In this document: piece by piece, positions 1 to 40,227 of the stretch | Layout: every line of letters begins with the position of its first letter | Position numbering within the stretch: position 1 is the stretch's first letter | IMG/VR virus record: IMGVR_UViG_3300032323_000176 | Span: 1-40,227 of that record | Length of the DNA: 40,227 bases | From: a virus | Direction: 5' to 3' (one strand) | The notes under the pieces: model-generated | The model's database searches: none | Seen by the model: the letters and a program-made list of their open reading frames with translations, nothing else | What the model was told of the DNA's origin: nothing | Program-made: the position numbers and the translations under genes

Positions 1-909
1 AGAAACTTCTTGTCCTCTAGTTGAATCGTTGGGATCTCCATAGTAGCCAACAGCATTTGCAACTCTTTGTCCTTCAGGAGCTACTACTTGAACGAAAGAA
101 CCTTCATTTGTTACTGTTGCACCCTCTGGTATAAAAGGTGGAGTAGTGGTTGGGGTTGGTTCTGGTGTAGGAGTAGGTTCTGGAGTTGGCTCAGGACTAG
201 GCTCTGGCGTAGGCTCTGGTGTTGGTTCTGGTGTGGGTGGATTAAATGGTGCTTCTTCTGTAGGTTCTGGAGCTAGCTCTGGGGCCTGTTCTGTTTCTTG
301 AATTCCATAGGTCTCAAAGTCAACAATGCTTCCGTCATTTAAACGTACACCAGTTCGTGGATTGTTTTGAGGGTACTCTGGACCACTTAGGGTATAAGCC
401 ATTGCAACTGTGCCATCAGAAAGAATAGCAGCAGTAATTACAATACGTGTTGGATCTGGAGTATTCTGCAACCAAATAGGTCTAGCTGAAATGTCTACCT
501 GAAATCCACCATCTGATGAACGAATGATTAGATGTTCGTCAGATCTCCACTGAGGGTATACAACCCAGTCAAAAGAATAAAGCGAAATAGAAGGGGTTGA
601 CGGATAAGTCCAATAAGTTCCATCTGGACGACCAAACGTAATTACTGAGTTAGTGGTAGCAAAGATATTGCTGTAAGTTACTCCGTCAAAAGTTACGGTA
701 GTTGTCAATGGGATCTGGTAAGAGGTATCGTCTCCACCACAAGTGGCTATTTCAGTAACCACTGGCTCAGTTGAAGCATTTTGTTGTGCAGCTGCAACAG
801 CAGCAACTTGTCCAGGGCTAACACAGTTAGCGTGGGCTGCGTCAGATACGACAAAGAGTGGGCCAAAAGATAAAGCTGTTGCTAGTAAGATTCTGTTTAA
901 ATGTTTGAT
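1..909 (-). CDS. Secreted protein with NIDO-like domain and PEP-repeat stalk (3' end outside window)
   Basis: Open from position 909 to the left edge (303 codons, no stop). Read from an ATC codon at 909-907, the protein begins with Lys-2, Arg-6, a hydrophobic stretch at 7-21 and an AHA cleavage site after residue 27, a textbook Sec signal peptide. There is no ATG, GTG or TTG in frame between the upstream TAA (927-925) and residue 50. An AAGGAG ribosome site at 923-918 lies 8 bases before the ATC. Residues 58-176 form a beta-rich, aromatic-rich domain (motif VTYSNIFATTNSVITFG) resembling nidogen-type adhesion domains. Residues 214-259 are a Pro-Glu-Thr-rich stalk, followed by another beta-like segment. 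Cys-29 and Cys-57 could form a disulfide. No lipobox is seen. It follows nrdF behind a terminator and has its own promoter. An exported or surface protein is likely; its function is unknown. Confidence 0.75.
   Translation of the reverse strand, partial: MKHLNRILLATALSFGPLFVVSDAAHANCVSPGQVAAVAAAQQNASTEPVVTEIATCGGDDTSYQIPLTTTVTFDGVTYSNIFATTNSVITFGRPDGTYWTYPSTPSISLYSFDWVVYPQWRSDEHLIIRSSDGGFQVDISARPIWLQNTPDPTRIVITAAILSDGTVAMAYTLSGPEYPQNNPRTGVRLNDGSIVDFETYGIQETEQAPELAPEPTEEAPFNPPTPEPTPEPTPEPSPEPTPEPTPTPEPTPTTTPPFIPEGATVTNEGSFVQVVAPEGQRVANAVGYYGDPNDSTRGQEVS
141..243 (-). repeat. Tandem PEPT/PEPS codon repeats
   Basis: A run of degenerate 6- and 12-base units on the minus strand (CCA/CCT, GAR, CCN, ACN) encodes alternating Pro-Glu-Pro-Thr in residues 223-256 of the secreted protein. 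It is a rigid extended linker, like stalks of bacterial surface proteins. Codon third positions vary between units, so selection appears to act on the peptide. The repeat count may vary between strains. Confidence 0.85.
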
Positions 910-917
910 TCTGGGGT

Positions 918-923
918 CTCCTT
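918..923 (-). promoter_or_regulatory. Ribosome binding site that fixes the ATC start
   Basis: AAGGAG lies 8 bases upstream of the ATC codon at 909-907. The spacing is ideal, and no conventional start codon lies within reach in any frame that would give the signal peptide. Confidence 0.7.
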
Positions 924-949
924 GTTAGTGGGGTAGGTCTAACAGGACT

Positions 950-978
950 ATTATACCATATCTTTATACGAACAAAAA
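950..978 (-). promoter_or_regulatory. Extended -10 promoter for the secreted-protein gene
   Basis: The minus strand carries TGG-TATAAT, with the hexamer at 955-950 and the extension at 958-956. The best -35 at 17 bases spacing is the weak TTTTTG (978-973), which overlaps the U-tract of the nrdF terminator. Predicted transcription start is near 943, giving a leader of about 34 bases that contains AAGGAG. Confidence 0.6.
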
Positions 979-1000
979 AAGGCACCCATTTCTGGATGCC
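974..1000 (-). terminator. Rho-independent terminator after nrdF
   Basis: On the minus strand GGCATCC (1000-994) and GGGTGCC (987-981) form a 7-bp stem with one G-U pair and a 6-base loop, followed by seven Ts (980-974). It lies 18 bases past the nrdF stop and closes the RNR operon. Confidence 0.85.
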
Positions 1001-1017
1001 CTTGATGTTTTTAGTTT

Positions 1018-4071
<3,054 letters not shown>

Positions 4072-4085
<14 letters not shown>

Positions 4086-4479
4086 ACAACATCCTCATTC
4101 TTTCTTTTACTTTATTTACATCGTCTTGTGTGCCAAATATTTCTACCCTGGCAATTACTGGCACCCCAGTTTTTCTAGAGATTATGTCTGCTGCTTTGCA
4201 GAAGTGCTCTCCAAAGTTTGTATTCCCAAAACCAACCACGCCTCTAAGGAGGTCTCTGTTTTGTTGGTTATTTAAAAATCGTCGTACCTGTCTAGGTATT
4301 GCTGATTTTTCGGAGCCACCACCATAAGTAGGTACAAAAAGAATGTACTCACTGCTAACCAAGAAATCCCCAGAATCATTAATATCAATAGGGATACGAC
4401 TACTAGTTCCATCTATTTTCTCCACAAATCTTTTAGTATTCCCTGAGTAGTTTGAAAAATAAACAATATCAATAGACAA
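4072..4479 (-). CDS. nrdI: NrdI flavodoxin-like activator of class Ib RNR
   Basis: A 135-residue flavoprotein that supplies oxidant to assemble the Mn2-tyrosyl cofactor of NrdF. Family motifs are visible: [15 protein letters not shown] near the N-terminus (FMN phosphate loop), PTYGGG around residue 50, and [11 protein letters not shown] near residue 85. The start is TTG at 4479-4477, preceded by AGAGG; no ATG is in frame nearby. It is the first gene of nrdI-nrdE-nrdF, with its stop inside nrdE. Upstream is a G+C-rich hairpin and a candidate promoter. The presence of NrdI supports a manganese-using class Ib enzyme, by family knowledge. Confidence 0.95.
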
Positions 4480-4509
4480 CTCAAACCTCTCTGCTTAGGG
4501 GATAGACAA

Positions 4510-4534
4510 GGGGAGAGACCAGAAGCCTCTCCCC
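4510..4534 (-). terminator. G+C-rich hairpin in the nrdI leader (terminator or 5' stabiliser)
   Basis: GGGGAGAG (minus strand 4534-4527) pairs perfectly with CTCTCCCC (4517-4510) around a 9-base loop. The downstream tail is TTGTCT, a poor U-tract, so termination may be weak. The predicted start of the nrdI transcript (about 4535) falls at the first base of the stem, so it could instead cap the nrdI mRNA. Confidence 0.5.
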
Positions 4535-4541
4535 AAGATCT

Positions 4542-4550
4542 ATTTTACCA
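4542..4550 (-). promoter_or_regulatory. Candidate extended -10 promoter of nrdIEF
   Basis: The minus strand reads TGG-TAAAAT followed by AGATC, with the hexamer at 4547-4542. No good -35 is seen. It lies just past the stop of the preceding gene and resembles the TGGTATAATAG promoters elsewhere in the left half of the window. Confidence 0.5.
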
Positions 4551-4558
4551 CATTTTTA

Positions 4559-5458
4559 TTACTTGATTAGCTTGGCTTTCTTGCCCTTTGTAATCTTGTT
4601 GAATCTCTTGACTAGATTGTTGTGCTTTACTTTGTTGGTTGCAGCAAGCTTAGTTGCAGCTGCTAGCTGTGCCTGTAGAGCAACAACCTGTCCAGCAAGA
4701 TCTGCAGCAGCAATAGAGAAAGAAACTTCCTTTACAGCTTTTGCTAGACCAGTTACATCAGTAGCTGCAATGGTAGCAATACCAGCAACAGGGCCTGCAG
4801 CGGTAGGAGTGGTGATAACACCCTCGTAACGCTTGTCAGTTGCGTCATAGGTTAGTGCAGTCTTAACTGTACCACGAAGAACTGATGTAGTAATAGATGC
4901 GTTAGTTACAGCATTACCAAATACGTCAGTAACGTTAGCAGTAAATTCTACATCTACTCCCAATCCAGCAACAGTTGGAACTGATGCGGTTAGGTTATAT
5001 GCAGGACCTGCGTTACCCTTAATTACGTATGTGACTGAGCTTCCTCCAACAGTAACTACAACTGAGCCAGCAGTAGTTGATGTTGTAAAAGCAAAGAAGG
5101 TGACTGTGGTTCCTGAGCCAGAGTTGGCTGAGAAGGTTCCAGAACCTGCAGAAGCTGTTACTGGAGCAGCTACAGTAGCAAGAGCTGAAACTAGTCTAAC
5201 TCCAGTCGCTGATGCTGATACAACAGTGTTTGCTGGAACAGTAACAACAACTCTTAGTGCATCTGCAGCATCTACAGAGTTATCTGCAGGAACTGGAATT
5301 AGCACTGGATCTGCAGTAGTTGCAGCAGCTGTTACGGATACTGTGTTGATTGTCAATGCAGCTGAAACAGATGCATTAGCTGGTGCTGCTACAAGAGCAG
5401 ATGTTACAAGTGCTACTGCAGAGGCAATAGCAATTAGTGGCTTCTTTAATGAAGTCAT
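4559..5458 (-). CDS. Secreted Ig-like (Big_1/invasin-type) protein with coiled-coil, basic C-terminus
   Basis: A 299-residue exported protein. Residues 1-29 are a clear Sec signal peptide: Lys-5/Lys-6, a hydrophobic core and an ANA cleavage site. The mature part is rich in Ala, Thr and Val and has no Cys. Residues 152-235 match the pattern of bacterial Ig-like domains (DVFGNAVTNA, then Tyr-204 and RYEGVI). Residues 253-277 form an Ala/Leu/Gln coiled coil, and the last 25 residues are strongly basic (KGKKAKLIK). No LPXTG motif, membrane anchor or lipobox is seen. The start is ATG with AAGGAG 9 bases upstream. The gene sits between terL and nrdI with its own strong promoter inside terL. The architecture resembles actinobacterial cell-surface proteins more than virion proteins, so a host-derived decoy, receptor mask or decoration protein is possible. 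Function is not known. Confidence 0.85.
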   Translation of the reverse strand: MTSLKKPLIAIASAVALVTSALVAAPANASVSAALTINTVSVTAAATTADPVLIPVPADNSVDAADALRVVVTVPANTVVSASATGVRLVSALATVAAPVTASAGSGTFSANSGSGTTVTFFAFTTSTTAGSVVVTVGGSSVTYVIKGNAGPAYNLTASVPTVAGLGVDVEFTANVTDVFGNAVTNASITTSVLRGTVKTALTYDATDKRYEGVITTPTAAGPVAGIATIAATDVTGLAKAVKEVSFSIAAADLAGQVVALQAQLAAATKLAATNKVKHNNLVKRFNKITKGKKAKLIK

Positions 5459-5477
5459 AGTTTTATTCTCCTTGTTT

Positions 5478-7271
5478 TTATATTAGATTGAACCCAGACA
5501 AAAAATCACGCACGTCATTAGGCATCTCTTTGTCTTCTAATTCTACCATATCAGACCTCTTTTTGTCAAGTGCTGCTTTGGTAGAGCCACTCCAAGTATG
5601 AACCTCAATCTCAAGATTAAGGTCCCTTGGTGTGTGACTAATGGCTCCAAAGATTGATCCACAGACGGCGTCTGCTAGGTCTTTGGAAGATTTTCTAGGG
5701 TGGTCAACTCTGTTACCCTTCATAATTTTAAGCTCTGTAAGCTCTTCAAACAGAAGATCAATAGTTGGCATAGCCAGCCTGTCTTCATACAAAAGCATAG
5801 CCATGTCTTCATAATGCTTCTTTGCAACTGAGACTGTCTCTGTTTTGATACCAACTTGCTTTAGCTCATTCTGGATATCAAAAGATTGCCAGCGGTCAAA
5901 GCTTACCATGCCAAGGTTAAAACCTAGTCTACGTAGGTTTTGTATCCATTGTTTTACCTCTGAAAGATTTACTGGGCCTTCCTTCTTTGGCTCCCACCAG
6001 GCTACAGCATCTACAATTACTACTGGGACTACCTGTTCATAGTCTTTCATTACTTGAACAGATACCCATTTTTCTACGTGAGCAATTGATACAGCACATT
6101 TGTCGTGACGTTGTGCAAGGTCAGCATGGACATAATAAATTTTATCTGGGTCTGGTTTAAACGTTTCGTCAAACCTTCTAAACTGATCTAGAGGATTACG
6201 AAGCGTCATTGCAGACCTAATCTTTTCTTGTTGTTTAAAAAATGCATCAGACGAGAATGTAGGAACGCAGGCAAAACGCTGCATAGCATCTCCAAGATCT
6301 GTGTAGAACGCTAGCTTAAAATCATCGACACTTCTTGTAGGATTAACAACCCAGGTAGGACGCTTTACAGCAAACATTCCTGGAAACTTATAGTTTAAGA
6401 TTGTATCTTCTTCCCATTCAATTTCAAACGAGTTGCCCTCAGCCTCCTCTGGTAGGTCAGGATTCATAATAAACTTATGGGTTTTTGTAATCACTTCTTT
6501 GTCTGCAATTACTGCATCATATCTTTGTGAGATAAAGTCTCCAGGAAAGCGTGGGAATGATAGCAGTGCTACCTTGCCAAGATCTGGGAATCGTGAATCT
6601 ACTGATGCACGGAAAGCCTTGTATATATTATCTGCTGTCTTACCCTGGTCATTACCAGTGCCAATCTCCTGTGCAAATCCTGAGATCTCATCGAGCACCG
6701 CAAGAATTAGGTTAAGTCCCTCGTGAGACTCTCGCTCTGAGTGTCCAGAGTAAACTGTAATAGTTTTATCAAACTCAATGGATTCAGCTTTTGCATAAAA
6801 CTTTCCAGCAAACCAAGGTGATCTTTCTATTTTTGTTTTGAACCCTTTAAAGAAAACGTTCTTAGCTTGCTGAGCATTGATCGCCACGTTAATGATATCA
6901 ATCGCATCGCCGCCTGGCTTTCCAAAGTATCTCGCTGGGTCTTTAAGACAAAGGAGCTTGTATACGATATAAGAACAGGCAACAGTAGACGTAAAATCTT
7001 TACCAGATCCTTTACCAAGCTGTAGAATAATTTCGTTCTTTGTGTATTTTTTGTAATAGCGTCTTCCTTCCTCTGGTCCCATAATGTCAATCAAATCTTC
7101 TTCTCTGTAGATTTGACTCATGGCTTCGACAATGTCATATTGAATTTGAGATAGCGGTGGCTGTCCTAAATATTCCTCGCCTTCAACAAAGGTGCGAGCA
7201 TCTACAGGCATCTCTTCAAAGTTATCATTCTTTAGTGCCTCAAAGAAATCATTAAACATTGTTGTGGACAA
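5478..7271 (-). CDS. terL: Terminase large subunit (packaging ATPase-nuclease)
   Basis: The motor that cuts and pumps phage DNA into proheads, 597 residues. The N-terminal ATPase has Walker A GKGSGKD (residues 86-92, Lys-91) and Walker B ending in Asp-194/Glu-195 (LILAVLDE). The C-terminal RNase H-like nuclease has Asp-384 (VHADLAQ), Asp-459 (VSFDRW) and Asp-531/Asp-534 (KDLADA). The predicted start is TTG at 7271 with GGGAGAGG upstream; an ATG four codons later is the alternative. It overlaps the small-subunit candidate by 20 bases. Codons near the 3' end also contain a strong promoter for the next gene. It is separated from the capsid genes by the whole tail and replication block. Confidence 0.95.
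   Translation of the reverse strand: MSTTMFNDFFEALKNDNFEEMPVDARTFVEGEEYLGQPPLSQIQYDIVEAMSQIYREEDLIDIMGPEEGRRYYKKYTKNEIILQLGKGSGKDFTSTVACSYIVYKLLCLKDPARYFGKPGGDAIDIINVAINAQQAKNVFFKGFKTKIERSPWFAGKFYAKAESIEFDKTITVYSGHSERESHEGLNLILAVLDEISGFAQEIGTGNDQGKTADNIYKAFRASVDSRFPDLGKVALLSFPRFPGDFISQRYDAVIADKEVITKTHKFIMNPDLPEEAEGNSFEIEWEEDTILNYKFPGMFAVKRPTWVVNPTRSVDDFKLAFYTDLGDAMQRFACVPTFSSDAFFKQQEKIRSAMTLRNPLDQFRRFDETFKPDPDKIYYVHADLAQRHDKCAVSIAHVEKWVSVQVMKDYEQVVPVVIVDAVAWWEPKKEGPVNLSEVKQWIQNLRRLGFNLGMVSFDRWQSFDIQNELKQVGIKTETVSVAKKHYEDMAMLLYEDRLAMPTIDLLFEELTELKIMKGNRVDHPRKSSKDLADAVCGSIFGAISHTPRDLNLEIEVHTWSGSTKAALDKKRSDMVELEDKEMPNDVRDFLSGFNLI
5540..5569 (-). promoter_or_regulatory. Strong promoter inside the 3' end of terL
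   Basis: A perfect TTGACA -35 (5569-5564), an 18-base spacer ending in TGG, and a TAGAAT -10 (5545-5540) on the minus strand. Predicted start is near 5533, about 75 bases before the ATG of the secreted Ig-like gene. It lies wholly within terL codons. Confidence 0.7.
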
Positions 7272-7791
7272 CTGTTAAGACCTCTCCCTTTTTAGCAATC
7301 TGTGCCAGCCTTCTCATAATCTCATCACGAATTTCTGGGTATTCAGAAGCAATGTCTCTTAGAATTCCAACCAAAACTTCTTGTTTCTTTTCAATGTCTA
7401 CCATTTCTTCTGCTAGCTGTTGGTTTTCTAGCAAGCCAGCTTTCTGAAGCATATCGATACGAGTCTTCTCAATATCCATAACGAGCTTGATAGATGCATT
7501 CTTCGCACCTAGGTTTGCTGTAGTTGTTGCATCATCCATAACCTCATAGGCTTTCTGAATTAGCTTATTGTAGTGAGCGTCTGCACCAGCCAAAGCTTCT
7601 TTAGCACGTGCACGAATAATTGCGTTGTCAGAAGCCATAGACTTCCACTCATCAATTAAAGCCACAACTTTTGTACGTGGCATAGCAAGCTCTTTAGAGA
7701 TCTGAGTAGGCTCATTTCCCTGCAGATACTTCTCTACAACCTTGTTAACCTCATCAAGATGTTGAATCAGGTTTTCTTCAGGTGTTGACAC
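7252..7791 (-). CDS. Probable terminase small subunit (HTH DNA-binding)
   Basis: The frame is open back to 7875, but the GTG at 7791-7789, preceded by GAGGAAAGAGAG, is a better start. It gives 179 residues and only a 14-base overlap with the gene before it. The N-terminal third is helix-turn-helix-like (PTQISKELAMPRTKVVALIDEW), followed by long amphipathic helices rich in Glu, Lys and Ala. It directly precedes and overlaps terL, the usual position of the small subunit that recognises the packaging site. The call rests on position and fold pattern; a general HTH regulator is the alternative. Confidence 0.6.
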   Translation of the reverse strand: MSTPEENLIQHLDEVNKVVEKYLQGNEPTQISKELAMPRTKVVALIDEWKSMASDNAIIRARAKEALAGADAHYNKLIQKAYEVMDDATTTANLGAKNASIKLVMDIEKTRIDMLQKAGLLENQQLAEEMVDIEKKQEVLVGILRDIASEYPEIRDEIMRRLAQIAKKGEVLTVVHNNV

Positions 7792-8068
7792 GTTTGGCTC
7801 TCTTTCCTCGTTGTGGTACACGTTTAATTCTATCAGGTTTGAAGCTTCTAAATGCCCCAACTTGACCACGAACAACTTCGAAGCAGTCTACCCACTGAGC
7901 TCCAGTCTCAAGATTTGTAACAAAACCAACAAACTTAAACTTGCTTCCATACTCACCCTTAACTTTAAACATATCTCCTTGGCTAATTATAAAGCCGTCT
8001 ATGCTAATATCTGGTTCTTTTAAAAACTTTGTTGGAGATACTGGTGCTTCTTTCTTAGCCCTGACCAC
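7778..8068 (-). CDS. Small protein with SH3-like beta pattern, function unknown
   Basis: 96 residues, starting at GTG (8068-8066), which shares a G with the TAG stop of the preceding gene. The middle (about 20-75) alternates short beta strands with Phe, Gly and Trp (GDMFKVKGEYG, FKFVGFV, GAQWVDCFEV), consistent with a small beta barrel. The ends are basic (VPQRGKRAKRVNT). Basic tails suggest nucleic-acid contact. It lies between the Nmad1-like gene and the terminase genes in one tight operon. No firm family assignment. Confidence 0.8.
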   Translation of the reverse strand: MVRAKKEAPVSPTKFLKEPDISIDGFIISQGDMFKVKGEYGSKFKFVGFVTNLETGAQWVDCFEVVRGQVGAFRSFKPDRIKRVPQRGKRAKRVNT

Positions 8069-8334
8069 TACACAGCTCTTTCTTTTGCAATTTTAAGCAA
8101 TATTAAGTATCCTAGTAGATCATCAATTTCATTATCCCCTGGCCAATCGTGACCATTTTGTATGCGTGAAAGCTTGTCGTCAATACGAACCAGAAGCTGC
8201 TCTACATTATCTGCTTTTGAAAATATCCTTGAGGGATGTAGGGCTGAATCTCCGTAAGACCTATTCTTAGAAATCAACAAATCCTTTACCTGATCTGAAA
8301 CTCTTTCAATATCTTTTTCTGTTTGTGCACTCAT
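8068..8334 (-). CDS. DUF1599 / nucleotide modification associated domain 1 (Nmad1)-like protein
   Basis: 88 helical residues matching the DUF1599 pattern: KNRSYGDSALHPSRIFSK at 23-40, then LLVRIDDKLSRIQ, then DDLLGYLILLKIA near the C-terminus. The family is common in phages and was linked by comparative genomics to modified-nucleotide metabolism, though its biochemistry is unclear. The domain is complete. The ATG overlaps the TGA of the 51-residue HTH gene (ATGA), with AAGGAAAAG as ribosome site. No thymidylate synthase-like or base-hydroxymethylating enzyme is in the window, so a DNA modification role here is only a possibility. Confidence 0.75.
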   Translation of the reverse strand: MSAQTEKDIERVSDQVKDLLISKNRSYGDSALHPSRIFSKADNVEQLLVRIDDKLSRIQNGHDWPGDNEIDDLLGYLILLKIAKERAV

Positions 8335-8486
8335 CTTTTACTTTTCCTTAGTCCAAATTTTGCTAGGTATACATAGATAGTCTCTAGGCTTGCCCCAGAT
8401 TCTTTAGCAATCTCTTCTGGAGTTTTCTTGTCCATTAGATAACGCTTACGTAACCACACTTCACTTGTATATAATTTAGCAGCCAT
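8331..8486 (-). CDS. 51-residue helix-turn-helix protein
   Basis: A short gene filling the apparent gap between the RuvC-like and Nmad1-like genes. It begins with ATG at 8486 (MAAKLYTSEVW), carries an HTH of the resolvase/Trp-repressor sort (TPEEIAKESG turn ASLETIYVYLAKFG) and ends in a basic tail. Its TGA overlaps the next ATG, showing operon membership. Many tailed phages carry such tiny HTH proteins near terminase and nuclease genes. It could be a repressor or a DNA-recognition accessory; no target is visible. Confidence 0.8.
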   Translation of the reverse strand: MAAKLYTSEVWLRKRYLMDKKTPEEIAKESGASLETIYVYLAKFGLRKSKR

Positions 8487-8489
8487 TCT

Positions 8490-9065
8490 TTATTTTGTCA
8501 ACTTTCCCCAGTTATTAATAGCCCAGTGTCCAATGCCAATAGCATCAGCCACATCGTTATCGTTTACATCGTTGTCATAGTAAGTATTAACAAAGTGAAT
8601 GGTTCTTAGTTTTCTAATCTCTCTTGCTCTATTCTGATACCAAACCTTAGACTTATCTGGATACTGCTCAGCAAGCTCTTTCTTTTCAGCAACGCTAAGC
8701 TTTAGGTTTCCAATATAGCTTTGCCAGCTAATAGGATTTACAGATCCAGCAACCTTAATTCCTGCAATACCTGCAGCACCCAGGATTGCTCCTTGAACTA
8801 GTGCAAGGTCTGCAGCAGTTTTAGGGCTGTTAATAAAAACAGTATGTTCAATAACAATTGAATCAATGTTAAACTTTTTAAAGAACTGTAAGCTTTTCCG
8901 TGCCGCATCTCTAACTTTGGCATAGGTATTAGTACCCTGAAAATTAACTTTACCAAAAGCTTTTAGCTTAGTCTCAGAAAAGATTGCAAAGGCAATGCTA
9001 TTGGTGCTAGCGTCAATAGAGCATATTCTCTTTGGTTGATCGCTATGACTCAGTATTGTTTTCAT
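8490..9065 (-). CDS. RuvC-like Holliday junction resolvase
   Basis: A 191-residue RNase H-fold nuclease. The four acidic residues of the RuvC family are present: Asp-18 (CSIDAST), Glu-73 (IVIEHTVF), and Asp-171 with Asp-174 (DNDVADAIG). The protein probably cleaves four-way junctions or branched replication intermediates before packaging. The ATG start lies inside the 3' end of the zinc-ribbon gene (23-base overlap). The neighbours (Cas4-like nuclease, Hjc-like nuclease, RecA) place it in a recombination module. An RNase H-like nuclease with other substrates is possible. Confidence 0.85.
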   Translation of the reverse strand: MKTILSHSDQPKRICSIDASTNSIAFAIFSETKLKAFGKVNFQGTNTYAKVRDAARKSLQFFKKFNIDSIVIEHTVFINSPKTAADLALVQGAILGAAGIAGIKVAGSVNPISWQSYIGNLKLSVAEKKELAEQYPDKSKVWYQNRAREIRKLRTIHFVNTYYDNDVNDNDVADAIGIGHWAINNWGKLTK

Positions 9066-9345
9066 AATCGTGAAAAAGCATCCTTATTTGTTTAATCTTT
9101 TTATTTACTTCTTTGTTATTTATGTAACAGGTTCCGCAGTAGTCGTGATCGTTGTATAGCGATAACCTTGTTCCGCATTTTCCTGCACACATCCTTATTT
9201 TGCTATTGCGTTTGTGTCTTCTAGTTGCCTTGTGTCTTTCAACAATCTTTTCTTTAGTTGCTGCATCACGACATTCTGAAGAACAGTATATCTGATAAGA
9301 AACTGCTGCTGTAAAATAAGTGCTACACCAACTACATTGTTTCAA
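9043..9345 (-). CDS. Double zinc-ribbon protein
   Basis: 100 residues with eight cysteines in two four-Cys sets: Cys-4/7/21/25 and Cys-53/57/70/73, separated by a very basic helix (residues 31-51). The pattern fits two structural zinc sites and nucleic-acid binding. The start is TTG at 9345-9343, embedded in the last codons of the Cas4-like gene. It overlaps the RuvC-like gene on its other side, so it may be a partner of either nuclease. No HNH catalytic triad is seen. Function not established. Confidence 0.8.
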   Translation of the reverse strand: MKQCSWCSTYFTAAVSYQIYCSSECRDAATKEKIVERHKATRRHKRNSKIRMCAGKCGTRLSLYNDHDYCGTCYINNKEVNKKIKQIRMLFHDYENNTES

Positions 9346-10123
9346 CTAGTGCCTCCAGGGATTTAATCTTCACAGATCCTACCCCTGCATCATCACTTAC
9401 CTTGGTTAGTGGACAAGTCTTACATATCTTTGAATTAGATCTGTAGTTCTTGGTTGGTAAGGTCTTATCTACCCATGCCTTACGAACATCTCGCATCCAC
9501 TGGAATGCATTGTTTACCCATTCTCGATAGGTGTCGTTTACTTCAACAGGAAGAACCAGCAAGTCGTGGTTGTTCTTGTTTTCATAAATCAATACTGCTT
9601 TTGACTTGCCAAGAATCTTCATATAGATTAGCAACTGAATGAGATGTCCAGTCTTTGGCTTACCACTTGCCTTACGATACTCAAAGCCTTCGCTTGGCAT
9701 TGTTTTAATTTCACCTAGAAGCTCTTCGCCTCCCCAGTTTAGAATTACATCGCCAAATCCAAAGATTGGTGGATCACTGTATGTAATCTTAAACTCAGAG
9801 TCTACCAGGAAGTCAGGCACGTTGCCCATTGCTTCTTGAATTCTTTCGTGAGACTTTGTACCAGCAGTCATATTGGCACCACCATATGCGTCTGCATTAT
9901 CTTCAAACACTGCACCTTCAAATGCTAGGTACCAGTATCTTGGACACTCACCATGCGAGTATGCAATGGTAGATGGTGCGAATGTTTTCTTTTGTGCAAA
10001 CTTGTCGATTCGATTAATCGTGTACCCTGAACGGATTTTTTCGATTAGCTCTTCATTGTTTAGAAATGTCTTCTTGTCTGCAACTTTTTTAATCATAACT
10101 TCTTGTAAAAAATTCTTAGCCAT
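9332..10123 (-). CDS. Cas4-like PD-(D/E)XK nuclease
   Basis: 263 residues with all the nuclease motifs: His-92 (GTKSHERIQ), Asp-125 (GFGDVI), Glu-138-x-Lys-140 (LGEIKTM) and Gln-163...Tyr-167 (HLIQLLIYM). Cys-60 (GECPRYWY) and Cys-234/Cys-237 (KICKTCPL) match the iron-sulfur positions of Cas4/AddB-type nucleases, but a fourth Cys is not visible. Phage members are thought to resect DNA ends for recombination together with RecA. The ATG start follows its own promoter (10155-10150). No CRISPR array or cas gene is nearby, so this is a replication/recombination enzyme by context. Confidence 0.85.
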   Translation of the reverse strand: MAKNFLQEVMIKKVADKKTFLNNEELIEKIRSGYTINRIDKFAQKKTFAPSTIAYSHGECPRYWYLAFEGAVFEDNADAYGGANMTAGTKSHERIQEAMGNVPDFLVDSEFKITYSDPPIFGFGDVILNWGGEELLGEIKTMPSEGFEYRKASGKPKTGHLIQLLIYMKILGKSKAVLIYENKNNHDLLVLPVEVNDTYREWVNNAFQWMRDVRKAWVDKTLPTKNYRSNSKICKTCPLTKVSDDAGVGSVKIKSLEALVETM

Positions 10124-10149
10124 TATTGTTTTCTCTTCTCTTTCCTTCT

Positions 10150-10179
10150 ATTATACCATTAACGGGTGATATACTTCAA
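10150..10179 (-). promoter_or_regulatory. Promoter of the nuclease gene cluster
   Basis: The minus strand carries TTGAAG (10179-10174), an 18-base spacer ending in TGG, and TATAAT (10155-10150). It straddles the stop of the preceding gene. Predicted start is near 10143; the ATG is at 10123. The 14-base block TGGTATAATAGAAG also occurs at 22072-22059. Confidence 0.65.
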
Positions 10180-10464
10180 GGCAGATACTAGATTATTTAT
10201 AGACTCTGCAGCCGTATAGTAGATGTTTTTCTTTCCACGATCAGACTTATCCACATTAGTCATCCAAGTAGCCTTAAATGCCATCTTGGTAGCGATTGCC
10301 TGTAGCCTTACAATCTCTACGGTTGCCACGTTTAGTGGGATGTCAGGCTTAATAATTATCTTAGCAATGAATGTTAGTGCCTGTGTCAGCTCTTCATCTT
10401 GCATATAGTCTGCTATTTCTACCAAACCATTTACCATTTCTAGGGTTGTCTTGTCTTGTTCCAT
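10159..10464 (-). CDS. Small helical protein of unknown function
   Basis: 101 residues, mostly amphipathic helix, with an acidic N-terminal half and a basic C-terminal half (NVDKSDRGKKNIYY). No recognised motif or cysteine. The ATG overlaps the stop of the Hjc-like nuclease gene (TAATG), so the two are translated together. It lies between two nucleases in the recombination block and could be an accessory, but nothing in the sequence shows this. Confidence 0.8.
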   Translation of the reverse strand: MEQDKTTLEMVNGLVEIADYMQDEELTQALTFIAKIIIKPDIPLNVATVEIVRLQAIATKMAFKATWMTNVDKSDRGKKNIYYTAAESINNLVSALKYITR

Positions 10465-10751
10465 TATTCTACTCCCTCTATGAGTTGTTCTAATATTCCT
10501 AATTCTATTATAGCAAGCCTTGTCTTTGGGCTACCCTCGCCTATTACGACTACGATAGCAGGATCCTTGCCATTCTTGATAGCGTCAGTGGTCGCCTTAG
10601 CCCAAACATCTTTGTTTAGGGTAAAGGACTTTCCCACTTCTTTAAAGTCAATGACAAAGTTTTCCCAGGAAGCATCCCCCTTTTGAGTATTACGTCCAGA
10701 GTTTTTGTGTTGCTTAGCTCCTAGACGTTTGCTTTCAGACTTCTCGCTCAT
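10464..10751 (-). CDS. Hjc/RecB-like small PD-(D/E)XK endonuclease (putative)
   Basis: 95 residues with the layout of small phage junction nucleases: a basic Gly/Ser-rich start (KRLGAKQHKNSGR), Gly-Asp-26 (QKGDAS), then hydrophobic beta strand FVIDFK with Asp-35-x-Lys-37 as the catalytic D-x-K pair, then Trp-50 and a final strand (PAIVVVIGEG). The family usually has Glu-x-Lys at this point; Asp is a conservative change. It would cleave branched DNA. The gene overlaps the small zinc protein by 17 bases. The window then holds two junction-type nucleases, this and the RuvC-like one. Confidence 0.6.
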   Translation of the reverse strand: MSEKSESKRLGAKQHKNSGRNTQKGDASWENFVIDFKEVGKSFTLNKDVWAKATTDAIKNGKDPAIVVVIGEGSPKTRLAIIELGILEQLIEGVE

Positions 10752-10941
10752 AATCAGCTTTCGTTTTTTTCTTCTTTTGCAGGTTAACTCTAGAGACGTG
10801 CTTGTTAGAACACTGCCACGTTAGATCAAGGGTGTCATACCACAATCTTAATTGTGTAACCTCTTCCTTGCACCTTTGGCATATAAATATACCAGGGTAC
10901 GTTGAGAACGGTTTATTGTTATATGGCTTAGGAGCTGGCAA
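10735..10941 (-). CDS. Small zinc-ribbon protein
   Basis: 68 residues with Cys-21/Cys-24 (CQRC) and Cys-43 with His-47 (CSNKH), a likely single zinc site, then a basic tail (LQKKKKTK). The start is TTG at 10941-10939 within the last codons of recA (14-base overlap). It is a probable nucleic-acid-binding accessory of the recombination genes; role unknown. Confidence 0.75.
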   Translation of the reverse strand: MPAPKPYNNKPFSTYPGIFICQRCKEEVTQLRLWYDTLDLTWQCSNKHVSRVNLQKKKKTKADYEREV

Positions 10942-11938
10942 TTTTTTCCTTAATCGATGCCTGCAAATCTAGATCCTCACGAACACGATTTACAAAACCA
11001 TCTCTTCCTTGTACCTTAGAGCCATCAGGAAGGATGTACCAGGCACCAGTTCTTTCTACAATACCCATAAGTTCAGCGGTATCCACAAGATCGCCAATAG
11101 CATCAACACCCACGTTATCGCCACGAAAATAAAAATCGTATTCACCAGACTGGAAAGCAGGTGATGTTTTAGAAAACTGAATTTCCCAGCGAACTTTTCT
11201 TCCAATTTTTTCTTCAATTAATTTATCTCCTACTGCAATCTTACCCTTGATCGCTTGATTGTCTGACTCAGAACTAAACAGCTTTATTACTGTTGATGAG
11301 TAGAACTTTGTAGCCTGACCACCTGTTGGCTGCTGACTTGTATACATAGCAGATATATTGTTGCGACTTTGGCTAATCAATATAAACAGTGTAGGCTTAA
11401 CCTTATTGTTTGCATAGTTAAGCATCTTCCAGGCATTACTAAAGTCTCTAGACTCTGCACCAATCTGTTTGGTGTTCTCTAGCTCTTTCAGTTCGTCTGT
11501 TCCTTTTTCAAAATAAATTGCTGGTAGCAGAGATGTGATAGAGTCTACCACAATAAGATCCACTCCAGCATTCATAAGCTGAGTGCCAACCTCTACCATT
11601 TCATTAATGGTACGAGCTTGTGAAACAATTAGGTTGTCTGTATCCACACCAAGCTTCTTTGCCCAGTCCTCTGAATATGACATCTCTGCATCAATCCAGG
11701 CACAGAGCTTTCCCTCTTGCTGTGCTAATGCTATCGTCTGTAGGCATAAAGATGACTTAGCACTTGATTTGCTACCCCAGACCAAAACCTGCCTTCCATA
11801 TGGAAAGCCGCCGTTTAGTGCACGATTCATTCCAAAGCTTGGCGTAGCCTGATGATGAGTTACAAACCCAGCACCATTAGATAAACGCTTGCGTAGTTTT
11901 GGATCTAACGCTGCGAATGCTTCTTCTATAGTTGTCAT
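10928..11938 (-). CDS. recA: RecA-family recombinase with altered P-loop
   Basis: 336 residues. RecA hallmarks are the catalytic Glu-85 (WIDAEMS), the Walker B strand (LIVVDSITSLLP) and the L2 region (PTGGQATKFYSS), which closely follows cellular RecA. The Walker A is GSKSSAKSS (residues 55-63): the Gly just before the catalytic Lys-61 is replaced by Ala-60, confirmed from codons AGT GCT AAG. It mediates strand exchange and recombination-dependent replication. The ATG overlaps the TGA of dnaE. The full-length RecA C-terminal domain is shortened. ATP turnover may be altered; loss of activity seems unlikely in such a conserved context. Confidence 0.92.
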   Translation of the reverse strand: MTTIEEAFAALDPKLRKRLSNGAGFVTHHQATPSFGMNRALNGGFPYGRQVLVWGSKSSAKSSLCLQTIALAQQEGKLCAWIDAEMSYSEDWAKKLGVDTDNLIVSQARTINEMVEVGTQLMNAGVDLIVVDSITSLLPAIYFEKGTDELKELENTKQIGAESRDFSNAWKMLNYANNKVKPTLFILISQSRNNISAMYTSQQPTGGQATKFYSSTVIKLFSSESDNQAIKGKIAVGDKLIEEKIGRKVRWEIQFSKTSPAFQSGEYDFYFRGDNVGVDAIGDLVDTAELMGIVERTGAWYILPDGSKVQGRDGFVNRVREDLDLQASIKEKIASS

Positions 11939-14900
11939 TTTACATCCTCCATAATTATTGTTCCATCCTTAGTCTTGCCAAAGGAGAAGTTGTAAGCATT
12001 CCCCTCTTCAATCTTCATATATGCTTTTGCAAAGCTAGTAGGAAAAACAGTTACTGAGTGTAAGTCACGAGATGTATCAGCCAACACTAGCGATGCCATC
12101 TTCTTTCCTGCCTTGGTTATGCGTGGTTTAAATGAGACCACAAACATTTCTTCATCTTTGTACGGTAGCTGACGATAGCTTAGCATTTTTAAAAGACCAT
12201 TTGAATGGTTGCCAATTTCATCAGCAGGAACAGCACTAAGAATTCTGTTATCGCTACACAAAAGAATGTAGGTCTTTCCAGTTTCAATGGTTGTCTGCTC
12301 CTCATCAAAGATGCCAACGCTTCCAGTCTTATCTAGGATTTCTACACGTGACCATCCTTTACCACGCTTAATAGTCTTAACCATTCCCATGAGAATAAAC
12401 GATCCCTTTTCTTCAAAGTCACACACGTCATTGATGAATGCGTAGTAGTGTTGTGGAATTGAATAGTTAAACTCTGGTAGGTTTAGGTACTCATAAAGGT
12501 TTTGCCTAATCTCTTCATCGTTGCGTGGGTTGTCCTCAAAGGTTGCCCCACCAACCGCCTTAAGAGCTGCCAAGGCACGACTATTAGCCCCACTACCCTT
12601 CATAAAGGTAAACTCTTCTAGATGCTTGTAGTCTTTAAATGGACGAGCAGCCATGTACTTGTTAGCAATGTTATCGCTAATATACTTGATAGCACTAAGA
12701 CCAAACCTAATACCCTTGCCCTCAATCTTAAAGTCAACGTCTGAGTCGTTGACGTGTGGAAGCTTGACTGGAATGTTCATACGCTTAGCCTCAATCAGGT
12801 ATTCTGTACGTGCATCCTTGTCGCCCTCATTCTTTAGTAGGGAGTACATAAACTCTAGTGGGTGATAATACTTTAGCCATGCTGTCCAGTACGATAGCGT
12901 AGAGTATGCTACAGCGTGAGACTTGTTAAACGAGTACCCTGCGTGAGCCTCAAAGTCGTGCCACAAGTCTTTAGCATCATTTGGAGAGATAAATTTTGAA
13001 GCCCCCTCAACAAACCTATCCTTAAAGATATCAAACTCTTTAGCATCTTTCTTTTTACCAATGATCTTACGAACCTTATCAGCATCAGCCATTGACATAC
13101 CACCAAGTTCTGTACAAGCCTGCATAACCTGTTCCTGATAAAGAATACATCCATAGGTGTCTTGTGTAAATGCTTTCATTACTTGGTGGTGGTAGCTAAT
13201 GTTTTGCTTACCATGCTTACGAGCAATGTAGTCTTTACCAATCGTATTCATAGCACCTGGACGAACAAGAGCATTAGATGCAGCAAGCTCATTAAAGTTC
13301 TTGACACCCATTCTGACAAGAAGGTTGGTGTATGGTGCAGCTTCACACTGAAACACGCCCTTGGTGTGGCCATCAGAAAGCATACGATAAATGTTGGCAT
13401 CTTCCATATTTATCTTGTGTAGGTCAATACGCTTTGCACCCTCACGCTCCTGAATAATCTTTAGCGTGTCCTGAATAACAGACAGGGTCTTTAGACCTAA
13501 AGCATCAATCTTAATTAGACCAATACGCTCTGCCTCTGCCATGTCTACTGCTACTACTGGGATACGTTCTTTTGTTCCTGGTGCCGTGCGAGTTTCCATA
13601 GGAGCAAACTTAAAGATAGGCTGCTTGGATGTTACAACACCAGCAGCGTGAATACCAGTACCACGAATGCGACCACGTAGTTGATCACCATATAGCTCAA
13701 TTTCAGGATACTTTTCACGGAACCACTCAGTCTGTTTTGATGTGCAGTAGTCATCCCAGGTATCTACAAGTTTCATAACCTTGTTCACATCTGTTAGTGG
13801 AATCTGCAGCACACGTGCAATGTCACGAACGACACCCTTATCTTTGAACTGCAAGAACGTTGCAATAGATGCTACGTGACGGTACTGGCGAACAAGGTAG
13901 TCCTTTACCTCGTCACGGCGGTTGTCCTGAATATCAGTATCAATATCTGGAAAGTCATTACGTTCTGGATTAATAAAACGGAAGAATAGAAGTCCATGCT
14001 GAATAGGATCAATGTCTGTAATCTCTAGTGCATAGCAAAGCAAAGAGCCAGCAGCAGAACCACGTCCTGGCCCAACCATAATATCTTCTTTCTTTGCCCA
14101 AGCAATCATAGAGCGTACTACAAGAAAGTATGGACCAAAGTTTTTATCTTTGATAATCTTTAGCTCTTCATCTAGACGGTCTAGGTATTCCTGCTTGTCT
14201 GCTAGCCCCTTAAGCTTTAGCCCCTCAAGAGCCAAAGATTTTAGCTCACCATCTGGGTCCTTGTACTGAACTGGCAATAGGTCTGCGTGGTCTTGAATGT
14301 TGTAGTCTTGAATCTTATCTACAATCTCAAGCGTGGCATCAAACATATCTGCACGATCAATTCCCTGTGCAGCCATGGCAGCCTTCATCTCTTCGTATGA
14401 AAGCAGGTGAATTTCAAACTTATTAAAAGACATCTGACGATCTGCACCATAAAGATAGTCCAGCTTATCCATCAAACCATCAAGCTTCTTTGCCTTGTCA
14501 TACGTAGCATCCTTTTCAGGCTTGCTAGAGTATGAGTTAAGAATAAGCTTTAGCTCTTGGATTTCTTTTTGTGATGGGTCAGAGTGGTGGCAGTCTGGAG
14601 TTACTACTGGCTTAATACCAAACTCATCTGCAAGGTCTAGAATAATCTTATTAATCTCTGGTGGATTGTGTGGCATTACCTCTAGGTAATAGTCGTCACC
14701 AAAGGTTTCTTTGCACCATTTAATGTGGTCCTTTGCATAGGCAAGTTCGTCTGCCTCAATTGCTTTTGCCAGTACCCCAGACAAACATCCAGAGGTAATG
14801 ATTAGTCCTTCTTTATATTCTTCTAAGACCTTCCAGTCAATGCGTGGCTTCTTGTAGAATCCCTCTGTCCAACCAATCTCATTAAGCTTGTTAAGGTTTT

Positions 14901-15210
14901 CCAAACCATTTGCATCCTTGGCAAGAATGATAAGGTGATTATAGTTGAGGTCTAGGGGGTCGTTCTTTTCTTTCTTATCTGTGTGGTCAAGACGGTCTTT
15001 GGTTATGTACCCCTCAATTCCAAGAATTGGTTTGATACCCTTTTCTTTTGCGGCACGATACATCTCACGATGACCAGACAAAGATCCGTGGTCAGTGATT
15101 GCTATGGCTGGCATTCCAAGTTCAGCTGCACGGTCCACGTACTCTTGTGGTGTTGCAATCCCATCGAATAGGGAATAGTGTGTGTGAACGTGTAGTCCAG
15201 CGTAGTTCAT
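11935..15210 (-). CDS. dnaE: DNA polymerase III alpha subunit (DnaE) with intact PHP domain
   Basis: 1091-residue replicative polymerase of family C. Residues 1-270 are the PHP domain with all nine expected metal ligands: His-7, His-9, Asp-16, His-41, Glu-66, His-92, Cys-142, Asp-206 and His-208. The palm shows GRGSAAGS (382-389), Asp-422/Asp-424 (PDIDTD) and Asp-569 (KIDALGLKTL), the catalytic triad. An OB-fold-like segment (SFILMGMVKTIKRG) lies near residue 950-1010. Family knowledge says an intact PHP site can supply 3'-5' proofreading, as in mycobacterial DnaE1; no separate epsilon subunit is seen. ATG start with GAAGGA 6 bases upstream. The phage thus replicates with its own polymerase. 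Confidence 0.96.
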   Translation of the reverse strand: MNYAGLHVHTHYSLFDGIATPQEYVDRAAELGMPAIAITDHGSLSGHREMYRAAKEKGIKPILGIEGYITKDRLDHTDKKEKNDPLDLNYNHLIILAKDANGLENLNKLNEIGWTEGFYKKPRIDWKVLEEYKEGLIITSGCLSGVLAKAIEADELAYAKDHIKWCKETFGDDYYLEVMPHNPPEINKIILDLADEFGIKPVVTPDCHHSDPSQKEIQELKLILNSYSSKPEKDATYDKAKKLDGLMDKLDYLYGADRQMSFNKFEIHLLSYEEMKAAMAAQGIDRADMFDATLEIVDKIQDYNIQDHADLLPVQYKDPDGELKSLALEGLKLKGLADKQEYLDRLDEELKIIKDKNFGPYFLVVRSMIAWAKKEDIMVGPGRGSAAGSLLCYALEITDIDPIQHGLLFFRFINPERNDFPDIDTDIQDNRRDEVKDYLVRQYRHVASIATFLQFKDKGVVRDIARVLQIPLTDVNKVMKLVDTWDDYCTSKQTEWFREKYPEIELYGDQLRGRIRGTGIHAAGVVTSKQPIFKFAPMETRTAPGTKERIPVVAVDMAEAERIGLIKIDALGLKTLSVIQDTLKIIQEREGAKRIDLHKINMEDANIYRMLSDGHTKGVFQCEAAPYTNLLVRMGVKNFNELAASNALVRPGAMNTIGKDYIARKHGKQNISYHHQVMKAFTQDTYGCILYQEQVMQACTELGGMSMADADKVRKIIGKKKDAKEFDIFKDRFVEGASKFISPNDAKDLWHDFEAHAGYSFNKSHAVAYSTLSYWTAWLKYYHPLEFMYSLLKNEGDKDARTEYLIEAKRMNIPVKLPHVNDSDVDFKIEGKGIRFGLSAIKYISDNIANKYMAARPFKDYKHLEEFTFMKGSGANSRALAALKAVGGATFEDNPRNDEEIRQNLYEYLNLPEFNYSIPQHYYAFINDVCDFEEKGSFILMGMVKTIKRGKGWSRVEILDKTGSVGIFDEEQTTIETGKTYILLCSDNRILSAVPADEIGNHSNGLLKMLSYRQLPYKDEEMFVVSFKPRITKAGKKMASLVLADTSRDLHSVTVFPTSFAKAYMKIEEGNAYNFSFGKTKDGTIIMEDVK

Positions 15211-15232
15211 AAAAGTCCTTCGTTAGTTAAAT

Positions 15233-15277
15233 AAAGTTGTGGGATAGGCAGTTTTAAGAGATGCCCAGCTCAACTTT
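15233..15277 (-). other. Inverted repeat between the SSB candidate and dnaE
   Basis: AAAGTTG (minus 15277-15271) and CAACTTT (15239-15233) are perfect arms, with an inner GGCA/TGCC pair. The tail reads ATTTAA. It could be a weak terminator or an attenuating leader that lowers dnaE expression relative to the SSB candidate. It lies immediately after the stop at 15278 and before the dnaE ribosome site. Confidence 0.4.
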
Positions 15278-15943
15278 TTACCAGTCAGCGTTGCTAGTGG
15301 TTGCAGCACCTGGGCCGTCAAAGCCTAGGTAGAAGTTTTCCTGCTCTGCATATGGAACATGGCGAACAACCTTATCTAGGTTGAAGGGCTCATACTTTTT
15401 CCAGTCAAATGGCTCTGAGTCTGGTGTAGTTGGAATTAGTGTGTAGTTGGTCTCAATGCCCTGACCATTACGCTTTAGCTTCCACACTAGATTAGAGATG
15501 CTTCCAGTCTCAAGTGCATACTCACGAATAGTGTCAAATGCAGACTGCTTGGAGATACCCTGTGACCATACAGCTACATACGGCTCTTCAATTCCATCGT
15601 CAATTATTACGTTGCAGTAGAAACGAAGACGTGCTCTCCAGCCTGCCTTTGGATCCTTGCGGTGCATTTCTTCTGCCCAGTCACGGCCCTCTGACTCCAT
15701 AGTGTCTAGAGCCTTACGCTTGTAATCCTTTGGATTGGTGTGTTCCTTTACGACAACAGCTAGACCACGGTCTGGGCTGTAGTTTGCTGAATCCTGATCC
15801 AGCTCTTCAACAAAACGAATCTTTACAGACTGTCCGTCTGCTAGTTTTACCCAACGAACCTTTGGTCCAGTTGCTGATGGGTCTGAAGTTGGCTTGCTAT
15901 CTAGTAGTGCATTAATGTTTTTTAGTCCTTTTACAACGCTCAT
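15278..15943 (-). CDS. Probable single-stranded DNA-binding protein
   Basis: 221 residues, with a beta-rich, aromatic core (GPKVRWVKLADGQSVKIRFVEEL; RARLRFYCNVIIDD; EPYVAVWSQG; ISNLVWKLKR) as in phage OB-fold SSBs, and a flexible Gly/Ala/Ser tail ending in acidic-aromatic NADW. No enzyme motif is seen. It lies between primase and polymerase and has the best sigma70-like promoter in the window, as expected for a protein needed in bulk. Ribosome site AGGAGA. The call is from context and composition; a gp32-like protein is the closest analogy. A different nucleic-acid-binding role is possible. Confidence 0.6.
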   Translation of the reverse strand: MSVVKGLKNINALLDSKPTSDPSATGPKVRWVKLADGQSVKIRFVEELDQDSANYSPDRGLAVVVKEHTNPKDYKRKALDTMESEGRDWAEEMHRKDPKAGWRARLRFYCNVIIDDGIEEPYVAVWSQGISKQSAFDTIREYALETGSISNLVWKLKRNGQGIETNYTLIPTTPDSEPFDWKKYEPFNLDKVVRHVPYAEQENFYLGFDGPGAATTSNADW

Positions 15944-15981
15944 ATTTTTGTTTTCTCCTATTTTTATATTGTGTTGATTTC

Positions 15982-16920
15982 TTATTGTAGCATAGAGATG
16001 ATTGAGTTGTCAAACCTATACTCTAATGTTTTTATTGTTTCATTATCCATGTCACCAATATCCTTGTACCTGGCATCAAGCTTAATTACAGAAACACGAG
16101 AACCCAGCTTGTCTATTAGCTTTTGCCTCATTGTGTTTCCAGCATCATCGTTATCAGCAAGAAGAATAATATTATTAAAATACTTCTTCAGCAAGTCCAT
16201 CTGTATATTAGATACCATGGATCCTAGAGTTGCCACTGCTGGCAGCCCCACCTGATCAAGTCTTATCGCATCGAAAGATGACTCAACGACATAGACTCTA
16301 TCAGAAGTCTTTACCCTGTGTAGGTTGAATAGTGTTTTGCTTTTTGGTAGTCCTGGGGTATTCTTAAACTCTTTACCCTCGACAGAACGACCAACGAAGC
16401 CAATGGTCATTCCATCTGGAGAGGCAACAGGAATAGTTACCATGTCCTGTTTTTCTGAAAAGCCAAGAGAAAACTTTTTAACAGACTCTTCTGTTATTAG
16501 TCTTCCTGCATAGTAACGCATAGCACGTGGAGACTCTAAAGCTTGATTGTTTAAACGCTTTATGATTAGCTCATCGTACTGAGCATAGACTGGCTTTTCC
16601 TGTAGCTGCTTTTCTATGTCGTATGCAAGATCTGCAGTGGTTTCTTTACTCTTAATAAAACGTGCAGCCTCAAAGTAGGACCTGCCAGAATTATCCATTA
16701 CTAGCTCAACCAAGTCAGCCACTTTCTGGCAAGCAAAGCAAAAGAATATTCCTGTAATCTTGTCTACTTCTCCTGCTGGAGTACGAGAGTTGTTGTGGAA
16801 TGGACAAAAGATGATATAGTCAGAATCAATCTCATTCATTATCTCAATGCCTGAGCCAATTAATACACGCTTAATTTGTTCTGCTGTATATATTGTTCTT
16901 GAATTCTTCTTGTTGTTCAC
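15982..16920 (-). CDS. DnaG-type primase
   Basis: 312 residues. The N-terminal zinc site is Cys-39, His-42, Cys-61, Cys-64 (CPFH and CFAC). The TOPRIM core has Glu-213 (VVESSFDAIRL) and Asp-256/Asp-258 (LLADNDDAG). The protein ends after TOPRIM, so the C-terminal helicase-binding domain of bacterial DnaG is missing, which is normal for compact phage primases. It makes RNA primers at the fork. It lies 5 bases after dnaB. Its last codons contain the promoter of the SSB candidate. Confidence 0.93.
   Translation of the reverse strand: MNNKKNSRTIYTAEQIKRVLIGSGIEIMNEIDSDYIIFCPFHNNSRTPAGEVDKITGIFFCFACQKVADLVELVMDNSGRSYFEAARFIKSKETTADLAYDIEKQLQEKPVYAQYDELIIKRLNNQALESPRAMRYYAGRLITEESVKKFSLGFSEKQDMVTIPVASPDGMTIGFVGRSVEGKEFKNTPGLPKSKTLFNLHRVKTSDRVYVVESSFDAIRLDQVGLPAVATLGSMVSNIQMDLLKKYFNNIILLADNDDAGNTMRQKLIDKLGSRVSVIKLDARYKDIGDMDNETIKTLEYRFDNSIISMLQ
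15984..16013 (-). promoter_or_regulatory. Strong promoter of the SSB candidate, inside the primase 3' end
   Basis: TTGACA (16013-16008), an 18-base spacer ending TGC, and TACAAT (15989-15984) on the minus strand: consensus -35 plus an extended -10. Predicted start is near 15977, 34 bases before the ATG. Confidence 0.78.
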
Positions 16921-16925
16921 TCTTT

Positions 16926-18146
16926 TTATTTGTCTTCCATGTCTTTGTATCTGTAGTAACCTTTATCAAAATCTGCCTGAACAAAAAAGTCACCCATAAA
17001 ACCATTACGGTTCTTTCTAAAGGCACATTCTATGATATCACTATTTGTGGCACGACCAAGTGCTAATACCCAGTCAGCATCGTAAGCAATCTGACGTGAC
17101 CATGCAGTCTGTCCTAGAGTAGGAACACCACTCAAGTCATTTACATCGTCAGGGGTAGCGGATGAAATAGCAATAATAGGAACTTCTTCACCAATAGCCA
17201 AAAGCTTTAGCTCACGTGATAGGTTCTTCATACGAACAACTTCGTTTTCTGATCTTTGGTTTGGAGACATAAGCTGTAGGTAGTCAACAATAATAAAGTC
17301 AGGCTTATACTGATCAATCTTTCCACGAAGGACTGATGGATTAATCTCTCCACCAGAATCGTTAGAGATAATGTGAAACTCTGGCTTGCCAGCAATCTCT
17401 TTCTCGTGCCACTTCTTAAGCATATCTAGTTCAATATCACCATTGCTAATCTTACGGTGTGACCACAAGCCTTCGCCCATAATAGTAAATACACGATTAC
17501 GAACTTCTGTTTCTGACATCTCTAGGGATATGATTAGTGGTGACTTGCCCTGCTTCCATGCCTGTACCGCAAAATATAGGGCCATCCAAGACTTACCAAT
17601 ACCTGGGTAGGCAAGAAACACTCCAAGCTGTCCTGGCATAATACCAGCTGGCAGATAGTTGTCAAACCCTGGCAGGTTGGTTTTGATTCCAGTAACACCA
17701 AGAGCTTGCTGTGCTTTTACGTTTTCAAAGTATGCTACCGCAGACTCAAGATCTGTAACGTCAATATCACGAATAGCAGATGTGTTTTTCTTTAGCTCTG
17801 AAGTTTTTGTGATTAGCTCTTCTAGAGCAATACCACCCTGACCATTCTGCACTTCTTGTGCAGCATTTCTTAAGATGCCCTTAAGGCTATCGTTAAGATA
17901 CTCTGTCTGTAGCTCGTCTAGGTGATGCTTGGTTGATCCAACACCATCAACTGGTGAGAAGTCCCGAAACTTTTCTACAACAAGAGAGGTTGGTGGAACA
18001 GACTGATTGGTCTCAAAGTATTTACGAATGAAAGTCCAGATGTCAACGTGAGTAGTTAGCAGACTGTCTACGTTTGCCTGAAGCAATACGTGCATCTGTT
18101 TGTCAGCTAGGACTGCTGATATTACCTTAGACTCTGTGTTACTCAC
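16926..18146 (-). CDS. DnaB-family replicative helicase
   Basis: 406 residues. The helicase core has Walker A AYPGIGKS (179-186, Lys-185), Glu-209 (SLEMS), Walker B Asp-288 (FIIVDYLQLM) and a C-terminal sensor region (ALGRATNSD...FRKNRNG). The N-terminal domain (1-120) is short and helical. It unwinds the phage fork and recruits the primase encoded next. The start is GTG at 18146, with an 8-base overlap with the preceding gene. All motifs are intact. Confidence 0.94.
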   Translation of the reverse strand: MSNTESKVISAVLADKQMHVLLQANVDSLLTTHVDIWTFIRKYFETNQSVPPTSLVVEKFRDFSPVDGVGSTKHHLDELQTEYLNDSLKGILRNAAQEVQNGQGGIALEELITKTSELKKNTSAIRDIDVTDLESAVAYFENVKAQQALGVTGIKTNLPGFDNYLPAGIMPGQLGVFLAYPGIGKSWMALYFAVQAWKQGKSPLIISLEMSETEVRNRVFTIMGEGLWSHRKISNGDIELDMLKKWHEKEIAGKPEFHIISNDSGGEINPSVLRGKIDQYKPDFIIVDYLQLMSPNQRSENEVVRMKNLSRELKLLAIGEEVPIIAISSATPDDVNDLSGVPTLGQTAWSRQIAYDADWVLALGRATNSDIIECAFRKNRNGFMGDFFVQADFDKGYYRYKDMEDK

Positions 18147-18447
18147 TTAGCCACCTTTTAGCCATCTCTCTACGCTCTGCTCGTTCTTTTTCGTCTTTTA
18201 CTTTTTCATCCATAGCCTGCAAAATCTTTTCTGCATTATAGGCATAGAATGTCCAGCTTGGTTTTTGTGCTACTTCAAAATAATAGTACACTAGTCTCAT
18301 GGCTAAGTCAAGGCCAAAGGATTCAACAATGGCATCTGCGGCCCACTGCTCTGTGTTTAGGTTAAGTACTGGCTTTGCACCATACTTTTTAAGATGTTGA
18401 CTAGAGTAGGTGCCAAGTAAAGCCATACGGTCTTTACGTTCAGCCAT
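18139..18447 (-). CDS. Small protein upstream of the helicase, possible loader or accessory
   Basis: 102 residues, helical, with an aromatic central stretch (LVYYYFEVAQ; SWTFYAYNAEKIL) and a highly charged C-terminal helix (DEKVKDEKERAERREMAKRW). No ATPase motif. It overlaps the helicase gene by 8 bases and the preceding gene at one base, so co-translation with DnaB is likely. Helicase-loading or adaptor roles are often filled by a gene in this position, but nothing here proves that. Confidence 0.8.
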   Translation of the reverse strand: MAERKDRMALLGTYSSQHLKKYGAKPVLNLNTEQWAADAIVESFGLDLAMRLVYYYFEVAQKPSWTFYAYNAEKILQAMDEKVKDEKERAERREMAKRWLSE

Positions 18448-18653
18448 TACTCGTCTATTTCAGACTTTGCTTCTGCTAGCTTCTCTGTTAGCTTGTCTTC
18501 AACAAACTTATACACACGCTCAAATGCGTCGTTTACAGTCTCACCTTCACGTCTTGAGTCAACTACCCCAAGATCCAAACGCAAGGACTGAAAGTTACCT
18601 AGATTAAGTGTATAACCTAGAGTAACGTTTACCTTAGTTTCTTCGTTGTTCAT
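18447..18653 (-). CDS. Small protein of unknown function, first gene of the replication block
   Basis: The ATG at 18653 (MNNEETKVNV) gives 68 residues and is preceded by GAGGGG; an in-frame GTG 15 bases upstream (18668) is the alternative. Short beta strands (VNVTLGYTLNLGNF, LRLDLGVVD) are followed by an amphipathic helix with many charges (VYKFVEDKLTEKLAEAKSE). No motif recognised. It begins the run to helicase and primase behind the strong promoter at 18759-18731. Confidence 0.75.
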   Translation of the reverse strand: MNNEETKVNVTLGYTLNLGNFQSLRLDLGVVDSRREGETVNDAFERVYKFVEDKLTEKLAEAKSEIDE

Positions 18654-18672
18654 TTTCCTACCCCTCACGGTA

Positions 18673-19215
18673 TTAAATAGACTCTGACCAGGTTGGTATA
18701 AACCTGCCGTCTTCTGTCTTTGTATATGTTAGTATACCATCTCCCATTCGCCTTGTCAACTCCTGGTTTGTTGGTGTCATATTGTTTGTAATTAGGCCAT
18801 CTTTTCTTGGTTGGCCTATGTGTATTGATGCAAGTATATCACGAATTTCTTTAACTTGCGACTCTGAATAATAGCTTCTTATCTGCCAGCCAGTTTTTCC
18901 ATCTTTTGATGATCCTATAGGAAATGGAATTACTCCACGCTTCATAAGGCTGGGCATATACTTTTTATGACGGTTAACAAGCTTAGCAGTTTCTCCTACA
19001 GTATATGCACGTTCACGATTTCTTTTAAAGTCAGTTGTAAAGCAAGACTCCATGCGATCCTTCGTGATATTGTATAGAGTAATCATCCCAGTAGAGCGAC
19101 TTTGATGGTGTGGTCTTACAAGATCTCCATTTAAGAACCAGACTTTTTTATTCCCAGGAATAACAGACTCCTGGTTATACTCTTGGTCTAGTAGTTTTCT
19201 TTCGTATTTCTGCAT
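18673..19215 (-). CDS. MerR/excisionase-like HTH DNA-binding protein
   Basis: 180 residues with a winged-HTH core at about 69-125: AYTVGETAKLVNRHKK, then a wing and YYSESQVKEIRDIL, the MerR/Xis layout. The flanks are basic and show no ligand-binding Cys cluster. It lies exactly between the tail genes and the replication genes, and its 3' codons hold a strong promoter that reads into the replication block. A regulator of the switch between modules is a fair inference. The ATG overlaps the stop of the tail gene before it (TAATG). Confidence 0.8.
   Translation of the reverse strand: MQKYERKLLDQEYNQESVIPGNKKVWFLNGDLVRPHHQSRSTGMITLYNITKDRMESCFTTDFKRNRERAYTVGETAKLVNRHKKYMPSLMKRGVIPFPIGSSKDGKTGWQIRSYYSESQVKEIRDILASIHIGQPRKDGLITNNMTPTNQELTRRMGDGILTYTKTEDGRFIPTWSESI
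18731..18759 (-). promoter_or_regulatory. Consensus promoter for the replication block, inside the HTH gene
   Basis: TTGACA (18759-18754), a 17-base spacer ending TGG, and TATACT (18736-18731) on the minus strand. This is the closest match to a housekeeping-sigma promoter in the window. Predicted start is near 18724, about 70 bases before the ATG at 18653. Confidence 0.72.
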
Positions 19216-19661
19216 TAGTTTGGAATTCCGATTATAATTAGATTAACGGTTGTGGATGCATTTCCACCTTTGTCAAACCTAACCAAACCAGTTAATCCAT
19301 TTGCGTCAACGCTTGTTAGAACAACGGTAGCACCATCGCCTGCAGTACCAACACCACCAGTATTTACAACTGTAGCAGTTACGACTGGTGTGTATTTAAA
19401 ATTTCCATTGTATGAATAAGTAAAAGTTTTTGTGGTATCAGCATTTTGTGAGCTGTTTGATGTGACAACCACAGTGCCACCAATAATTCTTGCTTCAGAG
19501 GTTTTAATATTTTGCTTGTTTGCTGACGGTGTATCAATAGTAGTATAGTTATATCCTGTTGTTGAGACTTGATCAGATAGCTGATTTACAGCATTTGTAA
19601 TCTGATAGATATAGCTAACGTCAATTGGTTGACCTCGCTCTGGTAGTGGTATTTTTGCCAT
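19215..19661 (-). CDS. Small tail-tip/fibre protein
   Basis: 148 residues. The N-terminal helix (VSYIYQITNAVNQLSDQV) could trimerise. The rest is a Thr/Val/Asn-rich beta domain with FKYTPVVTATVVNTG and GLVRFDKGG, similar in style to the H-type-lectin or receptor-binding tips of phage fibres. It is the last gene of the tail block. A role in host attachment is inferred. Confidence 0.7.
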   Translation of the reverse strand: MAKIPLPERGQPIDVSYIYQITNAVNQLSDQVSTTGYNYTTIDTPSANKQNIKTSEARIIGGTVVVTSNSSQNADTTKTFTYSYNGNFKYTPVVTATVVNTGGVGTAGDGATVVLTSVDANGLTGLVRFDKGGNASTTVNLIIIGIPN

Positions 19662-19674
19662 AGTATTCTCCTAC

Positions 19675-20250
19675 TTATATTGTACCAGATAAGCCCCTGA
19701 ATAGGGTAAGCTTATTGTTGTAATAGTCTCTAATTTTTACTACTGTTGGAACCTGAATAGCTATTTCAATTCTTTTTACGTCCCCGTCTTTTTTTAAAAT
19801 AGAAAAACTGTTTGATGACACTGTTGCTTCAAACTCCCAATCAGTCCAGCCCACATTGTTAAGATCTGTAGTATTGTTGTTGTTCCACCTGATCCATACG
19901 TCATATTGTGTTGTGTCTCTAAAAAACTTTACATAATCGCTAGGGTTTTCGGCGTCTCCTGGAAAAGACCAAACAGCAGTAATTACTTCTGGGTTACCAG
20001 CCTTGCTAATTGAAAACCTGTTTGTATCAACAAAAGGAAAAGGAGTTGTAACGTCTGGCATTGGGTATCTAATTATTTCAGACCAATGAGAAAACCTATT
20101 CTTGTCTTCAGATACCACACGATATCTAAAGTCATAGTGAAGAGAGTCCACTTCGTCTCTTGACAAAGCTTCATTACGTGTAGTCGTAAACTGAACAAGC
20201 GGAAACTCAGACTTGCTAATCCTTATTTGCTTAATGCCAGCATCAACCAT
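19675..20250 (-). CDS. Minor tail protein
   Basis: 191 residues, beta-rich with many Trp and aromatic residues (YDFRYRVVSEDKNRFSHWSEI; VWIRWNNNN; TDWEFEATV), consistent with fibronectin- or Ig-like domains in the tail tip. Its ATG overlaps the stop of the 597-residue tail protein (TAATG). Probably part of the host-recognition apparatus; no catalytic motif. Confidence 0.7.
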   Translation of the reverse strand: MVDAGIKQIRISKSEFPLVQFTTTRNEALSRDEVDSLHYDFRYRVVSEDKNRFSHWSEIIRYPMPDVTTPFPFVDTNRFSISKAGNPEVITAVWSFPGDAENPSDYVKFFRDTTQYDVWIRWNNNNTTDLNNVGWTDWEFEATVSSNSFSILKKDGDVKRIEIAIQVPTVVKIRDYYNNKLTLFRGLSGTI

Positions 20251-22043
20251 TATGTTACGTCCAATATAAATCTATATTCAATATAGTTATTTGTATTAGG
20301 TGACTTTACAATAGTTGTTTTGTCAGAGTTTTGAATAATAGAATATCCAGTTAAACCATATACTGGATTTACTGTGCTTACGTTGTCAACTCTAAGAGCA
20401 TCTAGCCCTACATAGAACTGGTTGCTTGGGACTTCTGCCTTACCGTTTGGCACTACTGTTTGAGACGACACGTTAGTAGCAGTCTTAGCATAAGTAAATG
20501 TATTTGATGTTGGTGTGTCAACTACTTCATAAGTACCGTTGAATGTTGAGTCAACACCGCTAATCTTTACATAGTTTCCACTCACTAAGCCATGGGCTGA
20601 TGCTGTTGTTATTGTAGCCACGTTAGTCGTAAGTGCTTTGTCTGTTACTAAAAGATTTTCAATGGCAGCAACGTAAGCTTTAATTACTGAAACATTTCTC
20701 CAAGAAAATTGTCCGCTAGTATAGGCTAGCTCATCAAGTCTTTTTGTTGCAACAATGTATCTGTTGCTTGCAAAACGGTGGACAGAATCTTTTGCCTCTA
20801 CCTGCATTCTTGCATATTGCGATCCATCACTGTTGCTAAATTCAATAATTATGTTTACAGCATCTGGAACGTTAGAAGAGTTTCCATCCACAGAAATTAC
20901 AGAAAAAGCCAACTTCATTAAGTCTGACGATGAGTTTTTAGTTAGGTCTGTAGGCTGACCAGTAATTTGTAGGAATCCTGGCTCACCAGATATTTGAAGA
21001 TTCGTGCCGTCTGAATATATGTATGAGGTATCCCCCTTTAGTAGCAATACGTTTCCAAGGTACCTTGGTCTTTCATATCTAGCTGCTCTGGTTGGATTAG
21101 AAAATATACCATTTGTTGTGCTTGTTTTAATTGCTGGTGCTGTGCTAACAATAAAGTTAAGTCCACTAATAATCGAGTTTTGTATTTCAGGAAATACCGC
21201 ACTCTGTGGAGATGGGCTATTCAGGGTGCTTCCTAGGCTGAGCTGCCAAGCTTCTTCGCTAGCAAAAGCAGAGATTGTTCTACTGTCAAATTTTCCAGCT
21301 GCAGAGTTTGCTCCTGCAGAGTATATTCCAATCTCAGAAATTTCATAACGTTCTTCTGTTGGTAGTTGTGCAGTTAAGATAATCTTATTAGTACCATTAT
21401 CATTTACGTATCCACGTGAAGAAATTGGGACACGAAACATTTCAAAGCCTAAGGTGTTTGTGTCTGGATCAACCTCTACGTATAGCGTCGCATCAAGAAG
21501 CGTGGTAGCTGGCCCTGGCGTTATTGTAAAACTGGTATCGGAGTTAACAGCTGTAATTATTGTATCTGTAATTGAACTAAAAGATCCAGTTCCAGATGTT
21601 ATCGTTACTTTTGCACCAATCCATAGTCCCTCTGTAGACGGTGCAGATAGTATTTGTGCAGAACCACTAGTGCTAAACGTAATTGTTCCAGCAGTATGCT
21701 GAGCTGTTGAAGATGCTACAGTAATTCTTGTTGGGCCATCGATACTAGTAATTGTAGTAGATGCTCCAAAGGCTCCAGTGCCAGCAGTCTTTGAGACAGT
21801 CATTCCAACTACCAAACCTGCTGTTGATGATATTCCAGTAATTGGTGTAATAAAGCTTCCACCTACTGCTGGTGCTCCTGTTGATAAGATTGTTCCAGAT
21901 AGGGTTCCTGTTGATACCCCAGACTTTGTGGTTATATTAGGGCGTGGCGTTGGGCCACAGCCAAGAGCTATGTATGATGCGTATGCTGGAGCATCTCCAA
22001 TGAGATACTTCGCAATAATGTTTTTACCTATATTAGTTATCAT
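20250..22043 (-). CDS. Modular minor tail / receptor-binding protein
   Basis: 597 residues. The N-terminal segment (MITNIGKNIIAKYLIG, then YIALGCGPTP to residue 33) and 192-245 (FEMFRVPISSRGY, EISEIGIYS) look like one attachment domain split by an insert. The insert holds two tandem beta modules at about 64-124 and 129-190 that share an I-S-S...GL..G..V....GTG.F pattern. A third, unrelated module lies at about 474-531 (SAHGLVSGNYVKISGV, FNGTYEV). It is rich in Thr, Ser and Gly. Such modules are traded between phage fibres, so host-range variation is likely. A candidate promoter lies just upstream. Confidence 0.75.
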   Translation of the reverse strand: MITNIGKNIIAKYLIGDAPAYASYIALGCGPTPRPNITTKSGVSTGTLSGTILSTGAPAVGGSFITPITGISSTAGLVVGMTVSKTAGTGAFGASTTITSIDGPTRITVASSTAQHTAGTITFSTSGSAQILSAPSTEGLWIGAKVTITSGTGSFSSITDTIITAVNSDTSFTITPGPATTLLDATLYVEVDPDTNTLGFEMFRVPISSRGYVNDNGTNKIILTAQLPTEERYEISEIGIYSAGANSAAGKFDSRTISAFASEEAWQLSLGSTLNSPSPQSAVFPEIQNSIISGLNFIVSTAPAIKTSTTNGIFSNPTRAARYERPRYLGNVLLLKGDTSYIYSDGTNLQISGEPGFLQITGQPTDLTKNSSSDLMKLAFSVISVDGNSSNVPDAVNIIIEFSNSDGSQYARMQVEAKDSVHRFASNRYIVATKRLDELAYTSGQFSWRNVSVIKAYVAAIENLLVTDKALTTNVATITTASAHGLVSGNYVKISGVDSTFNGTYEVVDTPTSNTFTYAKTATNVSSQTVVPNGKAEVPSNQFYVGLDALRVDNVSTVNPVYGLTGYSIIQNSDKTTIVKSPNTNNYIEYRFILDVT

Positions 22044-22044
22044 A

Positions 22045-22935
22045 TTATATTCCTACATCTTCTATTATACCAGCACTGGCAATCTGTACTTCTACTTGTT
22101 CATCAGACCTAAGATTAATAAACTCAATAACACCCTCGCCAGATGCCAAGTCTAGATAGTAGTTTGCACCGTTTAAGCCACTACCAACCTTTGGGATCCG
22201 ATCTCTTAGATTGATTGTAAAGTTTGAAAAGAACTTGTCTGAAGTTTCTTGCAGCTTTAACAGACTTGTTGGGTTATAAATTTCTTGCAGTATTCCAAGA
22301 TTTTTAAATGGCTGATAAATTACACTCTGCCCATTGACGGTATCATTTCTTGCAATTGTTAAAAGCTCTTGACCGCCAACGTCCTCAAATAGCAGGTCAG
22401 TGATTAACTCACTACTAAAAGCCTCATCTATAAAGATTACTGTATCTATTGGGGCACTTTTTACTGGTGGTGGAGTTATTACAGGATCTTCATTGGTTGC
22501 TGGTGGTGTTGCAAAGATATCATTAGTTATTGTTGGTGATGAGGCAGGAACATCAACAGTAGGGGTCTTTACAGCTGGTGGCGGCTTTACTACTGGTGGC
22601 TTTACTGGTGGTTTAGGATTTGAAATAACTTTAGCTGCTGGCTTTTTTGGTGTGGCAGCTTTAATTGTTGACTTGCCAGTTTTTGGATCAATCATTGGGC
22701 CAGAATAAAGTTTTGGTGCTGGCTTTGATATTGGAACGTAGCCACTCTTTAGTGGACCAACAGTGTTTGGTGCTGGAGTCTTTGTTCCAGGGAAAATTGA
22801 GGACTGGGCTTTAGTTGTCGTAGATGCTTTTGGGGCAGGTCCAGGAGATGGTTTTGGCGTAGGCTTTGGTGCAGGTGCAGGCGTAGACTGCTTGGCAAAT
22901 GCTGCTGCTAACTGTGCCTGACTTTTTTTTGCCAT
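22045..22935 (-). CDS. Structural protein with Pro/Lys/Ala-rich N-terminal half
   Basis: 296 residues. Residues 18-150 are low-complexity Pro, Lys, Ala and Thr (PAPAPKPTPKPSPGPAP and similar). Residues 165-296 form a compact beta-type domain (VIFIDEAFSSELITDLLFED; NYYLDLASGEGVIEFINL). It lies between the tail hub gene and the modular tail protein, suggesting a flexible linker or scaffold at the tail tip. No signal peptide. Confidence 0.7.
   Translation of the reverse strand: MAKKSQAQLAAAFAKQSTPAPAPKPTPKPSPGPAPKASTTTKAQSSIFPGTKTPAPNTVGPLKSGYVPISKPAPKLYSGPMIDPKTGKSTIKAATPKKPAAKVISNPKPPVKPPVVKPPPAVKTPTVDVPASSPTITNDIFATPPATNEDPVITPPPVKSAPIDTVIFIDEAFSSELITDLLFEDVGGQELLTIARNDTVNGQSVIYQPFKNLGILQEIYNPTSLLKLQETSDKFFSNFTINLRDRIPKVGSGLNGANYYLDLASGEGVIEFINLRSDEQVEVQIASAGIIEDVGI
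22064..22072 (-). promoter_or_regulatory. Candidate internal extended -10 promoter
   Basis: TGG-TATAAT (22072-22064) followed by AGAAG, identical over 14 bases to the promoter at 10158-10145. It lies in the last codons of the Pro-rich gene, 14-20 bases before the next ATG. No clear -35. Confidence 0.35.
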
Positions 22936-22937
22936 TA

Positions 22938-25900
22938 CTAAACCTCACTCAAATATACGGTCATACTTGGTCCAGAAACAGACCTATTGTAATTAATATT
23001 GTACACCACATACCTTGTAGATTCTGGAGCTACCAGATCGATGTTGTCTGCATCTTTATAATATATATTAACTAGGTCTCCAAGCTGAAGGGTTGGCATT
23101 GAAAATATGTTTAGGCCTACTGACTTTCTTGGTCTAATATTTTTATTAATAATCCAACCAAGCAAATTTTCTGCGGTGTCTAAATCTTGTATATAGATAG
23201 AGTCTAAAGTAAAATCATTCTTACCATACAAAATCCTACTCTGTCTAATCTTTTCATACTGCTCTGTGAATTTAAACGGTGACTCAATTACTGTTGAGCC
23301 CTTAAGCTCTGGATCTGAAGTGCTGCCTTTTCTTCTTAAGAAGTCATCAACAGTTACGCTTGTAGTATTTTCACCAGTAAACGCAACACCTACAATTCTG
23401 AGGGGATTGCCAGTGCTAGAGTCAAGCTTTAGCACGGCGTCAGTATTATTAAATACTAAAAACTCAGCACCATAAGAATCTGCAGTAAATCCAGAAACTG
23501 TGTATCCTTTTAATCTATTAAAAACTGGAGCAATCTTAGCATAGAGTGCTGGGAAAGCACGTTCATACTTAACATTAAAGTATGCTGCCTCACGCATTAT
23601 TGTTCCAAACTCTTCAAAGTAAAGGCCGTATGCTGGAACAGAGGTTGGATTGATATTGCTTAAGTATGTGTTTTGTACCACTCCGCTTAGGGCATACCTG
23701 CTTAATGCCTCTACTGCATTAATCTGGTTATCTGAGTCTCCAAATATTTTAGCTATTGGAGTGTTAGTATCAAACACGGTGTTTGTAGCATAGTTTTTGC
23801 CAAGTGCATAAATATTTTCAAACATAGCTTTGGATGTGCCACGAACAAAAAGCCCTACAGCTGAATTTACTAATGGCAATGGGTCATTGTCTGTTATTCT
23901 AGCTACTAGGTTTTGATTAATGTATAGATAGAAGTCTCGTCTTGTTTCGTTGACATCAACGTATTCAATTGCTAAGTCATATACCGTTGGATTTTTCTCT
24001 CCTGTAAACCTATACTGTCCAGCAAAATTTCCATCATCAACTATGATATTTCCAACTCCACCCCAAAGCTTTACTGGAACTGCTTTAGTGTCAGATCCTG
24101 AGTTCTTTTTAACTTTATAGAAAAGAATGTTCTCAATTGATACGGTTGCTTCTTCATTTTCGTTTCTTTGAAGAAGCTCTTCTATTTTTGAAGTTGTTAG
24201 TGCTGCAATTTCAAAGTAATATCCGTTGTTGGTGGCTGGATTCACAAGGTTTATTCCTGCAGATCCTCCACCTATTGAAACATTTTCAGTTGGGTCAGAT
24301 CCAGGTACGTTAAAGTATGTCATTCCACCAACTACAGTTTGAGACCTATCTCCAGCAGCTTCTACCTTACCTATAATTCTAACTCTGGTTCCAAAATGCC
24401 TATATGCTTTATCGAGGTGCTTGTGCACATAAGAAACATAATTCTTTTGATTAATGCCTGGCTCAAAATCTGGGCCTGTCATAACTAGTGCTGATGCCTG
24501 TATAGTTGCAGCTGTAGTAGTTTTTAATGATGACACATCAGTTTCTGTAGAGTATTTTGATGACAAGAAATTTCTAATTATGCTATTTCTTTGAGTTTTT
24601 TGAGCAACTGTTTTTGCCAGCCCAGCTTCTCCAACAATGGTTGGTGGAATCGTTGGCTCAATCTCTGTGCTAAATAGCAAATCACTATTCATCTCGCAGC
24701 CCTGAATATTATTGTTGTTAGTCCAGTAAGGATCTAAACCAGCATTGTGATTTATGATTGGTGTTCCAAACTGCCCACGACCATGAGAAACCACCTCTCC
24801 AACCTTCATTCTAACTGATGTTCCAATTTCCTGGTTATTTCTTGTAACTGCTATACCACTAAAGGTTTCATAGTATGGCTCAGCAAAAATTCTAACTAAT
24901 CCAGTTGGATAAATTTTTCCATTAAACCTAAGATTTGAAAAATAATCTTGGTACTCAAGGCTGCTAGATATCCAAACATTTCCAACACCAGTTATGTTGT
25001 ATTCAACAGCATCATACTTAATGATTTCACCATTAGCATAGAAAAGCCCCTGGAACCTAGCAAGCCAGTATGCATTTTCACCAATGTCAAAAGTATTATT
25101 AATTAGTTGGTTATCAATAGATACGGTTGGAACATCTCCAGACAAGCTTGTGTTTAGTGGAACTGCAGCTAATACAAAGCCAGACTGGTCTCCAGCATTT
25201 GCAGAAGATGTTTTTTCGCTTGAAGAAACTTCCCACAGGGTCGATGGATTATAAATATAATTCTTGTCGACAAACTTGCTTTGTTGTATAGTTCCACCAG
25301 TTCTTTTTATTTCTCTCGAGGTAAAGTTTACAGTACCAGCATTAAATACCCTTTTATCCTGAGAGGCTACAGCAACAATGTTTGGAAGCTTGCTGCCCTG
25401 TGAAGAACCATTAAGTGTTATATCTGGAATTCTTTCTACAGACTCATCTAGCAAATACTCTTTTGTCATTACGACAAAATTATTATACTCGTCAAAGAAC
25501 ATGGCTGACTGGGTTGCCCTTGAAAGTTGTGCTAGGGTTTCAGCAATGCTTTGTTCTGGTGGAATAAAGAAGTTTGGGATTACTGGATCTGCAACTCCAG
25601 CCTTTCTCCTAAATACATAGTTAGAGAATCCAATTGAGTCTAGCAAAATACAGACTGCTTGACTTAGAGAAACCTCTGTTAGTAAAATTCTTGGGGCTTT
25701 AAGGGATTCAAAGTAAAAATAAAAATCTCTTAGGTTTAGCTTAGTCTCTCCAGTCTGAGCATTTCTTTCAGCAAATCCTTCAGAGTATAAAGTTTTGATT
25801 GGCACGTAGTAGTTGCTATTGTTTACATTTTTAACAACCTCGTAAAAGGTAAACTTAATATTCTTATCGATATACTTGGCTATAATACTTCCAGTTTGAG

Positions 25901-27293
25901 TGCTAAAGTTCCATTCGTTATTTGTATTAAAAGATTGGTCGCTGTCAAATAAACTTAGACTACCAATTCCTGCCATAATCTGACCAACTGGCAAAGATGA
26001 TGATCCCAAATCAGATGCTGCCTTTGTTACATCAAATGTTATGAGGTTGCTTGATAGGTTGGCTACTAGCCTTGGAGACATCTCAATAAGCTCTAGCGGT
26101 GTGTTAGGGGTATTCATAGTTTCTACAACTATGCGAATTCCTTTTAAGAATACAAACTCTCTATAGGTATTATTACCATCGCCTGTTTCGTTATAGTATG
26201 GCGGATTAGTAAAGTCAGTTACAAAGTGTGTGTTTTCATACACCCCGTCATTTCCAACAAACCATCTGTAAACTGGAATAAAGGTGTCGTATGTCTGACC
26301 ATTAAAAACATGGAGGGTTCCCTTGGCATTGTCTGTTGGCGTAACCAAATATGCTCTACCAATAATGTTATTTTCTGGAAGGACTACGCTGCTTTTAACT
26401 GTATCAACAAATATAAAGTTGTTTCTATAATTAAAAGGAACCTCAATACCATACTCAAGACTTAGATGCCCATCTGCACCAAATATTGGACTTTCCTGAT
26501 CATCTCTTAGGGATGACTCATCAAAGCTATATGCAGGTAGCCACTGGTTAGACTGGTCAAGATACTCAACCCTGAATACTCTTGGCACCGTCTTTTTTGA
26601 TTCTCCAAAGAATGGGTCTTGCAATGTTGATCCGCCAGAGGTTCTAAAAGGGCCAAGGTCTATTGTTCCAACATTTGTTTGAACCTTTACTACAATTCTA
26701 TTTGCTGGGACTGCTTCTTTGTAGGTTACGAATGGGTTGGTGTCTTCAATAACGTATCTTCCAGTAGAGCTATTTTTGGATACTCCATATTCAGCGTTAA
26801 CATTGGTTAGTGGATTGATTTCAGTTCTATAAGATCTCCAGTATTTAAACTCATCGTTTTTGTTTGACATATAGTAGCGTGGACGCAAAAACATATTAAC
26901 GTTTGGAAAGGACAAATACTTGTTGTTAAAGTAAGATAGCTTGTTAATCCCAGACCTTGGCCTAAATGGCTTTAAGCAATCTTCCAATGAGTACAGCATC
27001 TTTTCTTTATCTTTTTGATAAACAAATACTTGTGGCGTTGTCTCATCTTCTTCTAAACCATTTTGAACTGCAACGTTAGCATCAGTTGCTCCAGTGTAAA
27101 AGTTTCCAGGATCAGATATGTCAAATGCATTTGGGATAACGCTATACTGAGAGCTGTTTTCTCTGTATCTATAGTTTCCTATTTTTTGTATATTGCCAGG
27201 AATATTCATATTCCATTCTGCAATCACCGCTGGCTCTGACTCAACCGAAAAAGATGTTTCCAGATGATTTTTTAACTCATCATTCTGAAACAC
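22938..27293 (-). CDS. Large tail hub / minor tail protein
   Basis: 1451 residues starting at GTG (27293-27291), two bases after the stop of the preceding gene. The N-terminal 500 residues are beta-rich and aromatic. Around 560-620 lies a hub-type region (ILLDSIGFSNYVF; IAETLAQLSRAT; MFFDEYNNFVVMTKEYL). Around 1050-1130 is a lectin-like/LamG-style sandwich (DDGNFAGQYRFTG; RDFYLYINQNLVARI). The C-terminus (LGDLVNIYYKDAD; YVVYNINYNRSVSG) matches the ends of tail-associated hub proteins. It sits right after the distal-tail candidate, the place of the baseplate hub in siphoviruses. No peptidase or hydrolase motif was recognised. Confidence 0.8.
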   Translation of the reverse strand: MFQNDELKNHLETSFSVESEPAVIAEWNMNIPGNIQKIGNYRYRENSSQYSVIPNAFDISDPGNFYTGATDANVAVQNGLEEDETTPQVFVYQKDKEKMLYSLEDCLKPFRPRSGINKLSYFNNKYLSFPNVNMFLRPRYYMSNKNDEFKYWRSYRTEINPLTNVNAEYGVSKNSSTGRYVIEDTNPFVTYKEAVPANRIVVKVQTNVGTIDLGPFRTSGGSTLQDPFFGESKKTVPRVFRVEYLDQSNQWLPAYSFDESSLRDDQESPIFGADGHLSLEYGIEVPFNYRNNFIFVDTVKSSVVLPENNIIGRAYLVTPTDNAKGTLHVFNGQTYDTFIPVYRWFVGNDGVYENTHFVTDFTNPPYYNETGDGNNTYREFVFLKGIRIVVETMNTPNTPLELIEMSPRLVANLSSNLITFDVTKAASDLGSSSLPVGQIMAGIGSLSLFDSDQSFNTNNEWNFSTQTGSIIAKYIDKNIKFTFYEVVKNVNNSNYYVPIKTLYSEGFAERNAQTGETKLNLRDFYFYFESLKAPRILLTEVSLSQAVCILLDSIGFSNYVFRRKAGVADPVIPNFFIPPEQSIAETLAQLSRATQSAMFFDEYNNFVVMTKEYLLDESVERIPDITLNGSSQGSKLPNIVAVASQDKRVFNAGTVNFTSREIKRTGGTIQQSKFVDKNYIYNPSTLWEVSSSEKTSSANAGDQSGFVLAAVPLNTSLSGDVPTVSIDNQLINNTFDIGENAYWLARFQGLFYANGEIIKYDAVEYNITGVGNVWISSSLEYQDYFSNLRFNGKIYPTGLVRIFAEPYYETFSGIAVTRNNQEIGTSVRMKVGEVVSHGRGQFGTPIINHNAGLDPYWTNNNNIQGCEMNSDLLFSTEIEPTIPPTIVGEAGLAKTVAQKTQRNSIIRNFLSSKYSTETDVSSLKTTTAATIQASALVMTGPDFEPGINQKNYVSYVHKHLDKAYRHFGTRVRIIGKVEAAGDRSQTVVGGMTYFNVPGSDPTENVSIGGGSAGINLVNPATNNGYYFEIAALTTSKIEELLQRNENEEATVSIENILFYKVKKNSGSDTKAVPVKLWGGVGNIIVDDGNFAGQYRFTGEKNPTVYDLAIEYVDVNETRRDFYLYINQNLVARITDNDPLPLVNSAVGLFVRGTSKAMFENIYALGKNYATNTVFDTNTPIAKIFGDSDNQINAVEALSRYALSGVVQNTYLSNINPTSVPAYGLYFEEFGTIMREAAYFNVKYERAFPALYAKIAPVFNRLKGYTVSGFTADSYGAEFLVFNNTDAVLKLDSSTGNPLRIVGVAFTGENTTSVTVDDFLRRKGSTSDPELKGSTVIESPFKFTEQYEKIRQSRILYGKNDFTLDSIYIQDLDTAENLLGWIINKNIRPRKSVGLNIFSMPTLQLGDLVNIYYKDADNIDLVAPESTRYVVYNINYNRSVSGPSMTVYLSEV

Positions 27294-27294
27294 T

Positions 27295-27984
27295 TTATAC
27301 CTCTTCCAGCGTTACAGAGACGTCCCACATATCAAAGTTATCCCCACCACGCTTTACTACTGAGTAGGTAAAGCTTGAAATATACATTTGAATTGCCTGA
27401 GAATATTCGCTTAGGTGAGTTCTTGCTGCGTTGTTGTCTCCAAAGTTATTGTACTTGTCGTATGACAATAGAACCCAGAATGGTCCCTTATGCTCTTCAT
27501 ACCAGTCCAACATTTCTCCTCCACCTGCTCCGCCGTCAGCTGTGTATTGCTGAGACTTATCTGCAAAATATGTGTTAGGTGGTGGTGTGCCCTTGTTGGC
27601 TGGTGTTAAGATGGCAGGCTTACCAAAGTCTTGAGAAAAGTTAGGAATAACCTCAAACCCTCTAGACGGTAGCATACTCCAACTAGTACTAATTGTAAGC
27701 TTGTCTGCAATATGGTAAGAACGCATTGTTCCATTTGCCATTCTTTGACGCTGTTCAATTCTTTCTGTTGAGATATCTACCGCAGATCTATTGTGGTCAG
27801 ATAGAATAATAAACTTATCTTCCTGGTCTTCTTCTGGTATGTCAGTTAGGTTTGAGCCAATTTCATAACCCACTGGAATAAGCTTTCCACCTTCAGTAAG
27901 GGTTGGGGCAGCGTCTGCCCAAAGCATTGCTTGTGGTCTTTTCCAGGTTTTTCTACCAAGAATATAGTTTGAAGATACTGACAT
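27295..27984 (-). CDS. Distal tail-like / minor tail protein
   Basis: 229 residues encoded directly after the tape measure gene (TAATG overlap). It is mixed beta, with DKLTISTSWSMLPSRGF, a Gly-rich loop (DGGAGGGEM) and a closing strand pair (YISSFTYSVVKRG; DMWDVSVTLEEV), as in distal tail proteins that join tube and hub. Assignment is from position and pattern. Confidence 0.65.
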   Translation of the reverse strand: MSVSSNYILGRKTWKRPQAMLWADAAPTLTEGGKLIPVGYEIGSNLTDIPEEDQEDKFIILSDHNRSAVDISTERIEQRQRMANGTMRSYHIADKLTISTSWSMLPSRGFEVIPNFSQDFGKPAILTPANKGTPPPNTYFADKSQQYTADGGAGGGEMLDWYEEHKGPFWVLLSYDKYNNFGDNNAARTHLSEYSQAIQMYISSFTYSVVKRGGDNFDMWDVSVTLEEV

Positions 27985-30900
27985 TACCTAATTACCTGTC
28001 CTCTTACCTTTTGCGACTGTATGCCACGTAGTTTATTAACCACTACGTTTGCAATCTGATCAGCACTTGCGTTTGATCCTTCTACATTTACGCTTAAATT
28101 ATAATTATACACTGAATTGTCTACTTGTGCTAGTGTTCCTTGAGATGTTTCGTTGTTGTAGATTGATGATACACCCTGGTTTTTTGGGAAGTCCCTTTGA
28201 GGCATAGAGTATACTGGAGCATTAAAATCTTTTGGTAGATACATTTTAGGGGTAGCCTTGTATCTGTTTGCTGTCATTCCTCCACCAAAAGCGTTAGAGT
28301 TTATCGCACTTAGCATTGGTCCAAACTTTGATGCAGCTTTTCTATTAACAACAAATTCTCCAGGGGTTAGCATTGCTGGCACGGTATCTGAGCCAAGCGA
28401 TGGGCCAAAAGATCCTCCATTGGCTAGGTAACCAGAAACCTTTCCTCCGCCAGACATTCCGATTAGTCCACCTGAGGCTGCCTTTATTCTAGTTTCATTT
28501 CTAACAGTATTAATTGTCCAAGTTACTGTCTTTTTGCTAAGGCTCTCCCACTCCTTAGAAATATCTCCAGTAAGCTTCTTAGCCATTTCAATAACGCCCT
28601 TAAACTTTCCAGCCTTTACCTCTGCTCTAAGCAAGGCTAGCTCAGCATCTTCCCATTTTTGTCTTTGGGCATCAATAGCATCAAGCTCTGCTTGTCTTTG
28701 ATCCTGAACTGTCTTTAGTGCTTTTTCTGCTGCTGCTTGCTGTTTAGTAAGTGGGTCAAGCTTGTTTGTTTGAATAGCAAAAATTTGGTCTTCAATATTG
28801 CGAATAGACAAAGCCTTTATTTCTCTAGCTTCTTCTAGTTTAAATGTGCTTTGGCTAATTTCAAATTGACGTTGCTCAATCTGCTCTCTAGACATACCGC
28901 CTGCAGATCGCAATCCAGCTATCTGGGAATCTCTTGCAGCTGTAAGCATTTGCTCTTGAGTAGCTGCTGCTGCATCAGCCTCTGCTGCTCTCATATCTTG
29001 CATTATGCTGGCTGCGGCACCAATGTCTCCAGAGGCTAGGGCATCAGCAAGGCTCATCTGAGACTTTTGCTGGTTAATTATTTGCTGGTTAGCCTGAGCA
29101 ACTCTAGACAAAGCCTTAGACTGCTCGTCATACCTCTTAGTTATTTCTCCAGCGGCACGATCCATAAGAGTAAGGTCGTTAGCCAAGTCTGAAGACTCTT
29201 CTTGCAAAGCCTCGATTGGCCTGTCAAATTCTATTGTGATAGATCTTTGAATGGAATCAATTCTATCTTGGTATGTATCTATCTCTTCATTAACTGCCTG
29301 TATAGCATCGCCAAGATCATCAATGGCCTTTTCTTGGCTCTTGATTGAGTCTTGAAATTTTCTATTTGCAGTACGCTCTAGTATGCTGTAGTAGTCTTCA
29401 GCTTGCTGCTTTAGTCCTTCAAAGGCGTTCTTAATGCCGTCTGGAGTTTTCAAGGCCTCTAGTCTTGCAGCTCTAATCTGCCTAACCAGTGCCTTCCATT
29501 CTTTGCTTCCTACTTTTTTAGAAGCTAGGCCTGCAGCGATAGTCGCATCTCCTGCTGCTTCTGCAGCTTCTGCTACACTAAATCCAGCCTTACGTAATCC
29601 ATTAAAGGCCTTAATGTTATTTTCAATTTCTTTTCTTTGGCTTGTTAGGCTTTCAATAGCTTCTTTGTATGGGTCTTTTTGTGCTGCACCTCCACCACCT
29701 GTGCCACGTGCAACTGGTGATTCTTTTCTTAGCTTAGCAAGATATTCTAGATCTGCAATTAAATCTTTTCTTTCACTATCATTACCCATGGCAAGTGCCT
29801 GCCTGATTGCTGCATTTCCAACTGCATCTACTGCATCTGCTGCTGACCATCCTGCAGTCATCAAAATATCGTAGGCAATTTTTTCTTCTTCAAGAGCTGT
29901 GATTTGAGCGTCAATGTCTTCGTTAGCTGTCTGAACTGCTGCGGTTGCAACTGCTTGGGCTTCTTCTGCTGCTGTTAGCTCTTCAGTGACTCCTGCTGCT
30001 GTTTGTATTTGATTAATATACTCATCACGTAGCTTATTAGCTGCCTTGAGAGTTTTAGTATCTGCACCTGCTTTGCCTGCAGCAACTAAAAGCTTAACAT
30101 CTTCATCTGAAACATCAATGCCTGCAGCTGCAGCTTTAATAAGCATTAGCTGATCTTCATAGTTCTTTAGATCTTTAACCTTGTCGCCAATTCCTAGGTT
30201 ATCTGCAATAGCCGAAACTAGCTCTCTGGCAATTGCTGGATCTAGAGAGTTGATGGTTGAGTCTATTTCTGCTATTTTTTCGTTAAACTGTTCTGCAGAA
30301 ATATCTCCGTTTTCAAAACCAACTTTTAGGCTTTGTAGTATAGATGACAACTCTCCTGCAGATGTTTCAATTTGAGTTTGGAAATCCCCTCCACCAAAAA
30401 TATTTAAGAACTGTTGACCAAAATCTCCACCCATTGTTGCAAACTTAGCTGAAAGAAGTTTTGATGTATCGTCAACAATCTTTGTAATTGATGCAAGGCC
30501 CTCAGCTGACGAGAAACTGACTCCTGCAAACTTTAGATCAAGATCGGTTCTTTCTGCCTTTATTACGATTGCGTCAATAAGTGCCTGAACGGCTTCTGAG
30601 TCAAGTCCTGCTGATGATAGCTGCAAGGCAAGGGCGTTAAGGGTTCTTTCAGCATCTTCTTTTCCAGCATTCTTAATTGCATCAATTTGTGTTTTAAAAT
30701 CTGCCTCAAATGTTTCAGTTTCAAGAACTTGCTGAGTCTTCGTTCTTTGCTCAGAAGTGCCCTTGGCTGCGGCTCCAGTAAAGGCTGATCCAAAATCAGC
30801 AGTCTGCAGGTCTGCACCAAATATTTCTCCAACCTTCTTGAGCTTATCTGCTGAAAGGTTTGCGGTCTCTCCAAGTCTATTAATAGATTCCTTAGCCTTG

Positions 30901-33900
30901 TTGAACACTCCAAGGCCAATGCTAAATACTGCAAATACTGCCCCTACTACAGGGATTAGTTTTAAGAATAGTGTTGGAATCTTACCAAGAATTGGGATAA
31001 AAGTTTTAAATATATTTCCTACGTTACCCAGAATATTTTTAAATCCTGCCATTCCTCTAGCACCGCCAGCAAAGCCACCAACTGCTGAAGCTGCACCTGC
31101 AGCGGTTCTTCCAGAAGCTAGCGAGCTTATCATCTCTACTGTTTTTTGAGCAGTTTTGGCTTTAACCAGTCCCATGGTAATTGTAGATAGTGCAAAGAAT
31201 AAACTAGTGATTTGCATAATGGCTCCAGCTGCTTCTCCAACTTTACCGCCAAACATTGACGCTATTCCTGCTACAGAGCTAAGTGCAAAAGTTGCTCCAG
31301 ATAGCTTAGCTGAAAATGCTTGTATAGAATTTAAAGTCATCTGTGACGCTCTTGCTAGACCAAGCTGTCTGCCCTCAAGCAATTTCGCTGCTTTGGCCTG
31401 GCTAGCATATTGGCTAGACTGAGTATCAAATACTATATTTCCATCAGAAGATGCTCTACGTGATCCACGACCTGTGGTAGCTGCCTGTCCAAGAGAGGCT
31501 CCAGCTGCGGCTGCTTCGTCATTTTGAGAAGCTATTCCCTGTATAGCACCCTTTCCAATGTTAACACCTGCATCGTAAGCTTCTTTCGATGGAGATGCTT
31601 GTCTGGTAGATTTTTCAATCCCTTCAACGGTGCCCTTAGAAACTGCCTTAACAATTCTTGCGGACTGGTCTCCAAGATATGGGGCAACCTTTAGAATTAA
31701 ATTATCTACTGTAGTTGTTATTGAACGCTTAAGGTGTGCCATTGTTGCTACTTCAGACTGTCCAGTTGCGACATTCTGAGTTTGGAATGATTTTACAATT
31801 CTACTTCTTGACTGAGAGAATCTTTCTGTTTGCTGGAACATTTCTGGGTTGCTAGCAAGAGCAAAACTTTGTGCTGGAACTCTTACACCTCTATATGATC
31901 CTGGCAGTGAGACTCTTCCAGTTCCACCCATAGCTCCACTCTTTGATCCAAGCGGTGCAACAGTTCTAATTTCTTCAAAAGCATTGTTCATTGCTGTAGA
32001 CAATTCTTTACCAGCAACGTTTAGAGTTTTTACATTTTCTTTCATAGCTGGTACAACAAGCTCTTCAAAGTCGTCGTCAGTTATAAATTCTCTTCCAGAC
32101 TTTTCCAAAGCATCTGTTGCACTTTGAATTAGGCTACTTCCAACTACCTTCCACTCTTCTAGCAATGCTGGGTCATTTAGTTTGATGCCCATTTCTCTTG
32201 CCATTACTGCCATCAGTGGGGCGGCAGCTGCGTCTGCAGCTTTTTTAAGATAAGCTGTTACGTCTCCAGTTGCTGCTCCAGGACCTGCACCACCCATAAG
32301 AGTGTTAAGGCTTTCTGGCAAGAACATCGTGGCGTTGCTAAATCCTTTACCAACCATACCACCTTGATTAAAACCAGGAAGCTTTCCATTGTTTAAGGCT
32401 TCAAGCAATGCCTTGTTTCTTTGAGCTACATCCTTTTTAACTACAAACTCACCTGGGGTAAGCATAGCTGGAACAGTATCTCTGTTTCCAGAACCACCTA
32501 CAGCTCCACCAAGTGCAAATTTCTTTGGAGATCCAGGCTTCATCATTCCTGGGTTGAGCATTGCAAACCTATTGCCAGCAGCCACTGCTTGCTCGTAGGA
32601 GGCACGAAGAGCGTCTACTGCAACCTTTTCTACTGTGAATCTTTGAGTCAGTCCTGCGTGGGCCTGATCAAGCGATGCGGCTGCAGCTGAAGCCTCTAGC
32701 TGCTCAGTTGTCATATACTGAGTTTCATCACCAATGCCTTGAGCCTGACCAGTAATCTTTAGGTAGCCAAGTCGAACGGTAGCAAAAAACTTAATCATAT
32801 TAGCAATACCGTTATTAATTAGACCAAAGGTCATAAGGGCTATTGGACCAATACCGCCAATAATTGTAATGGCTGTTCCAATAGACTTTTTAATTCCATC
32901 TGGGAGCTGATTAAATGCATCAAGCATCTTGCTTCCAAATTCAACAATTGGTGTTGCAATCTCAACGAATAGTTCACCAATAGGAACAAGTGCTAGCTTG
33001 ATACCTTCTACAGCTTTTCTAAACTTGTTCATAGATGAAGAAGCGGCTGTTCCAAGCTCTGTCTCTGACAGCGTTGCAAGCTCTTGTGCTGTAGCCCCTG
33101 TTAGCTGAAGAACACGCTCTGCTTGTGTTCCTTCTTTAATAACATTTTCAAAAAGTGTAGATAGACGTGCAAACTGGAACTTTCCAAATAGCTGCTCAAT
33201 AACACGTGCCCTGTTGGTTGGATCTAGCTTATCTAATGCTCTTGCAAAGTCAGTTACGATTCCTGCAACGTTGCCCTTGTTTGCATCAACAATTCCCCTG
33301 AGGTTAATTCCAAATCCAGTAAGGAACTCGTTAGCTCTTCCTGTTGGGTTAATCAAAGATGCCAGACCAGACTTTAGAGCGTTAGCACCTTCAGAGGCAT
33401 TAATGCCACCTTCCTTCATAGCTGCCATAAAGAAGGCTAGGTCCCTAACGTCACCACCTAGAGATTGAATAACTGGTGCAACCTTTGGGATTGCTGTAGT
33501 CATATCGTCTAGAGATACTACTGTTTGGTTTTCAACTGCGTTAAGAAAATCAATCTCTTCAGCCAGCTGTGCTGATGAAATAGCGAAAGCATTTTGCAAA
33601 GATATTGTAGTTTCAAGTGCTTGATTAAGTTCTAGTTGTCCCAATACAGATAGCTTTAGGGCTGCTGCTGTCTGGTTTTGTAGATCTGCCCCAGCAAAAC
33701 CTGCTGCTGCCGCTTCAGACGCTAGGTCTACTGCTTCAGAAACTGCAAGACCATATGCCGTATACTCTCTACCAAGAGTAACAATGCTTTCAAGTGCAGC
33801 TTTTGTTTCTTCTGGTGCAGTGAACAAGTCACCATAAACCTTTTTAAATTTAATAGCTGCTTTTTCCATGTCAAAGAAGACACGGCCAGCAGTCATACCA

Positions 33901-34511
33901 AGAGTAGCAAGTGGGAGGGTAAATCCAACCATAAGCTGACGACCAGCCCACTGAGTATTCTTACCAAAGTTTAGAAGATTTGTAGAACCTTGCTTTACAA
34001 GCTGGTTAAATATTACTTGCTTTTGTGCGGCGATGGCAGTTTGAGTGCCAAGGTCTTTCATATCAAGAATTGTTGGACGTACCGCAATTGCCTGCATGGC
34101 TCCGCTTGCGTCACGGCCCATCTTGATATATTGTGTCTGAAGAGTCTTTACTCTTTCAGTAGCAGTCTTTTCAATTGTGGAAAACTCAGCTGCGAAGTTC
34201 TTTCCAAACTTTCCAGTAGCTCCTGCTGCAAAACGGAAATATTCTCGCATTGAGAATTTGTTTTTCTCAAGGGAGTTGGTAAAAGACTCTGCTGTTGTAC
34301 GTACAGTTCTAAGTTCTGCAGAGAACCCCTGAATAGAATTTACGCTATTCAGGAAGTTCTTTTGCAGATCACGTTGTGCAATTCCTGCACTTTCGCTAGA
34401 CTTAGCTATGGATGAGTGAAACTGTGCAATTTGGCGTTGCAAACTCTTGAGCTGATTTAAAGCATCAGACGTATCAATTCCTACGCCAATATTGGCATTA
34501 ACATCAGCCAT
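27984..34511 (-). CDS. Tape measure protein
   Basis: 2175 residues, by far the longest gene. It begins with coiled coil (residues 15-180), then the TP901-type minor tail core (about 190-480, with EAVDLASEAAAAGFAG and FMAAMKEGGINASEGANALKSG). Hydrophobic stretches near 545-590 and 1130-1250 would contact or cross the membrane. Long Ala/Glu/Lys coiled coils fill about 1560-1990. A 14-residue block DTVPAMLTPGEFVV occurs twice, near residues 680 and 2040. By the common rule of about 0.15 nm per residue the tail would be roughly 325 nm long. No lytic domain motif was seen. ATG start after GAAAGAG. Confidence 0.95.
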   Translation of the reverse strand: MADVNANIGVGIDTSDALNQLKSLQRQIAQFHSSIAKSSESAGIAQRDLQKNFLNSVNSIQGFSAELRTVRTTAESFTNSLEKNKFSMREYFRFAAGATGKFGKNFAAEFSTIEKTATERVKTLQTQYIKMGRDASGAMQAIAVRPTILDMKDLGTQTAIAAQKQVIFNQLVKQGSTNLLNFGKNTQWAGRQLMVGFTLPLATLGMTAGRVFFDMEKAAIKFKKVYGDLFTAPEETKAALESIVTLGREYTAYGLAVSEAVDLASEAAAAGFAGADLQNQTAAALKLSVLGQLELNQALETTISLQNAFAISSAQLAEEIDFLNAVENQTVVSLDDMTTAIPKVAPVIQSLGGDVRDLAFFMAAMKEGGINASEGANALKSGLASLINPTGRANEFLTGFGINLRGIVDANKGNVAGIVTDFARALDKLDPTNRARVIEQLFGKFQFARLSTLFENVIKEGTQAERVLQLTGATAQELATLSETELGTAASSSMNKFRKAVEGIKLALVPIGELFVEIATPIVEFGSKMLDAFNQLPDGIKKSIGTAITIIGGIGPIALMTFGLINNGIANMIKFFATVRLGYLKITGQAQGIGDETQYMTTEQLEASAAAASLDQAHAGLTQRFTVEKVAVDALRASYEQAVAAGNRFAMLNPGMMKPGSPKKFALGGAVGGSGNRDTVPAMLTPGEFVVKKDVAQRNKALLEALNNGKLPGFNQGGMVGKGFSNATMFLPESLNTLMGGAGPGAATGDVTAYLKKAADAAAAPLMAVMAREMGIKLNDPALLEEWKVVGSSLIQSATDALEKSGREFITDDDFEELVVPAMKENVKTLNVAGKELSTAMNNAFEEIRTVAPLGSKSGAMGGTGRVSLPGSYRGVRVPAQSFALASNPEMFQQTERFSQSRSRIVKSFQTQNVATGQSEVATMAHLKRSITTTVDNLILKVAPYLGDQSARIVKAVSKGTVEGIEKSTRQASPSKEAYDAGVNIGKGAIQGIASQNDEAAAAGASLGQAATTGRGSRRASSDGNIVFDTQSSQYASQAKAAKLLEGRQLGLARASQMTLNSIQAFSAKLSGATFALSSVAGIASMFGGKVGEAAGAIMQITSLFFALSTITMGLVKAKTAQKTVEMISSLASGRTAAGAASAVGGFAGGARGMAGFKNILGNVGNIFKTFIPILGKIPTLFLKLIPVVGAVFAVFSIGLGVFNKAKESINRLGETANLSADKLKKVGEIFGADLQTADFGSAFTGAAAKGTSEQRTKTQQVLETETFEADFKTQIDAIKNAGKEDAERTLNALALQLSSAGLDSEAVQALIDAIVIKAERTDLDLKFAGVSFSSAEGLASITKIVDDTSKLLSAKFATMGGDFGQQFLNIFGGGDFQTQIETSAGELSSILQSLKVGFENGDISAEQFNEKIAEIDSTINSLDPAIARELVSAIADNLGIGDKVKDLKNYEDQLMLIKAAAAGIDVSDEDVKLLVAAGKAGADTKTLKAANKLRDEYINQIQTAAGVTEELTAAEEAQAVATAAVQTANEDIDAQITALEEEKIAYDILMTAGWSAADAVDAVGNAAIRQALAMGNDSERKDLIADLEYLAKLRKESPVARGTGGGGAAQKDPYKEAIESLTSQRKEIENNIKAFNGLRKAGFSVAEAAEAAGDATIAAGLASKKVGSKEWKALVRQIRAARLEALKTPDGIKNAFEGLKQQAEDYYSILERTANRKFQDSIKSQEKAIDDLGDAIQAVNEEIDTYQDRIDSIQRSITIEFDRPIEALQEESSDLANDLTLMDRAAGEITKRYDEQSKALSRVAQANQQIINQQKSQMSLADALASGDIGAAASIMQDMRAAEADAAAATQEQMLTAARDSQIAGLRSAGGMSREQIEQRQFEISQSTFKLEEAREIKALSIRNIEDQIFAIQTNKLDPLTKQQAAAEKALKTVQDQRQAELDAIDAQRQKWEDAELALLRAEVKAGKFKGVIEMAKKLTGDISKEWESLSKKTVTWTINTVRNETRIKAASGGLIGMSGGGKVSGYLANGGSFGPSLGSDTVPAMLTPGEFVVNRKAASKFGPMLSAINSNAFGGGMTANRYKATPKMYLPKDFNAPVYSMPQRDFPKNQGVSSIYNNETSQGTLAQVDNSVYNYNLSVNVEGSNASADQIANVVVNKLRGIQSQKVRGQVIR

Positions 34512-34533
34512 GCACGGTCACTCTTTCTTTTAT

Positions 34534-34836
34534 TTATGCAGAAGCGGTCAGGTTTGCCCCTGATGCTGCTTCAACAATTTTGTAAACTGTTGGCAAATCT
34601 AGTAGTTCTTCTAGCTTTGCTGGATCTGCAGCTAGCTCTGGGCTATACTGCTTCATCGCAATAGCCACACACTCCAATAGAAGGTTCATTGACTTCTCAT
34701 TGTCTTCTGCTACTGCTGCTACTCCCTCAAACTTCTTCATAAAAGGCTTTAATAGTGAAATTTTCAATGGACGTACAGAGATCGTAGATCCGTCAATTAG
34801 TGTTAGAGTTTCTGCTTCATATGTTGTTGTTGCCAT
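34534..34836 (-). CDS. Tail assembly chaperone, short paralogue (G-like)
   Basis: 100 residues. It aligns almost without gaps to residues 10-95 of the next upstream gene product: PLKISLLKPFMKKF versus PLKIKYLKELMEVF, CVAIAMKQYSPE versus CVRVAMKQYKPE, VYKIVEAASGANL versus IYEILEYSAGINI. It ends right after the shared domain. Chaperones of this type coat the tape measure protein before tube polymerisation. It has its own promoter and an AAGGAG ribosome site, and only 22 bases separate it from the tape measure gene, so no separate T-type reading frame follows it. Confidence 0.85.
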   Translation of the reverse strand: MATTTYEAETLTLIDGSTISVRPLKISLLKPFMKKFEGVAAVAEDNEKSMNLLLECVAIAMKQYSPELAADPAKLEELLDLPTVYKIVEAASGANLTASA

Positions 34837-34874
34837 GTTTTTCTCCTTGTTCTACCCATTAGTAGGTTATACTA

Positions 34875-34883
34875 ATTATATCA
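34875..34883 (-). promoter_or_regulatory. Extended -10 promoter for the short chaperone and tape measure genes
   Basis: TGA-TATAAT (34883-34875) on the minus strand, just past the stop of the long chaperone gene. Predicted start is near 34868; the leader of about 32 bases includes AAGGAG. The -35 (TTAAAG) is weak. Confidence 0.6.
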
Positions 34884-34891
34884 CAGTGGCC

Positions 34892-35611
34892 CTAGTTCTT
34901 TAAGACCTTGGGGTCACGTAAATCTTCGTATCCAAGCCCTAGACCAATACCAAACCCTGCTTGTCTTGCAGCAGTTCCTTGTAGAGCAAGAATGTCACTT
35001 GAGTCAGTCGCTCTACCACCACTAGCAACTCTAGCCTTAAGGTTGTCCCATTCTTTCTGACCACGCTCTTCTTCTTGTCCCTCGTCTAGGTTGATTCCTT
35101 GCAGGGCAGCCATAAACCTTTTTTCTTCATATCCAAGCTCTCTTGTTATAGATAGGATCTGCATTAGCTCTTCTATAGATATAGATGTTTCTAGCTCGTC
35201 AAAGTTTTTCCAGATACCCAGCAAAAATACCTCAGTCTCAAGCTTGGCAAGATCTAGGCTATCCCAGTTGACTGCTTTGTTTTCATCCTGTGCAGACTTC
35301 AAGACTTCATCTTTTTCTTTGTTTGATATGTTTATTCCTGCTGAGTATTCTAGGATTTCATAAATAACACCTAGGTCAAAGCCGTCCTGAATGTCTTCTA
35401 TGGTTTTAAACATTTCTGGCTTGTATTGCTTCATTGCAACTCTTACACAATCTGATAGGATATTTATAACATCATCCTGATCTGTTGATCCACTTACCTG
35501 ATTAAAGACTTCCATTAGCTCTTTAAGGTACTTTATCTTTAGAGGGATAATCTCTATTTCTATGCCCTCGATTGAGTAGACATATCTGGTTTTATAGACT
35601 TCTGTAGGCAT
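34892..35611 (-). CDS. Tail assembly chaperone, long paralogue (G-T fusion-like)
   Basis: 239 residues. Residues 1-95 are a paralogue of the short chaperone; residues 100-239 add a charged helical region (LAKLETEVFLLGIW; LGYEEKRFMAALQGINLDEG) of the kind usually reached only by a programmed -1 frameshift in other siphoviruses. Here both parts are in one uninterrupted frame. The ATG at 35611 has no Shine-Dalgarno sequence and coincides with the predicted transcription start, so the mRNA may be leaderless. It lies between tube and tape measure genes, the standard chaperone position. Confidence 0.85.
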   Translation of the reverse strand: MPTEVYKTRYVYSIEGIEIEIIPLKIKYLKELMEVFNQVSGSTDQDDVINILSDCVRVAMKQYKPEMFKTIEDIQDGFDLGVIYEILEYSAGINISNKEKDEVLKSAQDENKAVNWDSLDLAKLETEVFLLGIWKNFDELETSISIEELMQILSITRELGYEEKRFMAALQGINLDEGQEEERGQKEWDNLKARVASGGRATDSSDILALQGTAARQAGFGIGLGLGYEDLRDPKVLKN

Positions 35612-35617
35612 TATTTA

Positions 35618-35626
35618 ATTTTATCA
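35618..35626 (-). promoter_or_regulatory. Promoter of the long chaperone gene, predicted leaderless
   Basis: TGTGA-TAAAAT with the -10 at 35623-35618. Seven bases downstream is 35611, the A of the ATG. No purine-rich ribosome site lies between. Confidence 0.5.
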
Positions 35627-35639
35627 CAGAATGACAAAT

Positions 35640-35662
35640 CCCACCCCCAAAAAGGAGGTGGG
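35640..35662 (-). terminator. Terminator after the tail tube gene
   Basis: CCCACCTCC (35662-35654) and GGGGGTGGG (35648-35640) form a 9-bp stem with one G-U pair and a five-T loop. The tail ATTTGTC is only moderately U-rich. It lies 24 bases after the tube stop. Confidence 0.65.
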
Positions 35663-35685
35663 ACTGTCTAATTAATTATTGTTGA

Positions 35686-36321
35686 TTATGAACCAACAGT
35701 AATAGTACGGTCTACGATTTTACCGTATGAACCCTCAGTGTCATCTGGTAGAAGACGGAATGAAACTTCAAACATTGAAGCCTCGTCACGCTTTGCAGAT
35801 ACAGTTACGTTCTCAATTGATAGAGCACGGTAAGCTGAGTAGACACGCTCAAGAGCAGATCCAATTTCACAGTCTCCTGTGCCAGGACCAACAGCAATGA
35901 TGCCACGCTCAACTGGGCACTCGCCAAGTTCTCCAGCAGAAAGGTTAAGAACCTGTCCTGCAGAGCTTGACTTTGTTCCAGAAAGCTGGTTGTCACCGTA
36001 TGCTAGAGCAATAAGAAGATTCTCAAGTGTTGCTTCAGCAAAAGCAGTGTTCAGGTTAACCTGCATACCCTGCTTGTATAGCTTTGCAACGTCCAGAAGC
36101 TGATCAACCTGTACTTCACCGAAGTCAGGCTGGAACTGGATCTCAAGACCGTTCATTGTGTATCCAATGTTAGTGAAGTCTCCGTCGTCAGACAGTGTCT
36201 CACGATATGACTCATTCTCATCGAATGCTGGCAGTGTAGTTCCATCAAGTACGGTATCAGCAACGAAGAACGAAGCTGCACCTACGATGATGTTATTGGA
36301 ATTACCACGTGTATATGCCAT
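35686..36321 (-). CDS. Major tail tube protein
   Basis: 211 residues of mixed beta and short helix. Recognisable tube features are GYTMNGLEIQFQPDFGEVQV followed by a helix (LLDVAKLYKQG) and closing strands (VSAKRDEASMFEVSFRLLPDD). It has a long untranslated leader, its own promoter and a terminator, so it is an independent transcription unit, as suits a protein made in hundreds of copies. It precedes the chaperone and tape measure genes as in most siphoviruses. Ribosome site GAGGTGAAAAT before ATG. Confidence 0.8.
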   Translation of the reverse strand: MAYTRGNSNNIIVGAASFFVADTVLDGTTLPAFDENESYRETLSDDGDFTNIGYTMNGLEIQFQPDFGEVQVDQLLDVAKLYKQGMQVNLNTAFAEATLENLLIALAYGDNQLSGTKSSSAGQVLNLSAGELGECPVERGIIAVGPGTGDCEIGSALERVYSAYRALSIENVTVSAKRDEASMFEVSFRLLPDDTEGSYGKIVDRTITVGS

Positions 36322-36384
36322 ATTTTCACCTCTTTTTCTAAATAGTATATTCAGTTATAGCTGGCGATTGTTTCCTCACGAATA

Positions 36385-36393
36385 AGTATATCA
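36385..36393 (-). promoter_or_regulatory. Candidate promoter of the tail tube gene
   Basis: TGA-TATACT (36393-36385) on the minus strand, in the 82-base gap before the tube gene. Predicted start is near 36378, with a 57-base leader. A second, weaker TGAATATACT lies about 40 bases downstream. No clear -35. Confidence 0.5.
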
Positions 36394-36403
36394 GTGTTTT
36401 TAT

Positions 36404-37006
36404 CTATTTAAATTCTTCTTGTTGCTCGTCTGGGTTTGTTATAACTCCAGTATTTTGATCTCTTTCTGGATCTACCCATTTTACGTGGTAGTCATACTCA
36501 ATAATAAGCTTATTAATGAATACTGTTCTAGCTGAGGCTAGCTCAAGCACGTCTCTGGTCTCGTCTGCTTGATATACCTTTACGTTGTGAAAGAAGACAT
36601 TGTGTGGGACATTGAGGCTTTCAGCGTTGTCTCTAGCCCAGCTATTAAGATCTTGGGCAGCTGCGTCTTCCCTGTCAAGTAGCTGTGATATCACTATGTT
36701 TGCGTTGTTTACGTTTGCTATGTTGGTGCTGTATAGGTAGTAAATTAGCTGTTCTTTTTTGGTTCCATAAAATGGACTTTGTCTAAACCTCATTAGCCTG
36801 TCATATTGAATAATCAGTGGCTCTTCTATGGTTGTAGTTTGAATCATATTCCTATAAAGCTCTTCTGTGTTTGTTGGGCCTGTAGCAAAAATAGGAACAA
36901 GCTGCTGCATCTTATCCATTCCAATATCGTCGTATTCACTAAGCTTGTCAAAAATGTATGCGTTTATCCAGTGTGGTGGGAATGGTAAATCTCTTGCTAA
37001 TGGCAT
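36404..37006 (-). CDS. Tail terminator / tail completion protein (putative)
   Basis: 200 residues, alpha/beta, with WINAYIFDKL, YYLYSTNI and a final strand IIEYDYHVKWVD. The last position before the tube gene is where siphoviruses encode the tail terminator that caps the tube. The C-terminus is acidic and flexible (NPDEQQEEFK). ATG overlaps the preceding stop (TAATG). Called from position only. Confidence 0.6.
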   Translation of the reverse strand: MPLARDLPFPPHWINAYIFDKLSEYDDIGMDKMQQLVPIFATGPTNTEELYRNMIQTTTIEEPLIIQYDRLMRFRQSPFYGTKKEQLIYYLYSTNIANVNNANIVISQLLDREDAAAQDLNSWARDNAESLNVPHNVFFHNVKVYQADETRDVLELASARTVFINKLIIEYDYHVKWVDPERDQNTGVITNPDEQQEEFK

Positions 37007-37683
37007 TAGTCAAGTCCTATCTTTGCGTTTGCAATCCATGTGTACCCCGTCTTGTTGCCAACTGACTTTCCGCCCTTGGCACCTGCTGCGAAGTTTTTCT
37101 TGTATATTTTTGGTTTTTGAATATAGTCAAACAATCCTGAAGATTTTAAAAATGCTTGTGTAAAATAGTTTTTAAAAAATGAATCAAATATTCTTTCGTA
37201 TTCTCCTTGGACTTCTGTTCCTCCAGGATTGGTGACTGTTATTGGTCTTCTAACAAATATGGTGTCTCCACCTTCTTCGAATACCAGAGCACTGTTTCTC
37301 TTTGGGGTAATTGTTACTGGTATTCCTAATTCCATAATTCTTGCTTTATCATAGAATGGTTCTCTACTGTCTTCTGATATTGATGATGATTGTCTAAATG
37401 ATGATTTAACAGATAGTCCAACGTTGCTTACTGTGTAGTCTAAATTGTATAGTCTTGCCATTGGATTTCCTACTTGGTACCACTCGTATACGTGGTGCAT
37501 AGCTGATGGATCTGCTTTGGCTAGTGCGTCTATGTATTTTGCTAGAGCTTCAATTACGCTCTCTCCTAAGTTATTTAAAAATATTTTCTTGCCTGCTTTG
37601 GCACCATCCAAGAATCCAAAAGAATACTGAACAATGTTATTTAAAGTTTTCTCAAGCTGACGTGCGTCCATAGAAACTCTCAT
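37006..37683 (-). CDS. HK97 gp10-like neck/tail component (putative)
   Basis: 225 residues. The N-terminal helices (ARQLEKTLNNIVQYSFGFLDGAK; VIEALAKYIDALA) and the later beta region fit HK97 gp10-like proteins at the head-tail joint. The C-terminus is basic and Gly-rich (AAGAKGGKSVGNKTG). Its ATG overlaps the preceding stop. Called from position and general pattern. Confidence 0.55.
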   Translation of the reverse strand: MRVSMDARQLEKTLNNIVQYSFGFLDGAKAGKKIFLNNLGESVIEALAKYIDALAKADPSAMHHVYEWYQVGNPMARLYNLDYTVSNVGLSVKSSFRQSSSISEDSREPFYDKARIMELGIPVTITPKRNSALVFEEGGDTIFVRRPITVTNPGGTEVQGEYERIFDSFFKNYFTQAFLKSSGLFDYIQKPKIYKKNFAAGAKGGKSVGNKTGYTWIANAKIGLD

Positions 37684-38135
37684 TACGCACCTACTGCCTG
37701 GTTTTCAGTTCTTCTCCATACCATTTTGTAATACTCAATACTTCCGAATGGTCCTACAAATGGCTCTAGGGTGGCAATCTCATAGATTGTTCCTTTGCCA
37801 GACCTTGGGCCTGCAGTCTCTTTGTATAGTAGCTCTCCGTTAGAGGATCTTATATTTGTTATTAAAATGTTGGTCGCTGCTTCTTTTGTTTGGTTTGAAG
37901 AAATTCTAATATCTGTTCTGCTTCTAGCAACCAACTTATTTTCGTATTGTATAAAAACTTCTGGCTTGATGTCTTCCTGACCTGCTCCACCAACTCCGTT
38001 AGCGTTGCAAGCAATTGTGCGATCAAAAACCCATTCTTTTTTAATCTCTCCGTAATCTCCCTGACTTATCATTGGATAATAAACGTCAGCTAGCATTGGA
38101 TAGACAAAGTCTGAACTCTCGTCGCAGCATCCCAT
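37683..38135 (-). CDS. Head completion / neck protein (putative)
   Basis: 150 residues of mainly beta structure (DVYYPMISQGDYGEIKKEW; RTDIRISSNQ; EYYKMVWRRTE). It begins MGCC, with two adjacent cysteines that could bind metal or form a disulfide; there is no signal peptide. It sits second after the connector gene, where stopper or completion proteins are encoded. Confidence 0.55.
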   Translation of the reverse strand: MGCCDESSDFVYPMLADVYYPMISQGDYGEIKKEWVFDRTIACNANGVGGAGQEDIKPEVFIQYENKLVARSRTDIRISSNQTKEAATNILITNIRSSNGELLYKETAGPRSGKGTIYEIATLEPFVGPFGSIEYYKMVWRRTENQAVGA

Positions 38136-39106
38136 TAGAGTATTCCTGGCCTCTTGACGTCTGTAATGTATTTATCTAAAATTTTGTCAACTAGGATATT
38201 TCCTGTTCCAGACAGGGCTGCAGAATCAATCTTAATCTTAAACTGATCTGTTGAGTAGTCTGTGATATATCTCTTAAAATACTCTAGCTTGCCACAGGCA
38301 ATGTCGTTTATTAACATATTTGTAGCATCTTGAATGTCGTATGGAACAACGTTGTAGCCAACCTCTAGATGAACAACATAGTCTGTGCCGCTGTTAAATA
38401 GAACACCTGACTTTAGTGCAAGAGTATTTCCACTGTCAGATGTGTCAAACATACTTATTGAGTCAGAAGCTGCCATATTAACGCCAACTGGAGCAGACTC
38501 AGCACGATTAAAATCTAAAATTGCATAATTTGGATCTTTAGTTATTGCTGTCTTATCTTTGGTAATTACGTAGTTCCACTCTCCAATTACTGGTACTTCT
38601 AGGGACGAATCATATACTAGTTCTGAATTTTCATATACCTTCAAAATTTTGTAAGTCCTATCCCAAAGTGGCAAATAATCTGTGCCTTGCCCAGTGGTCT
38701 CTAGCCATTTGGTTTTAAAATAAAACCCTCCAACAACTGAGTCGATAATAGCTCTGGCAAGTCTTTCATTATATGTAGCTGCAACTATATCAGATGCGGT
38801 TGTTGCAAGAGTGTTTGGATTTACATATGGCCTTTCTACAGTAATGTTGTCTTGAGCAACAATTTCATCGTCAAAAACGATTTCAAGTTCATAAGACTCA
38901 TCATACTTTCTAAAGTCATAAGATGCAGCGTCTTCGCCATAAGTTCCAACCCAATTAACAGAAACAACACCACTAACGCTAGAGTTTACGGTTTCTTGAT
39001 ATACGACATCGTAGTCGCCATCTTTAATTGTGATTTGATACTGAGTGGATGGCTCTAGCGTATAGCTAACAAAGTCATCGTATGGGGGCTGTCTAAGTAC
39101 GATCAT
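38135..39106 (-). CDS. Head-tail connector with N-terminal beta-sandwich
   Basis: 323 residues. Residues 1-95 read as an Ig-like sandwich (YQITIKDGDYDVVY; SYELEIVFDDEIV). After a linker, residues 100-323 contain helices and strands typical of gp6-type adaptors, ending with a helical bundle (DIQDATNMLINDIACGKLEYFKRYI). Adaptors are usually 100-150 residues, so this one is extended. First large gene after the capsid gene. Confidence 0.6.
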   Translation of the reverse strand: MIVLRQPPYDDFVSYTLEPSTQYQITIKDGDYDVVYQETVNSSVSGVVSVNWVGTYGEDAASYDFRKYDESYELEIVFDDEIVAQDNITVERPYVNPNTLATTASDIVAATYNERLARAIIDSVVGGFYFKTKWLETTGQGTDYLPLWDRTYKILKVYENSELVYDSSLEVPVIGEWNYVITKDKTAITKDPNYAILDFNRAESAPVGVNMAASDSISMFDTSDSGNTLALKSGVLFNSGTDYVVHLEVGYNVVPYDIQDATNMLINDIACGKLEYFKRYITDYSTDQFKIKIDSAALSGTGNILVDKILDKYITDVKRPGIL

Positions 39107-39312
39107 TATTTACTCCTATTGTAAGCTTTGGCAACCTCTTCTGGCGTTGCCAAGCGAACTGCCTCGTGAGTTACCCAGAAATCTGATGCATCCTTAGTTA
39201 CAATATTGTAACCAATTTTTAATTCTCCAAGACCATATTTAAACAAGTTCTTGGAACAGTATACGGCAACTTTCTCAACAACCTTTTTGTCATTAAAAAC
39301 TATTTCAGCCAT
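39106..39312 (-). CDS. Small protein after the capsid gene, function unknown
   Basis: 68 residues with two short beta hairpins (LKIGYNIVTKDASDFWVTHEAV) and a final helix (TPEEVAKAYNRSK). Ribosome site GGAGAA 6-8 bases before ATG. It is first in the transcription unit behind the terminator-promoter pair that follows the capsid gene. It may be a head or connector accessory. Confidence 0.75.
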   Translation of the reverse strand: MAEIVFNDKKVVEKVAVYCSKNLFKYGLGELKIGYNIVTKDASDFWVTHEAVRLATPEEVAKAYNRSK

Positions 39313-39330
39313 ATTTTTTCTCCAAGTTTA

Positions 39331-39339
39331 ATTATATCA
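39331..39339 (-). promoter_or_regulatory. Extended -10 promoter after the capsid gene
   Basis: TGA-TATAAT (39339-39331) on the minus strand, right behind the capsid terminator. Predicted start is near 39324, leaving a 12-base leader with GGAGAA. No clear -35. Confidence 0.6.
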
Positions 39340-39345
39340 GAATAT

Positions 39346-39376
39346 AACAAAAGGGGATGGTTTTCAGGCCATCCCC
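39346..39376 (-). terminator. Terminator after the major capsid gene
   Basis: GGGGATGG (39376-39369) pairs perfectly with CCATCCCC (39360-39353) around an 8-base loop, followed by TTTTGTT (39352-39346). It lies 22 bases past the capsid stop. Confidence 0.8.
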
Positions 39377-39397
39377 TAATGCTATGTAGTTCTAGTA

Positions 39398-40227
39398 CTA
39401 TGAAGCGTCTGCTGCAGCGTCTGCGTAAGCAACTGCATCAAGCTCTTCCCACTGAAGGCCAAAGCGTACGAATACTGTGTACTCGATTGTGTCCTTCTTT
39501 GGAACGTACTGACGGTTTACAGTGATGTCTCGCTGGAATCCCCATACACGGTTCTGTGGGAATGTTAGGTCAACATATCCTGCAGGGTAGTAAGGAACTT
39601 CCTGAACTTCGATACCTAGAACACGAGTTGTACGTGCTCCACCAAATGTCTGTGCTGCTCCGTCTAGGTAAGCCTGACGGTTAGCCTCAGTACCTGGACC
39701 CTTGTTAACAAATGCCTCAGCAATTGCGTCTGCAAGAGTACCGTTGTTCTTTACGATGCCCTGGAATGCGTCTGTACCTGCGTAGAACTTAAGGTTGTTC
39801 TTAAGTGCACGGTACTTACGTGGCATTGCAAGAATAATATTCTGCATTACGTCTGTAGTCCATGCGTTGTCTGCGACAGTTACTAGTGCCTCGTGTGCAT
39901 CTCCGTCAGTGGTAGCCTTGTGAACAAAGCCCTCCATGATCGAAAGGAATGCACCAGTGGTACCGTCTCCGTTGATTGCTAGATCCTCAATGTCATTCGC
40001 AAAAGCGTTTGTCATTAGACGAACTAGGTGATCTTCAAGAGCACCACCTTCAATATTGTCTTCTAGTGCCTCAGTTGATACTTCCCAGTCCAGACGAATC
40101 TTTTTGGTAGTTAGCTCAACCTTGGTAAAAGTAGCACCTGCGTTTGTAAAAGCTGGGTCAGCCTGTGCTGCTGCACGAATGACTCGCTCTCCTACGTTAA
40201 CCTTCTCAAGCTCAATGGTGTTAGCTC
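39398..40227 (-). CDS. Major capsid protein, HK97 fold (5' end outside window)
   Basis: The frame stays open to the right edge (276 codons seen). The Met at 40015 is internal, since conserved capsid sequence continues upstream of it. HK97-family features: KIRLDWEVSTEALEDNIEGG, then VRLMTNAFANDIEDLAINGDG (the E-loop/spine-helix region), a P-domain (VTVADNAWTTDVMQNIILAMP) and closing strands (RVWGFQRDITVNRQYV). It forms the icosahedral head. It ends in a strong terminator, consistent with a separately controlled, abundant product. The portal, protease and N-terminus lie beyond the window. Confidence 0.9.
   Translation of the reverse strand, partial: ANTIELEKVNVGERVIRAAAQADPAFTNAGATFTKVELTTKKIRLDWEVSTEALEDNIEGGALEDHLVRLMTNAFANDIEDLAINGDGTTGAFLSIMEGFVHKATTDGDAHEALVTVADNAWTTDVMQNIILAMPRKYRALKNNLKFYAGTDAFQGIVKNNGTLADAIAEAFVNKGPGTEANRQAYLDGAAQTFGGARTTRVLGIEVQEVPYYPAGYVDLTFPQNRVWGFQRDITVNRQYVPKKDTIEYTVFVRFGLQWEELDAVAYADAAADAS

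Follow-up and report, generated by a model that had tools for sequence, protein, structure and literature searches.

The start of a secreted-protein gene

Can a secreted-protein gene of a phage start at ATC, and what would such a start codon do? The question is raised by a minus-strand gene at the edge of a virus contig of 40,227 bases, analysed over its whole length and hereafter called the window. The minus-strand letters of the start region read AAGGAG (923-918), ACCCCAGA (917-910) and ATC (909-907), followed by the codons AAA CAT TTA AAC AGA ATC. An in-frame TAA stop lies five codons 5' of ATC, and the earliest in-frame ATG, GTG or TTG is a GTG at 762, i.e. residue 50, where ORF calling with table 11 places the start. 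The first-pass annotation, made from the letters of the window, had therefore described the locus correctly: an ATC start with AAGGAG eight bases upstream and AAA as second codon, and no ATG, GTG or TTG from the upstream TAA to residue 50. The Shine-Dalgarno sequence AAGGAG (SD; 918..923, minus strand), 8 nt from the start codon (907..909, minus strand), gives a computed duplex energy of -8.3 kcal/mol with the anti-SD.

The signal peptide proposed at the same time, with its AHA site, is also there. It spans residues 1-27 (829..909, minus strand) and reads IKHLNRILLATALSFGPLFVVSDAAHA, ending in AHA, with cleavage before N. Judged from sequence and hydropathy, it has the basic n-region, the hydrophobic core and the AxA site of Sec-secreted proteins. 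The window copy of the gene meets no stop before the window edge, hence its 3' end is missing.

Start codons of the relatives

The 303-residue translation of the window gene was used as a query against IMG/VR and found at least 80 relatives; a profile search of IMG/VR reported 239, of which the best 80 were inspected. No homologues were found in INPHARED phages or in cellular genomes (GTDB). The comparison with related genomes that had been suggested as a check gives ATA, ATT or ATC at the position of the window ATC, with a strong SD before it and a TATAAT 30-45 nt upstream. The more distant relatives (best 80 of 239, profile search) show the same picture. After AAGGAG, for example, the sequences are ATCATCATT in L138, ATCATCATC in L146, ATTATTATA in L147 and ATAATCATC in L150: the third base of the start codon varies between T, C and A and is never G. 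The SD duplex energies across relatives are mostly -6 to -9 kcal/mol, L006 and L007 being weaker.

Minority letters were counted within six groups of closely related sequences: the start codon has 0, 0 and 5 at its positions 1, 2 and 3. Over codons 2-16 of the same groups they number 92, 59 and 114 by codon position, and over the 30 upstream bases 137, 107 and 138. The codon-position bias thus begins at the AUH codon (AUA, AUU or AUC). The same start position and the retention of ATA, ATT or ATC in relatives exclude a chance origin of the ATC start, and on this comparative evidence the start of the gene at ATC is genuine.

The leader upstream of the ATC codon

By sequence prediction the ATC gene is a separate transcription unit with a terminator, an extended -10, a 5' hairpin and an SD, all on the minus strand. 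An intrinsic terminator after nrdB (978..1003; stem of 11 pairs, loop of 4, T tail, the T run reaching 974) would set the ATC gene apart from the operon for ribonucleotide reductase. The extended -10 element, TGGTATAAT, lies at 950..958; no -35 and no two-hexamer promoter match was found at the window leader. Transcription is predicted from the spacing to start at 943, 7 nt after TATAAT. Because the extended -10 would start transcription near this position, the hairpin GTTAG/CTAAC (924..943), directly before the SD, would form the 5' end of the mRNA. Hairpins at the 5' end often stabilise mRNA.

These elements recur in the relatives. TGN-TATAAT or TATACT is present in 59 of the 72 own-promoter leaders, and for 58 of the 72 a paired 5' end is predicted. 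The letters of the stem differ yet still pair in L020 (GTCAG/CTGAC), L029 (GTTAC/GTAAC), L055 and L149. No known riboswitch or RNA family was found in the leader at the gathering threshold. As read from these sequences, all leader features other than the start codon favour expression, and the start codon alone is weak.

The start codon follows the 5' module

To count start codons, genes were clustered at 95% and assigned an own promoter when they carry their own TATAAT upstream. The own-promoter counts were corrected by hand: L014 was taken as ATT, and L192, L197 and L261 were left out as chance matches or unresolved. About 70 own-promoter clusters comprise about 40 ATT, 16 ATA, 3 ATC and 11 TTG, with no ATG and no GTG, i.e. 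about 59 of 70 start with AUH. Homologues without the TATAAT promoter start with ATG in most cases. Within the N-domain set (74 rows) ATG is found in 0 of 49 genes with the promoter vs 13 of 25 without it (Fisher p 5e-8, taking no account of relatedness); for AUH the figures are 41 of 49 vs 5 of 25. Three of these five AUH genes without TATAAT (L009, L055 and L141) carry TATACT in the corresponding position. Two promoter-less genes, L017 and L027, may also use AUH.

On a tree of the own-promoter genes the start codon changes at least 11 times, and never to ATG. In independent tree pairs ATG always occurs in the expected direction, the pairs being too few to reach significance (median p 0.125). 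The N-domain of the window protein is 95% identical to that of L011, which has no promoter and an ATG start. Thus the start codon is tied to the 5' module rather than to the protein. Mature domains appear exchanged between 5' modules, near-identical N-domains being found either with promoter and AUH or in ATG operons.

The leader was also scanned for without specifying the start codon, using the pattern GTTAGN{3,18}CTAACAAGGAG over viral contigs. Where TATAAT precedes the hairpin and the gene can be resolved, nearly all matches lead to signal peptides starting at ATT, ATC or ATA; one group starts at TTG and none at ATG. Two exceptions, L192 and L261, are apparent chance matches outside the phage surface gene family. 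The matches without TATAAT are mostly chance ones in unrelated phages, and their callable starts are mostly ATG or GTG. The scanned leader precedes several different mature domains. Selection holding the AUH start in own-promoter phage genes appears the best explanation of these patterns.

Disparities nevertheless appear in the groups that use TTG, which include L025, L029, L039, L134, L149, L151 and L155. TTG is a canonical start, so by sequence the own-promoter genes are not strictly confined to codons rejected by IF3. In L179 and L180, as well as in L207 and L213, a two-codon frame, ATG CRA TAA, lies between AAGGAG and TTG and ends 1 nt before TTG. This frame is possibly another way of weakening initiation, through reinitiation.

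The AUH start is specific to this gene

A filter for AUH starts applied to 754 ORFs of the first loci returned essentially this gene alone. Over whole phage contigs of 108-112 kb it gave one match among the 117 ORFs of G023 and one among the 114 of G011, both being this gene. It gave none in the 126 ORFs of G002, whose copy of the gene has a weaker SD, and none in the window, where the ATC gene is open-ended and hence unscored. Other genes with TATAAT and SD on the same contigs (Hsp20-like, peptidase-like) start with ATG. Phage-wide usage of AUH was rejected, since these promoter and SD genes have ATG and the whole-contig scans yield this gene only. Secretion as the cause of the AUH start was rejected as well: a neighbouring secreted gene of the window (5458-4559), whose product has no match in Pfam or PHROGs, has AAGGAG followed by ATG.

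The phages and their plausible hosts

Gene content identifies the carriers, which are freshwater phages, as actinophages. WhiB is found in 25 of 28 carrier records, although a motif search did not find it in the window. Among the core genes, the DnaE-type polymerase and TerL of the window are 55% and 54% identical to those of large Streptomyces phages. The window has a GC content of 41%, and Nanopelagicales are plausible hosts. In nine Nanopelagicales genomes infC starts at ATC (eight) or GTC (one), with a strong SD before it, and the AUH filter over 400 kb of Ca. Planktophila lacus gave infC and one spurious match. A LanE-43 genome of Ca. Planktophila type (L307) apparently has GTC instead of ATC as the infC start, after AAGGAG; GTC is also the start codon of Streptomyces sigR.

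No homologue of IF3 (IF3_C) was found in the 28 carrier phage records. Autoregulation of the infC kind proper was rejected, the product being a secreted stalk protein and not IF3.

A probable throttle on initiation and its alternatives

The first-pass annotation had left three readings of the ATC codon: a regulatory start limited by IF3 discrimination, a recent loss of ATG, or a base-call error. Conservation, gene specificity and the likeness to infC of the plausible hosts speak for the first; the other two fall, the recent loss because ATA, ATT or ATC is found in many diverged phages and ATG never with an own promoter. We consider it likely, on the comparative evidence, that the start codon throttles this secreted-protein gene of actinophages, with AUH held by selection and initiation limited by IF3 as in infC. 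The route of throttling would probably be the IF3 of the host.

When third-base pairing is poor, IF3 rejects the initiation complex (PMC10158994). In Streptomyces it represses non-canonical starts, e.g. the GTC of sigR, and infC itself starts at ATC (PMC5472188); in S. aureus, AUU and AUA starts with an extended SD lower initiation (PMC13009471). In the proposed mechanism each phage gene would have a separate extended -10 promoter, and its mRNA would begin with a hairpin and carry a strong SD in front of AUA, AUU or AUC. The initiator tRNA would pair with only two of the three bases of AUH. The strong SD would make initiation at AUH possible and rejection by IF3 would make it inefficient, so that the start codon would cap protein synthesis at a rate tied to the ratio of host IF3 to ribosomes, as for infC. 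We infer that the phage gene is weakly expressed. Non-canonical start, conservation and strong SD are what it shares by sequence with the IF3-discriminated class (infC, pcnB, sigR).

A weak start could also just cap expression at a constant low level, strong expression of a Sec-exported stalk protein being toxic or jamming export, and the level of IF3 would then carry no information. This explanation has a substantial chance, somewhat short of even, and the simplest interpretation is a constant cap with no switch. The replacement of AUH by TTG in the groups named above favours it, and the ATG-CRA-TAA frame before TTG in L179 and L180 suggests that any weak start suffices. Against it, a weaker promoter or SD would do, yet both remain close to consensus and the AUN frame persists; this argument is in turn weakened if any AUH start needs a strong SD.

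Throttling by IF3 could go further, the AUH start acting as a sensor of the ratio of free host IF3 to ribosomes, and the surface protein being made chiefly once IF3 runs short during infection. The host would set this ratio through its own AUC-started infC, and the phage would use the feedback code of infC as a timing switch. The TTG groups speak for a fixed cap over such a switch, for which the persistence of AUH with a strong SD still leaves room; we regard the switch as rather unlikely.

Very little speaks for a true start elsewhere, either at a downstream GTG or at an upstream start used through frameshifting or coupling. Gene finders do require canonical starts, and some relatives have an in-frame GTG GTG at codons 10-11. 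But a stop codon stands immediately 5' of the AUH start in several relatives (L006, L062 and L105), the downstream canonical codons fall within or after the hydrophobic core and have no SD, the promoter is too near for an upstream ATG, and the codon-position bias described above begins at the ATH codon itself.

It is slightly less probable still that an initiator or isoleucine tRNA encoded by the phages starts AUH at full efficiency. AUA, AUU and AUC are all isoleucine codons and tRNA genes are present in 18 of 22 records of these phages, the anticodon being CAT in some and TAT in two. In the CAT tRNAs examined the acceptor ends are paired and the anticodon stem lacks GGG/CCC, so they are of elongator or Ile2 type; no phage initiator tRNA was found among them. 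The window has no tRNA with anticodon CAT, and the remaining genes of these phages use ATG starts. The TAT tRNAs (isoleucine, reading AUA) of L316 and L332 lie beside a CAT tRNA.

A base-call error or a private loss of ATG, tenable only for one sequence taken in isolation, has a negligible probability, since dozens of contigs, independent of one another and drawn from many samples, share the ATH start.

Relation to known systems

Among known systems infC (AUU in E. coli, ATC in Streptomyces, AUA in S. aureus) likewise has a strong SD and an AUH start conserved among relatives, and in Nanopelagicales its start, AAGGAGCACAA-ATC, is near-identical to that of the phage gene. It differs in that it encodes IF3 and is autoregulated, whereas the phage product is a secreted protein and the carrier records examined lack IF3. 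Streptomyces sigR is alike in its actinobacterial setting, its genus-conserved non-canonical start and its extensive RBS, and changing this start to ATG raises expression in Streptomyces (PMC5472188). In contrast to the phage gene, sigR has GTC rather than AUH, encodes a cellular sigma factor and has been demonstrated experimentally. The cvfC1 (AUU) and ccpN (AUA) genes of S. aureus (PMC13009471) share AUH, a long SD and conservation, which for ccpN includes B. subtilis; these are cellular regulators, while the phage gene class extends over exchangeable proteins and includes each of AUA, AUU and AUC. As summarised in PMC13009471, expression of E. coli pcnB is limited by its inefficient AUU start (Binns and Masters 2002), a likeness to the phage gene although pcnB encodes a cellular enzyme.

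In the literature searched, with most subscription journals outside it, no earlier report of such an AUH start in this phage gene class was found. Initiation at AUU in a phage occurs at the internal start of T4 gene 26, but this start gives a shorter product in one phage and is not a conserved main start. As judged from sequence, the conserved, gene-specific AUH start of a phage gene class is thus a familiar type of control found in a new context. Elsewhere, AUH starts have been described for a small number of bacterial genes; this phage gene class retains AUH across many viruses and exchanged domains, with A, U or C as third base and G excluded. Dozens of natural sequences thereby become a resource on the requirements and purpose of AUH starts, and with this family it could be tested directly whether a virus exerts control through IF3. 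In practice, a gene finder that accepts ATG, GTG and TTG alone will miss the signal peptide or call a shortened gene.

The encoded protein

The signal peptide is followed by a beta-rich, family-specific N-terminal domain (residues 28-215; 265..828, minus strand), modelled by AlphaFold2 with a mean pLDDT of 86 and a pTM of 0.85, and then by the beginning of a Pro/Thr/Glu-rich stalk and the next segment (1..264, minus strand), cut by the window edge and identified from the translation and the full-length relatives. The latter have 390-770 residues and are laid out as signal peptide, variable N-domain, Pro/Thr/Glu stalk, GADMSPxxRExxEK, hydrophobic stretch and basic tail. The N-domain model has no fold match in the PDB; against viral models it gave one strong match (52% identical) and weaker ones, including cyanophage S-SRM01. 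Searches of Pfam and PHROGs with the N-domain gave nothing usable, with no Pfam family.

The last 75 residues of the C-termini contain no LPXTG, and instead a hydrophobic segment with an RR or RNGA tail. The class of sortase-anchored Gram-positive surface proteins was rejected on this ground. From its layout the product is probably a secreted, membrane-anchored stalked protein on the cell surface, for which receptor masking or blocking, or superinfection exclusion, would fit. GADMSPxxRExxEK is conserved before the hydrophobic stretch and the basic tail, in the absence of LPXTG, and might serve as a so far unrecognised signal for anchoring or sorting. In one relative (L003:2693-3601) the otherwise homologous frame is broken at about 177 codons by an in-frame stop.
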